Source: Carboxylicivirga sediminis
GTDB lineage: Bacteria; Bacteroidota; Bacteroidia; Bacteroidales; Marinilabiliaceae
Assembly (NCBI RefSeq): GCF_018156225.1
Contig: NZ_JAGTAR010000004.1
Span: forward strand, 62,001 to 126,000
Direction: 5' to 3'
Length of the DNA stretch: 64,000 nt
Shown here: positions 1 to 64,000 of the stretch, piece after piece
Layout: the number at the start of each line of letters is the position of its first letter
Numbering within the stretch: the first letter of the stretch is position 1
Made by a program: the position numbers and the translations under genes
Notes under the pieces: model-generated
The model's database searches: none
Told to the model about the DNA's origin: nothing
What the model saw: only the letters and a program-made list of their open reading frames with translations

Positions 1-1
1 T

Positions 2-724
2 TTTCTGGTGTGTTTGCTGGTAGCTGTATTAGGTATTTTAGAATTAGGTCGATTATTGGAACGTAAATATGGTAAGCTCAACATATTTGCATCACTTCTG
101 CTGGGGCTTACATTTCAGGTCTTAGTGTTTCTCGATTCGCAAGGCTATATTGACCGAACATGGTATGTGATTTTAATGCCAATGGTGTGGTTGCCTTTTG
201 TATATGAGTTATTCAAAGGAGGGGAAAATCCTTTTCAGCGCATCGCATTAACGCTGATGATACCTGTGTATATTTCGCTTCCCTTATCGTTTCTGTTTTT
301 AACTGGTTGCATTAATGGCGTTTTTCAGGCTTCCATTCTGTTAGGCTTTTTTATTTTGGTTTGGAGCAACGACTCTGGTGCATATATAGTAGGGGTGAGT
401 ATAGGTAAGCATAAATTATTTGAACGAATATCTCCAAAAAAGACCTGGGAAGGATTTATTGGAGGCATCATATTTACAATTGTAGCTGCAGTCATTATTT
501 TTAAGTTATCGGGTATTGCCAGTCTGGGTGTTTGGATAGGAGCAGCCTTAATTGTATCGATTTTTGGTACCATAGGCGATTTGGTTGAATCGATGCTTAA
601 GCGTAATGTTGACATCAAAGATTCTGGTTCTATATTACCCGGACACGGAGGAGTGCTGGATCGATTTGATGCAGTGTTGTTTGCAGCCCCAATGGTATTT
701 GCCTTGTTTGTATTATTTGGATAA
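2..724 (+). CDS. cdsA: Phosphatidate cytidylyltransferase (CDP-diglyceride synthase), 5' end missing
   Basis: Makes CDP-diacylglycerol from phosphatidic acid and CTP at the inner membrane, the entry step to phospholipids. The C-terminus carries the CdsA signature almost to the letter: S-x-L-K-R, then K-D-S-G, then PGHGGVLDRFD. Several hydrophobic membrane segments precede it. The frame stays open to the window edge, and a GTG at position 8 is only an apparent start. About 238 residues are visible while the family usually has 260-290, so the first membrane segment is probably outside the window. psd follows after 20 bases, giving a phospholipid synthesis pair. Family assignment is very secure. 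Confidence 0.95.
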   Translation, partial: FLVCLLVAVLGILELGRLLERKYGKLNIFASLLLGLTFQVLVFLDSQGYIDRTWYVILMPMVWLPFVYELFKGGENPFQRIALTLMIPVYISLPLSFLFLTGCINGVFQASILLGFFILVWSNDSGAYIVGVSIGKHKLFERISPKKTWEGFIGGIIFTIVAAVIIFKLSGIASLGVWIGAALIVSIFGTIGDLVESMLKRNVDIKDSGSILPGHGGVLDRFDAVLFAAPMVFALFVLFG

Positions 725-744
725 AAGGATTAAGAAGTAACACA

Positions 745-1398
745 ATGACAATTCATAAAGAAGGATACGGAACGATTATCGTTGTGCTGGCTTTTTTGCT
801 GGCACTTAACTATGGAATATTTTTTCTGACAGGTGTTGAGGTCACTAAATTTACAAGTCTGGCCTCGTTTGTTGTATTTGCATTAGTACTCAATTTTTTT
901 CGCAATCCTAAGCGTGAGGCTGTTGTGCAGGATGGAGCTATCATTGCGCCAGCTGATGGTAAGGTTGTTGCCATCGAAGAAGTAGAGGAGGATGAGTACT
1001 TAAAAACTAAGTGCCTGCAGGTTTCGATTTTTATGTCGGTGTTTAACGTGCATATCAACTGGTTTCCAATCAAAGGTATTGTGAAGTATTTTCGTCATCA
1101 TAACGGGCGTTTTATGGCAGCTTACCTGCCAAAGTCATCCACCGAGAACGAACGTACCAGTGTTGTGATTGAGAACGAAAAAGGTACGCAGATTCTTGTA
1201 CGTCAGGTGGCGGGAGCAATGGCTCGTCGGATTGTTTGCTACGCCGAAGAAGAAAAAGGGATTGAGCAAGGTCAGCAAATGGGCTTTATCAAATTTGGTT
1301 CGAGAGTTGACTTGTACCTGCCGGTCGATACGCGCATTGATGTGGAATTAGAGCAAAAAGTAACCGGGCGTCAGACCATATTAGGATGGTTAAAATAA
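745..1398 (+). CDS. psd: Phosphatidylserine decarboxylase, short bacterial type
   Basis: Converts phosphatidylserine to phosphatidylethanolamine using a pyruvoyl group made by self-cleavage. The cleavage site is visible as F-G-S at residues 184-186, where Ser186 would become the pyruvoyl of the small subunit. The APADG motif near residue 71 and the FNVHINW motif near residue 103 supply the conserved Asp and His. Two hydrophobic segments near the N-terminus (about residues 10-50) anchor it to the membrane. At 217 residues it fits the PSD-A type. It lies 20 bases after cdsA in the same direction and a terminator follows. Confidence 0.95.
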   Translation: MTIHKEGYGTIIVVLAFLLALNYGIFFLTGVEVTKFTSLASFVVFALVLNFFRNPKREAVVQDGAIIAPADGKVVAIEEVEEDEYLKTKCLQVSIFMSVFNVHINWFPIKGIVKYFRHHNGRFMAAYLPKSSTENERTSVVIENEKGTQILVRQVAGAMARRIVCYAEEEKGIEQGQQMGFIKFGSRVDLYLPVDTRIDVELEQKVTGRQTILGWLK

Positions 1399-1418
1399 TC
1401 CCGAGCAACTAACAATAT

Positions 1419-1452
1419 AGAGAGCTGTCCTACCGGGATGGCTCTTTTTTTT
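1419..1452 (+). terminator. Rho-independent terminator after psd
   Basis: An imperfect stem starting AGAGCTGTCC, with a short loop, returns as GGGATGGCTCT and runs into eight T residues. It lies 21 bases after the psd stop codon and closes the cdsA-psd unit. Confidence 0.8.
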
Positions 1453-1627
1453 ATCCCGATGCAACTTCTATGGCTTAAGTTTGTTATGTACAGGCAAACA
1501 GATTTTAGTGCTTTTACGCATGAAAATATAGGCGCAAAATAGGTAATTAAATACTTTTATATATTTTTATCGCCTTGTTCATACAATAAACACTGAAGCT
1601 TGAAGTCGTTAATAAAATCATGTTATT

Positions 1628-2245
1628 ATGAGTCAATCATTATCTATGGCAGGTAATCTATCGGAAAAAAAAGAATCTACGCTAAGTGGCATTTGGCTTT
1701 TTATATTTATTGAGTTACTCCTATTTGCAGGTCTGTTTCTGTTATATGGAGTTTACAGGTATAAAAATCCGGTAGCTTTTGACCTGGCAGCAGGTGAGTT
1801 AAGTATCACATCAGGTGTGCTGAATACCATCATTATCCTTGGGGCGAGCCTCGGTATGGCGTATTCATCAGTAGCCATACGTAAAGGCAATAAGATGGCA
1901 ACCCTATTCTGGTTATTGACAACGCTGTTTATCGGATTTATGTTTTTGGTGAATCGCTATTTTGAGTGGAAAGGAAGAATTGATTTTGGCTTCTTTCCGG
2001 GCAGTGAGGAGTTGGCCCGTTTGGGGCACGGTGATGTGCTATTCTTCGGGTTATATTTCTTTATGACCGGTTTGCATGCCATTCATTTACTGGTTGGATT
2101 TATCGGATTAATCTATGTTACCAGCCGTGTTAACAATAATTCTTTAAACGGTGGCAATTATGCATTGCTTGAGAAAACTGGTTCGTATTGGCATCTGGCA
2201 ACACTCATTTGGGTATTGATTTTCCCACTGTTTTATTTATTGTAA
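1628..2245 (+). CDS. Heme-copper oxidase subunit III-like membrane protein (CoxC/NorE family)
   Basis: Belongs to the cytochrome c oxidase subunit III family, integral membrane proteins that stabilise subunit I. About five hydrophobic helices are visible, beginning with GIWLFIFIELLLFAG near residue 22, plus the conserved segment FMTGLHAIHLLVG near residue 140. At 205 residues it is shorter than mitochondrial-type COX III and close to the quinol oxidase and NorE branch. A subunit IV-like gene follows after 18 bases, but no subunit I or II gene is in the window. It could serve an oxidase encoded elsewhere or, like NorE, a nitric oxide reductase. Family is sure, partner unknown. Confidence 0.85.
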   Translation: MSQSLSMAGNLSEKKESTLSGIWLFIFIELLLFAGLFLLYGVYRYKNPVAFDLAAGELSITSGVLNTIIILGASLGMAYSSVAIRKGNKMATLFWLLTTLFIGFMFLVNRYFEWKGRIDFGFFPGSEELARLGHGDVLFFGLYFFMTGLHAIHLLVGFIGLIYVTSRVNNNSLNGGNYALLEKTGSYWHLATLIWVLIFPLFYLL

Positions 2246-2263
2246 ATCTAAAACCTTAAAATT

Positions 2264-2530
2264 ATGGATAAGCAAAATATCATCTCCGCAAAATCATATA
2301 CCCTTGTTTTTATTGGTTTAGTATTACTGACGCTAATATCGACCGGGTTGAGTTCACTCAATTTGGGTTATATCAGTACCATTATTGCATTCGGATTAGC
2401 CATTGTTAGTGCTCTGGTAGTATTATCAAAGTTTATGAATGTAAAGCTTGATGGCAGCTTTGCCCGCTTGCTATTGGCTGGCATACTGGCATTGGCGTTA
2501 CTCATCTTTTTTGTGGGATTTGTAGGTTAA
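2264..2530 (+). CDS. Small membrane protein, prokaryotic cytochrome c oxidase subunit IV-like
   Basis: An 88-residue protein that is almost all membrane: three hydrophobic helices at about residues 11-31, 35-57 and 66-87, with a short loop containing NVKLDGSFARL between the second and third. Size, helix count and position right behind a subunit III gene match the prokaryotic COX IV family; NorF of NO reductase clusters is a similar small partner of NorE. No catalytic residues are expected. It ends just before a very strong hairpin shared with the converging uracil permease gene. Confidence 0.7.
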   Translation: MDKQNIISAKSYTLVFIGLVLLTLISTGLSSLNLGYISTIIAFGLAIVSALVVLSKFMNVKLDGSFARLLLAGILALALLIFFVGFVG

Positions 2531-2533
2531 AAT

Positions 2534-2592
2534 CATTTATATATACAAAGAAAGGCGATGGTATCCATCGCCTTTCTTTGTATATATAAATG
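2534..2592. terminator. Bidirectional terminator: perfect 28-bp hairpin
   Basis: The two arms (2534-2561 and 2565-2592) are exact reverse complements over 28 bases with a 3-base loop. The core reads AAAGGCGATGG / CCATCGCCTTT, and the outer part is A+T-rich. It fills the gap between converging genes (subunit IV-like ending at 2530, uracil permease ending at 2601), so it can stop transcription from both sides. Confidence 0.9.
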
Positions 2593-2600
2593 TTTTGTTC

Positions 2601-3818
2601 TTAGTGTTCGTCCTCAATATGAACAGGCTTTGATTTCTCAGGTAAAATCAGGTTTAGAATAACACCTACTAGTGAAGCCAACCCAATGCCGGCCAATGAA
2701 AAGTTACCAAAATCAATTACTGCGCCTCCAATCCCAACAGTGAGAATAACCGAGACAATCACCTGATTGCGTGTTTTGGTTAAGTCAGCTTTAGAATCAA
2801 CCAATGTGCGGATACCAACACTGGCAATCATCCCGAATAATAGTAGCATAATGCCTCCCAGGACTGCCTGAGGGATTGATTTAAGTAATCCACTAATCTT
2901 ACCAATCAGCGAAAAGCAAATAGCGGTAATTGCCGAAATACGTAATATTTTAGGGTCTGTTATCTTCGTTAAAGAAATGGCTCCGGTAACCTCTGAATAG
3001 GTGGTGTTGGGCACACTACCTATCAGTGCAGCAAAAGATGTAGCGATACCATCACCCAGCATGGTGCGATGTAAGCCCGGATCTTTTACATAGTTTTTAT
3101 CAGCAACCGCACCAATGGCATACATATCGCCCACGTGTTCAATAAGTGGAGCAATGGCAACCGGTATCATATAAACAATCGCTTTCCAGCTCCATTCAGG
3201 CATGGTAAATGGCGGTAGTGCAAACCAGGCTGCATCTTTAATGGGTGTGAAGTCAACTTTTCCCAGTATCAACGACAACACATAACCGGCCACAATACCC
3301 AGGAATATTGGAATCAGTTTGATAAGGCCTTTGGTATAAATAACAACGATAATAGCAGTTAATAAGGATACCACAGCAATCAGCCAGTCAGTTTTAGCCA
3401 TATCAACCCCTACCGAGGCTAATGAAAGTCCAATTACCATGATAACGGGCCCAACTACCACTGAAGGAAACAGGCGTTCGATAAAGCCTAATCCCCGGGC
3501 TTTAATAAGCGCCGAAACGGTGATGTAAACGATACCTACAGCAATTAATCCGGATAAAGTTCCTGGCAATCCAAAAAGCTTGGTTGCTTCCACAATAGGC
3601 GCAATAAATGCAAAACTACTCCCCAGAAAAACAGGTACCTTGCCTTTGGTGATTAAATGAAAAATTAATGTTCCTACACCGGCAGAAAATAAGGCGATAG
3701 ATGGATCAATACCTACCAGTAACGGAACTAATACCGTGGCACCAAAGGCCACAAATAAGAATTGAATGCCAATAATGACCTGTTTACTAAGGTGCATTGA
3801 AGGTTTTGTTTGCTTCAT
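2601..3818 (-). CDS. uraA: Uracil/xanthine permease, NCS2 family
   Basis: A nucleobase:proton symporter of the inner membrane, most like UraA/PyrP. Visible family motifs: VFLGSSFAFIAPI in the first third, IAPLIEHVGDMYAIGAV with the conserved Glu and His in the middle, and PNTTYSEVTGAI, matching the NTTY-x-E segment whose Glu contacts uracil. About 12-14 membrane helices. I chose the ATG at 3818 (405 residues). An upstream ATG at 3866 is in frame, but a good -7 promoter element lies at 3849-3856, so that ATG would fall ahead of the transcript start. Xanthine as substrate cannot be excluded. Confidence 0.88.
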   Translation of the reverse strand: MKQTKPSMHLSKQVIIGIQFLFVAFGATVLVPLLVGIDPSIALFSAGVGTLIFHLITKGKVPVFLGSSFAFIAPIVEATKLFGLPGTLSGLIAVGIVYITVSALIKARGLGFIERLFPSVVVGPVIMVIGLSLASVGVDMAKTDWLIAVVSLLTAIIVVIYTKGLIKLIPIFLGIVAGYVLSLILGKVDFTPIKDAAWFALPPFTMPEWSWKAIVYMIPVAIAPLIEHVGDMYAIGAVADKNYVKDPGLHRTMLGDGIATSFAALIGSVPNTTYSEVTGAISLTKITDPKILRISAITAICFSLIGKISGLLKSIPQAVLGGIMLLLFGMIASVGIRTLVDSKADLTKTRNQVIVSVILTVGIGGAVIDFGNFSLAGIGLASLVGVILNLILPEKSKPVHIEDEH

Positions 3819-3848
3819 GATGACGATTACGTTATGTGTTTGACGCTG

Positions 3849-3856
3849 CAAAAGTA
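3849..3856 (-). promoter_or_regulatory. -7 promoter element for the uracil permease gene
   Basis: Read on the minus strand this is TACTTTTG, an exact match to the Bacteroidota -7 consensus TAnnTTTG. The transcript would start near 3843 and leave about 25 untranslated bases before the ATG at 3818. No clear -33 TTTG was found. Confidence 0.5.
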
Positions 3857-3936
3857 AGCATATCAATGTAATTACATATGGATTAGTTCTTATTTAGTGA
3901 CTTTCTCAATAAGAATGCGGGATGAGTGTTGCAATT

Positions 3937-3968
3937 TTTGGGCAAGCCAATTAAAAATATTAGGTTTG
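3937..3968 (+). promoter_or_regulatory. Bacteroidota-type promoter for the SLC12-type transporter gene
   Basis: TTTG at 3937-3940 and TAGGTTTG at 3961-3968, separated by exactly 20 bases, match both halves of the TTTG / TAnnTTTG consensus. The predicted start near 3975 is about 14 bases before the ATG at 3989. Confidence 0.65.
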
Positions 3969-3988
3969 TTTGAATTGACAGTATACCT

Positions 3989-6208
3989 ATGCAGAAAACA
4001 CTAACAAATCCTAACGCCGGTTTTGGGGCAATGGCTGTTTTTATGACAGCTGTTTCTACCATTTTAGGAGCCATCTTATTTTTACGTTTCGGATATGCAT
4101 TAGCAAATGTTGGTTTGGGAGGTTTGTTAGCCATCATCATTATCGGGCACGCTGTTACAGTGCCTACAGCACTTGCCGTAGCCGAGATAGCTACCAACCA
4201 GCGCGTACAAGGTGGTGGGGCTTATTACATCATTTCACGTTCTTTTGGCCTTAATATTGGAGGCGCCATTGGTTTGGCCTTATACTTATCGCAAGCCATC
4301 AGTGTGGCTTTCTATATTATCGCCTTTGGCGAGGCATTTGATCCGCTCATTCCTTATTTACCTTTTGAAGTTGATGCGCTTGTTTTTAAAAAGATAGTGA
4401 CCCTGGTGCTGATGACTATCCTTTCTGTGGTAGTGCTGTTAAGAGGTGCCAATATTGGAATGAAGGCACTTTACGGAGTAGTGGCCCTTTTGTTTGTATC
4501 CATCCTGTTCTTTTTAATGGGAAACCCAATTTCAGAAGGAATCGAACTGAGTTTCAATAATACCATTGAAGGTGGCGACACCTTTTTTATGGTTTTCACC
4601 ATTATATTTCCTGCCTTTACAGGTATTGCGGCTGGCCTTGGCTTGTCAGGCGATTTAAAAGACCCTAAGAAAGCCATTCCTAAAGGTACTTTGCTGGCTA
4701 CCTTGGCCGGTATGATTATTTACGTGTTGGTGGCGTTTAAAATGGCGCTTTCGGCCACACCTGAGGATATGCAGGCCGACCAGCTGATTATGTCGCGTAT
4801 TTCAGTTTGGGGACCTATTATACCGGTTGGTTTGGCTGCCGCTTGTTTGTCTTCGGCTATTGGTTCGTTACTGGTGGCACCGCGTACTTTGCAGGCCATT
4901 GGTTTTGATTGTATCATGCCTTTTGACCATTTTAATAACTGGATTGCTAAAGGTCGTGAGGCTGATAATGAGCCGATTAATGGCAGCGTGATAACCATTG
5001 TCATCGCATTTTTCTTCATTATTATTGGTGATGTTAATTTTGTTGCCGAGATAATCTCCATGTTTTTCATGATTACCTACGGTTTTATCTGTCTCATTTC
5101 ATTCCTCGAACATTTCGCAGCCGATCCATCTTATCGCCCCACCTTTAAATACAATAAGTGGTATTTCTCACTTATTGGTGCCATCCTTTCTTTCTGGCTC
5201 ATGTTCCAAATGAAGTGGACGTATGCAGCGCTGGCATCGCTTTCAATGGCCATTACCTATTATTTTATAACGGTAAGTAACCCCGAAAGGCAAGGTCTTG
5301 AAAAACTGTTTAAAGGTGTGATTTTTCAGCTCAGCCGACAGATTCAGATATTTATTCAAAGGGCCAATAAAGATGAGGAAGAGAGCCATTGGCGACCTTT
5401 TGCCATTTGCGTTACAGAAGATTCATTTAAACGACAGGCTGCCTTTGACCTGCTGAGGTGGGTGTGCTATAAGCATGGATTTGGTACCTATATCCATTTT
5501 ATTAAAGGATTTCTGAATAAGGATACATACGATGAGTCGCAAGAAGCACTGAGCAGGTTGATTAACCAGGCCGAGGGCAGCAAAAGTCGCTTGTACCTCG
5601 ATACGATCATTAGTCCGTCTTACACATCGGCCATTGCCCAGGTAATCCAGCTATCGGGCATAAGTGGAAAAGGAAATAACCTCATATTATTTGAGTTTTC
5701 GCGTAGTAACCCTGAAGCCTTAAAGCATGCGTTGGAGAACTATCAGTTATTTGATGCGACGGGTTTTGATGTATGTGTGCTCAATTCGTCCTATAAAGGT
5801 TTTGGCTATAAAAGGGAGATTCATGTGTGGATTGGAGCCCACGATTTTCGTAATGCCAACTTGATGATTTTGCTGGCTTATATCATTTCAGGACATCCGG
5901 AGTGGCGTAATGCCGTGATTAAAATATTTGCTTTCTTCCCCGAAAGTCAGGTTGAGAAGCAACGCAAACGACTGTTGGGCCTAATTCAGGAAGGACGCCT
6001 GCCGATTTCACCTTCCAACGTTGTGTTTTTGCCAATGAGCGGCGATGAAACGCCTCGTCAGGTAATTATGCAGCGCAGTACCGACGCCGATTTGGTTATC
6101 GTTGGGTTTAAGCCTGAAAATTTTAAGGATGCGCCTGAGGCCATGATTGATTTTGGTGATATGAGCAACATCTTGTTTGTTAATACCTCTCACAAAAAGG
6201 ATATTTAA
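3989..6208 (+). CDS. SLC12-type cation-chloride cotransporter with C-terminal cytoplasmic domain
   Basis: An APC-superfamily transporter. The start resembles Na-K-Cl and K-Cl cotransporters: STILGAILFLRFGYALANVG, then VQGGGAYYIISRSFGLNIGGAIG with the glycine-rich segment of that family. About 12 membrane helices fill residues 10-435. The remaining 300 residues are soluble and resemble the SLC12 C-terminal domain (HVWIGAHDFRNANLMILLAY, then DADLVIVGF near the end). Annotation pipelines often call such proteins 'amino acid permease', which remains possible. A glycosyltransferase gene begins 6 bases later, so the two are probably co-transcribed. Confidence 0.8.
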   Translation: MQKTLTNPNAGFGAMAVFMTAVSTILGAILFLRFGYALANVGLGGLLAIIIIGHAVTVPTALAVAEIATNQRVQGGGAYYIISRSFGLNIGGAIGLALYLSQAISVAFYIIAFGEAFDPLIPYLPFEVDALVFKKIVTLVLMTILSVVVLLRGANIGMKALYGVVALLFVSILFFLMGNPISEGIELSFNNTIEGGDTFFMVFTIIFPAFTGIAAGLGLSGDLKDPKKAIPKGTLLATLAGMIIYVLVAFKMALSATPEDMQADQLIMSRISVWGPIIPVGLAAACLSSAIGSLLVAPRTLQAIGFDCIMPFDHFNNWIAKGREADNEPINGSVITIVIAFFFIIIGDVNFVAEIISMFFMITYGFICLISFLEHFAADPSYRPTFKYNKWYFSLIGAILSFWLMFQMKWTYAALASLSMAITYYFITVSNPERQGLEKLFKGVIFQLSRQIQIFIQRANKDEEESHWRPFAICVTEDSFKRQAAFDLLRWVCYKHGFGTYIHFIKGFLNKDTYDESQEALSRLINQAEGSKSRLYLDTIISPSYTSAIAQVIQLSGISGKGNNLILFEFSRSNPEALKHALENYQLFDATGFDVCVLNSSYKGFGYKREIHVWIGAHDFRNANLMILLAYIISGHPEWRNAVIKIFAFFPESQVEKQRKRLLGLIQEGRLPISPSNVVFLPMSGDETPRQVIMQRSTDADLVIVGFKPENFKDAPEAMIDFGDMSNILFVNTSHKKDI

Positions 6209-6214
6209 GAAGTA

Positions 6215-7849
6215 ATGAAATTGAAAGACAGATCTGCCGGCGATGTTTTTTCCGTTGTTGAAGCATGGTGCTCCAGGCATCATCAAATATTGATTGGAAG
6301 TATAATGGTGTTGTTCTCAATTTTTTCATTATTACTTTTCAACCTGCGAGTCAGCGAAGGCGGCGACGATAGCACCTACATCATACGGGCCGTTAATTTT
6401 ATTAATAATGGTACATATCCTTCATTTCAGGGGCCGCTTTATCCCTTGTTTCTATCACTATTGGTAGGCTTGTTTGGTATAAAGTTGGGCTTGCTTAAGC
6501 TATCATCTTTTGTGTTGATGCTGGTGGGTATTTGGTGTACATTCAGAGTTTTCAAAGAGCGTATTAACTATACATTGCTATTTTCCACTTTATTAATCAG
6601 TAGTTTAAGTAGTTTCTATATCTATTTTAGTAGCCAGACCTACAGTGAAGCTCTTTTTATTTTAATTCAGATACCTGTTTTTGCCTTCGTGTTTAGGTTG
6701 ATAGATGATGCCTCTGATCAATGGGCATGGAAACCGCTCATCCTGTTAAGTCTGACGATTGTAGCCGGCTACCTTACACGCACCGTTGGTGTTGGAGCTT
6801 TAATTGCTGTACTGCTGTTTATGACCATCAGTAAGCGTTGGAAGGAAATGGGGGTATTGCTAATTTCATGTGCAGGTATTCTTTTCCTGTTTATACTGAT
6901 AAAACAAGCCATATGGAGTAATGGGTGGTTCGACGGCGGACAGGCCAGTACACTATTATACAAGCATCCATATCAACTCGATCAGGGAAAAGAAACACTA
7001 TCAGGTTTTATCAGCCGTTTTATTGATAATTCAAATCTCTATCTCTCAAAGCATTTTCTGCATATGATAGGCCTAAAGGATGTCGCTGTCAAATCAACCA
7101 ACGGACTGATTACGTTAGTGCTGTATGTGCTGTTTTTAGGTGGGAGTTATCGTGCATTTAAACGTAATAAATACATCCTGTTTACTGCCATCTATGTGGC
7201 TACCATGCTGGGCATAACTTTTATAGTCCTGCAAAAGCTGTGGGATCAGTATCGCTTAATTGTACCATTCTTTAGCATGATGTTGTTGGTTGTGCTTTAT
7301 GGCTTATTTCAGCTGGCTGAAATAAGTAAAAGTAAGATGGTACAGCGATTAGTGTTAGGGCTTGTCCTGTTTAGTGCAGGTAGTGTTTTCTCTCATTCTG
7401 TTTCGGAAGTGGATTTACTAACGCTAAGAAAAAACCTGAGGGGTGATTTGTACGAAGGGTATACCGATGATTGGCGTAACTATTTGTCGATGGCCGAATA
7501 CGTGGGAAAAGAGTTGCCTGAACAGGCATATGTAGCTGTTCGAAAGCCCAATATGGCACGTATATATGCCAATGGTAAAAAGTTTTACGGTATATACAGG
7601 TACGATACTGATGATCCTGACGAACTGTTGAAGCGACTGAAAGAACGCCAGGTGAGTCATGTGATAATGGCCAGTCTGCGTAAGAATCCGGCGATTAATA
7701 ACGGACAAACGATTAATACTATTCAACGCTATTTATACATTATATCGCAAAAATATCCATTGGTTTTTAAGCTTGAACATCAAATAGGTACCAGTGAACC
7801 GGCTTATTTATTCAGAGTGGATTATGATGCTGCAAAAATTGGTGAATGA
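6215..7849 (+). CDS. GT-C fold membrane glycosyltransferase (PMT/ArnT-like, GT39/83 type)
   Basis: An integral membrane protein of 544 residues with about 10-12 hydrophobic helices, a short N-terminal cytoplasmic part, and an acidic pair in the first outer loop (GGDDSTY, Asp51-Asp52). That acidic motif and layout are typical of glycosyltransferases that take a sugar from a polyprenyl-phosphate donor outside the inner membrane. The soluble C-terminal part starts near residue 400. It follows the transporter gene by 6 bases, and its stop overlaps the next start as ATGA. The neighbour encodes a dolichol-phosphate-mannose-synthase-like enzyme, so the pair plausibly makes and uses one lipid-linked sugar. 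The acceptor is unknown. Confidence 0.75.
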   Translation: MKLKDRSAGDVFSVVEAWCSRHHQILIGSIMVLFSIFSLLLFNLRVSEGGDDSTYIIRAVNFINNGTYPSFQGPLYPLFLSLLVGLFGIKLGLLKLSSFVLMLVGIWCTFRVFKERINYTLLFSTLLISSLSSFYIYFSSQTYSEALFILIQIPVFAFVFRLIDDASDQWAWKPLILLSLTIVAGYLTRTVGVGALIAVLLFMTISKRWKEMGVLLISCAGILFLFILIKQAIWSNGWFDGGQASTLLYKHPYQLDQGKETLSGFISRFIDNSNLYLSKHFLHMIGLKDVAVKSTNGLITLVLYVLFLGGSYRAFKRNKYILFTAIYVATMLGITFIVLQKLWDQYRLIVPFFSMMLLVVLYGLFQLAEISKSKMVQRLVLGLVLFSAGSVFSHSVSEVDLLTLRKNLRGDLYEGYTDDWRNYLSMAEYVGKELPEQAYVAVRKPNMARIYANGKKFYGIYRYDTDDPDELLKRLKERQVSHVIMASLRKNPAINNGQTINTIQRYLYIISQKYPLVFKLEHQIGTSEPAYLFRVDYDAAKIGE

Positions 7850-9291
7850 CAAAAGGGCTGACAATGAAAGTTAACGAGGAGCGGAGAGCTTATTTTGAAT
7901 CTAGGGCAAAAAACTGGGTAAAATACCGAAAGAGAAGAAGCTACTATTGGGATTCAATTACGCGCTATTGTAATTATTTTATTCATGATGAGAGTTCTGT
8001 TTTAGAAATAGGATGTGGCTCGGGAGAGTTACTGGCAGCTGTCAACGGGAAAAGTAAAACAGGGATTGATTTTTGCTCACCCATTCTTGAACAGGCCCGT
8101 GAACAGTTTCCTCACATTCAGTTTGAGCTCATGGAAGCCGAGAATATACAGCTGAATCAAACTTACGATGTCATTATTCTGTCGAATTTGATTGGGGTAA
8201 TAGATGATATCGAGCACGTATTTAACCAGCTAAAGAAAGTGTGTCACCCGGAAACCCGGATTATTGTCACCTATTATAATCGTATTTGGGAACCAATTAT
8301 ACGTCTGGCCGAATGGGTTGGCATCAAAAAACGGACACCTGAGCAAAACTGGTTGTCAACCGGTGATATTGCTAATCTGTTGTACTTGTCCGACTTCGAT
8401 GCGTATAAAACCAATCGCAGCATGCTGATGCCTTACCGCATACCACTGGTGTCCGGATTACTCAATCGTTTTGTTTCGCGATTGCCTTTTTTTCAGCTAT
8501 TTGGTTTGAACCAATTTGTGTTTGCCCGGCCCTTTCCGCCTCGCCTGACGCAGGAGGAGGTTGACCAGCGTTATTCTGTGTCTGTAGTGGTGCCTGCACG
8601 CAACGAAAGTGGTAATATCGAAGCAGCTATTCTGCGAACACCACAAATGGGCCGATTCACCGAACTTATTTTTGTTGAGGGAAATTCAACTGATGATACC
8701 TGGGCGACCATACAGCTGATGGCCGAAAAATATAAAGATACGCACCGTATTAAAATTATGCAGCAGGACGGAAAAGGCAAGGGTGATGCTGTAAGAAAAG
8801 GTTATGCAGCTGCTGAAGGAGATATTCTGATGATATTAGACGCTGATTTGACGGTGCCGCCTGAAGACCTGCCAAAGTTCTACAACGCAATCACCCGTGG
8901 AAAAGGCGAGTTTATCAACGGTGTTCGGCTGGTATATCCCATGGAGAAGAATGCCATGCGCAGCCTAAACACCATTGGTAACCATTTCTTTTCGCGCCTG
9001 TTTAGCTGGATACTGGAGCGGCCCATCAAAGATACCTTGTGTGGGACTAAGGTCATGTTCAGGAAAGACTATATTAAGCTGGCACGAAACAGAAAGTTCT
9101 TTGGTGATTTTGATCCTTTTGGTGATTTTGACCTGCTTTTTGGAGCCTATAAACTCAACCTTAAAATAATTGATTTACCCATTCGCTATCGCGAGCGCAA
9201 GTATGGAGATACAAATATTTCGCGTTTTAGTCATGGCTTTATTTTGCTGCGCATGTCGGCTTTTGCAGCAGGTAAAATTAAGTTTTGGTAG
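7846..9291 (+). CDS. Fusion: class I SAM methyltransferase plus GT2 polyprenyl-phosphate glycosyltransferase
   Basis: Two domains in 481 residues. Residues about 35-225 form a Rossmann methyltransferase with motif I VLEIGCGSGE (52-61) and TYDVIILSNLIG as the later strand. Residues about 243-470 form a GT-A glycosyltransferase of the GT2/DPM1 type: VSVVVPARNESGNI, the DAD metal site near residue 333, and DTLCGTKVMFRKDY with DFDLLFGAYK, as in polyprenyl-phosphate glycosyltransferases. The start ATG overlaps the stop of the GT-C gene by four bases (ATGA), suggesting translational coupling; an alternative ATG lies at 7864. Inference: it builds a lipid-phosphate sugar used by the upstream enzyme. 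Substrates cannot be read from sequence. Confidence 0.85.
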   Translation: MTKGLTMKVNEERRAYFESRAKNWVKYRKRRSYYWDSITRYCNYFIHDESSVLEIGCGSGELLAAVNGKSKTGIDFCSPILEQAREQFPHIQFELMEAENIQLNQTYDVIILSNLIGVIDDIEHVFNQLKKVCHPETRIIVTYYNRIWEPIIRLAEWVGIKKRTPEQNWLSTGDIANLLYLSDFDAYKTNRSMLMPYRIPLVSGLLNRFVSRLPFFQLFGLNQFVFARPFPPRLTQEEVDQRYSVSVVVPARNESGNIEAAILRTPQMGRFTELIFVEGNSTDDTWATIQLMAEKYKDTHRIKIMQQDGKGKGDAVRKGYAAAEGDILMILDADLTVPPEDLPKFYNAITRGKGEFINGVRLVYPMEKNAMRSLNTIGNHFFSRLFSWILERPIKDTLCGTKVMFRKDYIKLARNRKFFGDFDPFGDFDLLFGAYKLNLKIIDLPIRYRERKYGDTNISRFSHGFILLRMSAFAAGKIKFW

Positions 9292-9424
9292 ATAAAATAC
9301 CGGTTGATAACTTGTCAGAGCGGCTATTTTTTCCAAATTTTACGGTCTTGTAACTTATTAATGGCACTGCTGTCACCTGACCAAACAACTTGAACTGGTG
9401 CCTTATGCTGATACTTAAATAACT

Positions 9425-9895
9425 ATGAAAATAGCCATATTCCCGGGTTCATTCGATCCCTTTACAGTCGGACACGAAGATGTTGTAAGAAGAGGTTTAA
9501 GCCTTTTCGATAAAGTGATTATTGCCGTTGGTTATAACTCCAATAAAAATGATTTCTTCCCGTTGGAAGACCGGATGAAATGGATTCGGGACGTGTTTGT
9601 AGATGACGAACGCGTGAGTGTTGAAAAGTATGAAGGATTAACCGTTGATTTTGCCAAAGAAGTGGGCTGTACCCATATCTTAAGAGGTATCCGCACAGCA
9701 GCTGACTTTGAGTACGAGCGCGCTATTGCACAGGTTAATAAGGCAATGAGTGGTTTTGATTCGGTCTTTCTGTTAACAACGCCTGAGCACACGCCTGTTA
9801 ATAGCTCCATTGTTCGCGACATTGTTAAGCATGGAGGTGATGCAGGTCAGTTTCTGCCAAAAGCTATTCAGATTAATATTCAAAATTATCTGTAA
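9425..9895 (+). CDS. coaD: Phosphopantetheine adenylyltransferase
   Basis: Fourth step of coenzyme A synthesis: transfers AMP from ATP to 4'-phosphopantetheine, giving dephospho-CoA. The nucleotidyltransferase motif TVGH is at residues 14-17, after FPGSFDPF. The second motif lies near the C-terminus (NSSIVRDIVKHGGDAGQFLP), matching the CoaD family's SS-x-V-R-x-I segment. At 156 residues it has the usual length. The next gene's ATG shares one base with the TAA stop of coaD, so the two are likely translated together although their functions look unrelated. Confidence 0.96.
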   Translation: MKIAIFPGSFDPFTVGHEDVVRRGLSLFDKVIIAVGYNSNKNDFFPLEDRMKWIRDVFVDDERVSVEKYEGLTVDFAKEVGCTHILRGIRTAADFEYERAIAQVNKAMSGFDSVFLLTTPEHTPVNSSIVRDIVKHGGDAGQFLPKAIQINIQNYL

Positions 9896-11352
9896 TGCGC
9901 TTGTTTGTTCTCCTGATAGCCTTATTAAATATAGGCTCGCTACTGGGTCAGCAGCCGCTCAGGTGGGTTACCGTTAAGGGAAATGCACCTGATTATGCGG
10001 GCTATGATCTTGTCGTGCAAAAGGTAGTTAATCCCATTTCTATGGAAATGGCTGATTTAATGGTTGTCAGGGTGAATGAAAAGGGTGATTTTGAGCAAAG
10101 TATCGAACTGGCGGCAGTTACGCATGTCAGTATTGACATGGGGAAATTTCGGGGCCATATATATCTGGAACCAGGTCAAAGCTATGAACTGGTGCTGCCT
10201 CCTTTCAAACCACGCTCCGATGCCGATAGATTTAATCCGTATTTTGTACCTGAAGAAATAGAGTTAGGAATAGCCAACGCCGATGCCCAGGGACTGAATC
10301 GATCTATTACGGCTTTTGACAACTATCTGACTGACCAATACAATGGTAATGCAGTGCGCATTTTTGCCAACGCCGATGTAAAGCTGGCCAATCATATCAT
10401 GAGTACAACGGATAGCCTGCACTCATGCACTCACCCTTATCTTTCGAAGTACCGGCAGTATGCCTATGGCGAATTGCGCATGCTGGCCTATAAGCGTAAT
10501 AAGCGAAAAGCCATTTATGAAACCTTCAAAGGCGATTCTATTAGTGTTATGATGCCTTCGTTTATACAGGCTTTTAATATCTATTTTAAAGGCTTCTTCA
10601 ATTATTATTTCTCGTCATCGGCCGGTGAGGCATTGCGCGATGCCTATGCCAAAGGAGCCCGCTTCGACAGTTTATCAACTATTTTGCAGAAGGACACTTT
10701 GTTCGCTGATGGCCTTTTTGCTGAATTAGTATTATTAAAAGGTTTTTATGATGGTTTTTACTCAGGCCGGTATGAGCAGGAAACGATTATTCGCCTCTTT
10801 AAAGAAGCTACCGAGCAAAGTAAATTCTATCGGATTAGAGAAATAGCAGCGGGTTTGCATAAGCAGGTCACCTGGCTGCGAACAGGCTCAGCTGCGCCAC
10901 AGTTTACGCTTTATCGACTCGATGGTAAAGAGCGTTCTTTAAATGATTATGAAGGCAAATTTGTTTACCTCAACTTCATGCATACCAGCAATCATACCTG
11001 TAAGGAGGAATTGCAGTTGCTGAATGTGCTGTATAAACAACTGCGACGTGAATTGACGATTGTCACTGTTATTATGGATGAGGACCCAACTGCCGCTGAG
11101 CAACTGGTGAAGGCTAATAAGTTTAAATGGGATTTTTTGCATTATGGAGCCATGCCCAAAGTGGCGCTTGACTACCGTATTAAAGCCCTTCCGGCCTATT
11201 TTGTGATTGATCCAACTCAGAAGTTGCGCTTATCGCCTGCTCCATCGCCGAAGGAGAGCTTTACCCCAATATTTATGGAGGCCCAGCGTAAGTACCATTA
11301 TGAGCAATTGCGCCGTGAGCAACCAAAGCAAAAGAGTATTTACGATTTGTAA
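9895..11352 (+). CDS. Exported TlpA/ResA-like thioredoxin-fold protein with degenerate active site
   Basis: A 485-residue protein with a signal peptide (about residues 1-19), a long N-terminal region without recognisable domain (residues 20-335), and a C-terminal thioredoxin-like domain (GSAAPQFTLYRLDGK, then KFVYLNFMHTSNHTCKEE). In TlpA-like proteins this place holds C-x-x-C; here it is Asn366-His-Thr-Cys369, so the first cysteine is gone and ordinary disulfide exchange is unlikely. The cis-proline segment ALPAYFVID is kept. It overlaps coaD by one base. A monothiol or structural role is possible. Function unknown. Confidence 0.75.
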   Translation: MRLFVLLIALLNIGSLLGQQPLRWVTVKGNAPDYAGYDLVVQKVVNPISMEMADLMVVRVNEKGDFEQSIELAAVTHVSIDMGKFRGHIYLEPGQSYELVLPPFKPRSDADRFNPYFVPEEIELGIANADAQGLNRSITAFDNYLTDQYNGNAVRIFANADVKLANHIMSTTDSLHSCTHPYLSKYRQYAYGELRMLAYKRNKRKAIYETFKGDSISVMMPSFIQAFNIYFKGFFNYYFSSSAGEALRDAYAKGARFDSLSTILQKDTLFADGLFAELVLLKGFYDGFYSGRYEQETIIRLFKEATEQSKFYRIREIAAGLHKQVTWLRTGSAAPQFTLYRLDGKERSLNDYEGKFVYLNFMHTSNHTCKEELQLLNVLYKQLRRELTIVTVIMDEDPTAAEQLVKANKFKWDFLHYGAMPKVALDYRIKALPAYFVIDPTQKLRLSPAPSPKESFTPIFMEAQRKYHYEQLRREQPKQKSIYDL

Positions 11353-11665
11353 AACGTTATCGGTTAATAGCCTGTACACTCTCTGGGGATAGTGGCGATC
11401 ATAACTGACTTTTCCTTAATTCATTAGTTGATTCATGATTTTATCAAAGCAAAGTATTGACCACCTTTACGTATGTTTTTGCTTTTTCATGCTTACACTT
11501 TTTTATTTTTACCCGGGTCAACGTATGCTTTAACTAGGGTTAAAAATATATTTAACCCGGGTTAAATTACTAAATGCACAGTAGGTTTTTTAAAAAGTTT
11601 GCTTATGAAAAAGCATACTCCTGCCGTATAATTACCAACAATGTACCTTAGAAAATAGAGATAGC
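11353..11665. other. Gene-free stretch between converging genes, with an operator-like array
   Basis: 313 bases with no convincing gene, between the TlpA-like gene and ruvC, which point toward each other. It is A+T-rich except for three CCCGGG-centred palindromes at 11507-11566 (separate entry). An 11-base sequence, TGCTTTTTCAT (11480-11490), recurs inverted at 11605-11615. ORFs of 30 codons (11473-11565) and 25 codons (11574-11651) exist, but nothing supports their translation. Confidence 0.6.
11507..11566. promoter_or_regulatory. Three 16-bp palindromic boxes spaced exactly 22 bp apart
   Basis: Boxes at 11507-11522 (TTTTACCCGGGTCAAC), 11529-11544 (TTTAACTAGGGTTAAA) and 11551-11566 (TTTAACCCGGGTTAAA). 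The third is a perfect palindrome; the second matches it at 14 of 16 positions and the first at 13. Centres are at 11514.5, 11536.5 and 11558.5, a strict 22-bp period or about two helical turns, so dimers bound to all three would sit on one DNA face. The period is not a multiple of three, so a coding repeat does not explain it. The regulator and target are unknown. Confidence 0.6.
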
Positions 11666-12220
11666 TTATTTCTTTACCCGTCCCGGGTTTTTGCTGATAA
11701 AGTCTTTCCAGCTTTTAGAACCACCGGATAGAGTTACTCTCTGGTTTTGAAGAAAATGGCAATAGGCAGCTGCCAATCCATCGGTGGCATCCAGGTATTT
11801 GGGTAGTTCACCAATCTTAAGCAGGTTTTGCAGCAGCATGGCTACCTGTTCTTTGGAGGCACGGCCATTGCCCGTGATGGCTTGTTTAATGCGGAGAGGT
11901 GCATACTCAAAAATTGGTACCGAGCGCGAAAGAGCGGCCGCCATGGCTACCCCTTGAGCGCGACCCAGCTTCAGCATCGACTGTACATTTTTGCCATAAA
12001 AAGGTGCTTCAATGGCCAGCTCATCCGGGTGGTAGGTGTCTACCAATTGAACCACACGCTCAAATATCTTTTGCAGTTTCAGGTAGTGGTCGCCGTATTT
12101 ATGTAGTTCGAGCACACCCATGGTCACCATCTCGGCCTTGTTGCCTATGGCGCGTATAATGCCATAGCCCATAACGGTTGTGCCGGGATCGATGCCTAAT
12201 ATAATGCGCTCTTTAGCCAA
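11666..12220 (-). CDS. ruvC: Holliday junction resolvase RuvC
   Basis: The nuclease of the RuvABC complex; it cuts four-way junctions in recombinational repair. The four metal-binding acidic residues can be placed: Asp11 (GIDPGT), Glu71 (LAIEAPF), Asp144 and Asp147 ([13 protein letters not shown]), matching the E. coli spacing (7, 66, 138, 141). The start is TTG at 12220; the first Asp is residue 11, so the true start cannot be far from it. It overlaps the end of the DUF4286 gene by eight bases, so the two are likely translationally coupled. The C-terminus ends in a short basic tail. 184 residues is normal. Confidence 0.95.
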
Positions 12221-12521
12221 GCTGTACCTCGTTAAGAATAGAACTAAAGGTTAAACACTTATCGCCGAAGGTGCCCTTGGCGTTGTTAATCAGGATGGCG
12301 TTGTACTTATTGATGGTGTCCAAATCAGCGGGGTTATATACCTGCATCTGGCAGGAATAGTTAGTGTTACCTTCCTCTACAACGGCCATTACCTCATATA
12401 ATTCAACACGGATATTTTTAACCAAATCTTTCATGGTTGGTACGTAATTGCGGTTCATCCACTGCTTCCAATCATCCACAATGGTATCGTTAATCATAAA
12501 AGTGGTGTTGAATATATACAT
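12213..12521 (-). CDS. DUF4286 family small protein
   Basis: A 102-residue soluble protein of a conserved Bacteroidota family with no known role. Family hallmarks: [21 protein letters not shown] at the start, Y-S-C-Q-M-Q-V-Y in the middle and [12 protein letters not shown] near the end. I chose ATG 12521; the reading frame could start at TTG 12527, two codons earlier. It overlaps ruvC by eight bases and lies downstream of serS behind a hairpin. The fold is probably a ferredoxin-like alpha/beta domain, but that is inference. Confidence 0.8.
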
Positions 12522-12549
12522 AGTCAATTAGTTTATACAGTAATAAATA

Positions 12550-12592
12550 GGCAGAAGGCAGAAGTCTGTTTAAAAATCTTCTGCCTTCTGCC
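12550..12592 (-). terminator. Hairpin after serS, probable terminator
   Basis: A perfect 15-bp stem, GGCAGAAGGCAGAAG (12550-12564) pairing with 12578-12592, around a 13-base loop. It lies 13 bases after the serS stop. On the minus strand it is followed by a moderately T-rich stretch; the plus side has a better T run. The left arm belongs to a dispersed repeat also found at 44837-44863. Confidence 0.65.
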
Positions 12593-12604
12593 TTGATTTT
12601 TTGT

Positions 12605-13876
12605 TTACTTGATAATATCAAATCCAGTATAAGGAACCAATGCCTCAGGTACTCTGATACCATCAGGAGTTTGATTGTTTTCAAGGATGGCAGCCACAAT
12701 TCGTGGTAATGCCAATGCACTGCCGTTAAGCGTGTGGGCCAGTTGTGCTTTTTTCTCACCGTCCTCTTTGTAACGCAATTTCAGGCGGTTAGCCTGGTAG
12801 CTTTCAAAGTTTGATACTGAGCTAACTTCTAACCAGCGCTCCTGAGCTGCTGAGTATACCTCAAAATCATAGGTGAGGGCAGATGTAAAGCTCAGGTCGC
12901 CACCACACAAACGCAGAATACGCCATGGTAATCCCAGCTTCTCAACCAATGTTTGAACGTGAGCCACCATTTTGTCAAGAATCTCGTATGATTCATTTGG
13001 GTGGGCCACTTGTACAATCTCTACCTTGTCGAACTGGTGCAGACGGTTTAATCCGCGCACATGGGCACCCCATGAGCCAGCTTCACGACGGAAACAAGCT
13101 GAATAAGCACAGTGCTTAACCGGCATTTCTGAAGCCTTCAGAATCACATCGCGAAAGATGTTGGTAACAGGTACCTCGGCCGTTGGAATCAAATACAGGT
13201 TATCGGCTGTAACATGATACATTTGTCCTTCTTTATCGGGTAGCTGCCCGGTGCCAAAGCCCGAGTCTTCGTTTACCACTAATGGTGGAATCACCTCGCT
13301 GTAACCTGCTTTTTCAGCTTCATCAAGAAAGAAATTGATCAAAGCGCGCTGCAAACGTGCGCCTTTGCCCTTATACACCGGGAAACCGGCGCCTGTTATC
13401 TTGGTGCCTAATTCGAAATCAATCAGGTCATATTTCTTAATCAAATCCCAGTGAGGCTCTTTTACCTCCAACTGTGGCATGGTGCCGCCGTTTTTCACTT
13501 CCACATTGTCTTCCTCGCCTTTACCCGGAGGAACAATCTCATTAGGGATGTTAGGAAGGGAAACTAACTGCTCGTTCAGCTGCGATGTTATTTCATCCAG
13601 GGAAGTGTTTAGATCCTTGATCTTATCTTTTAATTCACCGGTGCGTGCTTTAGCCTGGTTAGCTTCTTCAGCTTTCCCCGCTTTAAACAACTGACCAATC
13701 TCTTTGGATAGGGCATTCATCTCTTGCTGAAAAGATTCAGCTTCTACCTGTGTTGCTTTTCGGCGGTTATCCAATTCGATGATGCTGTCAACGATTGTGC
13801 TGGCATCGAAGTTCTTTATTTTCAGTCGCTCAACGACTAATTCTTTATTGTCCTGAATGAATTTTAACGTCAACAT
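12605..13876 (-). CDS. serS: Seryl-tRNA synthetase
   Basis: Charges tRNA-Ser; class II synthetase of 423 residues. The N-terminal long coiled coil (about residues 30-105, rich in Glu, Lys and Ala) is the tRNA-binding arm. Catalytic motifs: motif 2 in CAYSACFRREAGSWG followed by GLNRLHQFDKVEIVQ, and motif 3 in TLNGSALALPRIVAAILENN. TAEVPVTN is the serine-binding loop (TxE). The upstream rplU-rpmA terminator ends only about 20 bases before the start codon, so its own promoter must overlap that hairpin or it depends on read-through. Confidence 0.97.
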   Translation of the reverse strand: MLTLKFIQDNKELVVERLKIKNFDASTIVDSIIELDNRRKATQVEAESFQQEMNALSKEIGQLFKAGKAEEANQAKARTGELKDKIKDLNTSLDEITSQLNEQLVSLPNIPNEIVPPGKGEEDNVEVKNGGTMPQLEVKEPHWDLIKKYDLIDFELGTKITGAGFPVYKGKGARLQRALINFFLDEAEKAGYSEVIPPLVVNEDSGFGTGQLPDKEGQMYHVTADNLYLIPTAEVPVTNIFRDVILKASEMPVKHCAYSACFRREAGSWGAHVRGLNRLHQFDKVEIVQVAHPNESYEILDKMVAHVQTLVEKLGLPWRILRLCGGDLSFTSALTYDFEVYSAAQERWLEVSSVSNFESYQANRLKLRYKEDGEKKAQLAHTLNGSALALPRIVAAILENNQTPDGIRVPEALVPYTGFDIIK

Positions 13877-13895
13877 ATTGTTGTATGGTTAGCGA

Positions 13896-13946
13896 GTAAA
13901 AAAAATCTCCTGAAATTATTACGAAAGTAATAAAAACAGGAGATTT
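13896..13946 (-). terminator. Terminator of the rplU-rpmA unit
   Basis: Outer stem AAATCTCCTG / CAGGAGATTT (13903-13912 with 13937-13946), a symmetric AAA/AAA internal loop, then inner stem TTATTAC / GTAATAA closed by a GAAA-type tetraloop. On the minus strand a run of eight T residues follows. It lies 20 bases after rpmA. Confidence 0.85.
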
Positions 13947-13965
13947 AATAATCTTTTCAAGAATC

Positions 13966-14229
13966 TTATTCAGCAGTGAATGGTACTACTGAAACATAAG
14001 ATCTGTTGTCTTTCTTCTTGCGGAAAGCTACAGTACCTGTTACCAAAGCGAATAATGTGTGGTCTTTACCAATACCAACATTCTCACCTGGGTGGTGCTG
14101 AGTACCACGCTGTCTAACGATGATGTTACCAGCTTTGGCAGCCTGACCGCCATAAATTTTTACGCCAAGTCGTTTACTTTCCGACTCTCTACCGTTCTTC
14201 GAACTACCGACGCCTTTCTTATGTGCCAT
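13966..14229 (-). CDS. rpmA: 50S ribosomal protein L27
   Basis: Large-subunit ribosomal protein whose N-terminal tail reaches the peptidyl transferase centre. The sequence begins [16 protein letters not shown] and contains [22 protein letters not shown], both characteristic of L27. At 87 residues it has the normal length. No Firmicutes-type cleavable N-terminal extension is seen. It follows rplU by 22 bases in the usual rplU-rpmA pair, and a strong terminator closes the unit. Confidence 0.98.
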
Positions 14230-14251
14230 CTTATTCTAATTTTTTGAGTTT

Positions 14252-14563
14252 TTAACCTACGATTTCTTCAATCTGAATTTGAGTGAAGTACTGACGATGT
14301 CCGTTCTTCTTTTTGTAACCTTTTCTTCTTTTCTTCTTGAAAACGATTACTTTATCACCTTTAACGTGTGATAGAACTTTCGCCGTTACTTTAGCACCTT
14401 CTAAAACAGGAGCGCCAATTTTAACGTCACCTTCGTTGTCTGTTAAAAGTACTTTTTCAAATTCAACTGTAGCACCTTCCTCGGCACTCAATCGATGCAC
14501 AAAGATTTTTCTTTCTTTCTCTACTTTGAATTGCTGTCCAGCAATATCAACAATTGCGTACAT
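14252..14563 (-). CDS. rplU: 50S ribosomal protein L21
   Basis: Large-subunit ribosomal protein that binds 23S rRNA. The start [16 protein letters not shown] and the basic end [21 protein letters not shown] are diagnostic. At 103 residues it has normal length. First gene of the rplU-rpmA unit. A good promoter lies at 14647-14678, leaving an untranslated leader of about 80 bases that can fold around CCACCTCCTGG; such leaders are sometimes feedback-controlled by ribosomal proteins, but nothing proves it here. Confidence 0.98.
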
Positions 14564-14646
14564 GTCACCAATTTTTATGGTTTTATCCAGGAGGTGGACT
14601 TCCGTTTTAAAGCCACTTTTTCGACCCCACAGGATTCAATGGAGTG

Positions 14647-14678
14647 CAAAAGTATATAAAATTACTTTTCGGCACAAA
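14647..14678 (-). promoter_or_regulatory. Bacteroidota-type promoter for rplU-rpmA
   Basis: On the minus strand TTTG (14675-14678) and TACTTTTG (14647-14654) are separated by 20 bases, fitting both halves of the consensus. Predicted start near 14643. Confidence 0.65.
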
Positions 14679-14782
14679 TATTTTTGTTACTGACAGCTGA
14701 AAATTAGTTTTTTATGGCTTGAAATCGAGGCCGCTGATAGTTATAAAACGGTGTTGGCCTGTCAATGTTTAAAACTAATTGT

Positions 14783-14790
14783 TATATTTG
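14783..14790 (+). promoter_or_regulatory. -7 promoter element for the bifunctional nuclease gene
   Basis: TATATTTG, an exact TAnnTTTG match about 80 bases before the ATG at 14869. No well-spaced -33 TTTG. Confidence 0.4.
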
Positions 14791-14868
14791 CTTGAATACA
14801 AAGAATAACACTCATTCACTCATTTTATTGCATTCATTAGCAAATGAGTGAAGATCTAATAAGCCGCT

Positions 14869-15468
14869 ATGAGTAGAAAAAAAATCAAGTTAAATATTCT
14901 TGGTTTGTCATATAGCCAGACTCAATCTGGAGCCTACGCGCTGGTGTTAGCCGAAGAGGATGGAGAAAGGCGTATTCCAATTATAATTGGTGGTGTTGAA
15001 GCCCAGTCTATAGCCATTAAGCTTGAAGGATTGGAGCCTCCTCGACCCCTAACACATGATCTCTTTTTAAATTTTTCTAAGTCTTTTAATATTGATGTTA
15101 TTGAAGTAGTTGTTTACAAACTTGAGGAAGGAATTTTCTATTCCGAGCTGGTTTGTCGTCGTGATAATGAGCAACTGCATATCGATTCGCGTACATCAGA
15201 TGCTGTCGCTTTGGCTCTGCGTTTTGGCTGTCCTATCTACACTTATGAAGACATTATTGAAAAAGCTGGTATTGTGCTTGATTTCGATAAGAAGGAAGAA
15301 GGTCACTCAATTACTCCGGTGGAGCGTAGTGAGAGTAAATCAGTCAGTACAGAGTACAAATCAAAAACGATTGCTGAACTGAAGAAGATGCTTGATGAAG
15401 CCATCATGGCTGAAGATTATGAAAAGGCCTCTAAGATCAGAGATGAAATTAACCGAAGAGAAAAGTAG
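14869..15468 (+). CDS. Bifunctional nuclease family protein (DUF151) with C-terminal UVR motif
   Basis: Residues about 5-135 form the DUF151 (BFN) domain: YALVLAEEDGERRIPIIIGGVEAQSIAIKLEG and, later, IDSRTSDAVALALRFGCPIYTYEDII. A plant member of this family has been reported to act as a nuclease. Residues 160-199 hold a UVR motif as in UvrB/UvrC, with the run AEDYEKASKIRDEI, usually a protein-protein contact. This two-domain form is common in Bacteroidota. The substrate in bacteria is not settled. nupC begins 52 bases later in the same direction. Confidence 0.9.
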   Translation: MSRKKIKLNILGLSYSQTQSGAYALVLAEEDGERRIPIIIGGVEAQSIAIKLEGLEPPRPLTHDLFLNFSKSFNIDVIEVVVYKLEEGIFYSELVCRRDNEQLHIDSRTSDAVALALRFGCPIYTYEDIIEKAGIVLDFDKKEEGHSITPVERSESKSVSTEYKSKTIAELKKMLDEAIMAEDYEKASKIRDEINRREK

Positions 15469-15519
15469 AAGTATTACCCCCCTGAATCATTTACATTATT
15501 CAATTTAATCCTAATCCTT

Positions 15520-16914
15520 ATGAAGAAATTTCTTCTAGTAGCTACTTGTCTCCTTATGGGACAGTTGATATTCTCGCAAGATACAACTGAACAAGTGGTG
15601 GAAGTTGGCACTGCGGCTTCATTTGATATGATGAGCATCGTGAGAGGCTTGTTTGGTATGGCTGTGTTAATTGGTATAGCCTGGTTATTTAGTCTCGATC
15701 GCAAAGCAATCTCCTGGAAAGTGGTAGGCATTGGTTTAGGTATTCAGTTGTTGTTGGCTGTGTGTGTGTTATATGTGCCTTTTGTGCAAAGTCTCTTTGA
15801 GTTTTTAGGAAAGCTGTTTACTCTGGTACTTGATTTTACAAAAATCGGCACAGAGTTTCTGCTTGGGGATTTTTTGGATACCTCTAAATTCGGTTATATT
15901 TTTGCTTTCCAGATATTACCAACCATCATATTCTTCTCGGCGCTGACCAGTGTTATGTTTTACCTGGGCGTTATTCAAAAAGTAGTGTGGGCATTGGCCT
16001 GGATGTTAACGAGGGCCCTTAAGCTGTCAGGAGCTGAAAGCTTGTCAGTTGCGGGTAACATCTTTCTTGGACAAACCGAAGCGCCTTTAATGATCAAAGC
16101 CTATCTGCCTAAGATGAATGCCTCAGAAATGTTTTTAGTGATGGTGGGAGGTATGTCCACAGTGGCTGGTGGTGTTCTGGCTGCCTACATTGGTTTTTTG
16201 GGTGGCGATGATCCGGTACAGCGACTGATGTTTGCCAAGCATTTGTTAACCGCATCGGTGATGGCGGCTCCGGGTGCTATTGTTATCTCCAAGGTGCTCG
16301 TTCCTCAAACTGAAGAAATAGTTTCTGAGATTAAAATATCAATGGATAAAATTGGCAGCAATATACTGGATGCCATGAGTAATGGAACTACCGAGGGGTT
16401 AAAGCTGGCTGCCAATGTGGGTGCTATGCTACTGGTGTTTTTTGCATTTATCGCCCTTATTAACTATGGATTTGATAAGGTGGGTGAATGGACAACATTA
16501 AATAATTCGATTGCGCAGTGGACCAGTGGACAGTATGAACACTTTAACCTTGAATTTATTCTGGGCTATTGCCTGGCGCCACTAATGTGGTTGATTGGTG
16601 TGCCTTCGCAGGATATTGCCCTGGTGGGCCAATTGTTGGGAGAGAAGATTATTGCCAGTGAGTTTGTAGGCTATACAAGTCTGGCAGGATTTAAAGCTTC
16701 AGGTGCTCTGACAAGCAGTAAATCGGTTATTATGGCTACATATATGCTTTGTGGATTTGCCAACTTTGCTTCCATCGGCATTCAAATTGGGGGTATTGGA
16801 GGTTTAGCACCCAATAAGCGCGAATTCCTTTCACGCTTTGGATTTAGAGCATTGCTGGCAGGAACTTTAGCATCATTGATGTCGGCCACCATTGTAGGTA
16901 TGATTATGGGCTAA
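15520..16914 (+). CDS. nupC: Concentrative nucleoside transporter, NupC/CNT family
   Basis: An ion-coupled nucleoside importer of the inner membrane, 464 residues. The N-terminus (about residues 1-19) looks like a cleavable signal sequence, followed by an acidic Thr/Glu stretch and then about ten membrane helices. The CNT core is clear: AGNIFLGQTEAPLMIKAYLP with the conserved Glu, GGMSTVAGGVLAAYIGFLG, and the late GFANFASIGIQIGGIGGLAP segment. The signal-like start is seen in many Bacteroidota CNT proteins. Which nucleosides it carries cannot be read off. Confidence 0.9.
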   Translation: MKKFLLVATCLLMGQLIFSQDTTEQVVEVGTAASFDMMSIVRGLFGMAVLIGIAWLFSLDRKAISWKVVGIGLGIQLLLAVCVLYVPFVQSLFEFLGKLFTLVLDFTKIGTEFLLGDFLDTSKFGYIFAFQILPTIIFFSALTSVMFYLGVIQKVVWALAWMLTRALKLSGAESLSVAGNIFLGQTEAPLMIKAYLPKMNASEMFLVMVGGMSTVAGGVLAAYIGFLGGDDPVQRLMFAKHLLTASVMAAPGAIVISKVLVPQTEEIVSEIKISMDKIGSNILDAMSNGTTEGLKLAANVGAMLLVFFAFIALINYGFDKVGEWTTLNNSIAQWTSGQYEHFNLEFILGYCLAPLMWLIGVPSQDIALVGQLLGEKIIASEFVGYTSLAGFKASGALTSSKSVIMATYMLCGFANFASIGIQIGGIGGLAPNKREFLSRFGFRALLAGTLASLMSATIVGMIMG

Positions 16915-16917
16915 AAA

Positions 16918-16950
16918 AAGCCTCTGACTTAATTGCAGAGGCTTGATATT
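16918..16950. terminator. Terminator between converging nupC and the MORN lipoprotein gene
   Basis: Stem AAGCCTCTG / CAGAGGCTT (16918-16926 with 16936-16944), followed on the minus strand by a run of seven T residues and on the plus strand by a weaker T-rich tail. It probably works for both genes. Confidence 0.75.
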
Positions 16951-16969
16951 TTGGGTCGAAATCAGGCTA

Positions 16970-17761
16970 TTAGATGCCTCTTGCGTCAACCTTTACTGGT
17001 TGCTGAAGAATGAGTGTTAAACCATCTGAGGTTTTACAAACAGCCACAATGTTAAGTGTTTTATTCATCGAACTACCTTGTGGGAGTTTGATGCGAATTT
17101 CACCTTTCTTAGATGAAAGCTTATGAGCTGGTGACAAATTTTTGTGGTAGTATTTATCTTCAATCAGTTTGCCTTCATAAAACTCAACCGATTTAATGGT
17201 TTTAGCACCTTCTCCTGCCAATGATACAACTAGGTTATAAGTGCCGTTTGTTCTTATATTATCAACTTTTTGAACGTTAATAGCCGGGTCAGGGCGTTGC
17301 TTGCCAAGGTTGGTGTAGCGCTTCAGCCCAACGCCAGGTAAGCCATTTTTATATTCGTACTCGGCTGTTAGCTGGCCATCTCTGTCATAGCGTTTACAGA
17401 TGCCGTTCAGTCTACCATCTTTGTAGGGTTGTTCCTTGTAAACTTTACCGGTTGAGTGGTAGGTAAGGCGCATGCCATCTTTCTTATTGTCGGCATAATT
17501 GATGCTCTCCAATAGTTTGCCAGTTGTAGAATAACGCTTGGATAATCCATGGCGAATAGCCGACTTGCTTCCATCTTTAAACTTCATGGATACTTCCCAT
17601 TCAACAGGAGCGTTAAGATCATCGTTAAAGTGGCTCTTTTTAATAAAAGTTCCATCGGCATTATTGTTGCCTGTCTTTACGACTTGTTTCTGTGGTCCGA
17701 AAAACTGGCAGCTGCTAAAAATCAGCGCCAAAGCGACCGTAATTAAAATTGTCTGTTTCAT
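16970..17761 (-). CDS. Lipoprotein with MORN-type (YwqK-like) repeats
   Basis: A 263-residue protein with a lipoprotein signal: hydrophobic stretch, then F-S-S-C with lipid-carrying Cys18. Residues about 75-150 hold MORN_2-like repeats with the pattern KDGRLNGICKRYDRDGQL and KNGLPGVGLKRY, each about 22 residues long. The remaining C-terminal part is a beta-rich stretch without known domain. Such repeats are common in Bacteroidota cell-envelope proteins of unknown role. It lies downstream of trxA behind trxA's terminator, so it is partly or wholly independent. Function unknown. Confidence 0.8.
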   Translation of the reverse strand: MKQTILITVALALIFSSCQFFGPQKQVVKTGNNNADGTFIKKSHFNDDLNAPVEWEVSMKFKDGSKSAIRHGLSKRYSTTGKLLESINYADNKKDGMRLTYHSTGKVYKEQPYKDGRLNGICKRYDRDGQLTAEYEYKNGLPGVGLKRYTNLGKQRPDPAINVQKVDNIRTNGTYNLVVSLAGEGAKTIKSVEFYEGKLIEDKYYHKNLSPAHKLSSKKGEIRIKLPQGSSMNKTLNIVAVCKTSDGLTLILQQPVKVDARGI

Positions 17762-17792
17762 TTTTAAAGGGGGTAGTTTTAAAATTAAGGAT

Positions 17793-17822
17793 TAAAAAAA
17801 GGCTGTCAATTACCTGACAGCC
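17793..17822 (-). terminator. Terminator of trxA
   Basis: Stem GGCTGTCA / TGACAGCC (17801-17808 with 17815-17822), followed on the minus strand by seven T residues. It lies 22 bases after the trxA stop and ends about 30 bases before the start of the MORN lipoprotein gene. Confidence 0.85.
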
Positions 17823-17844
17823 CTTCCTATTTTGTATGCTTATA

Positions 17845-18162
17845 CTATAAAAGAGCATCCAGTTTAGATGCCAAAATAGTTTTAGGAACAGCTCCTACTT
17901 GTTTGTCAACTACTTCACCGTTCTTGAAGAACAGGATAGTTGGGATGTTACGAATACCAAACTTCACTGAAGTACCTGGGTTGCTGTCAACATCCATTTT
18001 TGTGATAACGGCCTTCTCACCGTACTCTTCTGCCAATTCTTTTACAATAGGAGTTACCATACGACATGGTCCACACCATTCTGCCCAGAAATCAACCAAT
18101 ACAGGTTTATCTGAATTTAGTACTAACTCTTCAAAATTGGCATCAGTAACTTCGATCAACAT
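17845..18162 (-). CDS. trxA: Thioredoxin
   Basis: General cytoplasmic disulfide reductase. The active site WCGPC is intact with Cys30 and Cys33, and the cis-proline segment [10 protein letters not shown] is present near residue 75. At 105 residues it has the classical single-domain length and no signal peptide. A promoter lies at 18224-18257 and a terminator follows, so it is probably transcribed alone although it lies 154 bases downstream of dnaE. Confidence 0.97.
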
Positions 18163-18223
18163 AGCAAATCTGTTTTACTTTATTAGTATAAAAATTTTAA
18201 CTTCTTAATTTGAAAGTGATTGC

Positions 18224-18257
18224 CAAAGTTATACAAAATAATTTCGGCATGTTCAAA
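18224..18257 (-). promoter_or_regulatory. Promoter for trxA
   Basis: On the minus strand TTTG (18254-18257) and TAACTTTG (18224-18231) are separated by 22 bases, one or two more than usual. The predicted start is about 55 bases before the ATG. Confidence 0.5.
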
Positions 18258-18316
18258 AATACACAATTTTTAGTATATACATGTAACAAAAGAAACCTGA
18301 TTCTTGTCAAGCACCT

Positions 18317-21300
18317 TTATGCAATACTCATTTCTATATCTTCATGTTCGTCAATGTATTTAATGAGGTCATCGTTCAGATCAACCCGCATGCTGCGCGA
18401 TAAAAATTGCACCGCATTCTTAGTCTCCGGGTCTTGTACCATAAACTTTAACGTTACATTGCCTTCATTTGTTTGCAAAATATTCGATAACTCAGTTATT
18501 AGCTCTTGCGAGATGGCGTTAAGCGGTACTTTCAGCGTAATGGTGTTAACCAGTGTATCTCGTAATTCGCTCAGAAACTTAATGTTGTTGATTTTAAGTT
18601 CCAGCTCTTCCTGGTTGAAACGTTTAGGCTGTACTCGTCCTTTAACCATTATAAAATAGCCAATCTCCAGATAGGGCAGATACTCGGTGAAATCATTACC
18701 AAAGAAAGCGAACTCGTAGGAGCCGGTGTAATCCTCCATGGTCATAATGGCGTATGGATTTCCCTTCTTCGTAGTGCCACGTCTGACATTGACCACACTG
18801 CCAGCTACAGTGATATCTCTACCTCGTATTGCCTCCAGGTCATCCAGCTGCTTAAGGCGGTGGTGGATGAAGAAGTTCATCTCCAGTTTGTACTGGTCTA
18901 GCGGGTGAGCCGACAGGTAAATGCCAATATACTCCTTCTCGTGGTTAAGCTTTTCAATAATGGAGTATTCAGGGCAGTTGGGCATGTCGGGCGTTTTGAT
19001 TTCAATGCCAGCGCCTATTGCTCCAAAAAGTGAGTTTTGCGATGATGCTTTATCAGCCTGGAAGCGGTTGCCATAGCGGATAAGGTGTTCAATAAAGTTC
19101 AGTTCATCGTTCTCTTGCTTGCCAAAGAATTGAGCCCGGTGATAATTACCCATGGTGTCGAATGCACCCGAGTAGGCCAATGCCTCAATGTTTTTCTTGT
19201 TGACAGTGGTTAATGGCAAGCGCTCTACAAAGTCATAAACCGATTTGAATGGCCCATTCTTTTCCCGTTCCTGGATGATAGCATCTACAGCTCCTTCTCC
19301 AACACCCTTAATACCTGCCATACCAAAACGAATGGCTCCTTCCTTGTTTACCGTGAACTTGCGGTACGATTCGTTTACATCAGGTCCCAATACGTCCATC
19401 CCCATGTTTTTACACTCTTCCATGAAGTTGGTAATCTTGGTGATATCGCTGAGGTTGCGGCTTAATACGCCCGCCATAAATTCAGCCGGGTAGTGCGCTT
19501 TCAGATAACCTGTCTGATAGGCAATGTAGGCATAGCATACCGAGTGCGATTTGTTGAAGGCATAACTGGCAAATGCTTCCCAGTCTTTCCAAATCTTTTC
19601 AATCAAATCTTCCGGTTTGGCAATGGTTGTCTTGCCATCTTTGCAGGCCTGCACAAATTCCTCACTATCCAAACAGCCTTTAATGAACTTCTCCTTCAAT
19701 TTGTCCATCATGGCCATTATCTTCTTACCCATGGCTTTACGGAGCGAATCGGAATCGCCTCGCGTAAAGCCCCCTAAGGCCCGTGATTGAAGCATCACCT
19801 GCTCCTGATAGACTGTAATCCCGTAGGTGTCTTTTAGGTAAGGTTCCATCATGGGATGGTCATAAACAATCTCTTCTTTACCATGCTTACGGGCAATAAA
19901 CGAAGGTATGTATTCCATTGGTCCCGGACGGTACAGGGCATTCATGGCCACCAGGTCTTCAAAGCGGTTTGGCTTAAGGGCCTTTAAGTGCTTCTTCATC
20001 CCGGGCGACTCAAACTGGAAGATGGCGGTGGTTTCACCTCGGCTAAAGAGTTGGAAAGTCTCTTCATCTTCGAGGTTGACATTGTTAATATCTATATCAA
20101 TGCCCTTGGAGAGCTTAATGTTACCAAGCACTTCTTTAATGATGGACAGGGTTTTTAATCCCAGAAAGTCCATCTTTAGCAGGCCAATGTCTTCAACGAA
20201 ACGACCATCGTATTGAGTGGTAAGTAGATCTTCGCCTTTCGTCGGCATTACCGGTACATGTTCATCCAGCGGATTTTTACCAATGAGTACTCCACAGGCA
20301 TGCACACCAGTTTGCCTTACAGAACCTTCCAATGCCTCTGCAAACTTTATGGTTTTGGCAATTAGCGGATTGGAGGACTCCTTTTCTTCCAGTAATGCAG
20401 GTTCTTCCTTATAAGCTTTTTTGAAACTCATCTTAGGTGCTTCGGGCACCATCTTGGCCAATCGATTGGCTTCAGCTAGTTCCAGTCTTAGAACACGTGC
20501 CACATCTTTAATGGAACTTTTAGTGGCCATGGTACCAAATGTGCAGATATGTGCCACTTTCTGCTGACCATATTTATCGGTCACATAATCAAGTACATCC
20601 TGACGTCCATCATCATCAAAGTCGATGTCGACATCGGGCATGGAGATACGATCGGGGTTCAGGAAACGCTCAAACAGCAAATCGTACTTAATGGGATCGA
20701 CGTCGGTAATACCAACACAATAGGCAACGGCGGCACCGGCAGCAGAACCACGTCCAGGCCCTACGAGTACACCATTGTCTTTAGCCCAGTTAATAAAGTC
20801 CTGTACAATCAAGAAGTAACCCGGAAAACCCATAGTTTTAATGGTTTCCAGCTCGAACTCCAATCGTTCTTTTTTATCATCAGTTAACTCATCACCCGGA
20901 TAACGTTTTTTGGCCCCTTCAAAAGTCAGGTATTCCAGGTAGTCGGACTCTAACTTAATGGGTAATACCTTGTCATATCCGCCAAGCTTCTCATAGCGTT
21001 CTTCGCCAAACTCTTCAATTAATTTAGATTCATCAAACTGCTCCTTGTACGATTCAAGCGAACCAAAATCCTCAGGAATATCAAAAGGTGGCATAATCGG
21101 GTTAGAGTCCAGCTTAAAGTATTCTACCTTCTCAGCTATCTCTGCTGTGTTGGCTAGCGCTTCGGGAACATCAGCAAATAGCTCATTCATTTCTGCTGTG
21201 GTTTTAAACCACTCCTGCTTGGTATAACGCATACGTGTAGGATCGTCATAATCGCGTCCGGTACTTAAGCAGACTAATACATCGTGGGCCTCAGCATCTT

Positions 21301-22711
21301 CAGGATTCATAAAATGCGAATCGTTGGTGGCGATAATCTTAACGCCCAGTTCTGCACTCAGGCGTCGTATTACTTTATTTACTCTTACCTGATTCTCCCA
21401 CACATCGGTTCTTAAGCGTGGATCGTTGTTTCGGTGACGCATGATTTCCAGGTAGTAGTCCTCGCCAAATACATCTTTATACCATAAAATGGTTTCCCGT
21501 GCCTTGTCGATGTTACCGGCCATAATGTTCTGAGCTACTTCGCCTCCCAGACAAGCACTGCTGACAATCACACCTTCGCTGTATTGTTCGAGTAACTCCT
21601 TATCAATTCGCGGCTTGTAGTACATCCCTTGAGTGTGGGCAATAGACGTAAGTTTCAGCAGGTTTTGATACCCTGTATAGTTTTTAGCCAGTAAAATGAT
21701 GTGGTGACCTCCCGAATCGGTTTTATCGTCTTTTCGCAAGTGTCCTCTTTTGGCTACATAGGCCTCAACACCAATGATGGGTTTTATGTCAGCCTTGCTA
21801 CATGCCACATGAAATTCTTTGACCCCAAACATGGATCCATGGTCGGTAATAGCTACAGCTGGCATGCCATCTTCTTTAGCTTTGGCCGCAATATCCGCTG
21901 TTTTGGCTGCTCCGTCCAATATCGAGTATTGCGAGTGCACATGCAGATGTACAAAAGGTTGCGGAGCGATGTTTTTCTTGGCTTCCTCCCACTTGCGCTC
22001 TTCCTCTTCAATCGATACTTCATCAAACGCTGAACTGACTTTGAATGATTCGTATTCAATGCCGGCCAGCTCAATGGTGGTAGGATTATTAAGCTTAAAG
22101 GCCTGAATTTGATCAGGCGACATATTCAGCAACTGCGTTGGCAGACCATCCACCCTAATTAGCTCAAGAAAACAGCGTGAGGTGGCTTCCACATCGGCAG
22201 CTGCGTTATGTGCTTCGGCAAACGGCACGCCAAATAGTTTTAGGTGCAGCTCGGTTAGAGTCGGATTTTTGAGTTGTCCTTTTCGTTTTAGGTCACAATA
22301 TTCTTTACTGCCCGTCATGGTGTCCAGTGTTGGCGCGTTGACCAACACTTTTTCATCCATTTCACAGCGGAGTAGTTCGCATCCAACAATGTTGATGTCG
22401 AAGGATACATTGTGCCCAATCACAAACTTGGCTTGCTTGACGTCTTCAATGAAATCGAGTAAGGCCTCTTTTAACGGAATACCTTTCTCGTGAGCTATTT
22501 CGGTAGAGATACCATGGACCGCTACTACGTCTTCGGGTATTGTGTAGCCGTCTGGTGTGATAACATGGTTTTTGGCAAACAGAAAATTACCCTCTGTATC
22601 ATGACACTGCCAGGCTAATTGCACCATTCTTGGCCAGTTGTCAAAGTCATCTAAGGGGGCTTTCCATTTTTTTGGTAAACCGGTTGTTTCGGTATCAAAT
22701 ATTAAAAACAT
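18317..22711 (-). CDS. dnaE: DNA polymerase III alpha subunit with fused N-terminal DnaQ-like exonuclease
   Basis: The replicative polymerase, 1464 residues, about 250-300 longer than an ordinary DnaE. Residues 1-185 form a DEDDh exonuclease like the epsilon proofreading subunit: FDTETTG (Asp6, Glu8), HNVSFDIN (Asp105) and HNAAADVEAT (His168, Asp173), a full set of catalytic residues. The PHP domain starts near residue 252 (FVHLHVHSQYSILDG, ITDHGSMFG) with its metal-binding histidines kept. The palm triad is PDVDIDF near residue 692. Late regions include the helix-hairpin-helix segment and an OB fold (ITVAGSVVNVRRG). One continuous frame, no sign of error. Polymerase identity is certain; proofreading by the fused domain is inference from intact residues. 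Confidence 0.95.
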   Translation of the reverse strand: MFLIFDTETTGLPKKWKAPLDDFDNWPRMVQLAWQCHDTEGNFLFAKNHVITPDGYTIPEDVVAVHGISTEIAHEKGIPLKEALLDFIEDVKQAKFVIGHNVSFDINIVGCELLRCEMDEKVLVNAPTLDTMTGSKEYCDLKRKGQLKNPTLTELHLKLFGVPFAEAHNAAADVEATSRCFLELIRVDGLPTQLLNMSPDQIQAFKLNNPTTIELAGIEYESFKVSSAFDEVSIEEEERKWEEAKKNIAPQPFVHLHVHSQYSILDGAAKTADIAAKAKEDGMPAVAITDHGSMFGVKEFHVACSKADIKPIIGVEAYVAKRGHLRKDDKTDSGGHHIILLAKNYTGYQNLLKLTSIAHTQGMYYKPRIDKELLEQYSEGVIVSSACLGGEVAQNIMAGNIDKARETILWYKDVFGEDYYLEIMRHRNNDPRLRTDVWENQVRVNKVIRRLSAELGVKIIATNDSHFMNPEDAEAHDVLVCLSTGRDYDDPTRMRYTKQEWFKTTAEMNELFADVPEALANTAEIAEKVEYFKLDSNPIMPPFDIPEDFGSLESYKEQFDESKLIEEFGEERYEKLGGYDKVLPIKLESDYLEYLTFEGAKKRYPGDELTDDKKERLEFELETIKTMGFPGYFLIVQDFINWAKDNGVLVGPGRGSAAGAAVAYCVGITDVDPIKYDLLFERFLNPDRISMPDVDIDFDDDGRQDVLDYVTDKYGQQKVAHICTFGTMATKSSIKDVARVLRLELAEANRLAKMVPEAPKMSFKKAYKEEPALLEEKESSNPLIAKTIKFAEALEGSVRQTGVHACGVLIGKNPLDEHVPVMPTKGEDLLTTQYDGRFVEDIGLLKMDFLGLKTLSIIKEVLGNIKLSKGIDIDINNVNLEDEETFQLFSRGETTAIFQFESPGMKKHLKALKPNRFEDLVAMNALYRPGPMEYIPSFIARKHGKEEIVYDHPMMEPYLKDTYGITVYQEQVMLQSRALGGFTRGDSDSLRKAMGKKIMAMMDKLKEKFIKGCLDSEEFVQACKDGKTTIAKPEDLIEKIWKDWEAFASYAFNKSHSVCYAYIAYQTGYLKAHYPAEFMAGVLSRNLSDITKITNFMEECKNMGMDVLGPDVNESYRKFTVNKEGAIRFGMAGIKGVGEGAVDAIIQEREKNGPFKSVYDFVERLPLTTVNKKNIEALAYSGAFDTMGNYHRAQFFGKQENDELNFIEHLIRYGNRFQADKASSQNSLFGAIGAGIEIKTPDMPNCPEYSIIEKLNHEKEYIGIYLSAHPLDQYKLEMNFFIHHRLKQLDDLEAIRGRDITVAGSVVNVRRGTTKKGNPYAIMTMEDYTGSYEFAFFGNDFTEYLPYLEIGYFIMVKGRVQPKRFNQEELELKINNIKFLSELRDTLVNTITLKVPLNAISQELITELSNILQTNEGNVTLKFMVQDPETKNAVQFLSRSMRVDLNDDLIKYIDEHEDIEMSIA

Positions 22712-22911
22712 CTCAGTATCAGAATTTTCTATTTCCTTGCTTATTCGTCTGGGTGGTTGGCGAAGTTAATGAATTAATAGGGGAATGCCGAAGGGAAACA
22801 AGTTAATGTGTTGTTAGTATTTAGCGCTTTCAAATCGGAAAAGTACCAGTTTTCATATGGTTGTTACCGGCTAAAAATAAATGACTTGTATTAATATTTG
22901 CGCTCAAAACA

Positions 22912-22942
22912 TTGGCGGATACATTTATTAGCTTTATCTTTG
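22912..22942 (+). promoter_or_regulatory. Promoter for rpsP
   Basis: TTG at 22912-22914 and TATCTTTG at 22935-22942, 20 bases apart. Predicted start near 22949, about 44 bases before the ATG. Confidence 0.6.
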
Positions 22943-22992
22943 CAGTCGCAAAACGAGTTTTTGCAATTGTTTAATTTATAAAACGTAATACT

Positions 22993-23571
22993 ATGCCTGT
23001 AAAAATTAGACTGGCACGTCACGGACGTAAAAGGTATGCTTACTACCACATTGTAGTAGCCGATAGCAGAGCGCCACGCGATGGTAAGTTCATTGAAAGA
23101 ATTGGTTCTTACAACCCGAACACTAATCCTGCTACAATCAACTTAAACTTTGACAAAGCCCTTGAGTGGTTAGGAAAAGGTGCTCAACCAACAGACACTA
23201 CTCGTGCGATTCTTTCGTACAAAGGTGTGATGATGAAGAAGCACTTGTTAGAAGGTGTTAAAAAAGGCGCTTTTGATGAGGCAGAAGCTGAAAAGCGTTT
23301 CGACGCTTGGTTAGCTGGAAAAGAAGGAAAGATTCAGGCTAAAAAAGATCAATTAGCAGGTGCTAAAGCTGACGCTACTAAAGAGCGTTTAGAGCAGGAA
23401 GCTAAGATCAATAGCGAAAGAGCTGAGGCCCTGGCTGCTAAAAAAGCTGAATTAGCTGCTGAGGCAGAAGCTGCTGCTAAAGCTGCTGCTGCAGAGGCTG
23501 CTGGTGAAGAAGCAGAAGAAGTTGCTGAAGAAGGAGCAGAAGAGGCTCCAGAAGCTCCGGCTGCTGAGTAA
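22993..23571 (+). CDS. rpsP: 30S ribosomal protein S16 with long Ala/Glu-rich tail
   Basis: Small-subunit ribosomal protein needed for 30S assembly. Residues 1-85 are the S16 domain: [39 protein letters not shown] and [18 protein letters not shown]. Residues 110-192 are a low-complexity tail of alternating Ala, Glu and Lys, predicted helical and ending very acidic. Classical S16 is only 80-90 residues; extended S16 is usual in Bacteroidota, so this is normal for the phylum. A dedicated promoter and a terminator make it a single-gene unit here; rimM lies 9 kb away. Confidence 0.97.
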
Positions 23572-23598
23572 TTCAGACCGATCTTTTTCAAAAAATAT

Positions 23599-23632
23599 AA
23601 AAGCCATCCGTTAGGGTGGCTTTTGTTATTTT
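23599..23632 (+). terminator. Terminator of rpsP
   Basis: Stem AAAAGCCATCC with GGGTGGCTTTT (one G-U pair) around a 4-base loop, followed by TTTTGTTATTTT. It lies 28 bases after the stop codon. Confidence 0.85.
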
Positions 23633-23723
23633 ATGACGATCGATTGCGCAACAATACCAGGGTGGACTACAATTATGACTGTTTTATTATCAGTACTTAA
23701 AGTCTTTTAAGATGTTAACTGGT

Positions 23724-24332
23724 CTAGAAAATTAATGAACCTGCAAATACCACCAACCCACCTAGAATAAAGCCTGTGTGCACTTGCGCTGGCGTGTGTG
23801 CTTTAAGATACAAGCGTGCGGTACCCACCATTCCGGCAATAATAATGGCTAAGGAGAATAGTATCCAAATATCCAGGCCGAAGCGAAAAGAAAGCGCCAG
23901 GAGCGCACCAGTTAAACCACCGATACCTATCATGTGCATACTAATTTTCCAGAAGAGTGTGATAAGTAATGCTATTGCAATTGCAATGATAGTGGCCAGC
24001 ATAAAGCTTTGAATAAAACTTGGCACAACCGGTATGCGACTTAAAAAGAAATAACCAAGGCAATAGAAAATACCTGTGAATACCGTTGGAAGAATGCGTT
24101 CTTGCCGGTTCTTCATGTATATGCTTTTAATAACACCCAATAACATAAATAGGGGCATGAGACTCAGCGGCAATGCACAGGTGCTTAAAAATACAATCAG
24201 GTAAATGATTCTTTTATGATCGAGCGGAAGATAGGAGAAGTGACCACCAATATTAAAGATGAGGAACAATCCCAGTGTAGGAATGAGCATGGGATGAAAT
24301 ACGGTGGATATTATTTTAGAGAAGGTGCGCAT
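23724..24332 (-). CDS. PAP2-like integral membrane protein
   Basis: A 202-residue protein with about six hydrophobic helices. It carries an eroded form of the PAP2 phosphatase signature: K-N-R-Q-E-R-I-L-P near residue 75, K-I-S-M-H-M-I-G near residue 130, and A-R-L-Y-L-K-A-H-T-P-A-Q near residue 173. The last two correspond to the S-x-H and S-R-x5-H-x3-D motifs but lack some catalytic positions. It may be a lipid phosphatase of narrow type or only a structural relative. It lies downstream of rpoN by 36 bases on the same strand and may share its transcript. Confidence 0.65.
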   Translation of the reverse strand: MRTFSKIISTVFHPMLIPTLGLFLIFNIGGHFSYLPLDHKRIIYLIVFLSTCALPLSLMPLFMLLGVIKSIYMKNRQERILPTVFTGIFYCLGYFFLSRIPVVPSFIQSFMLATIIAIAIALLITLFWKISMHMIGIGGLTGALLALSFRFGLDIWILFSLAIIIAGMVGTARLYLKAHTPAQVHTGFILGGLVVFAGSLIF

Positions 24333-24368
24333 TGGGTGTATTAAAAAGCCGGTATTAACCGGCTGTTA

Positions 24369-25817
24369 TTATAATTCTTTTCTTAATCGGGCCACAGGAA
24401 TATTAAGTTGTTCACGGTATTTGGCCACCGTTCGGCGTGCAATATTATATGATTTTTCTTTAAGAATGGCTGCCAGTTTATCATCCGTTAACGGTTTGCG
24501 TTTGTCTTCATTGGCAATGCATTCCTCAAGTATTTTCTTAATTTCCCGGGTACTCACTTCCTCACCGGAATCGGTTTGCATACCTTCTGAGAAGAAATAC
24601 TTCAATGGGAAAATCCCAAAGTGTGTTTGGATATATTTGCTGTTAGAAACCCTCGAAATGGTTGAGATATCCAAATTGGTTCTCTCGGCAATGTCCTTCA
24701 AAATCATTGGTTTTAGCTTGGTTTCATCACCTTCTAAAAAGTAATCATGCTGATAATCGAGAATAGAATTCATCACGGTCATTAGCGTATTCTGCCGTTG
24801 TTTGATGGCGTCGATAAACCACTTCGCTGAATCGAGCTTCTGCTTAACGAACATGACAGCGTCTTTCTTCTCCTGCGTCTGATTCTTTTTGTTACTGCTG
24901 TAATCTTGCAGCATATCCGAGTAGGCATTGCTGATGCGCAGTTCGGGTACGTTTCTGTTATTAAGGCTTAACTGAAACTGTTCGTCCTCAATCTCCAGGA
25001 TGAAATCCGGAATAATGTGCTGAACAGTTTTGGTCATTGGGTTGCTGTAGGAGCTACCAGGTTTGGGGTTGAGTTTAAGAATTTCGCCAAGCGCATCCTT
25101 TAGCTCATCTTCATCGATGTGAAGGCGTTTGGCTATCTTATCGTAGTGCTTTCGCGTAAACTCCTCGAAGTGATGCCTTAAAATCTGGTAGGCATTTTCT
25201 ATGTCGGGGAAAGTACGGTCTTTACGTTGTATTTGTAAGATAAGGCATTCCTGCAGATCACGGGCAGCCACGCCAGCAGGGTCAAAATCCTGCACAATCT
25301 CCAGCACATCCAATGCTTCGCGTTCGTCAACCTCTATGTTTTGAGCAAAAGCCAAATCGTCAATAATCTCATCTACTTCTCTGCGCAGATAGCCATCTTC
25401 ATCCACATTACCAATGATGTATTCTGCAATATTTCGTTGTCTGTCTGACAGAATACGCAGCCCAAGCTGAGCTATCAGATGCTCGTGAAATGTAGCGCCA
25501 GTTGAAAAAGGAATGTCTTCGTGTTTATCGTCCTTTGAAAAGTTACGTGACTGAAGCTTATAGGCTGGAATATCTTCATTGTTGATGTACTCATCAATAG
25601 ATAGTTCATCGCGTTCAATTTCCTGCTCAGGTGCATCCATTTCATCCTTGTCCGGATCAGGTTGTTCGCGTTCCAGTTCCAGAATTGGGTTTTCTTCCAA
25701 CTCTTTTTTTATTCGCTGCTCAAGCTGTACTGTTGGAATTTCCAGCAGCTTTATCACCTGTATCTGAAGAGGTGATAGTTTTTGAAGTAGCTTTTGTTGT
25801 AAACTCTGTTTTAACAT
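24369..25817 (-). CDS. rpoN: RNA polymerase sigma-54 factor
   Basis: The alternative sigma factor that needs an AAA+ activator. Region I is the Gln/Leu-rich start (LKQSLQQKLLQKLSPLQIQVIKLLEIP, here split by frame of reference only), region II is acidic, and the core-binding region follows. The RpoN box A-R-R-T-V-A-K-Y-R-E lies near the C-terminus, the -24 recognition helix. I chose ATG 25817 (482 residues). The frame extends to an ATG at 25889, but a promoter -7 element lies at 25887-25894, which would place that ATG before the transcript. No activator gene is adjacent. Confidence 0.95.
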   Translation of the reverse strand: MLKQSLQQKLLQKLSPLQIQVIKLLEIPTVQLEQRIKKELEENPILELEREQPDPDKDEMDAPEQEIERDELSIDEYINNEDIPAYKLQSRNFSKDDKHEDIPFSTGATFHEHLIAQLGLRILSDRQRNIAEYIIGNVDEDGYLRREVDEIIDDLAFAQNIEVDEREALDVLEIVQDFDPAGVAARDLQECLILQIQRKDRTFPDIENAYQILRHHFEEFTRKHYDKIAKRLHIDEDELKDALGEILKLNPKPGSSYSNPMTKTVQHIIPDFILEIEDEQFQLSLNNRNVPELRISNAYSDMLQDYSSNKKNQTQEKKDAVMFVKQKLDSAKWFIDAIKQRQNTLMTVMNSILDYQHDYFLEGDETKLKPMILKDIAERTNLDISTISRVSNSKYIQTHFGIFPLKYFFSEGMQTDSGEEVSTREIKKILEECIANEDKRKPLTDDKLAAILKEKSYNIARRTVAKYREQLNIPVARLRKEL

Positions 25818-25886
25818 TCTTCTTGCTTCGTTCTTGTCATGCCTGCGCCGAGCGCAATGCTTACATCCCTTAATGGTGAGTTTCAA

Positions 25887-25894
25887 CAAAATTA
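25887..25894 (-). promoter_or_regulatory. -7 promoter element for rpoN
   Basis: TAATTTTG on the minus strand, an exact TAnnTTTG match. Predicted start near 25880, about 63 bases before the chosen ATG. No -33 TTTG at proper distance. Confidence 0.45.
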
Positions 25895-25950
25895 AGATTT
25901 ATTCATCAAAACCTATATACGCGCTCCGTTTTTTGATGAATATTAAAAAG

Positions 25951-25981
25951 AAATGCCGGATATCTGTCATATCCGGCATTT
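25951..25981 (-). terminator. Terminator of asnS
   Basis: Perfect 13-bp stem AAATGCCGGATAT (25951-25963) with 25969-25981 around a 5-base loop, followed on the minus strand by CTTTTTAA. It lies 26 bases after the asnS stop. Confidence 0.85.
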
Positions 25982-26007
25982 AATATCTTGAAAAACATGC
26001 GCTTCAA

Positions 26008-27456
26008 TTAAAATTCAGCTGTTTTTGGTGTGCGTGGGAATGGAATAACGTCGCGAATGTTGCCCATGCCCGTTACAAACAACATCAGGCGTTCGAAACC
26101 TAAACCAAAGCCACTGTGCACAACCGAGCCAAAACGACGGGTGTCAAGGTACCACCACATCTCTTCGGCTGGTATGTCCATCTCCTCCATGCGATAAACC
26201 AGTTTATCGTAGTCTTCCTCACGTTGCGAACCACCAATAATTTCACCAATCTGTGGGAACAATACATCCATTGCCCTCACTGTTTTGCCATCATCATTCT
26301 GCTTCATGTAGAAGGCTTTGATGTCTTTCGGGTAATCGGTCAGGATAACTGGCTTCTTGAAATGTTTTTCAACCAGGTAACGCTCGTGTTCCGACTGCAG
26401 GTCGCTGCCAAAGCCATCAATTGGGTACTTGAATTTGCCTTTTTTGTTTGGCTTCGAGTTCTTTAGTACTTCAATGGCCTCGGTATATGGCAGGCGAATG
26501 AAGTCGTTAGCTAATACAAACTGCAATTTTTCAATGAGCTCCATTGAGCGCTCGTCGGCTTTTTTGTTCTTTTCTTCCTCTTGAAGCCTTTTGCTCAAGA
26601 ATTCCAGATCGTCCATGCAGTTATCCAATGCATATTTGATCAGGTATTTAAGAAATTCTTCAGCCAAATCCATATTATCATCCAAATCGTAGAAGGCCAT
26701 CTCTGGTTCAATCATCCAAAACTCCGCCAGGTGACGAGATGTATTAGAGTTTTCAGCACGGAAAGTTGGTCCAAAGGTGTAAATTTCGCCCATGGCCAAG
26801 GCTGCCAGCTCACCTTCCAACTGACCTGATACTGTCAGATTGGTGGCTTTACCAAAAAAGTCTTGTGAATAATCAATGGCACCTTCCTCTGTGCGCGGCA
26901 TATTATCGTAATCCAGCGTGGTTACTTTAAACATCTCACCAGCTCCTTCAGCATCTGAAGCAGTTATAATTGGTGTATGAATATTAACAAATCCTTTCTT
27001 TGTATAGAATTCATGCACTGCAAAAATCATGGCGTGACGAATGCGAGCGATGGCTCCGAAAGTATTGGTGCGGTAGCGCAAATGAGCATTCTCACGTAAA
27101 AACTCCAGTGTGTGCTTCTTAGGCTGAATCGGGTATTTTTCCGGATCGCAATCGCCCATCACCTCAATTTCTTTAGCCATTATCTCTACCTTCTGGCCGC
27201 TACCAGTTGATTCTGTTATCTCACCATTGATAGAAACAGCTGCACCTGTAGTGATACGTTTGAGTAATGCCTCATCAAAGTTAGGTACATCAACAACTAT
27301 CTGAATATTATGAATGCATGATCCGTCATTTAGTGCAATGAAATTAACTTGTTTATTACCTCGCTTGGTTCTTACCCAACCTTTCACATTAGCTTGCTTA
27401 CCAAATTCGGTACTTTTCAGCAGCTCCACAATTTTTGTTCGACGAATCTGTTCCAT
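26008..27456 (-). CDS. asnS: Asparaginyl-tRNA synthetase
   Basis: Charges tRNA-Asn; class IIb synthetase of 482 residues. The N-terminal OB fold binds the anticodon ([23 protein letters not shown] near residue 20). Motif 2 is [25 protein letters not shown], shown here by the core [12 protein letters not shown], and motif 3 is [15 protein letters not shown]. The run [12 protein letters not shown] is typical of AsnRS rather than AspRS. A -7 element at 27485-27492 gives a leader of about 20 bases. It stands alone between terminators. Confidence 0.97.
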
Positions 27457-27484
27457 TTTTAATATCTATTTATATTCAGGTTTG

Positions 27485-27492
27485 CAAAATTA
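27485..27492 (-). promoter_or_regulatory. -7 promoter element for asnS
   Basis: TAATTTTG on the minus strand, about 29 bases before the ATG; exact TAnnTTTG match without a clear -33 partner. Confidence 0.45.
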
Positions 27493-27570
27493 ATGATTTG
27501 TTTTTATTGAGCGCTAAGTCACTGGTTAAATGCAAGTGAATTACACATTTTTCTGTCAGATTATATATAA

Positions 27571-27600
27571 AAAAAGGTGACTCATTGCGAATCACCTTTC
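27571..27600 (-). terminator. Terminator after the exported protein gene 27620-28405
   Basis: Stem AAAGGTGA with TCACCTTT around an 11-base loop, followed on the minus strand by a T run and TATATA. Confidence 0.8.
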
Positions 27601-27619
27601 TTTTGCCTGCATACGCAGT

Positions 27620-28405
27620 TTATTTTTTTGTGAATCGCTCCATTTTATTGTCGTAATTAATGTAGTAACGCCCCTTTTCGATACCGGCCACATTTACTTC
27701 TGAACCATAGCCCTTAAATACAATGCCTCCATATTCATCATAGATTTCGTATAATGTAGGAGAGGAGAAGCTGATCTTATCATCTACTTTATTGGGCGAG
27801 AAGGTTACTTCAGCCTGTGTTGAAATCATTTTTGTTTCCTGCGAGTAACGTGGCTTATTACGATAGTCAACTTGCTTAATTCTGAATTTATTTTCACCAG
27901 TATGCTGACGCACATCTACACTGTAAGTGTTTGATTGGTTGGAACCATTGCCTTGAACTTCGCCTACTTTTACCCATTTGTTCCAGCGGTATTGCTCAAC
28001 AATAAAAGGTAATGCGCCGGCTTCTTTGGTGGTTGTCCAGTTTAATTTGTTGTTGGAAACTGTCAGATTAACAACCTCAAAGGTTGCTCGCGGATTAAGC
28101 ACCTCAGGATTCAGTACTTTGGGTTCGCAGTCATCTTTAAATTTGATGCCTACAATAATGGCCTCGCCTAAGGTAAACTGAAATACTCCTAAATCAATCT
28201 CAAAGGCGCTTGAATTAATTTCGTCAGTTGTCGTTTGGCCGTTTACAGTTACTTCGTATACGCAGAACCCAACACCGGAAGCGGCAAATGGATTCTTTAC
28301 ATACAGGTTTTCACCCTGAAATGTGCCTCTCAGCTCAAGCTCACCAGCTTGAACGTTAACCATGGTTAAAACCGTCGCAAAGAATAATAGAAATATCCGT
28401 TTCAT
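27620..28405 (-). CDS. Exported protein with T9SS sorting-domain-like C-terminus
   Basis: A 261-residue protein with a clear signal peptide (about residues 1-20, cut after VQA). The middle is beta-rich with two cysteines (FCVYEV and DDCEP) and a fibronectin-like stretch. The last 45 residues (YEIYDEYGGIVFKG, later GIEKGRYYINYDNK) resemble the C-terminal sorting domain of type IX secretion substrates: a G-rich turn, then 'G-x-Y-x-I' and a basic end. No enzyme motif is seen. It follows ispG by 123 bases on the same strand. Function unknown; the sorting-domain call is moderate. Confidence 0.7.
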   Translation of the reverse strand: MKRIFLLFFATVLTMVNVQAGELELRGTFQGENLYVKNPFAASGVGFCVYEVTVNGQTTTDEINSSAFEIDLGVFQFTLGEAIIVGIKFKDDCEPKVLNPEVLNPRATFEVVNLTVSNNKLNWTTTKEAGALPFIVEQYRWNKWVKVGEVQGNGSNQSNTYSVDVRQHTGENKFRIKQVDYRNKPRYSQETKMISTQAEVTFSPNKVDDKISFSSPTLYEIYDEYGGIVFKGYGSEVNVAGIEKGRYYINYDNKMERFTKK

Positions 28406-28528
28406 TTAGGCTAGACTCAATTAGTTATTTTTGGGATACGCAATTTATAAAATTAGACCCAGATAGCAAAAAAATCACTCCGAACGATTCAAAAAATCCA
28501 CGACCGGACGTATTTCTTTGATTAAAAA

Positions 28529-30400
28529 TCATTTCTGAGGTGGTTCTACCCAATCTCCATGCTCTTTTATCAGGTTAATTAGTTCGTCAACGGCCTCTTC
28601 TTTTGAGAGGTTTCGTTTAATCAGTTCACGTTTTTTAAACAGGCTAACCGTATCAGGACCGGAGCCGATGTAACCGTAGTCAGCATCAGCCATTTCGCCA
28701 ACGCCATTTACCACACAACCCATAACTGCCACTTTAAGCCCTTTAAGGTGCGAGGTGCGTGCTTTTACCTGTCGTGTTGTTTCCTGCAGATCAAATAATG
28801 TTCGGCCACAACCCGGGCACGAGATAAATTCTGTTTTGGTAAATCGTACCCTTGATGATTGTAAAATACCGAATGCCGTGTTAATGATTTCCTGATGTTT
28901 TATCTTCCCCAGATTATGTAAAAACAAACCATCGGCTAAACCATCTAGAAATAAGATACCTGCATCAGCTGCCGATTTTATCTGAAAATCTTCATCGTTA
29001 TCGTCCTCATAGTTATTGTTTAGCACCACAGGATGTGTTAACTGCTGCTCAATCAGTTTGAAGATAAGTGCTCTTTGCTCAACGGGCCGGTTGATATGGG
29101 ATGACTCCAGTAGAATAATAACTTGTTTGTTTTCACGCAGCTTTTCAGCTATTTCATCGTTAAATCCTGGGTAAGAGATTGCTAAAAAGCAGTTTTCAGG
29201 GAGTTCAGGGGTGTCGATAAATTCTGTAGTAGTTAATACCGGAACGGTATTAGCTGAGGTGTTGGCCGTTTTCCATGCCTTGAATGGGATAAGGTATTTC
29301 TGATAATGGTTTCTGACATCATCAGGACTTTCAATCATCAGATAGTCGGGTTTAAGTGCTTTTCCTGTTGTAAACTCATCAACAGCCTCGCAAATCACAA
29401 CAGGAGCATTGTCGCCACCAATATTGAGTACAACATGTGTTTTTCGTCTGTTGTATTCAAAAGGGGTGAAATACAGCTTATCCATTGAGGGTATTGGCTG
29501 ATGGTTATTTCTGGCAGTGATATGTTTAACCAGTTTTGTGGCAACCGGCACTTCTTTCTCAGGATCTTCGGTCAATGAAACACGGATGGTATCACCCAAT
29601 CCGTCAACAAGCAACGCGCCCGAACCAACGGCCGATTTTATGCGTCCCTCATCCTCACTACCTGCTTCCGTAACGCCCAGGTGGAGCGGGTAATTCATAT
29701 TTTCCTTCTTCATGGCTGTTACCAATAACCTCACTGTATGCACCATGATGCGCGTATTGCTGGCTTTGATGCTTAAAACAATATCCTTAAAATCAAGCTC
29801 TTCACACGTTCGAAGGTATTCCATACAAGCTTCAACCATGCCTTGAGGGGTATCGCCGTAACGGCTCATAATACGGTCAGAAAGGGAGCCATGATTGGTG
29901 CCTACTCGAATAGCAGTGCCATATTGTTTGCAAACACCCAAAAAGGCTGACAGCTTTGACTTGGCTACAGCCAGTTCTTCGTTGTATTGTTGGTTGGTAT
30001 AGTCAAAATTGAACTTTTTGGCCCCACCAGAGAAATTACCCGGATTGATACGGACCTTTTCTACATTGGAGGCTGCTACCTTGGCAGCATTAGGATTGAA
30101 GTGGATATCAGCTACCAGCGGTGCCTCATAGCCTTTATCACGGATGATGCGCTTCACTTCTTCAAGTGTGTGTGCCTCACTACGTCCCTGGGTGGTAATG
30201 CGCACAATGTCAGCCCCGGCATCCAATATGCTCATCACCTGGGTGGCAGTCGCTTCTGCATCTAAGGAATTGGTGGTGGTCATCGACTGGATTTGAATAG
30301 GACTGTTTCCGCCAATAGTTTTAATACCAACTTTAACCGGACGTGTCGGGTTGCGGTGATAATTAAATAAATCTTCGCAGTATAATGGCTCGTGTGACAT
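28529..30400 (-). CDS. ispG: 4-hydroxy-3-methylbut-2-enyl diphosphate synthase, long form
   Basis: Penultimate step of the MEP isoprenoid pathway; a 4Fe-4S enzyme. The TIM-barrel part is clear (VKVGIKTIGGNSPIQIQSMT, RITTQGRSEA, VRINPGNF). The cluster ligands are in the C-terminal domain: SCPGCGRT gives two cysteines and MGCVVNGVGEMADADYGYIG the third plus the conserved Glu. At 623 residues it is the long type with an extra middle domain, as in Bacteroidota, Chlamydiae and plants. I chose ATG 30400; an ATG at 30433 overlaps the -7 promoter element at 30431-30438. Confidence 0.96.
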   Translation of the reverse strand: MSHEPLYCEDLFNYHRNPTRPVKVGIKTIGGNSPIQIQSMTTTNSLDAEATATQVMSILDAGADIVRITTQGRSEAHTLEEVKRIIRDKGYEAPLVADIHFNPNAAKVAASNVEKVRINPGNFSGGAKKFNFDYTNQQYNEELAVAKSKLSAFLGVCKQYGTAIRVGTNHGSLSDRIMSRYGDTPQGMVEACMEYLRTCEELDFKDIVLSIKASNTRIMVHTVRLLVTAMKKENMNYPLHLGVTEAGSEDEGRIKSAVGSGALLVDGLGDTIRVSLTEDPEKEVPVATKLVKHITARNNHQPIPSMDKLYFTPFEYNRRKTHVVLNIGGDNAPVVICEAVDEFTTGKALKPDYLMIESPDDVRNHYQKYLIPFKAWKTANTSANTVPVLTTTEFIDTPELPENCFLAISYPGFNDEIAEKLRENKQVIILLESSHINRPVEQRALIFKLIEQQLTHPVVLNNNYEDDNDEDFQIKSAADAGILFLDGLADGLFLHNLGKIKHQEIINTAFGILQSSRVRFTKTEFISCPGCGRTLFDLQETTRQVKARTSHLKGLKVAVMGCVVNGVGEMADADYGYIGSGPDTVSLFKKRELIKRNLSKEEAVDELINLIKEHGDWVEPPQK

Positions 30401-30430
30401 CTGATTGTAAATTGATTCAATGATTAAATG

Positions 30431-30438
30431 CAAAAGTA
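30431..30438 (-). promoter_or_regulatory. -7 promoter element for ispG
   Basis: TACTTTTG on the minus strand, exact TAnnTTTG. Predicted start near 30425, 25 bases before the chosen ATG; it decides the start-codon choice for ispG. Confidence 0.5.
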
Positions 30439-30528
30439 AGCATTAATGTTTAGCGGGCTATGCACAATTATCAAAGTAAATGATGACTCGCATTTTTTAG
30501 GTCTTTATCCCGATTCATTTCTTTATCG

Positions 30529-30536
30529 TACTTTTG
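30529..30536 (+). promoter_or_regulatory. -7 promoter element for gldA
   Basis: TACTTTTG on the plus strand, 19 bases before the ATG at 30556; exact TAnnTTTG with no strong -33. Confidence 0.45.
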
Positions 30537-30555
30537 AGATATTAAATCAATCAGT

Positions 30556-31461
30556 ATGTCAATTGTTGTAAAAAACGTTGTTAAGGAATTTGGGCAACAG
30601 AAAGCTCTTAAGGATGTTTCATTTTCCATATCTTCAGGTGAGATAGTTGGTTTCCTTGGACCTAATGGTGCAGGCAAATCGACGATGATGAAGATAATCT
30701 CAGGTTTGTTACCGCAGTCGGCCGGAGAAGTTGAGGTGTGTGGCATTAGTAACAACGATTACAATGAGGCATTTCGTCGGAAGATTGGTTATTTGCCGGA
30801 GCATAATCCCCTATATCTTGATATGTATGTGAAAGAATACCTTTTGATGGTGGCTGAACTATACAAGCTGGGTAATAAACGAGCGCGTGTTGATGAAATG
30901 ATTGAACTGACTGGTTTAGGCTTAGAACAGCATAAAAAGATTGGTGTTTTATCGAAAGGGTATCGGCAACGAGTGGGGCTGGCACAAGCGCTGATTCATG
31001 ATCCCGAAGTGCTCATACTCGATGAGCCAACCACAGGCCTAGATCCCAACCAGATTCTGGAAATACGTAACCTTGTAAGAACTGTAGGGCAGGAGAAGAC
31101 GGTGATGCTGAGTACCCATATTATGCAGGAAGTGGAAGCTATTTGTGAGCGCGTAATAATTTTAAACCGGGGCGAATTGCTTATCGACCATCCTTCCACC
31201 GATTTATCACAACTAGAGGCTGGTAATAGTTCAACGGTGTTTGTTGAGTTTGATCGGCAGCCCACTTTAGATGAACTGCGAAATGCTATTGAAGCAGGAG
31301 AAATCAAAAACGTATCGGGATATGGCTATGAAATTAATGCCCAGGCCGATATCCGAAAGGCTGTTTTTGACTTTGCGGTGGCACAGGGATTAACCATACT
31401 GACCTTGACCCGACAAGAGCGGAACCTGGAAAGTGTGTTTCACGGATTGACCAAAGAATAG
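30556..31461 (+). CDS. gldA: ABC transporter ATP-binding subunit, GldA type
   Basis: A 301-residue ATPase of an ABC exporter-type complex. Walker A is GPNGAGKST near residue 36, the signature loop LSKGYRQRVGLAQAL near residue 135, and Walker B VLILDEPTTGLDP near residue 150, with the switch His in STHIMQEVEAI. The C-terminal 80 residues are the regulatory extension usual in GldA. Such ATPases pair with GldF/GldG membrane subunits in gliding Bacteroidota, but those genes are not here, so any function in gliding is an inference; similar proteins occur in non-gliders. It converges with pdxH with only 10 bases between. Confidence 0.85.
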   Translation: MSIVVKNVVKEFGQQKALKDVSFSISSGEIVGFLGPNGAGKSTMMKIISGLLPQSAGEVEVCGISNNDYNEAFRRKIGYLPEHNPLYLDMYVKEYLLMVAELYKLGNKRARVDEMIELTGLGLEQHKKIGVLSKGYRQRVGLAQALIHDPEVLILDEPTTGLDPNQILEIRNLVRTVGQEKTVMLSTHIMQEVEAICERVIILNRGELLIDHPSTDLSQLEAGNSSTVFVEFDRQPTLDELRNAIEAGEIKNVSGYGYEINAQADIRKAVFDFAVAQGLTILTLTRQERNLESVFHGLTKE

Positions 31462-31471
31462 TATCTGGCAT

Positions 31472-32110
31472 TTAGGGTGCTAGCTGTCTGATAATCCAGT
31501 TGTTATCTTCTAAGCGGTACTGAAAGCGATCATGCATCCGATTGGCCTTACCTTGCCAGAACTCGATGCTGATGGGTTCTAGTAAGTAACCGCCCCAATG
31601 CAGCGGGCGTGGTATGCTTTGATCTTCATACTGTTTCTTCAGTTGCTCAAACTGATTGGTTAGTTGCTGGCTACTGTCTACCACCTGGCTTTGGTTGGAA
31701 GCCCATGCACCCAGCTGACTTTCGCGTGGGCGCGACTGAAAATATTCATCCGATTTTAGTGAGGGTACTTTTTTAATGGTGCCTCGTATGCGCACCTGAC
31801 GCTCCAGTTCAGGCCAGAAAAAGTTAAGTGCAGCCTTGTTTGTTGCAGAAAGTTCCTGCCCCTTCTGACTGTTGTAATTGGTGAAAAAGACAAAACCATC
31901 TGAATGTACATCTTTCAATAAAACTATCCGACAATTGGGCATCAGGTCCTTATCTACCGTTGCCAATGTTACTGCAGTAGGTTCATTGCACTGGGCAATC
32001 AAGGCTTCCTGTAGCCAATCGTTAAACTGTTGAAAAGGAGAGGTTTTCAGGTTTTCTTTTTGAAGGTAGCCCTTGGTGTACTCTTTACGTATATCTGCCA
32101 ATTTGTTCAT
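31472..32110 (-). CDS. pdxH: Pyridoxamine 5'-phosphate oxidase
   Basis: An FMN enzyme that makes pyridoxal 5'-phosphate from its pyridoxine or pyridoxamine form. Visible family motifs: the start IRKEYTKGYL, RIVLLKDVHSDGFVFFTNYNS with FMN contacts, QVRIRGTIKKV, then SRPRESQLGAWAS, and the C-terminal EFWQGKANRMHDRF and QLAP end. At 212 residues it has the normal length. It lies back to back with the cobalamin adenosyltransferase gene. Confidence 0.96.
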   Translation of the reverse strand: MNKLADIRKEYTKGYLQKENLKTSPFQQFNDWLQEALIAQCNEPTAVTLATVDKDLMPNCRIVLLKDVHSDGFVFFTNYNSQKGQELSATNKAALNFFWPELERQVRIRGTIKKVPSLKSDEYFQSRPRESQLGAWASNQSQVVDSSQQLTNQFEQLKKQYEDQSIPRPLHWGGYLLEPISIEFWQGKANRMHDRFQYRLEDNNWIIRQLAP

Positions 32111-32249
32111 TGTTCTGTCATTAATTAAAATCAGAACAAGAAATGATAACTATTGTTTACAACATAAGAGGCCTTAACTGAGCAAACTTTTTAATGAGCT
32201 TTGTGTTTAAGGTCTTTAAACTTTCAATTAACAGACAGAATCTTTATAT

Positions 32250-32819
32250 ATGAAAATATATACAAAAACAGGAGACAGGGGACAAACAGATTTACTGGGT
32301 GGCGTTCGTGTTGCCAAAGATGATATCAGGGTAGATGCCTACGGAACATTCGATGAGGTCAATTCTTTTATTGGTCTTTTGCGTGCTAAGCTCGCTCCAA
32401 AACATCTCTGGCAGGATAAGCTGCATCATATTCAGGTTGAGCTGATGAATACCATGAGTCATCTGGCAACACCTTATGAACTGAAGGATAAGAATACCAT
32501 GCCTTTGCCCGAAGGGATGGATAAATTCTGTGAAGAATGGATTGACGAAATTGAAGCAGACTTAAGCAGCCGATCGGATCATTTTATATTACCCGGTGGC
32601 AATGAAGTATCGGCCTTATGCCATGTAGTGCGTTCACAGCTGCGTAAAGGAGAGCGTAAACTCACCACTTTGCATCGGGTTCACCCCGTTGAGCGTTCAA
32701 TCTTGTTTTTTATTAATCGTTTGTCCGATTTGTTTTTCAGTTTATCAAGAGCAGCCATGGAAGAGGCGCACTTAACTGAAGAGCGCTGGAAAGCCTTTCT
32801 GTACAAACGGGGGAAGTGA
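32250..32819 (+). CDS. Cob(I)alamin adenosyltransferase, PduO type
   Basis: Transfers the adenosyl group of ATP to cob(I)alamin, giving coenzyme B12. The start KIYTKTGDRGQTDLLGG is the PduO-type ATP-binding motif, and DAYGTFDEVNSFIGLLRA matches the next conserved helix. Near the end, R-S-I-L-F-F-I-N-R-L-S-D-L-F-F corresponds to the conserved C-terminal helix. At 189 residues it is a single-domain form. No B12-dependent enzyme gene is adjacent; rimM follows after 54 bases but has its own -7 element. Confidence 0.93.
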   Translation: MKIYTKTGDRGQTDLLGGVRVAKDDIRVDAYGTFDEVNSFIGLLRAKLAPKHLWQDKLHHIQVELMNTMSHLATPYELKDKNTMPLPEGMDKFCEEWIDEIEADLSSRSDHFILPGGNEVSALCHVVRSQLRKGERKLTTLHRVHPVERSILFFINRLSDLFFSLSRAAMEEAHLTEERWKAFLYKRGK

Positions 32820-32849
32820 TGGAATGTATATAGCTGTTAGCTTTTTTTC

Positions 32850-32857
32850 TACCTTTG
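32850..32857 (+). promoter_or_regulatory. -7 promoter element for rimM
   Basis: TACCTTTG, exact TAnnTTTG, 16 bases before the ATG at 32874; no -33 TTTG found. Confidence 0.45.
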
Positions 32858-32873
32858 CAGCAAAAGTATTTCA

Positions 32874-33389
32874 ATGATTGAGAAACATACCTGTCGTCAG
32901 ATTGGCGTTATTGTTAAAACACACGGCATTGCCGGAGAAGTTGTGCTGCGATTGTTTAATGAATTTTCCATTGATGATGTGGATGTGGAGTTTCTTTTTC
33001 TGGAGTTAGATGGTGGTTTAGTGCCTTTTTATCTGGAGGAGGCGCGTGAGAAAAATCAAACCGATGTATTGGCAAAGTTAGAGCAGCTGAAAGATGATCA
33101 GCAAGCTTTAAAGGTGATTGAGGCACCGGTTTATGTCCAAAAACAGGGAGAAGAAGCGATTGAGGAAGCACCTTTTTCGGCCTATCAGCTGGTGGGTTAC
33201 GAAGCCCAGGCTGCAGGTCATGGCTATATTGGCGAGATTGTGGCCATCCGTGAGATCTCTAAAAATCCGTTGTTTGAGCTGGATAATGATGGAGAAGAGG
33301 TGCTGATTCCGATAGTTGACCATTTTATTGCCTCTATTGATGATGAGCAGCGACTGGTCATTTTTGATTTGCCCGAAGGATTAATATAG
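32874..33389 (+). CDS. rimM: 16S rRNA processing protein RimM
   Basis: A 30S assembly factor that binds S19. Residues about 8-90 form the N-terminal RimM domain (IGVIVKTHGIAGEVVLRLFN is the family's opening), and residues 100-168 form the PRC barrel (YQLVGYEAQAAGHGYIGEIV, then VLIPIVDHFI). At 171 residues it has normal length. In many bacteria it sits beside rpsP and trmD; here rpsP is 9 kb away. Confidence 0.93.
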   Translation: MIEKHTCRQIGVIVKTHGIAGEVVLRLFNEFSIDDVDVEFLFLELDGGLVPFYLEEAREKNQTDVLAKLEQLKDDQQALKVIEAPVYVQKQGEEAIEEAPFSAYQLVGYEAQAAGHGYIGEIVAIREISKNPLFELDNDGEEVLIPIVDHFIASIDDEQRLVIFDLPEGLI

Positions 33390-33462
33390 CCAACAGCTGC
33401 ATAAAGCTAGCTGTCGGCAGATTCTCTAAATGCCTGAGTTCAAAATTTAGTTCAAACTCAGG
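33390..33462. terminator. Two hairpins between converging rimM and thioesterase genes
   Basis: First hairpin CCAACAGCT / AGCTGTCGG (33390-33398 with 33409-33417, one A-C mismatch) directly after the rimM stop. Second hairpin CCTGAGTT / AACTCAGG (33433-33440 with 33455-33462) directly after the thioesterase stop. Neither has a good T run, so terminator function is only likely. Confidence 0.4.
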
Positions 33463-33888
33463 TTAAAAGTCTTTTCCTTCATATTGAGAGATGGTTTTGC
33501 GCCATTCCGGCAGTAGCTCCAACCCTTCTTCGGTGGTTTTATTGAAGCCAACCATTACTGAGCTACACGTGGCCTTAACCGTTTGTGTGGCGTTGCATAC
33601 CACCTGTTGTTCCATCTTTAAGCTTTTAGTTCCCAAGCCAACAATGGCAGTTTTAACTTCTATGGTGTCTTTCAGGTAGATGGGGGTGAGAAAATCAGTG
33701 TTAATGTTCACTACAATTAGCGTTTCTTCATTAGCAAATATGGTTTTGCCCAATACCTCGGTCATATAATACATACGGCCGAGATCAAAATATTCCTGAA
33801 TGATGGTGTTATTTACATGACCTAAGCCATCTATGTCGTTAAACCGGATTTGGACCGGTGTACTATGCTTATATATTGTTTCTTTCAT
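33463..33888 (-). CDS. Acyl-CoA thioesterase, hotdog fold (4HBT family)
   Basis: A 141-residue hotdog-fold hydrolase of acyl-CoA or acyl-ACP esters. The 4HBT motif is FNDIDGLGHVNNTIIQEYFDLGR, where Asp and the following His-Val-Asn-Asn define the active site. The true substrate cannot be told. I chose ATG 33888; the frame extends eight codons upstream to 33912, but that part (LAISYSY) looks non-coding. It follows tsaC by 30 bases on the same strand, so the two are probably co-transcribed. Confidence 0.85.
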   Translation of the reverse strand: MKETIYKHSTPVQIRFNDIDGLGHVNNTIIQEYFDLGRMYYMTEVLGKTIFANEETLIVVNINTDFLTPIYLKDTIEVKTAIVGLGTKSLKMEQQVVCNATQTVKATCSSVMVGFNKTTEEGLELLPEWRKTISQYEGKDF

Positions 33889-33918
33889 GTAACTATAACT
33901 TATAGCCAACAACTTTGT

Positions 33919-34482
33919 TTACTCCCTTATGATTGTAACCTGCCCATCCTTAGTTAATTTGATAATGCTCGATGGAGCCGGATTTTTCATTTCGTCTTGC
34001 CTGAACTTAACGATGTAATCAACTCCTGCCTTTATTACTTCATTCACTTGAGCAAAATTCTCAGGTGATGGCTCGCCGTTCGAATTGGCAGATGTTGATA
34101 CAATAGGCTTTTTAAAACGGGCACATAACTCTTTCGAAAACTGTTCCTCAGTGATGCGGATGCCCACACTGCCATCGGCTGCCAAAAGATTAGTTGCCAG
34201 GTTTTTGGCATCATCATAGATAATTGTTAATGGCTTAGTGGTGAGTTCGGCCATATCGTAAGCTACCTCAGGTATGTCATTCGCGTAGCCGGCCAGCTTG
34301 GCTGTATTGTCAAGCAAAACCAGCATGCCTTTAGAGTTGTCTCGCTGCTTTAGCTCATAGACACGTCTTACTGCGTCGGCGTTAGTCGCATCGCAGCCTA
34401 TGCCCCAAATAGTATCTGTTGGGTAAAGGATAATACCGCCTTTGCGCAGCACTTCAAGTGCTTGTTTTAAATCGTCGTGCAT
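33919..34482 (-). CDS. tsaC: L-threonylcarbamoyladenylate synthase (TsaC/Sua5/YrdC domain)
   Basis: Makes threonylcarbamoyl-AMP for the t6A modification of ANN-reading tRNAs. The YrdC domain is clear: GGIILYPTDTIWGIGCDATN, then RDNSKGMLVLL, GSVGIRI and PIVSTSANSNGEPSP. At 187 residues it is the short TsaC form without the Sua5 C-terminal domain. I chose ATG 34482; the longer frame to 34566 passes through a near-consensus -7 element (TATCTTCG, minus strand, 34499-34506). The thioesterase gene follows. Confidence 0.93.
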   Translation of the reverse strand: MHDDLKQALEVLRKGGIILYPTDTIWGIGCDATNADAVRRVYELKQRDNSKGMLVLLDNTAKLAGYANDIPEVAYDMAELTTKPLTIIYDDAKNLATNLLAADGSVGIRITEEQFSKELCARFKKPIVSTSANSNGEPSPENFAQVNEVIKAGVDYIVKFRQDEMKNPAPSSIIKLTKDGQVTIIRE

Positions 34483-34604
34483 GGTAGTTTGTTTTTTACG
34501 AAGATAGAAAAAGGCGATTGAAGATGATAATGGATTGCCGGATTTTAGAAATGATAGGTTTGTCAAGGGCTTCCTTGTAAGGAATCAATTAATGAAGCTT
34601 CTGA

Positions 34605-34633
34605 TATAAAAAAAACCTGACAGGATGCCAAAT
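34605..34633 (-). terminator. Terminator downstream of dapD
   Basis: Stem ACCTGA / TCAGGT, a CA/CA internal loop and inner stem GGAT / ATCC, followed on the minus strand by a run of eight T residues. It lies about 115 bases after the dapD stop; no gene is seen in between. Confidence 0.75.
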
Positions 34634-34748
34634 CCCATCAGGTTGTTTTTTGTACGTTAAACTATAAACTACTTAACTATTAAACTCCTCAACTAAGCAA
34701 GCTGTTAATTATCTTTTGTCTATAAGTCTAGCATCTATTATTCTGTAA

Positions 34749-35564
34749 TTAAACCGCAACATTATTTTCGCGCAGTGCGTCATTCAATGAGGTCTTTTTA
34801 TCTGTTGACTCTTTACGCTTACCAATAATCAGGGCTGCAGGCACCTGGAATTCGCCGGCAGGGAATTTTTTGGTATACGAACCAGGAATGACCACAGAAC
34901 GCGGAGGTACATAACCTTTGTATTCAACAGGTTCAAATCCGGTTACATCAATGATTTTAGTAGAGCCGGTGAGTACAACATTGGCTCCTAATACGGCTTC
35001 TTTACCTACGCGACAGCCTTCTACAACAATACAACGCGACCCGATAAAGGCATCATCTTCTATAATTACCGGAGCTGCCTGCACAGGTTCCAATACACCA
35101 CCGATACCAACACCACCACTTAGGTGTACGTTTTTACCAATTTGTGCACAACTGCCAACAGTAGCCCAGGTATCCACCATGGTACCACTTTCTACATAGG
35201 CGCCAATATTTACATACGATGGCATCATTACTACGCCACTCTGCAGATAAGAACCATAGCGTGCTACAGCGTGAGGTACAACGCGAACACCAAGCTCTTT
35301 ATAATTGTTTTTCAGGGCAATTTTGTCATGGAATTCAAATGGGCCCACCTCAATGGTTTCCATTTGCTGAGTTGGAAAATAAAGAATAACAGCTTTCTTC
35401 ACCCATTCATTTACAATCCATTCGTCTCCCTGTGGTTCTGCCACACGAATTTCTCCTTTGTCCAGTTGTTCAATTACTGTTTTGATGGCTTCAACGGTTG
35501 CCGGGTTATTTAGCATCGACCTGTCTTCCCAGGCTTTTTCAATGATACTCTTCAAATCGCTCAT
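34749..35564 (-). CDS. dapD: Tetrahydrodipicolinate N-succinyltransferase
   Basis: Succinyl-CoA-dependent step of lysine and meso-diaminopimelate synthesis. The N-terminal helical region (residues 1-100) is followed by a left-handed beta-helix of hexapeptide repeats (VNIGAYVESGTMVDTWATVG, VHLSGGVGIGGVLEPVQAAP, DAFIGSRCIVVEGCRVGKEA). The pattern ARYGSYLQSGVVMMPSYVNIG is typical of DapD. At 271 residues it has the usual length. A -7 element lies at 35591-35598. It shows that this organism uses the succinylase branch. Confidence 0.96.
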   Translation of the reverse strand: MSDLKSIIEKAWEDRSMLNNPATVEAIKTVIEQLDKGEIRVAEPQGDEWIVNEWVKKAVILYFPTQQMETIEVGPFEFHDKIALKNNYKELGVRVVPHAVARYGSYLQSGVVMMPSYVNIGAYVESGTMVDTWATVGSCAQIGKNVHLSGGVGIGGVLEPVQAAPVIIEDDAFIGSRCIVVEGCRVGKEAVLGANVVLTGSTKIIDVTGFEPVEYKGYVPPRSVVIPGSYTKKFPAGEFQVPAALIIGKRKESTDKKTSLNDALRENNVAV

Positions 35565-35590
35565 TTACTTCTGATTTTTATGTTTGATGG

Positions 35591-35598
35591 CAAAAATA
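35591..35598 (-). promoter_or_regulatory. -7 promoter element for dapD
   Basis: TATTTTTG on the minus strand, exact TAnnTTTG, 26 bases before the ATG. Confidence 0.45.
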
Positions 35599-35759
35599 GT
35601 TCTTAATTATAAGACTTCACTATAAAAAACTAGTATGCAATTTTGTTTTAACTAATTAGTTTTTACCTGTTAAAAGCTGTTAATTATCTCTCCGTTTGTT
35701 GAAAAAATAACACGCTACTTACTAACTTGTTTTATCTTAACCTTGCCTAATCTCTGTAT

Positions 35760-36530
35760 ATGAAGAAAATCTGTTTATTAGTTGTCTTTTTAATTTGTGT
35801 GTGTGCTTTGTCTGCTCAAACCAGGCAAGTGTGGTTGCACGGTAAAGTGGTGACACAGGGTGATAAACGCAATATACCACTTGCTCAGGTGGCCAGCTTT
35901 AAAAAAATGAATGTATTTGCGGCTGATTCAGCTGGTGAGTTTAAGGTGATACTAGATGCCACTGACAGCATAAAAGTATTTGCTTTGGGCTTTGAGGCCC
36001 GCACGTTTTATTTGGATAGTCTCCATATTGACCCCGATTTAATGTATCTGTTCCCACTTAAGGCTGCTTCTTACCAGATTCAGCAGGTGGATGTTAATTC
36101 GAACAAGCATTATATGGATTATCAGGATAAGCTGAAGATGATGAGGAGTAAGCAGATGGAAATGGACCTGATGTTGCCGGCTGATATTGAACTTGGCCGT
36201 AGACCAGATGTTCCTGTAGATATACTGCCTACTTACCGGAAAAATCCGCCAGTGCTGGCTGCGTTTTTTCAGCCGGCTAATGTTATCTATTACTATACAT
36301 CTAAAACAGAAAAGCAAAAGCGAAAAATGATGAAGTTGCTGAAGTATGAAAAACAGCGGCAGATGATGACGATAGAGATGTTAAGTGAAGTGAGTGGGTT
36401 TAAGGGAACTGAATTGGATGAGTTTATTATGTATTGTAATGCACACATTAAGTTTAGTGAAATGGATACGCCACTTAGTATCAAATACAAGGTGGTTGAT
36501 TTGTTCGAGGAATATAAAAAAGATGAATAG
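35760..36530 (+). CDS. Exported protein with carboxypeptidase-regulatory-like N-terminal domain
   Basis: A 256-residue protein with a signal peptide (about residues 1-19, ending LSAQ). Residues 24-90 resemble the beta-sandwich carboxypeptidase regulatory domain common in Bacteroidota surface proteins (LHGKVVTQGDKRNIPLAQV, then GEFKVILDATDSIKVFALGFEART). The rest is rich in Met, Lys and Gln and ends in a helical part without known motif. The next gene, of similar plan, overlaps its stop by eight bases. Role unknown. Confidence 0.75.
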   Translation: MKKICLLVVFLICVCALSAQTRQVWLHGKVVTQGDKRNIPLAQVASFKKMNVFAADSAGEFKVILDATDSIKVFALGFEARTFYLDSLHIDPDLMYLFPLKAASYQIQQVDVNSNKHYMDYQDKLKMMRSKQMEMDLMLPADIELGRRPDVPVDILPTYRKNPPVLAAFFQPANVIYYYTSKTEKQKRKMMKLLKYEKQRQMMTIEMLSEVSGFKGTELDEFIMYCNAHIKFSEMDTPLSIKYKVVDLFEEYKKDE

Positions 36531-37314
36531 GATGCGCGCACTGATAACGATATTGGTTTTAATGGCTACTCAATGGCTAATGGCTCAGAATGAAGATGAT
36601 CGCCGTGTTATTCTGGTAGGTAAGGTTGTTAAAAGTGACAGTGTCACAGCGGTGCCATTTGCCTTTGTGGCCAACAGTCAAACAGGTTATGGTAAAGAAA
36701 CCAATGAAAGTGGAGTGTTTAAGTTAACTACTATGGCTTCTGACACCCTGTTTTTCAGGTGTCTGGGTTATCAGGATACCATGCTTGTTGTTAAGGATGA
36801 AATGCTTAGTGATACTTTGCTTTTGGTAGTCAATGAAAAAAGCTATGAACTAGGGTCAGTTGATGTGCTGATGTTTAAGTCTTATGCCTCATTCAGGCAC
36901 ATGGTGGCCAATATGGATATGATGCCCGATAACCGCTATCACATGCCCATTAGTGTTAATGTAATGGCCGTTAAGAAGGCTATTCGGGAAAAGGATAAAA
37001 GGTTCGGTCCTGGTATAGCGTTTGGCAGGGGCAGTGCTACCCGAAAAGAAAAACAGTACGCCGCTTTTTCGGCCAACGAAAAACTTTATGAACGATTCAG
37101 GGAGTTGACTTCAAGGGAAAATATGCAATACCTGACAAAGTTGGATGGAGCCCAACTGGATTCGTTTTTAGTATTTCTAAGAACTAAGCATAAAATCGAT
37201 CCTGATTTTAGCGATTATAAAATGATGGAGGCTATTAATCTGGTGTTTGAGGAGTTTCTCGCTCTAAATTCGGATACCCTTAAAGCTGGAAATAATGACA
37301 TGTATCACCCTTGA
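36523..37314 (+). CDS. Second exported protein of the same plan as its neighbour
   Basis: A 263-residue protein that begins inside the end of the previous gene (8-base overlap); ATG 36532 is an alternative start. Signal peptide up to about MAQ (residue 22), then a regulatory-like beta domain (VILVGKVVKSDSVTAVPFAFV, later GVFKLTTMASDTLFFRCLGYQD) and a C-terminal part ending in a helix with LNSDT. Order of elements parallels the upstream protein, suggesting an old tandem duplication that has diverged. An in-frame extension to 36394 exists but would overlap the upstream gene by 137 bases and lacks a signal peptide at its start. Confidence 0.75.
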   Translation: MNRMRALITILVLMATQWLMAQNEDDRRVILVGKVVKSDSVTAVPFAFVANSQTGYGKETNESGVFKLTTMASDTLFFRCLGYQDTMLVVKDEMLSDTLLLVVNEKSYELGSVDVLMFKSYASFRHMVANMDMMPDNRYHMPISVNVMAVKKAIREKDKRFGPGIAFGRGSATRKEKQYAAFSANEKLYERFRELTSRENMQYLTKLDGAQLDSFLVFLRTKHKIDPDFSDYKMMEAINLVFEEFLALNSDTLKAGNNDMYHP

Positions 37315-37526
37315 AATTGAACTTACATTTTCTTGAAAATTATAAATGAAAATTAAATATGCGTAAATGGCATAATATGAGGGTGTAAGAATAGGATATG
37401 CAAATCCATTATTAATCATTTTATTTCGACTGCTTATTTATATATAGCAAGAAGGTGTAAATAGTAAGCGTATAAGGCCTCGAAAATACGAATTGTAAAA
37501 AAAAACGATATTTTTTTGACTATTTC

Positions 37527-37557
37527 TTTGGTGTTATGAAAATCAATCCTACATTTG
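37527..37557 (+). promoter_or_regulatory. Promoter of the ilv-leu cluster
   Basis: TTTG (37527-37530), 19 bases, then TACATTTG (37550-37557): both halves match the Bacteroidota consensus. The predicted start near 37564 gives a leader of about 243 bases before ilvD. Confidence 0.7.
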
Positions 37558-37632
37558 CTAGCGTAAAAAGCAACAACGGTGTTTCGGGTTAACCAGAAGT
37601 GCCAATATTTTTTTTAAAGAGACAATTTCAAG

Positions 37633-37701
37633 ATGAAATTCAATTTATCACTCATTCTCAACATTATTATTATTCTCGTGGTCATTATTATTAGAACCTA
37701 G
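37633..37701 (+). CDS. ilv leader peptide, 22 residues rich in Ile/Leu/Val
   Basis: ATG 37633 to TAG 37699-37701. Of 22 residues, 8 are Ile (8, 11-14, 18-20), 4 are Leu (5, 7, 9, 15) and 2 are Val (16-17). Residues 11-20 are an unbroken run of the three regulated amino acids, like IlvL of enteric bacteria. The ORF lies between a good promoter and an intrinsic terminator just upstream of ilvD. Role known for such leaders: the ribosome stalls at these codons when charged tRNA is short and thereby changes RNA folding. No Shine-Dalgarno sequence is seen, which is usual for this phylum. Confidence 0.85.
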   Translation: MKFNLSLILNIIIILVVIIIRT

Positions 37702-37785
37702 AGGAGTGAGAATGCTATGTAGATAAACAAACGATATAAGTTACTAAGAGCTTTTCTCACACATACGGGAAAAGCTCTTTTTTTT
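37646..37785 (+). promoter_or_regulatory. Transcription attenuator of the ilv-leu cluster
   Basis: Four segments can pair in two ways. Segment 1 is CATTCTC inside the leader ORF (37653-37659); segment 2 is GAGTGAGAATG (37704-37714); segment 3 includes TTCTCAC (37754-37760); segment 4 is GGAAAAGCTCTT. Pairing 1:2 (7 bp) leaves 3:4 free to form the terminator. Pairing 2:3 (GTGAGAA 37706-37712 with TTCTCAC) takes the terminator's left arm and would prevent it. A ribosome stalled at the Ile run would cover segment 1 and favour 2:3. Seen directly: the pairings. Inferred: the switching. Confidence 0.75.
37746..37785 (+). terminator. Attenuator terminator before ilvD
   Basis: Perfect 11-bp stem AAGAGCTTTTC with GAAAAGCTCTT around a 12-base loop, followed by eight T residues (37778-37785). 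It ends 21 bases before the ilvD ATG, so it must be read through for expression of the cluster. Confidence 0.9.
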
Positions 37786-37806
37786 GATACAAACGGAAAC
37801 GATACA

Positions 37807-39636
37807 ATGAAAATAACACTTAGAAGCGCAACATCAACACAAGGTCGGCGTATGGCCGGAGCCAGAAGCTTATGGCGTGCCAATGGCATGAAGGAGCAGC
37901 ACTTTGGTAAGCCGGTTATTGCAGTGGTTAACTCCTTTACGCAGTTTGTGCCTGGTCATGTGCATTTGCACGATATTGGACAGATGGTGAAGCAGCGTAT
38001 CGAAGCCAACGGATGCTTCGCTGCTGAATTCAATACCATTGCCATTGATGATGGTATCGCCATGGGGCATGATGGGATGCTGTATTCGTTGCCATCACGC
38101 GATATCATTGCGGATAGTGTGGAATATATGGTCAATGCGCATAAAGTGGACGCCATGGTTTGTATCAGTAACTGTGATAAAATAACGCCTGGTATGCTTA
38201 TGGCTGCTATGCGCTTAAATATCCCAACCGTATTTGTTTCTGGGGGTCCAATGGAAGCCGGAAAGGCTGGAGGCAAGGCGCTTGACCTGGTGGATGCCAT
38301 GGTAATGGCTGCTGATGATTCAGTATCGGACGCTGAAGTGGAAGAGGTGGAACGCAATGCATGTCCAACCTGTGGGTCCTGTTCGGGTATGTTCACTGCC
38401 AACTCAATGAATTGCTTAAATGAAGCAATAGGTTTGGCTTTACCAGGTAATGGAACCATCGTTGCCACACATGTCAATCGTAAACGCTTGTTTGAAAAAG
38501 CTGCAGATTTAATCGTTGAAGTTACCAATCGGTACTATGGCGAAGGCGATGAGTCGGTTTTACCACGTTCAATCGCCACCTACAAGGCTTTTGAAAATGC
38601 TATGACACTGGATATCGCTATGGGGGGTTCTACCAATACGGTATTACACATTCTGGCCATAGCTCATGAAGCAGGTGTCAACTTTACTATGGATGATATA
38701 GACCGTTTATCGCGCACTACACCTGTTCTATGTAAGGTGGCTCCTAACTCGCATTACCACATTGAGGATGTGAATCGTGCAGGTGGTATCATGGCGATAT
38801 TGGCTGAGCTGAACCGAGGTGGTTTATTACATACCGATGTGAGTCGTGTTGACTTCCCAAGTCTGAAAGAAGCTTTAACAGCTTATGATGTGATGGGTGA
38901 CTCAGTATCGGACGAGGCAAAGGATGTTTATTCAAGTGCACCTGCTGGCATGTTCAATTTAACCATGGGCTCGCAGAAAACACAATACGCACAACTGGAT
39001 TTGGATCGTGAAAAAGGCTGTATCCGCAGTGTGGAAGGCGCTTACTTCAAAGATGGTGGTTTAGCCGTATTGTTTGGTAACCTGGCCGAGAAGGGTTGTA
39101 TCGTTAAAACTGCCGGTGTAGATGAGTCCATCTTCACTTTCAATGGTACAGCTAGAGTATACGAGTCGCAGGATGATGCCTGCGAAGGTATCCTGTCGGA
39201 TGAGGTGAAGGCTGGTGATGTGGTGATTATCCGCTACGAGGGCCCCAAAGGCGGTCCGGGTATGCAGGAAATGCTATATCCTACCTCTTACCTGAAGTCG
39301 AAGCACCTGGGTAAAGCTTGTGCCTTATTAACCGATGGTCGTTTCTCTGGTGGAACATCAGGTCTGTCAATTGGTCATGCATCGCCCGAAGCGGCTGGTG
39401 GAGGTAATATTGCACTGGTGCAAAACGGCGATCCTATTTTAATTGATATTCCAAATCGAAAAATAGAATTACAGATAAGTGAAGATGAGCTGGCTCAGCG
39501 TAGAGCAGCCGAAGAAGCAAAGGGTGATAGGGCCTTTAAGCCTGGTCATCGCGAAAGGTATGTATCAAAAGCCCTTAGAGCCTATGCCAGTTTGGTAAGT
39601 GCTGCTGATAAGGGAGCAGTAAGACTGATTGACTAA
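37807..39636 (+). CDS. ilvD: Dihydroxy-acid dehydratase
   Basis: Third common step of Ile and Val synthesis; an Fe-S dehydratase. Motifs: [12 protein letters not shown] (first cluster Cys), [19 protein letters not shown] (further ligand), and the C-terminal [20 protein letters not shown]. At 609 residues it has the E. coli-like length. First gene behind the attenuator. A signature of the 4Fe-4S type (three cysteines in the usual places) is present. ilvB follows after 54 bases. Confidence 0.97.
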
Positions 39637-39690
39637 AACATTAACAGGGATAGCTATTAGCAAGTAACTATCAGCCATAAGCTAAATATT

Positions 39691-41427
39691 ATGGAAACAC
39701 AAACGCAAACATCAACCATGGAAGCCAAAGAAATGAAAAAGAAACGGATGAGTGGCTCCGAAGCCGTAATGCAATCTTTGTTGCATGAGGGAGTAGATTT
39801 ATTATTCGGATATCCGGGTGGGGCGATTATGCCGGTGTACGATGCACTTTACCACTACCAGGATAAGTTGAACCACATTCTGACACGTCATGAGCAGGGA
39901 GCTGTTCATGCGGCTCAGGGCTATGCGCGAGTCACTGGCAAAGTTGGCGTTTGCTTTGTTACAAGTGGACCTGGTGCAACCAATGCCGTTACCGGTATAG
40001 CCGATGCCATGGTGGATTCAACACCGCTTGTTGTCATCAGTGGTCAGGTGGCTTCACCGTTATTAGGCACCGATGCTTTTCAGGAAACTGATGTAGTAGG
40101 TATCACGCAGCCGATTACCAAATGGAATTACCAGGTGAAGCGTGCCGAAGAAATACCGGAAGCTATAGCCAAAGCTTTTTATATTGCACGAACTGGTCGT
40201 CCCGGGCCTGTGTTGATTGACATAACTAAAGATGCTCAGTTTGCTCAATTCGACTTTGAATACAAGCCTGTTAATAAGGTGCGCAGCTATAAACCACGAA
40301 CGGCCGTAAAGGCAGATAAGGTCGCTGAAGCGGTTCGGCTAATTAACCTGGCTAAAAAACCTTTGGCCCTGGTAGGACAAGGAGTGGTGCTTGGTGGTGC
40401 TGAAAACGAACTGATGGAGTTTTTGCAAAAAACAGGTATGCCTGCAGCCTGGACACTTCTGGGATTGTCAGCTATGCCATCCGATTTTGAACAGAACGTT
40501 GGAATGCTTGGAATGCATGGTAATTACGGGCCAAATGTTAAAACCAATGAGGCAGACCTGATAGTGGCTATCGGCATGCGCTTCGATGACCGTGTAACGG
40601 GTAATGTGCAGAAATATGCCAGCAATGCCAAAGTGGTGCATCTGGAGATTGATCCAGCAGAAATCAATAAAATCATTTACGCCGATGTGCCGGTGTTGGG
40701 CGATGTGAAAGAATCATTGCCAATGTTAACCGACATGGTGTCGAAGAATAATCATGAGGCCTGGTTAAGTGAGTTTAAGGCTTGTGATAAAATTGAAACT
40801 CAAAAAATTATACAACCAGAGCTTTTTCCGGCCAAGGAAGGCTTAACCATGGGAGAAGTGATAAGGCGCGTGACTGAGCAATACAGTGATGATGCCATCA
40901 TGGTAACCGATGTTGGCCAGCACCAGATGATGGCATCACGCTACTTCAAGTTTAAACAAACAAGAAGCGTGGTAACATCCGGCGGACTGGGAACAATGGG
41001 ATTTGGTTTGCCAGCGGCTATGGGTGCTAAATTAGGTCAACCAGATCGTCCGGTATGCCTGTTTGTTGGCGATGGCGGATTTCAGATGACCATACAAGAG
41101 CTGGGGACTATCTTTCAAACACAAGCTGATGTGAAGATAATTCTGCTGAATAATAACTTCCTGGGAATGGTTCGTCAGTGGCAGGAGTTGTTTTTTGACA
41201 GACGCTACGCATCAACCGAATTGATTAATCCCGATTTCCAGATGATTGCCAAAGGGTATGGCATAGCCACCGAAAAAGTAACCGAACGTGATGATTTGGA
41301 TGCTGCCGTAAACCGTATGGCTGAGCACAAGGGAGCCTATTTATTGGAAGTGGTGGTTGAGAAAGAAGGTAACGTGTTCCCGATGGTACCAACGGGCGCT
41401 TCAGTTTCAGATATTCGCCTTGAATAG
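39691..41427 (+). CDS. ilvB: Acetolactate synthase large subunit
   Basis: ThDP-dependent enzyme joining two pyruvates, or pyruvate and 2-oxobutyrate, in Val/Leu and Ile synthesis. FGYPGGAIMPVYDAL opens the family; the ThDP Glu lies in ILTRHEQGAVHAAQGYAR; the Mg-ThDP motif is VGDGGFQMTIQELGT followed by NNNFLGMVRQWQ. FAD-binding features (GMLGMHG, RFDDRVTGN) mark it as anabolic. The first 20 or so residues are a polar extension rich in Thr, Gln and Lys; ATG 39691 or an internal Met may be the true start. ilvN follows after 47 bases. Confidence 0.96.
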   Translation: METQTQTSTMEAKEMKKKRMSGSEAVMQSLLHEGVDLLFGYPGGAIMPVYDALYHYQDKLNHILTRHEQGAVHAAQGYARVTGKVGVCFVTSGPGATNAVTGIADAMVDSTPLVVISGQVASPLLGTDAFQETDVVGITQPITKWNYQVKRAEEIPEAIAKAFYIARTGRPGPVLIDITKDAQFAQFDFEYKPVNKVRSYKPRTAVKADKVAEAVRLINLAKKPLALVGQGVVLGGAENELMEFLQKTGMPAAWTLLGLSAMPSDFEQNVGMLGMHGNYGPNVKTNEADLIVAIGMRFDDRVTGNVQKYASNAKVVHLEIDPAEINKIIYADVPVLGDVKESLPMLTDMVSKNNHEAWLSEFKACDKIETQKIIQPELFPAKEGLTMGEVIRRVTEQYSDDAIMVTDVGQHQMMASRYFKFKQTRSVVTSGGLGTMGFGLPAAMGAKLGQPDRPVCLFVGDGGFQMTIQELGTIFQTQADVKIILLNNNFLGMVRQWQELFFDRRYASTELINPDFQMIAKGYGIATEKVTERDDLDAAVNRMAEHKGAYLLEVVVEKEGNVFPMVPTGASVSDIRLE

Positions 41428-41474
41428 TACCAAATTAACAGATTACCAAATCGACAATTCAACATTTAAAGAAG

Positions 41475-42017
41475 ATGAAACAAGAATTCACATTATCAAT
41501 ATATTCTGAAAACCACGTAGGTCTTCTAAACCAGGTGACAACCGTCTTTACACGTCGTCATATTAATATCGAGAGCCTGACAACTTCAGAATCAGCCATT
41601 CCGGGCATTCATAAGTTTACCATTGTGGTATTTACATCTCGTGAGCAGGTCAATAAGCTGATGTTGCAAATTGAAAAACGCATTGATGTTATTAAGGCCT
41701 ATGTATTTACGGCCGATGAAATTGTGCATCAGGAAGTAGCATTGTATAAAGTAAAAACGGAGTCTTTACTCAATGGTAATGAAATTGAGCGTTTGGTTCG
41801 CCAGTATGGTGCGCGTATTCTAGAGGTGACCAAAGAATATACGGTTATCGAAAAGACCGGGCACAAGCGCGAAACACAAGAGCTGTTTGAAAAGCTTGAC
41901 CATTTTGGTGTTCAGCAATTCGTTCGTTCAGGTCGCATTGCGGTAACCAAACTCAAGGAAGAGCTGCTGTCTAATTATCTGAAAAAGCTCGAAAAAGAGA
42001 AGAGTCTTTTAGACTAG
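41475..42017 (+). CDS. ilvN: Acetolactate synthase small (regulatory) subunit
   Basis: Regulatory partner of IlvB, confers activity and valine feedback. Residues 3-80 form an ACT domain (YSENHVGLLNQVTTVFTRRHINIESLT), the rest is the ALS C-terminal domain (LLNGNEIERLVRQYGARILEVT). At 180 residues it is of the IlvH/IlvN-long kind. The spacer to ilvC is 97 bases and contains short AGCT/TAG-type words but no gene. Confidence 0.95.
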   Translation: MKQEFTLSIYSENHVGLLNQVTTVFTRRHINIESLTTSESAIPGIHKFTIVVFTSREQVNKLMLQIEKRIDVIKAYVFTADEIVHQEVALYKVKTESLLNGNEIERLVRQYGARILEVTKEYTVIEKTGHKRETQELFEKLDHFGVQQFVRSGRIAVTKLKEELLSNYLKKLEKEKSLLD

Positions 42018-42114
42018 AGTTAAGTATCAAGACTAAATAATAAAGAAATAAAAGCTAGTAGCTGGTTTCTAATGATCAGTTGCTCAAAGAAATAAACATT
42101 AATCAAATAAAATC

Positions 42115-43161
42115 ATGGCAAAAATTAATTTTGGAGGCGTTGAAGAAAACGTTGTAATGAGGGAAGAATTCCCATTGGAAAAAGCACGTGAAGTATTAAA
42201 AGACGAAACGATTGCTGTAATTGGTTACGGTGTGCAAGGTCCAGGGCAATCCCTTAACCTGAAAGACAACGGTTTTAACGTGATTGTTGGTCAGCGCAAG
42301 GAATCAAAAACATGGGATAAAGCAATTGCTGATGGTTGGGTTCCTGGTGAAACTCTTTTCGAAATTGAGGAGGCGCTTGAAAAAGCAACAATTATCCAAT
42401 ACTTGCTGTCTGACGCTGGTCAGATTCAGATGTGGGACACTGTGAAAAAGTACTTAACACCTGGTAAAGCACTTTATTTCTCACACGGATTCGGAATCAC
42501 TTACAAAGAGCGTACAGGTATTGTACCTCCTGCTGATGTGGATGTTATCCTTGTTGCTCCAAAGGGATCAGGTACTTCATTGCGTCGTATGTTCCTTGAA
42601 GGACGTGGCCTGAACTCTTCGTACGCGATCTTCCAGGATGCTACAGGTAGAGCCAAAGACCGTGTTATCGCATTAGGTATCGGTGTTGGTTCAGGTTATC
42701 TGTTTGAGACAGATTTCAAACGTGAAGTATACTCTGACTTAACTGGCGAGCGAGGTACCTTGATGGGATGTATCCAGGGTATTTTTGCTGCTCAGTATGA
42801 GGTGTTACGTGCCAATGGACACACACCTTCTGAGGCATTTAATGAGACTGTTGAGGAATTAACTCAGAGCCTGATGCCGTTGGTAGCTGAAAATGGTATG
42901 GATTGGATGTATGCCAATACATCAACCACCGCTCAGCGTGGTGCTTTGGATTGGTGGAAGCCTTTCCGTGATGCGACTAAGCCAGTATTTGAGAAATTAT
43001 ATTCTGAAGTAGCGGCCGGTAACGAGGCACAACGTTCAATCGACTCTAACAGTCAGGCCGATTATCGCCCTAAGTTAGAAGCTGAGTTGAAAGAGTTACG
43101 CGATTCAGAAATGTGGCAGGCAGGTGCTGCTGTTCGTAAATTGAGACCAGAAAACCAATAA
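42115..43161 (+). CDS. ilvC: Ketol-acid reductoisomerase, fungal-like type
   Basis: Second common step: isomerises and reduces acetolactate with NAD(P)H and Mg. The nucleotide site is GYGVQGPGQSLNLKDNGFNV, differing from the usual bacterial G-x-G-x-Q-G-x-A-x-A, and the metal-binding acidic residues lie in YSDLTGERGTLMG and AFNETVEELTQS. The overall sequence (HGFGITYKERTGIVPP, then STTAQRGALDWW) is much closer to yeast Ilv5 than to E. coli IlvC; this form is known in Bacteroidota. At 348 residues it has one knotted domain. Cofactor preference was not judged. Confidence 0.95.
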   Translation: MAKINFGGVEENVVMREEFPLEKAREVLKDETIAVIGYGVQGPGQSLNLKDNGFNVIVGQRKESKTWDKAIADGWVPGETLFEIEEALEKATIIQYLLSDAGQIQMWDTVKKYLTPGKALYFSHGFGITYKERTGIVPPADVDVILVAPKGSGTSLRRMFLEGRGLNSSYAIFQDATGRAKDRVIALGIGVGSGYLFETDFKREVYSDLTGERGTLMGCIQGIFAAQYEVLRANGHTPSEAFNETVEELTQSLMPLVAENGMDWMYANTSTTAQRGALDWWKPFRDATKPVFEKLYSEVAAGNEAQRSIDSNSQADYRPKLEAELKELRDSEMWQAGAAVRKLRPENQ

Positions 43162-43228
43162 TATGAGAGCTATCGGGATTATCTGATTGTAGCTGATCCC
43201 GAAGCTTAACTCTTTTGTGAGATATAAA

Positions 43229-43266
43229 GAGCTAGCAGTTAATAGCTATTGGCTGATAGCTTTTTT
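43229..43266 (+). terminator. Terminator-like hairpin between ilvC and leuA
   Basis: AGCTAGCAG (43230-43238) pairs with CTGATAGCT (43253-43261), 8 of 9 positions, with the palindrome AATAGCTATT in the loop, and is followed by six T residues. It lies 62 bases before leuA. Just upstream, a second hairpin forms around TCGGGAT / ATCCCGA (43173-43200). It may reduce read-through into the leu genes. Confidence 0.55.
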
Positions 43267-43327
43267 GTCGCAGACAAAACAAAATCCGAAGGGGATAGGA
43301 ATTCGGAAAACCCAAAAAACATTAATC

Positions 43328-44824
43328 ATGGATAATAAAGTTTATATATTCGATACCACTTTAAGAGACGGCGAGCAAGTGCCGGGATGCCAGTTAAACA
43401 CTATTGAAAAGATAGAAGTAGCCCGTCAGCTCGAGAAGCTCGGCGTGGATGTGATTGAAGCTGGATTCCCCATTTCGAGCCCTGGAGATTTTAATTCGGT
43501 GGTCGAGATTTCAAAGGCTGTTCAAAATCCAACTATTTGTGCTTTAACACGCGCTGTTAAAAAAGACATTGAAGTGGCGGCCGATGCTTTGAAGTTTGCC
43601 AAGCGTGGCCGCATACACACCGGTATTGGTACATCACCTTATCACATCAAATACAAATTAAATTCTAACGAAGACGAAATTGTAGAGCGTGCAGTGGAAG
43701 CTGTTAAATACGCCAAGCGATTTGTTGAAGATGTAGAATTCTATGCCGAAGATGCTGGTCGTTCAGACAATGAATACCTTGCCCGCGTGGTGGAAGCAGT
43801 GATAGCTGCCGGAGCTACTGTTATTAATATTCCGGATACAACAGGTTATTGCCTGCCATCCGAATATGGTGCAAAAATTGCCTATCTGGTTAATAATGTG
43901 CCTAATGTCGATAAGGCAATTCTTTCTACACACTGTCACAATGATCTGGGAATGGCGACTGCCAACACATTAGCAGGAGTTGTTAATGGGGCCCGCCAGG
44001 TGGAAGTCACCATTAACGGATTAGGTGAGCGAGCTGGTAATACATCTCTTGAAGAAGTGGTGATGGCCATGAAATCGCATCACGATCTGGACTATAGAAC
44101 AGGAATCGATACGAAGCAAATCATGAAAACCAGCCGATTGGTTTCTACCTTGATGCGTATGCCGGTTCAGGCCAACAAAGCCATTGTAGGGCGTAATGCA
44201 TTTGCTCACTCATCGGGTATCCATCAGGATGGTGTGTTGAAAAATCGTGAGAACTACGAGATCATCGATCCGGCTGAGGTAGGTGTAAAAGAGTCTAGTA
44301 TTGTATTGACTGCACGTAGTGGTCGTGCTGCATTGAAGCACCGTTTGCATGTGTTGGGTTACGAATTTGAAGGCCCGGAATTGGACGAAATCTATCAGCA
44401 GTTCCTTGATTTGGCCGATAAGAAAAAAGATGTGGCCGATGAAGATTTGGAAGCATTGGCTGGTTCTGAAAAAGAAAAACAAGATCGTTCTATTAAGTTA
44501 GAATCCTTGCAGGTGATTTCAGGTAGCTCAACCATACCAACTGCAACAGTGGCAGTGAGCTTCAATGGTGATGTATTTACCGAAACCGCTTCGGGCAATG
44601 GCCCAATTGATGCTTCTTTCACCGCGGTTAAAGCATTGGTAAAAAGGAAAGTGCACCTTGAGGAGTTCCTGATTCAGGCCATAACGCGTGGTAGTGATGA
44701 TTTGGGTAAAGTTCATGTCACAGTTGAACACAAAGGGCATACATATTACGGCTTCTCGGCTAATGTGGATATCATAACCGCATCGGTTGAAGCGTTTTTA
44801 GATGCCATTTCAAAAATCGGATAA
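43328..44824 (+). CDS. leuA: 2-isopropylmalate synthase
   Basis: First committed step of leucine synthesis: acetyl-CoA plus 2-oxoisovalerate. Catalytic start [16 protein letters not shown], metal His pair in [19 protein letters not shown], and [19 protein letters not shown] are diagnostic. The C-terminal 110 residues are the leucine-sensing regulatory domain ([17 protein letters not shown]). I chose ATG 43328 (498 residues); the frame extends upstream to 43217 across the hairpin, which is unlikely to be translated. leuC follows after 101 bases of spacer. Confidence 0.95.
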
Positions 44825-44836
44825 TTAGTGATTAGT

Positions 44837-44863
44837 CAGTAGTTAATAGGCAGAAGGCGGAAG
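44837..44863. repeat. Copy of a dispersed 27-base intergenic repeat
   Basis: Matches 12538-12564 at 24 of 27 positions; the shared core is AATAGGCAGAAGGC. Here it lies in the leuA-leuC spacer, there in the left arm of the hairpin after serS. Confidence 0.5.
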
Positions 44864-44925
44864 ATGTTGCCAAGTGCCTAAAAAATAAGCTAACGGCTCA
44901 CAGCCAGCAGCTAATAGCTAAAAAT

Positions 44926-46329
44926 ATGGGAAAAACATTATTTGATAAAATATGGGACAGTCACGTTGTCAAAACGATTGACGACGGACCTAATGTCCTT
45001 TATATCGACCGTCACTTCATCCACGAAGTAACGAGTCCACAGGCTTTTGGTGGTATAAAAGCCAGAGGAGGAAAAGTAGCACGTCCATCGCAGGTGATTG
45101 CTACACCTGACCACAACATTCCTACAGTTAACCAGCATTTGACCATTCAGGATGAGCTATCGCGTCATCAGGTGGAAACGCTGAAGAAGAACTGTGAGGA
45201 GAATGGCATTACCATGTATGGTTTGAACCATCCTTATAATGGTATTGTGCATGTTGTGGGGCCTGAGTTGGGTATTACACAGCCGGGTATGACTATCGTT
45301 TGTGGTGATAGCCACACATCTACACACGGTGCATTTGGTAGCATTGCCTTTGGCATCGGTACCAGTGAGGTGGAGATGGCTTTGGCCACACAATGTATCA
45401 TGCAGCCTAAGCCAAAGAGCATGCGCATTAACATTGAAGGCGAGCTTGGTAAAGGAGTGACTTCAAAAGACATCATCCTTTACATTATCTCTAAGTTATC
45501 AACAGGTGGTGGAACCGGCTATTTTGTTGAGTTTGCAGGTTCTGCTATTCGCAGCCTATCGATGGAAGCCCGCATGACTGTTTGTAACATGAGTATTGAA
45601 ATGGGTGCCCGTGGTGGAATGATCGCACCTGATGAAACCACTTTTGAATACATCAAAGGACGCGAACAGGCTCCTAAAGGTGAAGCATGGGATAAGGCAG
45701 TGGCTTATTGGAAATCACTGGTGACTGATGCAGATGCTAAGTTCGATAAGGAACTGACTTTTGATGGCGCCGATATTGAGCCGATGATTACATACGGTAC
45801 CAACCCTGGCATGGGTGCTAAAGTGTGTGAGTACATTCCTACGCTTGATTCGATTGAAGATAGTTCTCAAGGTTCTTTCCAGAAGTCGATGGAGTACATG
45901 GGCTTTAAAGCCGGTGATAAGCTGGAAGGCAAGCAGGTTGATTACGTTTTTGTTGGTAGCTGTACTAACGGTCGTATAGAAGATTTACGTGCTTTTTGTG
46001 AGGCTGTAAAAGGCAAGCAAAAAGCTGAAAGTGTTACTGCCTGGATTGTACCTGGAAGTAAGCAGGTTGAGAAGCAAGCTATTGAAGAGGGTTTAAAGGA
46101 GCAGTTGGAAGCAGCCGGTTTTGAATTGCGTCAGCCTGGTTGTTCAGCTTGTCTGGCGATGAACGATGATAAGATTCCGGCAGGTAAGTATGCGGTGGCT
46201 ACATCTAACCGTAACTTCGAAGGTCGTCAGGGACCTGGTTCACGTACTATGCTGGCTAGCCCGTTAACAGCGGCTGCTGCTGCAGTAACGGGTGTTGTAA
46301 CTGATCCACGTACCATCTTTAACTTATAA
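44926..46329 (+). CDS. leuC: 3-isopropylmalate dehydratase large subunit
   Basis: Aconitase-family subunit holding the 4Fe-4S cluster; isomerises 2- to 3-isopropylmalate with LeuD. Cluster ligands are seen in [12 protein letters not shown] and [12 protein letters not shown]. The segments [24 protein letters not shown] and [16 protein letters not shown] are typical of the bacterial LeuC type. At 467 residues it has the full length. leuD follows after 15 bases with the A+G-rich stretch AGGAGGAAG between, a rare Shine-Dalgarno-like sequence for this phylum. Confidence 0.97.
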
Positions 46330-46344
46330 TCAGGAGGAAGAAAT

Positions 46345-46944
46345 ATGCCAATAGATAAATTTGTAACAGTGCAGACTTCGTTTGTTCCAATGCCAATCGA
46401 AAATGTGGATACAGACCAGATTATTCCGGCCCGATTCCTGAAGGCAACCACCAAAGATGGTTTTGGTGATAACCTGTTTTACGATTGGAGATACGAAAAA
46501 GATGGTTCACCCAAAGCCGGTTTTGTATTAAACAATCCAGCATACTCAGGTACTGTGTTGGTAGCTGGTAAAAACTTTGGAAGTGGCTCCAGTCGAGAGC
46601 ATGCGGCCTGGGCAATTGCCGGCTATGGATTCAAAGCGGTTGTTTCCAGCTTCTTCGCCGATATTTTTAGAGGTAACTCTTTAAATAATGGTGTGTTGCC
46701 GGTTCAAGTGTCTGAAACATTTTTAGCCGGATTATTCAAGGCGGTTGATGCGGATAATAAGGCAGAAGTGAAGATTGATTTGGAGAATCAGACCATCACT
46801 AATGTTTCAACAGGCGAGTCAGAAGGTTTCGAAATCAACTCCTACAAGAAAAATTGCTTAATGAATGGCTACGACGATATCGACTATTTATTAAGCCTGG
46901 GTGAGGAGATCGAAGCATACGAAGCACAGGCTGTTAAGTTCTAG
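46345..46944 (+). CDS. leuD: 3-isopropylmalate dehydratase small subunit
   Basis: Swivel-domain partner of Leu[15 protein letters not shown] and [23 protein letters not shown], the substrate-binding signature, are clear, and the end [18 protein letters not shown] is typical. At 199 residues it has the normal length. It starts 15 bases after leuC; AGGAGG just upstream of the ATG may act as a ribosome binding site. The spacer that follows (about 155 bases) carries a palindromic repeat. Confidence 0.97.
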
Positions 46945-46993
46945 CAGAACAACAGCTGATTAATGTTTAGCAGAGTTTGATAATAGATAGAAA

Positions 46994-47044
46994 GTCATCT
47001 CGACTACCGTTCGGCGCGCCATCGCCGAACGGGGTCGGAATGAT
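46994..47044. repeat. Palindromic intergenic repeat (REP-like) between leuD and the leuA/cimA paralogue
   Basis: Perfect core CCGTTCGGCG (47007-47016) / CGCCGAACGG (47023-47032) with a 6-base loop. It is flanked by imperfect outer arms, GTCATCTCGAC on the left and GGTCGGAATGAT on the right. It is far more G+C-rich than the spacer around it. The GTCAT-x-CCGAC-type ends resemble palindromes scattered in many Bacteroidota genomes. No T run, so not a terminator. Confidence 0.6.
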
Positions 47045-47099
47045 GAAAAACTGGCTAAACAGATAGCAAAACCAATAACCACAAAAACCAAGAGATTAC

Positions 47100-48632
47100 A
47101 TGACTATAGAGCTAATGGATACCACTTTACGCGACGGCGAGCAAACTACCGGGGTGTCGTTTAACGAATCGGAGAAGCTGGCCATGGCGACCATGCTGCT
47201 CGAAGAGTTAAAGGTGGACAGGATAGAAGTAGCATCAGCGCGGGTCAGCGATGGCGAATATCGGGCGGTGCAGAAGATAACAGAGTGGGCCGCAAAAAAA
47301 GGTTTGCTAGATAAAGTTGAGGTACTGGGTTTTGTTGACGGAAGAACATCTCTGGAATGGATACAAAGTGCCGGAGGAAGAGTCATTAATCTGCTGACCA
47401 AGGGATCGTTGAAGCACGTTACCGGGCAGTTGGGCAAAACGCCCGAAGAGCATGTAGCTGATATTAGGAAGGTATTGCAGGCTGCTGAAGAAATGGATAT
47501 TGATGTAAATATCTACCTGGAAGACTGGTCGAATGGGATGATTGACTCACCCGACTATGTTTATTTCATGCTGGATCAACTGCAGGATTCAACCATTAAG
47601 CGTTTTATGCTGCCTGATACACTGGGTATTTTAAACCCGGATCAGGTAAAAGAGTTCTGCTCTTCTATCATCACGCGCTATCCAAACCTGCATCTTGATT
47701 TTCATGCCCACAACGATTACGATTTGGCTGTGGCTAATGTGTATGCCGCTATTAAAGCAGGTGTGCAAGGCATTCATACAACCATCAATGGTTTGGGCGA
47801 AAGAGCAGGAAACGCACCTTTGGCCAGTGTAGTAGGTTTAGTGAACGATCAATTGGGGGTTAAAACAAATATTGAGGAGGCTAAGATCACAAAGGTCAGT
47901 CAGTTGGTCGAAAGCTTTTCAGGCATTCGCATACCAACCAATAAACCGTTGACTGGCGAGTTTGTTTTTACGCAGTGTGCAGGTATTCATGCCGATGGCG
48001 ATAATAAGGATAACCTGTATTTCAACCGCCTGATGCCTGAGCGGTTTGGGCGAGTGCGCAAATATGCGTTGGGCAAAACATCGGGTAAGGCCAATATCCT
48101 TAAAAACCTCGAAGAACTGGGGATTGACCTTTCTTCTGAGGAAATGAAAAAGGTAACAGAGCGTGTTATTGAGCTGGGTGATAAAAAAGAAACGGTAACT
48201 ACCGAAGATTTGCCTTATATTATATCAGATGTGCTTAAGAGTTCATCTATCAAAGAGCACATTAAAGTAAAAAATTACAGCTTGCAATTGACCAAAGGAC
48301 TGATGCCTTTAGCCAATGTGAGTATTGAGATTGATGGTGAGCTACACCAGGAAACAGCCAATGGCGATGGGCAGTACGATGCTTTTATGCATGCCATCTG
48401 GAAGATTTATGAGAAACTGGGTAAAAATCATCCGGTACTGGAGGATTACATCGTAACTATCCCGCCAGGCGGAAAGACAGACGCGCTTGTAGAAACAGTT
48501 ATCTCATGGGAGTTTAAGGGCAAACTATTTAAAACACGTGGCCTGGATGCTGACCAGACTGAAGCAGCCATTAAGGCAACTGTTAAGATGCTTAACCTGA
48601 TTGAAAACGGAAATTTGAAAATTATAAACTAG
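47100..48632 (+). CDS. cimA: LeuA/citramalate synthase family protein (second copy)
   Basis: An acyl-CoA:2-oxoacid condensing enzyme, 510 residues. Active-site motif [16 protein letters not shown], His pair in DFHAHNDYDLAVANV, and [19 protein letters not shown] are present, and the C-terminus (about residues 385-505) is a regulatory domain like that of LeuA. Since leuA is already present, the likely role is (R)-citramalate synthase: acetyl-CoA plus pyruvate, leading to 2-oxobutyrate for isoleucine through LeuCD and LeuB, the genes flanking it. Homocitrate or a second isopropylmalate synthase role are alternatives. The family is certain, the substrate is inference. Confidence 0.7.
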   Translation: MTIELMDTTLRDGEQTTGVSFNESEKLAMATMLLEELKVDRIEVASARVSDGEYRAVQKITEWAAKKGLLDKVEVLGFVDGRTSLEWIQSAGGRVINLLTKGSLKHVTGQLGKTPEEHVADIRKVLQAAEEMDIDVNIYLEDWSNGMIDSPDYVYFMLDQLQDSTIKRFMLPDTLGILNPDQVKEFCSSIITRYPNLHLDFHAHNDYDLAVANVYAAIKAGVQGIHTTINGLGERAGNAPLASVVGLVNDQLGVKTNIEEAKITKVSQLVESFSGIRIPTNKPLTGEFVFTQCAGIHADGDNKDNLYFNRLMPERFGRVRKYALGKTSGKANILKNLEELGIDLSSEEMKKVTERVIELGDKKETVTTEDLPYIISDVLKSSSIKEHIKVKNYSLQLTKGLMPLANVSIEIDGELHQETANGDGQYDAFMHAIWKIYEKLGKNHPVLEDYIVTIPPGGKTDALVETVISWEFKGKLFKTRGLDADQTEAAIKATVKMLNLIENGNLKIIN

Positions 48633-48697
48633 ACTGTTAGATATTAGACCAATAGATGATAAGACAAATTCTTATCGGAAAAAGGTCTAACAGTCTA
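48630..48697. other. Inverted repeat in the spacer before leuB
   Basis: TAGACTGTTAGA (48630-48641, including the stop of the upstream gene) and TCTAACAGTCTA (48686-48697) are perfect 12-base inverted copies. The rest of the spacer repeats the word GTCTAAT/ATTAGAC several times, so competing hairpins are possible. No T run follows, so it is not a simple terminator. Confidence 0.6.
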
Positions 48698-48722
48698 ATG
48701 TCTAATAATCTATTATCTAACG

Positions 48723-49787
48723 ATGAAATTAAACATTGCAGTTTTGCCGGGTGACGGCATCGGACCAGAGATAGTGGCACAAGCACAGAAAGTAATTGAT
48801 GCGATTGCCGTTAAGTTTGACCACGAAGTAAACTACACAAATGCACTGGTTGGTGCTACGGCAATCGACAAGGTGGGAAATCCTTATCCGGATGAAACGC
48901 ACGAGATCTGTATGAATTCTGATGCTGTGCTTTTTGGGGCCATTGGTGACCCTAAATACGATAATGATCCTAAGGCTAAAGTGCGTCCTGAGCAAGGATT
49001 ACTGGCTATGCGCAAGAAATTGGGATTATATGCCAATATCCGTCCGGTAACAACATTCCCATCTCTTTTAGATAAGAGCCCATTGCGTCTGGATATCGTT
49101 GAAGGAGCTGATTTTGTAGTGGTACGTGAGTTAACTGGCGGTATCTATTTTGGTGAGAAAGGGCGCTCAGAGGATTTGAAAAAGGCCTTTGACACGTGTA
49201 CCTACACAACAGAAGAGATTGAGCGCATTCTGAAGCTGGCTTTCTCATATGCCGGTAAGCGCGATAAGCGTTTGACTGTGGTAGATAAGGCCAATGTACT
49301 GGCCACTTCTCGCTTGTGGCGCGAAACAGCTCAAGCTATGGAAGCTGATTATAAAGATATAGAGGTGGATTACATGTTTGTTGATAACGCTGCCATGCAA
49401 TTAATACAGTGGCCAAAGAAATTTGATGTAATGGTCACAGAGAATATGTTTGGCGATATTATCAGCGATGAAGCTTCGGTTATCACTGGTTCACTTGGCT
49501 TGTTGCCATCAGCATCAGTAGGTATTCATACTTCTGTGTTTGAGCCTATCCATGGTTCATACCCACAGGCGGCTGGTAAAGATATTGCCAACCCAATTGC
49601 AACGGTATTATCCGCTGCTATGCTTTTGGAATCACTTGACCTGCTGGACGAGGCCAAAGCAGTGCGCGATGCTGTTAATGAATCACTCGATGCAGGTGTG
49701 GTGACCGAAGATATAGCCCGAGATGGCAAAGCAAGTAAAACGTCGGAAGTAGGCGATTGGCTCACTAATTTCATCAAGAATAATTAA
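48723..49787 (+). CDS. leuB: 3-isopropylmalate dehydrogenase
   Basis: NAD-dependent oxidative decarboxylation in leucine synthesis, and equally of methylmalate in the citramalate route. ISPMDH family features: [18 protein letters not shown] at the start, the substrate loop with [35 protein letters not shown], and the metal-binding [19 protein letters not shown]. At 354 residues it is of normal length. A strong hairpin terminator begins 8 bases after its stop, before ilvA. Confidence 0.97.
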
Positions 49788-49794
49788 TAGTACC

Positions 49795-49830
49795 AAACCT
49801 GTCAGTTTCATATGAACTGACAGGTTTTTT
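49795..49830 (+). terminator. Strong terminator between leuB and ilvA
   Basis: Perfect 13-bp stem AAACCTGTCAGTT (49795-49807) with 49815-49827 around a 7-base loop, followed by TTTTTT. It ends only 22 bases before the ilvA ATG, leaving no room for a downstream promoter and start site. Confidence 0.9.
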
Positions 49831-49851
49831 GTTACAAATCCCAACAACAAA

Positions 49852-51132
49852 ATGACAACAAAAAACGGAATAGCAGCTTTTAAGGATTATTACCCAACAC
49901 TGGAGGCTGTCCGACAAGCTAAAAAGACAATAAGTGAGGTGGTTGAAACAACGCCACTGATGCGCAACTTCAACCTCTCAGAACAGTATTGTTCCAATAT
50001 CTACCTCAAAAGAGAGGATTTACAGACAGTACGTTCATATAAAATTCGTGGTGCCTACAATAAGATTAAGAGTCTGACCAAGCAGCAGGTATCTTCAGGT
50101 ATTGTGTGTGCCAGTGCTGGCAACCATGCACAAGGTGTGGCCTATTCGTGCAAAAAACTAGGCATCAACGGCTTTATATATATGCCCACCACTACGCCTA
50201 AGCAAAAGGTGAATCAGGTCAAGATGTTTGGGAAAGGCTATGTTGAGGTGGTGTTAAAAGGTGACACTTATGATGATGCTTACAATGCAGCTATGGAAGA
50301 GTGTTCACGTACGGGTCGAACATTTATTCATCCCTTTGATGATCCCCAGATAATCGAAGGTCAGGCCACCGTTGGACTCGAAATATTAGAGCAGACCGAT
50401 AAGCCCATCGATTATATCTTTGTACCCATTGGCGGAGGTGGATTAATCTCTGGCTTAGGGGCGTATATCAAACAGATCACCCCGGATACAAAGATCATTG
50501 GTGTTGAGCCTGCAGGAGCACCGGCCATGCAGCAGTCTATGGAGAAAGGCGAGGTTGTTGAGCTGGAGGAGATAGATAAATTTGTGGATGGAGCGGCGGT
50601 TCAAAAGGTGGGAAACATAACACTGCCAATATGCCGACGCGTGATGGATGATCTCATACTGGTACCTGAAGGTAAAATCTGTACAAAGATATTAGAACTG
50701 TATAACTACGAGGCTATTGTGGTGGAACCGGCAGGCGCATTGAGTATTGCTGCACTGGATTTTTATGCTGAGCAGATTATTGGTAAAAATGTGGTTTGCA
50801 TACTTAGTGGCAGTAACAACGACATTACCCGTACAGAAGAGATTAGAGAACGCTCCCTCCTGTACGAAGGCTTGAAACACTATTTTATAGTACGTTTCCC
50901 GCAGCGTGCAGGGGCTCTGAAAACCTTTGTTGATAAAGTACTGGGACCTGGTGACGATATCACCCATTTCGAATACAAAAAGAAGACAGCCCGTGCCATG
51001 GGGCCTGTTGTGATTGGTGTTGAAGTGCAAAAGCCTGAAGACTTTGAAGGTTTGCAAAAGCGCATGGCGGAAAATGGATTTGTTGCTGAATATTTAAATG
51101 AGAAACCAGATCTGTTCCAGTATCTGATTTGA
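49852..51132 (+). CDS. ilvA: Threonine ammonia-lyase, biosynthetic
   Basis: PLP enzyme that makes 2-oxobutyrate from threonine for isoleucine. The PLP lysine lies in TVRSYKIRGAYNKI, the phosphate-binding glycines in IFVPIGGGGLISGLGAYI, and the C-terminal 90 residues are the single ACT-like regulatory domain (YFIVRFPQRAGALKTFV). At 426 residues it is the short type with one regulatory repeat. It lies right after a strong terminator, so its expression depends on read-through or on a promoter inside leuB. A terminator follows. Confidence 0.95.
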   Translation: MTTKNGIAAFKDYYPTLEAVRQAKKTISEVVETTPLMRNFNLSEQYCSNIYLKREDLQTVRSYKIRGAYNKIKSLTKQQVSSGIVCASAGNHAQGVAYSCKKLGINGFIYMPTTTPKQKVNQVKMFGKGYVEVVLKGDTYDDAYNAAMEECSRTGRTFIHPFDDPQIIEGQATVGLEILEQTDKPIDYIFVPIGGGGLISGLGAYIKQITPDTKIIGVEPAGAPAMQQSMEKGEVVELEEIDKFVDGAAVQKVGNITLPICRRVMDDLILVPEGKICTKILELYNYEAIVVEPAGALSIAALDFYAEQIIGKNVVCILSGSNNDITRTEEIRERSLLYEGLKHYFIVRFPQRAGALKTFVDKVLGPGDDITHFEYKKKTARAMGPVVIGVEVQKPEDFEGLQKRMAENGFVAEYLNEKPDLFQYLI

Positions 51133-51151
51133 TTTCAATAAGATAATAAGC

Positions 51152-51184
51152 AAAAAGCGTCTTGCAGTGCAGGGCGCTTTTTTG
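51152..51184 (+). terminator. Terminator of the ilv-leu cluster after ilvA
   Basis: AAAAAGCG (51152-51159) pairs with CGCTTTTT; the loop region contains the inner pair CTTGCA / TGCAGG. Six T residues and TTTGCGTTTT follow. Confidence 0.85.
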
Positions 51185-51200
51185 CGTTTTACAATCTGAG

Positions 51201-51233
51201 TTTGTTAATGACTAAGCAATTCCGTTATCTTTG
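51201..51233 (+). promoter_or_regulatory. Promoter of the ECF sigma gene
   Basis: TTTG (51201-51204), 21 bases, then TATCTTTG (51226-51233), a full match to the housekeeping consensus. Predicted start near 51240, about 21 bases before the TTG start codon. Confidence 0.65.
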
Positions 51234-51260
51234 AGGCATTAACCCATATAACCAGTTGGC

Positions 51261-51857
51261 TTGGACCAGTCCGGCGAAAATATTAACCTGTCACTCATCC
51301 AAAATGGCAATCACTTTGAGTTTGCGCGTTTAATGGATCGCTATTCTGATGCACTTTATCTATTTGCAAAAGGTATATTGGCCAGCTCTCCTTTGGCCGA
51401 GGAAGTGGTGAGTGATATCTTCGTTAAAGTGTGGCAGACACGTCATCAGCTCGATAAGGTAGCTAATATTAAAAGTTACTTGTTTAATGCTGTCAGGAAC
51501 CAGGCTATTACCTATCTGCGCAAACAACACCAGGAAGTGGTTTCCATAGAGGATATCAATCATTATTATTTCGAACCGATAGATACTCCTGATGAATCCG
51601 CACTTAAAGAAGAGCAGTTAAGGCGGATATACAAAGCTATTGATTACCTGGCTCCACAAACCAAAATGGTATTTTCTTTGGCCAAGATACAGGGACTTAA
51701 GTACAAGGAAATTGCGGAATTACTGAATATCTCAGTTAAAACGGTTGACTACCACGTGGCATCGGCCGTTAAGAAAATTTGCGAATCCATTGATAAGGAG
51801 GAAGGTGGAAATGGCTTAAACACCTTACGTATTTTTCTTGCTATATCTGGTTGTTAA
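51261..51857 (+). CDS. RNA polymerase ECF sigma factor (SusC/D-regulator, FecI-like)
   Basis: An extracytoplasmic-function sigma factor, 198 residues. Sigma-70 region 2 covers residues 20-90 (FARLMDRYSDALYLFA, then VVSDIFVKVWQTRHQL), region 4 residues 125-180 (LAPQTKMVFSLAKIQGLKYKEIAELLNISVKTVDYHV). The start codon is TTG at 51261; the next in-frame ATG is inside region 2, so TTG is right or very near. The partner FecR gene lies 1 kb downstream, separated by an opposite-strand hydrolase gene, followed by an STN-containing SusC. Inference: it drives the mannan locus when SusC signals substrate. Confidence 0.9.
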   Translation: MDQSGENINLSLIQNGNHFEFARLMDRYSDALYLFAKGILASSPLAEEVVSDIFVKVWQTRHQLDKVANIKSYLFNAVRNQAITYLRKQHQEVVSIEDINHYYFEPIDTPDESALKEEQLRRIYKAIDYLAPQTKMVFSLAKIQGLKYKEIAELLNISVKTVDYHVASAVKKICESIDKEEGGNGLNTLRIFLAISGC

Positions 51858-51894
51858 CGGTGATGGTATGACTTATAGATTGTGATATGCATCC

Positions 51895-52734
51895 TTATTT
51901 TTCGTTAAAGAAATCGATTGCTATTTGATTTACCATTTTAGGTTTCGATCCAAAGACATAATGATTAGTATTTGGCAATATACATAGTTGAGAATTCTCG
52001 ATGTAATTGGATAACTCTACAGCATGTTCATTTTTTATCCCATCTTTATCCCCTTGCATAATCATTGTAGGTATTTTAATTGACTGAACCTTTTTATCTT
52101 CCACATAAACTTTCGTCAGCCACATTTTTTTAGTGTTCTCAAGATAAATATCTGATCTTTCAGGTTCTTCCAGCAATGGTAAAATGTTTTTACTCCACCA
52201 TCCATCCTTATTCTTAGCCCACTCAATCATATCATTTCTCATCCAGTTAATTGAGCCTTCACTAAGTGCATCTAATCGTATATTAGCACCTATAGCAATT
52301 AATTTTCTTACTTTGTCAGGTCGGTCTGCTGCGAGCTGCAGTCCCACTACAGCACCATCACTAAAGCCAAGTATATATAAGCTGTCCAGCTTCAGATAAT
52401 CAATAAACTCTGATATCCTTTCGGTAAGATAGGGATAACTTAAAGAGTCAACATGGCTTGAACGACCATGTCCCGGACTATCTATTGCAATAACTTTAAA
52501 ATGTTCCGAGAAAGTGGGAATTGAATACATGAAGTTCGAGATGGATCCTAATCCACCATGGAGTAACAATAAAGGAGTACCTTGTCCATAAGTCTCATAG
52601 TAAATTTTATTACCATTAATTGTTGCATACTTTCCAATTTCAAGATTTGAACCGTAAATGTTTTCTTTTGTTGATTGACCATAACCGTTTATTAAAGAGA
52701 AGGTCATTAAAAATACTAACAAATAAGTTTTCAT
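51895..52734 (-). CDS. Exported alpha/beta hydrolase
   Basis: A 279-residue serine hydrolase with a signal peptide (about residues 1-19, ending YGQ). The nucleophile elbow is G-F-S-D-G with Ser125; GDKDG near residue 229 provides the acid and NTNHYV His258 the base. LLLHGGLGS near residue 58 is the oxyanion region. Substrate unknown; similar proteins act on esters or lactones. It lies on the opposite strand between the sigma and anti-sigma genes and is visibly A+T-richer than its neighbours (hand count: 30% G+C for 51961-52020 against 47% for 51481-51540), suggesting later insertion. Confidence 0.88.
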   Translation of the reverse strand: MKTYLLVFLMTFSLINGYGQSTKENIYGSNLEIGKYATINGNKIYYETYGQGTPLLLLHGGLGSISNFMYSIPTFSEHFKVIAIDSPGHGRSSHVDSLSYPYLTERISEFIDYLKLDSLYILGFSDGAVVGLQLAADRPDKVRKLIAIGANIRLDALSEGSINWMRNDMIEWAKNKDGWWSKNILPLLEEPERSDIYLENTKKMWLTKVYVEDKKVQSIKIPTMIMQGDKDGIKNEHAVELSNYIENSQLCILPNTNHYVFGSKPKMVNQIAIDFFNEK

Positions 52735-52885
52735 AAGATTGTTTTTAAGTTCATACCTTGCTTATAGATAGCGGCAGTATATCAGTTAGATATAATCGAA
52801 TTTCAAAATTTTATTAAAAAAAATCAAAAAATTCACTGGGGATTTTCATGCTCTTTGCGTCATGTATATGCAAAGCAGATGATGC

Positions 52886-53860
52886 ATGGATAATATTGAA
52901 GAGAAATACAGATTACTGGCCAAACAGTTGAATGGCGAACTGACTGATACTGAGCATGAGTTATTAACTGATGAACTAAAGCAAGATGAAACATTAGTGG
53001 CTAAGCAGCATGTTCTTCAGATGTTCTGGCAAAAGTTTTTTCCAAAGGTCAAATCACAATCACGTGAACGTATCATGACAGATACGATGAAGCGAGTGAT
53101 GGGTGTTAAGGATGTTAAGCGACCTCAAATGACCATTTGGTATAGTGCCGTGGCCATTTTAGTGGTTGCACTGGGCATTTCATTAGCCTGGAATTTGTTG
53201 GTTGATAAGAATAATGAGTTGATACAATATGTGGCTAATGTTGGGGAAATAAAGAAAGTTGTGTTGCCCGATGGAACAAAAGTTGATCTGAATGCCGGCT
53301 CATCGTTGGTAATTCAAAAAGATTTCACGGCAGATAAACGACAGGTTATCCTATCAGGGGAGGGTTACTTCGATGTAGCTAAAGATGCAGACAAACCTTT
53401 CGAGATCACAACATCCCATTTGAAAGTAAGTGTTTTGGGTACCAAGTTTGACCTGAAAGCATATGCTGATGAGGACGAGATAAAGGCAGTGCTGGATGAA
53501 GGAAAAATCCAGTTGGACGGAGAGTTTAACAAGCAACAACCGGTTTTTCTGAAGCCAGGATATGCTGCCACACTGAATAAAAAAACCGGGGAACTACAGA
53601 TACAACCTCACAAGCAGCAAATTGCGGAGCAGTGGCGCGATGGTAAACTGGTGTTTTACAATCATACGATGGCTGAAATTGTCCGTATACTGGAGCGACG
53701 ATTCAATGCCAGGATTATTATTCTTAATGATGAGGTAAAAGCATATCGTTTTTCAGGTGATTTCAGTAATGCCAATCTGTTTGAGCTCTTAGGATTCCTA
53801 TCGGCAGCCAGACCATTTACTTTTGAAACATCTGGAGAATATATTGTGATATCGAAATAA
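52886..53860 (+). CDS. FecR family anti-sigma factor
   Basis: Inner-membrane anti-sigma factor, 324 residues. The cytoplasmic N-terminus (1-84) binds the sigma factor; a single membrane helix lies at about residues 87-108 (WYSAVAILVVALGISLAW); the periplasmic FecR domain follows (VANVGEIKKVVLPDGTKVDLNAGS, GEGYFDVAKDADKPFEI), and the C-terminal domain DUF4974-like (HTMAEIVRILERRFNARI, ending FTFETSGEYIVISK). It receives the signal from the STN domain of the SusC protein encoded next. The usual partner, the sigma gene, is upstream of the opposite-strand hydrolase. Confidence 0.93.
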   Translation: MDNIEEKYRLLAKQLNGELTDTEHELLTDELKQDETLVAKQHVLQMFWQKFFPKVKSQSRERIMTDTMKRVMGVKDVKRPQMTIWYSAVAILVVALGISLAWNLLVDKNNELIQYVANVGEIKKVVLPDGTKVDLNAGSSLVIQKDFTADKRQVILSGEGYFDVAKDADKPFEITTSHLKVSVLGTKFDLKAYADEDEIKAVLDEGKIQLDGEFNKQQPVFLKPGYAATLNKKTGELQIQPHKQQIAEQWRDGKLVFYNHTMAEIVRILERRFNARIIILNDEVKAYRFSGDFSNANLFELLGFLSAARPFTFETSGEYIVISK

Positions 53861-53898
53861 TACAATAAAAATCAGCAGCAATGTAAAGACAAATAAAA

Positions 53899-53920
53899 AG
53901 GAGATGCGCCAACATCTCCT
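53899..53920 (+). other. Hairpin in the FecR-SusC spacer
   Basis: AGGAGATG / CATCTCCT (53899-53906 with 53913-53920), perfect 8 bp around a 6-base loop, without a T run. It lies 39 bases after the FecR stop and may define the 5' or 3' end of a transcript. Confidence 0.5.
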
Positions 53921-53970
53921 CAAAAATTAGATTTCAATTTTTTTGTTTAACACGTAAACAGTTCAAATTT

Positions 53971-56900
53971 ATGAAAAAAAAACCGTTCCGGGAAGGATTG
54001 TGTTTAGACAATTCCTACGGTAAATTGTGGAAAGTCATGAGATTGACATTAGGATTAATCATCTTTTTCAGCCTTCAGGTTTCGGCTCTTACCGAGGCGC
54101 AATCGCAGAAGGTAAACGTTAAGCTTAACAATGCAAGCCTCAAGGAAGCATTGGAGGTTTTGAAAACTCAAAGCGATCTTAACTTTATTTATAACAATGA
54201 CTTGGTTAATGATAACAGCCAGGTTACTATTAATGCCACTAATAAAGAAATTTCTGAAGTGCTTCAGATATTACTAAATCAAAAGGGGCTTGATTACCGA
54301 ATCGTTGACAATAATGTTATTATTTATCCTGTTAGTGCTTCAGCTAATCAGGGACAGGACAATACCGGGCAGATGGCTCAACAGCAATTGGTGGTGTCGG
54401 GTCTGGTAACTGATGATACGGGTGAACCGTTACCTGGGGTAAACGTGTTCGAAAAAGCTAATTCAGCAAACGGTGTTATTACCGGTGTAGATGGCACCTA
54501 TAAGATTGAGGTAGGCTCAGAGGATGCGGTTCTGACTTTCTCATTTATTGGCTTTCAGGCTCAGGATGTGAATGTGGCTGGTCGTCCTTCTATCGATATT
54601 ACTTTAGTTGAAGAGTCTATTGGTTTGCAGGAAGTGGTAGCTGTGGGATACGGTATCCAGAAGAAGACTGAGGTAACCAGCTCAATTGCTAAAGTAACAG
54701 CTGATAACTTCAATAAAGGATTTGCAACCAACGCTTTGCAGTCAATTGAAGGTAAAGTAGCCGGATTACAGATTGTTCGTACAGCAGGTACTGATCCAAA
54801 TGCGTCTCCCCGAGTACGTTTGCGTGGTACTTCTTCGTTAAATGCAACATCCGATCCGTTGATTATTATCGATGGAATCACGGGCGGTGATATTAGCTCA
54901 GTAGCCCCGGAAGATATTGAAAGCATGGATGTACTCCGCGATGGATCGGCAGCTGCCATTTATGGTACACGCGGAACCAATGGGGTTATCATCATCACTA
55001 CCAAGAAGGGTGCAACAGGTGATTTAAAAGTTGAGTATTCAGGCTATGTATCTACAGAAGATGCAGTGGCTTTACCAAATGTACTATCTGCTGATGAATA
55101 CCGTGCTTACGGTGATGCTACCGGTATTAATTATGTTGATGGCGGTGCCAATACCAATTGGTCTGAAGAGATCATCCGTAAGAATGTGTCACATGTTCAC
55201 AACGTTTCATTCTCAGGTGGTAACCAGAAATTGAGCTACCGTGCTTCTGTCAATTACCGTAACCTTGAAGGTATCGTTATTAATACGGGTCAGGAATATC
55301 TGAACGGTCGTATTAATCTGACTCATAAAGGCTATGATGATCGTTTGAAAGTACAGTTGAACATGTCATCAACTATTATTGATAAGGATTATACTTCCTA
55401 TTCGGCTTTCGATATGGCGGCTATTCTTAATCCTACTCAGCCTGTTAAAAATAGCGATGGTACTTATTGGCAACCAAGTGGCTATGGTGAGTTCAACCCG
55501 GTTGCCAGTCTGGAGCAGGAGCGTCGTGGTGGAAAAGAGAAAAATAGCCAGATGAGCTTAAGAGCCGATTTTGAAGTGTTTGATAATTTCACTTTGAGTG
55601 GTTTTGGTGCCATTGACGTACGTGATTTGCTGGAGCATGAATACGATGAGATTGGTTCACGCAGTTCAGAAACAGGAGGTTACCTGGGGCGAGCCAAGCA
55701 AAAGACATGGCACAACTATAAAAAGATGTTTGAAGGTACAGCCAACTACAAAAAAGTAATTAACAGTCATGTGTTAACCTTGTTAGGTGGTTATAGCTAT
55801 GAGGGACGCTCATACGAAGAGTTTTGGGCTGAGAATAAAGACTTTATCAGCGATGCGCAGAAGTACCATGATTTAAGTGCTGGTAGTGGCCTGGCTGACG
55901 GTCGTGCAGCAATGGACAGCTACAAACAAACTGAAAAACTGATTGCTTTCTTTGGTCGATTCACCTACTCTTATGAGAGTAAGTACCTGTTTTCAGCCAC
56001 AGTGCGTCGCGAAGGTTCTTCTAAGTTTGGTGAAAACAACAAATGGGCAACATTCCCGGCTGTTTCTGCCGGTTGGCGTATTGTTGAGGAAGATTTCCTG
56101 AGCGATACAGATTGGCTGAATGAGTTAAAATTAAGAGTAGGCTATGGCGTTACAGGTAACATTGTTGGCAGCCCCTACCTGTCTATTCCACGAATGGGTG
56201 CAGGCGGTTTATATGTGCTGAACGGTCAGTATATTAAATCATACGGGTCAACGACCAACCCTAACCCATACCTGAAGTGGGAAACCAAAAAAGAAACTAA
56301 CATTGGTGTTGATTATGGGTTTTTCAATAACCGTTTAAGTGGTTCGGTTGATGTATATCAGCGTAAAACAAGCGATTTGTTATGGAATCTTGTAGCACAG
56401 GTACCACCAATGATTCATAACGAAGTACTTTCAAACATTGGTGAGATCAATAACCAGGGTGTTGAATTGGCTTTGAACACTAAAATTTTAAATAATGGTG
56501 TTTGGAATGTTGGCTTAGACGCTACTTTCTCGTACAATAAAAATAAGTTGGTGAGCTTGTCTGATGATACTTTCCAGTTCCAGGCGGTTAACTACGAAGA
56601 TCTGCCTGCTCCTGGTCAGCTGGGGACTATTTTCCGTTACGAAGAAGGCCATCCAATCGGTTCATTCTATGGCTACAAGTATAAGGGTCTCACAGAAAAC
56701 GGGGAATGGATTTTTGAGGATTTTGATGGCGAAGAAGGCATTACCGATGCTGACCGTACCTTTTTAGGTAATGGTAATCCCAAAATCAATCTGTCTTTTA
56801 GTCCGTATGTAAACGTTAAAGGCGTAGATTTCTCAATGAACTTCAGAGGGGCCTTTGGTTTTGACATCCTGAATGTGAATAAGATGTACTATGGCAATCC

Positions 56901-57219
56901 GCTTTGGTACCCGGGTAACATGTTACGTTCAGCAAGTAGTTCACCGGTTAATGCCGATCCTCAATACTCCGATTATTACCTCGAGAAAGGTGATTTCCTG
57001 AAACTGGACAATATTACATTAGGATATACTTTACCTAAAAAATGGTTATTCGGTTTGGATTATACACGCGTATATTTTTCCGCACTGAATGTGGCCACCT
57101 TCACAAACTATTCAGGATTGGATCCTGAGTTGGAGCTGGGTGCCAGAGCCGGTGTTGATCAGCGTGGTTTCTATCCTCGTACAACAACATATACTTTAGG
57201 TTTAAACGTTAAATTCTAA
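53971..57219 (+). CDS. SusC/RagA family TonB-dependent outer membrane transporter with STN domain
   Basis: Outer-membrane importer of oligosaccharides, 1082 residues. Order of parts: signal sequence with a long N-region (about 1-45), STN signalling domain (about 48-120, VNVKLNNASLKEALEVL, then IVDNNVIIYPVS), carboxypeptidase-regulatory-like domain (132-215, VSGLVTDDTGEPLPGVNVF), plug (from VGYGIQKKTEVTSSI, ending in SusC signature YGTRGTNGVIIITTKKG), and the beta barrel to the C-terminal YTLGLNVKF. The STN domain links it to FecR and the ECF sigma factor. SusD follows after 11 bases. Confidence 0.96.
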   Translation: MKKKPFREGLCLDNSYGKLWKVMRLTLGLIIFFSLQVSALTEAQSQKVNVKLNNASLKEALEVLKTQSDLNFIYNNDLVNDNSQVTINATNKEISEVLQILLNQKGLDYRIVDNNVIIYPVSASANQGQDNTGQMAQQQLVVSGLVTDDTGEPLPGVNVFEKANSANGVITGVDGTYKIEVGSEDAVLTFSFIGFQAQDVNVAGRPSIDITLVEESIGLQEVVAVGYGIQKKTEVTSSIAKVTADNFNKGFATNALQSIEGKVAGLQIVRTAGTDPNASPRVRLRGTSSLNATSDPLIIIDGITGGDISSVAPEDIESMDVLRDGSAAAIYGTRGTNGVIIITTKKGATGDLKVEYSGYVSTEDAVALPNVLSADEYRAYGDATGINYVDGGANTNWSEEIIRKNVSHVHNVSFSGGNQKLSYRASVNYRNLEGIVINTGQEYLNGRINLTHKGYDDRLKVQLNMSSTIIDKDYTSYSAFDMAAILNPTQPVKNSDGTYWQPSGYGEFNPVASLEQERRGGKEKNSQMSLRADFEVFDNFTLSGFGAIDVRDLLEHEYDEIGSRSSETGGYLGRAKQKTWHNYKKMFEGTANYKKVINSHVLTLLGGYSYEGRSYEEFWAENKDFISDAQKYHDLSAGSGLADGRAAMDSYKQTEKLIAFFGRFTYSYESKYLFSATVRREGSSKFGENNKWATFPAVSAGWRIVEEDFLSDTDWLNELKLRVGYGVTGNIVGSPYLSIPRMGAGGLYVLNGQYIKSYGSTTNPNPYLKWETKKETNIGVDYGFFNNRLSGSVDVYQRKTSDLLWNLVAQVPPMIHNEVLSNIGEINNQGVELALNTKILNNGVWNVGLDATFSYNKNKLVSLSDDTFQFQAVNYEDLPAPGQLGTIFRYEEGHPIGSFYGYKYKGLTENGEWIFEDFDGEEGITDADRTFLGNGNPKINLSFSPYVNVKGVDFSMNFRGAFGFDILNVNKMYYGNPLWYPGNMLRSASSSPVNADPQYSDYYLEKGDFLKLDNITLGYTLPKKWLFGLDYTRVYFSALNVATFTNYSGLDPELELGARAGVDQRGFYPRTTTYTLGLNVKF

Positions 57220-57230
57220 AAATCAAATCG

Positions 57231-58730
57231 ATGAAAACGAATAGATTATATAATTCATTTACAGCATTACTCATCCTGATAGGTTTGGCTGCCTGTACCA
57301 ACCTGGATGAGAAGGTGTACTCTGAAACCACCACTAAAACATTCTACAGTTCTGCAGAAGAGGTGACAGCTAATTACCTGAAGCCCTACACGCGTTTGTA
57401 TGTTACCTCGTCACTGGCACACTGGATTTGCGGAGAGTTAAGCTCGGACTGTGCGGCATGGACTCAAAAAGGAAAACACGGGTACGATGGCGGTAAGTGG
57501 CAGCAATTGCACTACCACACCTGGACCCCGGAGCACCATGAGATTAAAGGTGCCTGGAATAACACTTATCAGGCCATTGGATATTGTAATGAATTCCTGA
57601 ATAACATTGAGAGTGTGGATGTATCGAATATGAACCTGCCTGTTTCCATTGAACAGATGAAGGCTGAGATGCGTGCTCTGCGTGCTTATCATTACTACTT
57701 GTTAGTGGATAATTTTCGTGATGTGCCGGTAGTGACAAAGGTGGGAGAACCACGTTCACCAGAACCATTGGCCGCCGCCGATGTGATTCAGTTTATTGAA
57801 GACGAAATAGCTGCAGTCATTAATGATTTACCGGTTAAAGGCGATGCTTCAGCTTATGGACATTTTACAAAAGCGGCGGCTCACATGCTATTGGCAAAAG
57901 TATATTTGAATAGCGAAGTGTATACCGGAACCGCCCGTTGGCAGGACTGTATCAACGAAGTGGATAAAATTCAGGGCTATACAATGGTGGCAGACTGGAA
58001 GGAGCCTTTCAAAGCCAGAAATGAAAACTGTGACGAAAATATCTTTGTTATTCCTTTCGAAGAAAGTAAGATTACCGGCTTTTATCATCATGCATTTATG
58101 ATGCATTATAGTCATCAGCATGGATTTAATCTGCAATACATGCCCTGGAATGGTATTGTAGTACAACCAGATCACTATCGTTCATTTGATGCAGCCGATA
58201 CACGCCTTGAGCAATTCCTTGTCGGACCACAGTTTGATCAGGATGGTAACCCATTATTGGGTGTTGAGGAAGCCAAAGATGAACCATTGGTACTGACTGT
58301 TGACATTACCAGTATGACCAATTCACGTGAGGATGAAGGTGCCCGAAGTGTGAAGTATGAGGTAGTTGTTGGCGAAGCTTGGGAGCTCAATAACGACTAT
58401 GTTATCTGGCGATACACCGATGCGCTGATGATGAAAGCAGAAGCTTTAGTAAGACTTAGTAAGGCTGCAGATGCTTTGCCAATTGTAAATGACGTACGAG
58501 AGCGTGCGTTTGGCAATGCCGATCATAACTATAACGAAGCTACTTTAACTTTGGATGAGTTCCTGGCTGAAAGAGGACGTGAGTTTTCGTTCGAAGGACA
58601 CCGTCGTCAGGATTTAGTGCGCTTTGGTAAGTTTGGTGAAGCCTGGTGGGATAAAAAGCCAACAGCAGGCAAAGAGGTATTCCCCTATCCTTTAACAGCT
58701 ACCGATAATAACCCTAACTTATCCAACTAG
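57231..58730 (+). CDS. SusD/RagB family surface glycan-binding lipoprotein
   Basis: Cell-surface lipoprotein that closes over the SusC barrel and binds glycan. Lipobox G-L-A-A-C with Cys22. The four TPR-like helical pairs are represented by WNNTYQAIGYCNEFLNNIE, EMRALRAYHYYLLVDNFRDVP and FTKAAAHMLLAKVYLN; the C-terminal signature is FLAERGREFSFEGHRRQDLVRFG. At 499 residues it is of normal size. It forms a pair with the preceding SusC. The glycan cannot be named from the sequence; the GH92 genes that follow suggest mannosides. Confidence 0.96.
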   Translation: MKTNRLYNSFTALLILIGLAACTNLDEKVYSETTTKTFYSSAEEVTANYLKPYTRLYVTSSLAHWICGELSSDCAAWTQKGKHGYDGGKWQQLHYHTWTPEHHEIKGAWNNTYQAIGYCNEFLNNIESVDVSNMNLPVSIEQMKAEMRALRAYHYYLLVDNFRDVPVVTKVGEPRSPEPLAAADVIQFIEDEIAAVINDLPVKGDASAYGHFTKAAAHMLLAKVYLNSEVYTGTARWQDCINEVDKIQGYTMVADWKEPFKARNENCDENIFVIPFEESKITGFYHHAFMMHYSHQHGFNLQYMPWNGIVVQPDHYRSFDAADTRLEQFLVGPQFDQDGNPLLGVEEAKDEPLVLTVDITSMTNSREDEGARSVKYEVVVGEAWELNNDYVIWRYTDALMMKAEALVRLSKAADALPIVNDVRERAFGNADHNYNEATLTLDEFLAERGREFSFEGHRRQDLVRFGKFGEAWWDKKPTAGKEVFPYPLTATDNNPNLSN

Positions 58731-58764
58731 TTGTTTAAAAAGTGAGGTTTTAAGAATGCTTCTT

Positions 58765-58825
58765 CCGGCTGTGTCTGATTTCAATATGCGTTTCAGATAA
58801 TTATCAGGCACAGTCGGAATTTTTC
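58765..58825 (+). terminator. Large hairpin between susD-like gene and the first GH92 gene
   Basis: CCGGCTGTGTCTGAT (58765-58779) pairs with ATCAGGCACAGTCGG (58803-58817), 13 of 15 positions plus one G-U pair. AATTTTTC follows. It probably ends part of the SusCD transcript, lowering the level of the enzyme genes, or protects its 3' end. Confidence 0.65.
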
Positions 58826-58850
58826 AAATAGTTTATTTAACAGACTGCTG

Positions 58851-61163
58851 ATGACATATTTTAAACTGATTACTCTTCTAAGTCTTTATATACTTGTTGC
58901 ATGCGCTCCAAATGCCAGGCAGGAGCAGACAACACAAAAGGATTACACCCAATTTGTTAAGCCTTTGGTTGGCACGCTTGGCGAGGGCAATACCTATCCG
59001 GGTGCACAGGTACCTTTTGGAATGGTACAGCTTAGTCCGGATACTGAAAAGTGGCAATGGGGTGCTGCCTCAGGCTACGAATATTCAGATAGTACCATCT
59101 ATGGCTTCTCAATGACGCACTTACATGGAACAGGTATACCTGATATGGGCGATATTTTATTTATGCCAACTGTAGGACAAACGCATATCCGCCCTGGTAA
59201 AAAGGATTTTTCAGAGCCTGGCTATCTGTCTAAGTTTTCGCATGAGAATGAAACGGCAGAGGTTGGTTATTACTCGGTTGTGTTAGATGATTACAACATC
59301 AAAACAGAGCTGACATCGACCAATCGTGCAGGTATGATGCGTTATACCTTTCCGGCTTCGGACAGTGCGCATGTGGTGCTGGATTTGAGTCATGTATTGC
59401 GTTTTGATGTGGTTTGGTCCAATGTGCAGGTGATCAATGAAACCACCATTGCCGGTATGCACCAGGTAAAAGGTTGGGCCAAGGAGCGCTATGTTTATTT
59501 CACGGCCGAATTCTCACGTCCGTTTGATGCTGCGCGCATCTTTTCAGGAGGAAAAGAAGTAAAGTACGATTCGTACAAAACGTATCGTTTCCGAAGCAGT
59601 AAAGAAGCAGCCGGACCGGATATTCAGTTGGTGGCCGATTACCAGACAAGCGAAGCAGAGCAATTGAGCGTGAAGGTGGGTATTTCGCCTATTAGTACGG
59701 CCAATGCCATGAAAAACCTAAAGGCGGAAATGCCTGACTGGGATTTCGAGAAATATGTGTCAGTAAGTAAGAATTTGTGGAATAAGGAGTTGGCAAAGTT
59801 TGAAGTGGAAGGCACGCAAAACCAGAAGGAAACGTTCTACACCGCGGCGTACCATGCGTTTATGTCGCCTACAACCTATTTCGATGTGGACCGCAACTAT
59901 CGTGGGCTTGACCAGAATATCCACGAGTGTAAGGATTTCGATAATTACACAGTGTTTTCATTGTGGGATACTTATCGCGCCACGCATCCTTTGTTCTGTT
60001 TGACACAGGCTGACCGGAATGCGAACATGATTAATGCCATGTTGGCGCATTATCAGCAAAGTCCTGATAAGCTCTTGCCAATCTGGTCGTTCTGGAATAA
60101 CGAAACCTGGTGTATGATTGGTTATCACGCCGTACCGGTGATTGTTGACGCGTATTTCAAAGGTGTTCAGGGAGTGGATTGGGAACTGGCTTACGAAGCT
60201 TGTGTGAACTCCGCCACGCATCCTGAGTACGATGCAACGGCAGAGTATGAGCAGTTGGGTTATGTACCTTACGATTTGGAGAACGAGTCGGTTTCTAAAA
60301 CATTAGAGTACGCCTACGATGATTATTGCATTGCTCGTTTTGCCAAGGCTTTGGGTGAAGAGGCTGATTACAAACGTTTTAGTAAACGTGCTTTGGCTTA
60401 TAAGAATCTGTTCGATAAGGAAATTGGCTGGATGCGCCCAAAAGACAGCAAAGGGCAATGGATGGCTGATTTCGATACCCATCACTTTGAGCACTTGGGG
60501 GCATTTACCGAAGGTACTACCTGGCAATACACCTGGACCGTTCCGCATGATGTAAAAGGATTGGTAGAACTGTATGGCAGCAAAGAGACGATGGCTAATA
60601 AGCTGGATTCTGTATTTGCTTATAGCAGCGGTAAAGATTACAAAGGCGTGGATGATATTCACGGACGTATTGGCGAGTACTGGCACGGTAATGAGCCAAG
60701 TCACCATGTAACGCATTTGTATGCCTATGTTGGTCAACCATGGAAAACGCAGCAGTTAACCCGTCACATTATCGATACCCAATATGGCAATGAGCCTGGC
60801 TCGCTGTGTGGTAATGACGATTGCGGACAAATGAGTGCCTGGTACATCTTTAATGCGATGGGCTTCTATCCGGTTTGTCCGGGTAGCGATGAGTATGTAA
60901 TTACTTCTCCGGCAATACCTTCTGTAACAATGACCTTGAGTAACGGCAACAAATTAGTTATTGATACTGAAAATTATTCTGATAAGAATGTTTATGTTCA
61001 ATCGGTGATGATAAATGGTGTGGAATGGAATAAAAGCTGGTTCTCTTTCAATGATATCAAAGAGGGCGGACATATCCATTTTGTATTGGGTGATACACCA
61101 AACAAAGAGTGGGCTTCTGCGGAAGAACATTATCCACCATCCATGTCAACTAGCAAGCTTTAA
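58851..61163 (+). CDS. GH92 family glycosyl hydrolase (alpha-mannosidase), lipoprotein
   Basis: Exo-acting calcium-dependent alpha-mannosidase family, 770 residues. Lipobox L-V-A-C with Cys18, so surface or periplasmic lipid anchored. N-terminal beta domain (VKPLVGTLGEGNTYPGAQVPFGM, then THLHGTGIPDMGDI), (alpha/alpha)6 barrel from about residue 300 (FSLWDTYRATHPLFC, IWSFWNNETWCMIGYHAVPV). Family catalytic motifs: HGNEPSHHV, with the Glu that acts as acid, and GNDDCGQMSAWYIF, with the acidic pair proposed as base. Linkage (1,2, 1,3 or other) cannot be predicted. The next gene encodes a second GH92. Confidence 0.95.
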   Translation: MTYFKLITLLSLYILVACAPNARQEQTTQKDYTQFVKPLVGTLGEGNTYPGAQVPFGMVQLSPDTEKWQWGAASGYEYSDSTIYGFSMTHLHGTGIPDMGDILFMPTVGQTHIRPGKKDFSEPGYLSKFSHENETAEVGYYSVVLDDYNIKTELTSTNRAGMMRYTFPASDSAHVVLDLSHVLRFDVVWSNVQVINETTIAGMHQVKGWAKERYVYFTAEFSRPFDAARIFSGGKEVKYDSYKTYRFRSSKEAAGPDIQLVADYQTSEAEQLSVKVGISPISTANAMKNLKAEMPDWDFEKYVSVSKNLWNKELAKFEVEGTQNQKETFYTAAYHAFMSPTTYFDVDRNYRGLDQNIHECKDFDNYTVFSLWDTYRATHPLFCLTQADRNANMINAMLAHYQQSPDKLLPIWSFWNNETWCMIGYHAVPVIVDAYFKGVQGVDWELAYEACVNSATHPEYDATAEYEQLGYVPYDLENESVSKTLEYAYDDYCIARFAKALGEEADYKRFSKRALAYKNLFDKEIGWMRPKDSKGQWMADFDTHHFEHLGAFTEGTTWQYTWTVPHDVKGLVELYGSKETMANKLDSVFAYSSGKDYKGVDDIHGRIGEYWHGNEPSHHVTHLYAYVGQPWKTQQLTRHIIDTQYGNEPGSLCGNDDCGQMSAWYIFNAMGFYPVCPGSDEYVITSPAIPSVTMTLSNGNKLVIDTENYSDKNVYVQSVMINGVEWNKSWFSFNDIKEGGHIHFVLGDTPNKEWASAEEHYPPSMSTSKL

Positions 61164-61226
61164 TTTTCGTCAGGAACTCAATGTGTTGCACACATTACTC
61201 TGGCAATGTTCTGAAATACAACGATT

Positions 61227-63566
61227 ATGAAAAAGATATTACTAAGTAGTCTGTTAATAATTCAAGGTTTGATGCTTAAGGCGCAAAATGAGGATTTTAC
61301 GCAATATGTGGATCCCTTCATCGGTACGCAGGAAATGGGACACGTTTTTCCGGGTGCATGTGCACCTTTCGGAATAGTGCAGTTAAGTCCCGAAACCGAC
61401 AGCGTACAGTTTTTTCACGAAGGCAAATACAATAAGGAAGTGTACCGCTACTGTGCCGGTTATCAATATACCGATCTGTCGATTGTGGGTTTTGCACACA
61501 CGCATTTTAGTGGAACAGGTCACTCCGATTTAGGTGATTTCCTGGTGATGCCAACGGTGGGCAAGGTACAGCACAACCCGGGTACTATCGATGATACGTC
61601 AAAAGGGTATCGCTCCATGTTTCGCAAAGAAACGGAAGCGGCTGAGCCTGGATACTATACGGTTGAGCTGGATGATTATAAAATCAAAGCGGAACTGACA
61701 GCGACACAGCGCGTAGGCTTTCACCGTTATACCTTTCCAAAATCGGATGCGGCGCATATTATTTTGGATTTGACGCATGGTATTTATAATTACGATGGAA
61801 AGGTATTGTGGTCAACCATTCGTGTTGAGAATGATACTTTGGTAACGGGTTATCGCATCACTCGTGGATGGGCGCGTACTAACTACCAGTATTTTGCCAT
61901 GAGCTTTTCAAAGCCTATCAAAAGCTATGGCTGTAGCAACAACGAAGAGGTGAAGTACAATGGTTTCTGGCGTAAGTTCGACCAAACGGATAACTTCCCG
62001 GAGATGGCGGGCAAAGCCTTAACGGCTAATTTTGATTTCGATACCGAAGAAGGAGAAGAGATTAAAATCAAATTTGCTTTGTCAGCAGTGAGTACCGATG
62101 GAGCGCTGAAAAACCTGCAGGCCGAAGTGCCTCATTTCGACTTTGATCGTACACGCAGTGAAGTAAAGCAGATGTGGAATAAGGAGTTGAGTCGTATTAA
62201 AGTAGAGGCCGACGCAGAAAAGAAGACAGCTTTCTATACGTCGATGTATCATTCATTCATTCATCCAAGCGAATATATGGATGTAGATGGTCAATACCGC
62301 GGTTTGGATCATAATATTCACCAGGCCGATGGCTTTACCAACTATACAATCTTCTCGTTGTGGGATACTTACCGTGCTCAGCATCCGTTGTTAACATTGA
62401 TTCAGCCTAAGCGTTCATCGGATATGGTGAATTCTATGTTGGCGCATTATGAACAAAGTGTTCATAACATTTTACCAATCTGGAGCCATTACGGAAACGA
62501 AAACTGGTGTATGATTGGATACCATGCCGTACCGGTTATTGCCGATGCATATGTAAATGGTATCAAAGGGTTCGATGCGGAGAAGGCCCTCGAAGCATGT
62601 TTGTCAAGCGCCAATTTTGACAGTTACGAAGGCATTGGTGAGTATAAAAAGTATGGATATGTTCCACATGAAACCAGTCATTACGGGGCTTCCATCACTT
62701 TGGAGTATGCTTACGATGATTATACGATTGCTCAGTTAGCTAAGGCGATGGGTAAAGAGTCTGTTACAAAAGAGTATATGGAGCGTTCGGAGTACTGGCG
62801 AAACCTGTTTGATGCTCACACAGGCTACGTACGCCCTAAAACCAAAGCAGGCGATCATCTTCCTAATTTTGATCCATTGGATACGCATGGTGCTGGTTTT
62901 ATCGAAGGTAACTCATGGAATTACTCTTTGTATGTGCCTCAAAATGTAGGTGGTTTAATCAATGAGATGGGCGGTAAAGAACGCTTTGCTCAGCACCTCG
63001 ATTCGTTATTCACCATGCATATTCCTGATGAGTACTTTGAGCACACCGAAGATATTACCCGTGAGGGGATTATGGGTGGTTACGTTCATGGTAACGAGCC
63101 AAGTCATCACGTAGCTTACATGTACAACTGGGCCGGTAAACCATGGAAAACAGCTGAGCGTATCCATGAGATTATGCGCACCAAATACCTGAACAAGCCG
63201 GATGGGTTGTGTGGTAATGATGATTGCGGGCAGATGTCGGCCTGGTACATATTCTCATCGATGGGCTTTTATCCGGTTTGTCCGGGTTCGGGTGAGTATG
63301 TGATTGGTTCTCCATCGGTGGATGAGGCAGTGCTGCAATTGGAAAATGGCAAGCAGTTCACGATCCGTGCTAAGAATGTGTCTTCAAAAAATATCTATAT
63401 CAAGTCGGTGACATTGAATGGTCAACCTTTGAACAGAACATTCATCAAGCACAGCGATATTGTTGAAGGCGGAGAGCTTATCTTCCATATGAGCAGTCGA
63501 CCAAATAAAAAATGGGGACTTGAAGGTGATGCTTATCCCTATTCGTTCACACCTGTAAAAGAGTAA
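61227..63566 (+). CDS. GH92 family glycosyl hydrolase (alpha-mannosidase), second copy
   Basis: A 779-residue GH92 enzyme, clearly a paralogue of the preceding one but with a plain signal peptide (about residues 1-19, ending LKAQ) and no lipobox Cys, so likely soluble in the periplasm. Motifs: VDPFIGTQEMGHVFPGACAPFG, THFSGTGHSDLGDF, FSLWDTYRAQHPLLT, then HGNEPSHHV and GNDDCGQMSAW in the same places. It differs from its neighbour most in the N-terminal domain and in the barrel loops, suggesting a different linkage. It starts 63 bases after the first copy, without a terminator between. Confidence 0.95.
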   Translation: MKKILLSSLLIIQGLMLKAQNEDFTQYVDPFIGTQEMGHVFPGACAPFGIVQLSPETDSVQFFHEGKYNKEVYRYCAGYQYTDLSIVGFAHTHFSGTGHSDLGDFLVMPTVGKVQHNPGTIDDTSKGYRSMFRKETEAAEPGYYTVELDDYKIKAELTATQRVGFHRYTFPKSDAAHIILDLTHGIYNYDGKVLWSTIRVENDTLVTGYRITRGWARTNYQYFAMSFSKPIKSYGCSNNEEVKYNGFWRKFDQTDNFPEMAGKALTANFDFDTEEGEEIKIKFALSAVSTDGALKNLQAEVPHFDFDRTRSEVKQMWNKELSRIKVEADAEKKTAFYTSMYHSFIHPSEYMDVDGQYRGLDHNIHQADGFTNYTIFSLWDTYRAQHPLLTLIQPKRSSDMVNSMLAHYEQSVHNILPIWSHYGNENWCMIGYHAVPVIADAYVNGIKGFDAEKALEACLSSANFDSYEGIGEYKKYGYVPHETSHYGASITLEYAYDDYTIAQLAKAMGKESVTKEYMERSEYWRNLFDAHTGYVRPKTKAGDHLPNFDPLDTHGAGFIEGNSWNYSLYVPQNVGGLINEMGGKERFAQHLDSLFTMHIPDEYFEHTEDITREGIMGGYVHGNEPSHHVAYMYNWAGKPWKTAERIHEIMRTKYLNKPDGLCGNDDCGQMSAWYIFSSMGFYPVCPGSGEYVIGSPSVDEAVLQLENGKQFTIRAKNVSSKNIYIKSVTLNGQPLNRTFIKHSDIVEGGELIFHMSSRPNKKWGLEGDAYPYSFTPVKE

Positions 63567-63598
63567 TATTTCTTTTTAGGATAAAAAGTTAGATTATT

Positions 63599-64000
63599 AT
63601 GAAAATGAATAAGATAGCAGGCCTAAGCTTGGCCTGCTCTACCCTTCTCATGTCTTGTTTGAACCAAAATGATGTGCCGGTAGTTGTGACAGACTATAAA
63701 TGTCAGGTTCAGGCAACGGATAGTAATTCTCCTGTTGGAGAGGAAGTTGTAAATGTGGTTGATGGCGATATTTACTCAAAGTTTCTAACATTTACTTCAT
63801 CAGCATCGCTGGAGCTAACACCGGTAAAACGCAGCCGATTAAACAGCTACACATTGGTCTCGGGGAATGATGAGCCACTGCGCGATCCAGCCAGCTGGAC
63901 CTTGGAAGGCAGTCGTGATGGACAAACCTGGGAACTTTTGGATACACAGTCGGATGTTACCTTCCTGGAACGAAATCAGAGTCAGGAATTTCAAGTGGTA
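63599..64000 (+). CDS. Lipoprotein with discoidin/CBM32-like domain, 3' end missing
   Basis: The first 134 codons of a gene cut by the window edge. Signal sequence with lipobox L-L-M-S-C, Cys20 predicted to be lipidated. From about residue 40 the sequence resembles an F5/8 type C (CBM32-like) carbohydrate-binding domain: YSKFLTFTSSASLELTP, then YTLVSGNDEPLRDPASWTLEG, SRDGQTWELLDTQ. This version, with 'T-S-A-N/G-N-D-x-P-x-R-D-P', is common in Bacteroidota glycan loci, often attached to GH92 or other glycosidases. What follows is outside the window, so it may be a binding protein or a third enzyme. Confidence 0.8.
   Translation, partial: MKMNKIAGLSLACSTLLMSCLNQNDVPVVVTDYKCQVQATDSNSPVGEEVVNVVDGDIYSKFLTFTSSASLELTPVKRSRLNSYTLVSGNDEPLRDPASWTLEGSRDGQTWELLDTQSDVTFLERNQSQEFQVV

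Follow-up and report, generated by a model that had tools for sequence, protein, structure and literature searches.

The ilv-leu cluster and its leader region

The window, by which we mean the whole 64-kb stretch of DNA analysed, carries a run of ilv and leu genes preceded by a promoter motif, a short ORF rich in Ile, Leu and Val codons and a terminator. The gene identities agree with the original prediction of a Bacteroidota ilv-leu cluster with ilvD at its head, and are as follows.

37807-39636, + strand: ilvD, dihydroxy-acid dehydratase, the first structural gene
39691-41427, + strand: ilvB, acetolactate synthase large subunit
41475-42017, + strand: acetolactate synthase small subunit (ilvN/ilvH), at 108 bits just under the curated cut-off of 119
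42115-43161, + strand: ilvC, ketol-acid reductoisomerase
43325-44824, + strand: leuA, 2-isopropylmalate synthase, with a start codon chosen by us within the longer ORF 43217-44824
44926-46329, + strand: leuC
46345-46944, + strand: leuD
47100-48632, + strand: citramalate synthase-like gene, the best model being Leptospira CimA at 663 bits, under its cut-off of 950
48723-49787, + strand: leuB
49795-49827, + strand: terminator-like hairpin of 14 pairs in the gap between leuB and ilvA
49852-51132, + strand: ilvA, threonine ammonia-lyase

The hairpin between leuB and ilvA is strong; it may mark the end of the operon or reduce read-through into ilvA, and the regulated unit may thus end at leuB. By eye, the gaps at 39637-39690, 43162-43324 and 44825-44925 have in common short palindromic motifs of the AGCTATTAGC / GCTGATAGCT kind, which seem to resemble an interspersed repeat of the REP type.

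Two features upstream of ilvD open the leader region.

37527-37557, + strand: match to the Bacteroidota-type promoter motif, TTTG-N19-TACATTTG
37633-37701, + strand: leader peptide ORF MKFNLSLILNIIIILVVIIIRT, 22 codons, conserved in relatives

The consensus promoter is where it had been predicted to be, and transcription would be expected to start at about 37562-37566. By itself the motif is weak, as there are 5 matches in the window (spacing 18-20) against 1.58 expected, and 5 or more were reached by 2 of 100 shuffles of the window. Of 25 leaders examined (L001-L024 and L031, of which L031 and L007 are probably from one genome and L024 is from another family), 21 have the full motif no more than 300 nt upstream.

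The leader ORF is also as first described, with 14 of its 22 codons being for Ile, Leu or Val, ten of them consecutive and all within codons 5-20. Counting ATG-started ORFs with 10-60 codons on either strand of the 64 kb, it is the only one with a run of ten, or indeed of more than 7, which is the length of the next best, and the longest runs in 30 dinucleotide shuffles of the window were of 5 to 9. No Shine-Dalgarno site is recognisable by eye before the start at 37633. The codons CTC and GTC account for three of the four Leu codons and one of the two Val codons of the leader, and are rare in 12 genes of the window, where CTC makes up 4% of Leu codons and GTC 7% of Val codons; this use of rare codons is only suggestive, because CTC also forms part of segment 1 of the RNA switch described below.

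Segments of the proposed RNA switch and their competing pairings

The transcript between the leader ORF and ilvD, together with part of the ORF itself, can be divided into four segments and a run of Ts.

37644-37660 (core 37653-37660), + strand: segment 1, which pairs with segment 2 to give the putative protector hairpin 1:2
37706-37727 (core 37706-37714), + strand: segment 2, which has as partner segment 1, or segment 3 through 37706-37712
37746-37760, + strand: segment 3, the 5' arm of the terminator and first bases of its loop, of which 37754-37760 pair with segment 2 (antiterminator)
37767-37779, + strand: segment 4, the 3' arm of the terminator
37778-37785, + strand: run of eight Ts, the first two also being in the stem

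The terminator had been predicted to have an 11-bp stem and eight Ts. Both are present, and the 13 pairs given by the folding tool for the hairpin at 37746-37779 are those 11 together with two A-U pairs formed by the first two Ts; the T run to 37785 ends 21 nt before the ilvD start. The terminator has a folding energy of -17.7 kcal/mol, where shuffles average -4.9 (z -6.2), and none of 200 shuffles equals it; when everything from segment 1 through to the T run is folded, z is -4.0, again with 0 of 200 shuffles as good. The predicted competing pairing of 37706-37712 with 37754-37760 was likewise found, as the 7-bp antiterminator 2:3, which folded alone is mildly better than shuffles (z -1.6). 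The original prediction spoke of a full set of attenuation parts, and those that it listed are all there; its list lacked a putative protector hairpin 1:2, which we add here, in which 37653-37660 pair with 37707-37714 and the helix is extended by 37644-37651 with 37719-37727 (z -0.9 folded alone). The pairings 1:2, 2:3 and 3:4, the last being the terminator, are mutually exclusive.

With regard to known RNA families, the window has no match at gathering score to the families of Rfam 15, which include leaders, T-boxes and riboswitches. The best sub-threshold score in the window is 20.9 bits, to an unrelated snoRNA. Matches to SNORA41, Yfr19 and GibS in the leader are far under their gathering scores and were taken as due to chance.

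These results bear on a reading in which the ORF plays no part and an amino acid, a tRNA or ppGpp is sensed directly by an aptamer riboswitch or a T-box. In its favour, the default fold contains stable hairpins, the terminator among them, but the window lacks any Rfam family at gathering score, the leader giving only the three sub-threshold matches, and the pairings co-vary, as set out below, while the remaining RNA changes and the ORF is kept by its composition. We regard direct sensing as highly improbable.

The distances given above also bear on whether the leader ORF could act by translational coupling or reinitiation at ilvD in place of transcription attenuation. Coupling of this kind is proposed for short leader genes generally in a passage of PMC4833913, which also describes short leader genes near structural genes as common among Bacteroidetes, their distances peaking at 11-14 bp. 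In the present case 105 nt, far beyond that peak, separate the leader stop from the start of ilvD, with a strong terminator between them, and we give this mode of action very little credence as against attenuation of transcription.

Conservation within the genus and family

The leader was matched by blastn in 26 of 60 genomes, the genome of the window being one, and the 26 include all 13 of the other genomes of the genus. In each of these 13 relatives the leader and terminator lie before ilvD. One leader match (L025) had no ilvD nearby, and it and L027-L030, which are second pieces of loci already included, were excluded from later counts. The upstream regions of the relatives have the parts in identical order, with leader peptides such as MKFNLTLVLDIIIILLVIIS and MNLFLSLILVNIIILVGQPGRSENGV. 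The closest named relative among the records listed is Saccharicrinis sp. UBA6048, with an IlvD that is 93% identical; NCBI places Saccharicrinis in Marinilabiliaceae.

For the family alignment we used 22 leaders, leaving out L002 (97% like L001), L024 and L026 (more distant) and L031 (probably the same genome as L007). Both sides have changed in 6 of the 13 pairs of the terminator stem. The covariation score for 1:2 and 3:4 together is 0.209, against 0.129 when shuffled (reached in 0 of 500) and at most 0.130 for slid versions. This comparison used five measures, two of which were no better than shuffles: pairs with both sides changed number 7, against 5.1 when shuffled, with 52 of 500 shuffles reaching that figure, and there are 18 further pair types, where the shuffles have 20.3 and 493 of 500 reach 18.

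In the case of the protector, the core helix has 98% of its cells paired and no pair changed on both sides, and the outer helix has 76% paired and one pair so changed. The 2:3 core is nearly invariant and has no compensatory change within the family, L013 retaining five of the seven core pairs. As the 1:2 and 2:3 cores hardly vary, the family provides little evidence there for or against pairing.

The position of the leader stop does vary. It is 3-5 nt before segment 2 in the genus (L001-L015), inside segment 2 in L016 and about 10 nt after segment 2 in several other genera (L017, L019-L023), with segment 2 itself kept; in each of these arrangements a ribosome at the stop would cover segment 2. 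The leader gap lengths modulo 3 were uninformative, because the column range used cut gaps at its edge.

Conservation across the order and phylum

By order we mean the grouping used by the genome search tool; it seems to combine Marinilabiliales and Bacteroidales of NCBI, and we term it Bacteroidales. Among 99 evenly drawn genomes of this order 39, including our own, have IlvD at E of 1e-150 or below, and we used the upstream regions of the other 38. A leader ORF was scored as dense if it had at least 7 Ile, Leu or Val codons within ten. By this rule 29 of the 38 regions have a dense leader and 9 do not. Terminators with 9 or more pairs were counted in 28 regions, leaving 10 that lack one, and in 22 the ORF has downstream of it a terminator with 6 or more pairs. 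The same three counts are 25, 16 and 0 among 760 dinucleotide shuffles, and 1, 4 and 0 on the reverse strand of the 38 regions. Upstream of 26 ilvD genes from outside Bacteroidota, picked by record title, there were 0 ORFs, 1 terminator and 0 cases with both. It is the composition of the leader, and not its sequence, that is kept across the order. Leader ORFs also precede ilvD in Bacteroides graminisolvens (L044) and Phocaeicola faecalis (L076).

The pairing of segments 2 and 3 could be assessed at this level. From 51 loci with a leader and a terminator, thinned by shared 6-mers to 31, we took the 5' arm of each terminator, scored how well it could best be matched within the stretch that precedes that terminator, and then permuted the arms among loci. 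The score is 22.5 with own arms and 17.05 (sd 0.60) with permuted arms, none of 5000 permutations being as good, and the controls (two stretches further upstream and the ilvD start) are null, with z of -0.1, 0.7 and -1.6. The window's own locus is not distinctive in this test, its score of 17.0 being equalled or beaten by 15 of 30 foreign arms, and the covariation signal belongs to the set and not to every member. Examples of segments in the order that have changed and still match are GGTTGAGAA with TTCTCAACC and AAGAAGAAAGGT with ACCTTTCTTCTT. An alignment of ilvD upstream regions had been suggested as a check, and its outcome is that leader composition is conserved and the terminator has compensatory changes, and that covariation of 2:3 is present in the order, the nearly invariant core giving no evidence of it within the family.

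Beyond the order we looked at 40 genomes that we selected from the IlvD match list, in which many of the matches are only 34-40% identical and may be paralogues. Twenty of them belong to other orders of the class; in 6 a dense ORF precedes the IlvD-like gene, followed in 5 of these by a terminator. In the 20 from other classes of the phylum there are 5 with a dense ORF and 1 with a terminator after it.

The control residues differ with the level considered. Ile is the commonest of the three in nine leaders of the family (Ile 44%, Leu 37%, Val 19%), which is in accord with the earlier expectation of Ile dominance, but this does not extend to the rest of the order, where Val is the commonest (Ile 26%, Leu 32%, Val 42% for 27 of the 29 order leaders).

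Ribosome-footprint model

The part of the transcript that runs between the leader start and the terminator loop was folded with a ribosome footprint kept unpaired at each codon in turn. The footprint was assumed to reach 15 nt upstream and 16 nt downstream of the first base in the P site, and the model is an equilibrium sketch that has no kinetics. For the leader of the window the predicted probability of pairing 2:3 is 0.70-0.98 with the ribosome at codons 2-20 and 0.01 or less at Arg21, Thr22 and the stop, which would put the switch point directly after the last Ile codon. The model and the geometry of the leader suggest that a ribosome on the control codons masks segment 1 and that one at the stop masks segment 2. 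As the model predicts antitermination wherever the ribosome stands as far as the last Ile codon, Ile, Leu and Val could all act, and the multivalent control by these three residues that had been expected is thus what the model gives.

For the same transcript with no ribosome the model gives 0.53 for 1:2 and 0.43 for 2:3. Default termination would then rest on 1:2 forming first, as we infer that it does when there is no translation.

With a looser measure, in which segment 3 is paired with anything upstream, the value for the window leader is 0.98 and falls only to 0.66 at the stop. Over 33 loci, picked by hand for diversity, the mean by this measure is 0.94 at Ile, Leu and Val codons and 0.44 at the stop. 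The stop value is lower in 31 of the 33 and by more than 0.3 in 26; it is not lower in 2, and in 7 the fall is 0.3 or less. For the 22 leaders that the ORF and terminator rule of our script picks out of the 38-genome order sample, all of which were used, predicted antitermination tracks the Ile, Leu and Val codons (difference 0.164, null 0.0005, sd 0.035), with none of 5000 circular shifts being as good.

Leaders before other amino acid genes

The window is on contig C78 of its genome, G000; pathway genes elsewhere in that genome were named by Pfam domain only. Before hisG there is a tandem pair of leaders, MQNFTHHHHYFLLNW and MTQFTIHIHHHHFLFCRMS (L156/L158), and a separate terminator follows each of them.

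G000:C44:64839-65196, minus strand: tandem His leaders before hisG

The tandem pair is present in 13 of 15 loci (our own, 13 genus relatives and one other genus), the presence of hisG downstream being established in our own genome. There is also a Trp-Trp leader with terminator before trpE (L152) and a Phe-rich leader with terminator before pheA (L154). In the footprint model both his leaders and the phe leader show the drop that would be expected once the control codons have been passed; the trp profile is not clean.

A Thr/Ile-rich ORF, MNYIITNITTSTTTPWGV, lies about 100 nt before an aspartokinase-homoserine dehydrogenase-like gene, which has a homoserine dehydrogenase domain and an aspartokinase-like start (L155). 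From its sequence it is a possible thr leader; the terminator finder gave no terminator after it. The other homoserine dehydrogenase locus (L150) has no leader.

Two Ile/Leu/Val leaders in series, each with a terminator and at most about 400 nt before ilvD, were found at three loci of Marinifilaceae.

L047: Labilibaculum sp. K2S
L051: Marinifilum sp. D714
L054: Marinifilaceae MAG (family by record title)

The leaders of the other pathways help with a third alternative, that the ORF before ilvD encodes a small hydrophobic membrane peptide, for instance a type I toxin of the Ibs kind, which lies there by chance and has the hairpin as its ordinary terminator. Small toxins rich in Ile, Leu and Val are known, and the leader peptide is very hydrophobic. 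The strongest argument against an incidental hydrophobic peptide is that the residue follows the pathway, with His, Trp and Phe runs before hisG, trpE and pheA, a pattern that reflects pathway and not hydrophobicity. In addition segments 2 and 3 co-vary, and the element is before ilvD in 22 of the 38 sampled genomes of the order. A membrane peptide thus seems to us barely plausible as the explanation.

Proposed mechanism

On the sequence comparisons and the footprint model, the ilvD-ilvB-ilvN-ilvC-leuACD-cimA-leuB genes are very probably controlled by a classical ribosome-mediated transcription attenuator of the trp/ilv/leu type. This was the original reading, and it gains support from the order-wide composition of the leader, the compensatory changes in the terminator and the covariation of 2:3.

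The analysis shows parts that are present, mutually exclusive, conserved and covarying; beyond this, we infer that RNA polymerase would start near 37563 and a ribosome would begin translation of the leader ORF at 37633. When charged Ile, Leu or Val tRNA is scarce the ribosome would stall in the control codons, covering segment 1, so that 37706-37712 could pair with 37754-37760, the terminator would be blocked and the polymerase would continue into ilvD. When charged tRNA is ample the ribosome would move past the last Ile codon and at the stop cover segment 2, in which case the 3:4 terminator would form and transcription would end near 37785. If there is no translation 1:2 would form first, making termination the default. 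The scheme assumes coupling of polymerase and ribosome in Bacteroidota.

The ilv element is strongly supported by comparison of sequences, the mechanism itself being a known one, and the same device appears to be present in related gut and marine bacteria. On balance we favour a broader view, in which Bacteroidales would keep an ancient, vertically inherited set of attenuators (ilv, his, trp, phe and perhaps thr), with control codons that drift among Ile, Leu and Val and a switch that is kept by compensatory change, two attenuators for the same amino acids standing one after the other in some lineages, as with his in this genus and ilv in Marinifilaceae, and with tight coupling of transcription and translation implied. 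If this is so, attenuators for the same amino acids in series should multiply the range of control. Also, because the classical mechanism requires the ribosome to follow the polymerase closely, there would be tight transcription-translation coupling in a phylum without Shine-Dalgarno initiation; the failure of ribosomes of this group to recognise Shine-Dalgarno sites is described in PMC9976891. The element provides a ready assay, in that read-through of a mapped terminator, set against leader translation, tests whether ribosomes closely follow RNA polymerase, and it offers a family that is absent from Rfam release 15.

Comparison with known systems

In the literature searched, most subscription journals being outside its scope, we found no report of this ilv element in Bacteroidales, and for gut and marine members of the group no account of such RNA control of any amino acid operon. 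Lopatovskaya 2010 (Mol Biol 44:128), a multi-phylum survey, may contain Bacteroidetes cases. A passage of another 2010 survey gives no such system outside Proteobacteria and Actinobacteria, the atypical ermC leader aside, before its own Firmicutes case (PMC2965389). The original prediction knew of no experimentally worked-out case in Bacteroidota, but the phylum is not blank, as a study of Flavobacterium psychrophilum (PMC9723704) has one sentence on 'strong clues' that operons for amino acids are preceded by leader peptide attenuators. Those attenuators share with ours the phylum and the proposed mechanism, while the order differs and 'ilv' is absent from the main text of that paper. The transcriptome map of Bacteroides thetaiotaomicron has long 5' UTRs with short ORFs that are reminiscent of leader peptides, amino acid operons not being named for them in the part that describes them (PMC7366714).

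The Corynebacterium ilvBNC attenuator and the ilvB-II motif (PMC10272879, PMC11857589) resemble our element in having an Ile/Leu/Val-rich uORF and a terminator hairpin before an ilv operon. The comparison with ilvBNC is by described parts; Corynebacterium is in Actinobacteria, with a different first gene and gene order. Attenuation of E. coli ilvB is also cited in a passage of PMC10272879.

The tandem his leaders resemble the tandem attenuators of Salmonella mgtCBR (PMC3641672), where one operon is likewise preceded by two short ORFs that have attenuators. Both of the his leaders carry the His control residue, unlike those of mgtCBR, which have different signals. The two ORFs of mgtCBR answer to ATP and to proline.

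In E. coli the ilvGMEDA, ilvBN and leu operons have leader-peptide attenuators, and it is these that our element most calls to mind by its parts: a leader peptide rich in the regulated residues, three pairings that would compete, a terminator before the first gene and rare control codons. It differs from them in having a Bacteroidota promoter, no Shine-Dalgarno site by eye and no Rfam match at gathering score, and in that the ilv and leu genes are here in one cluster behind one attenuator.
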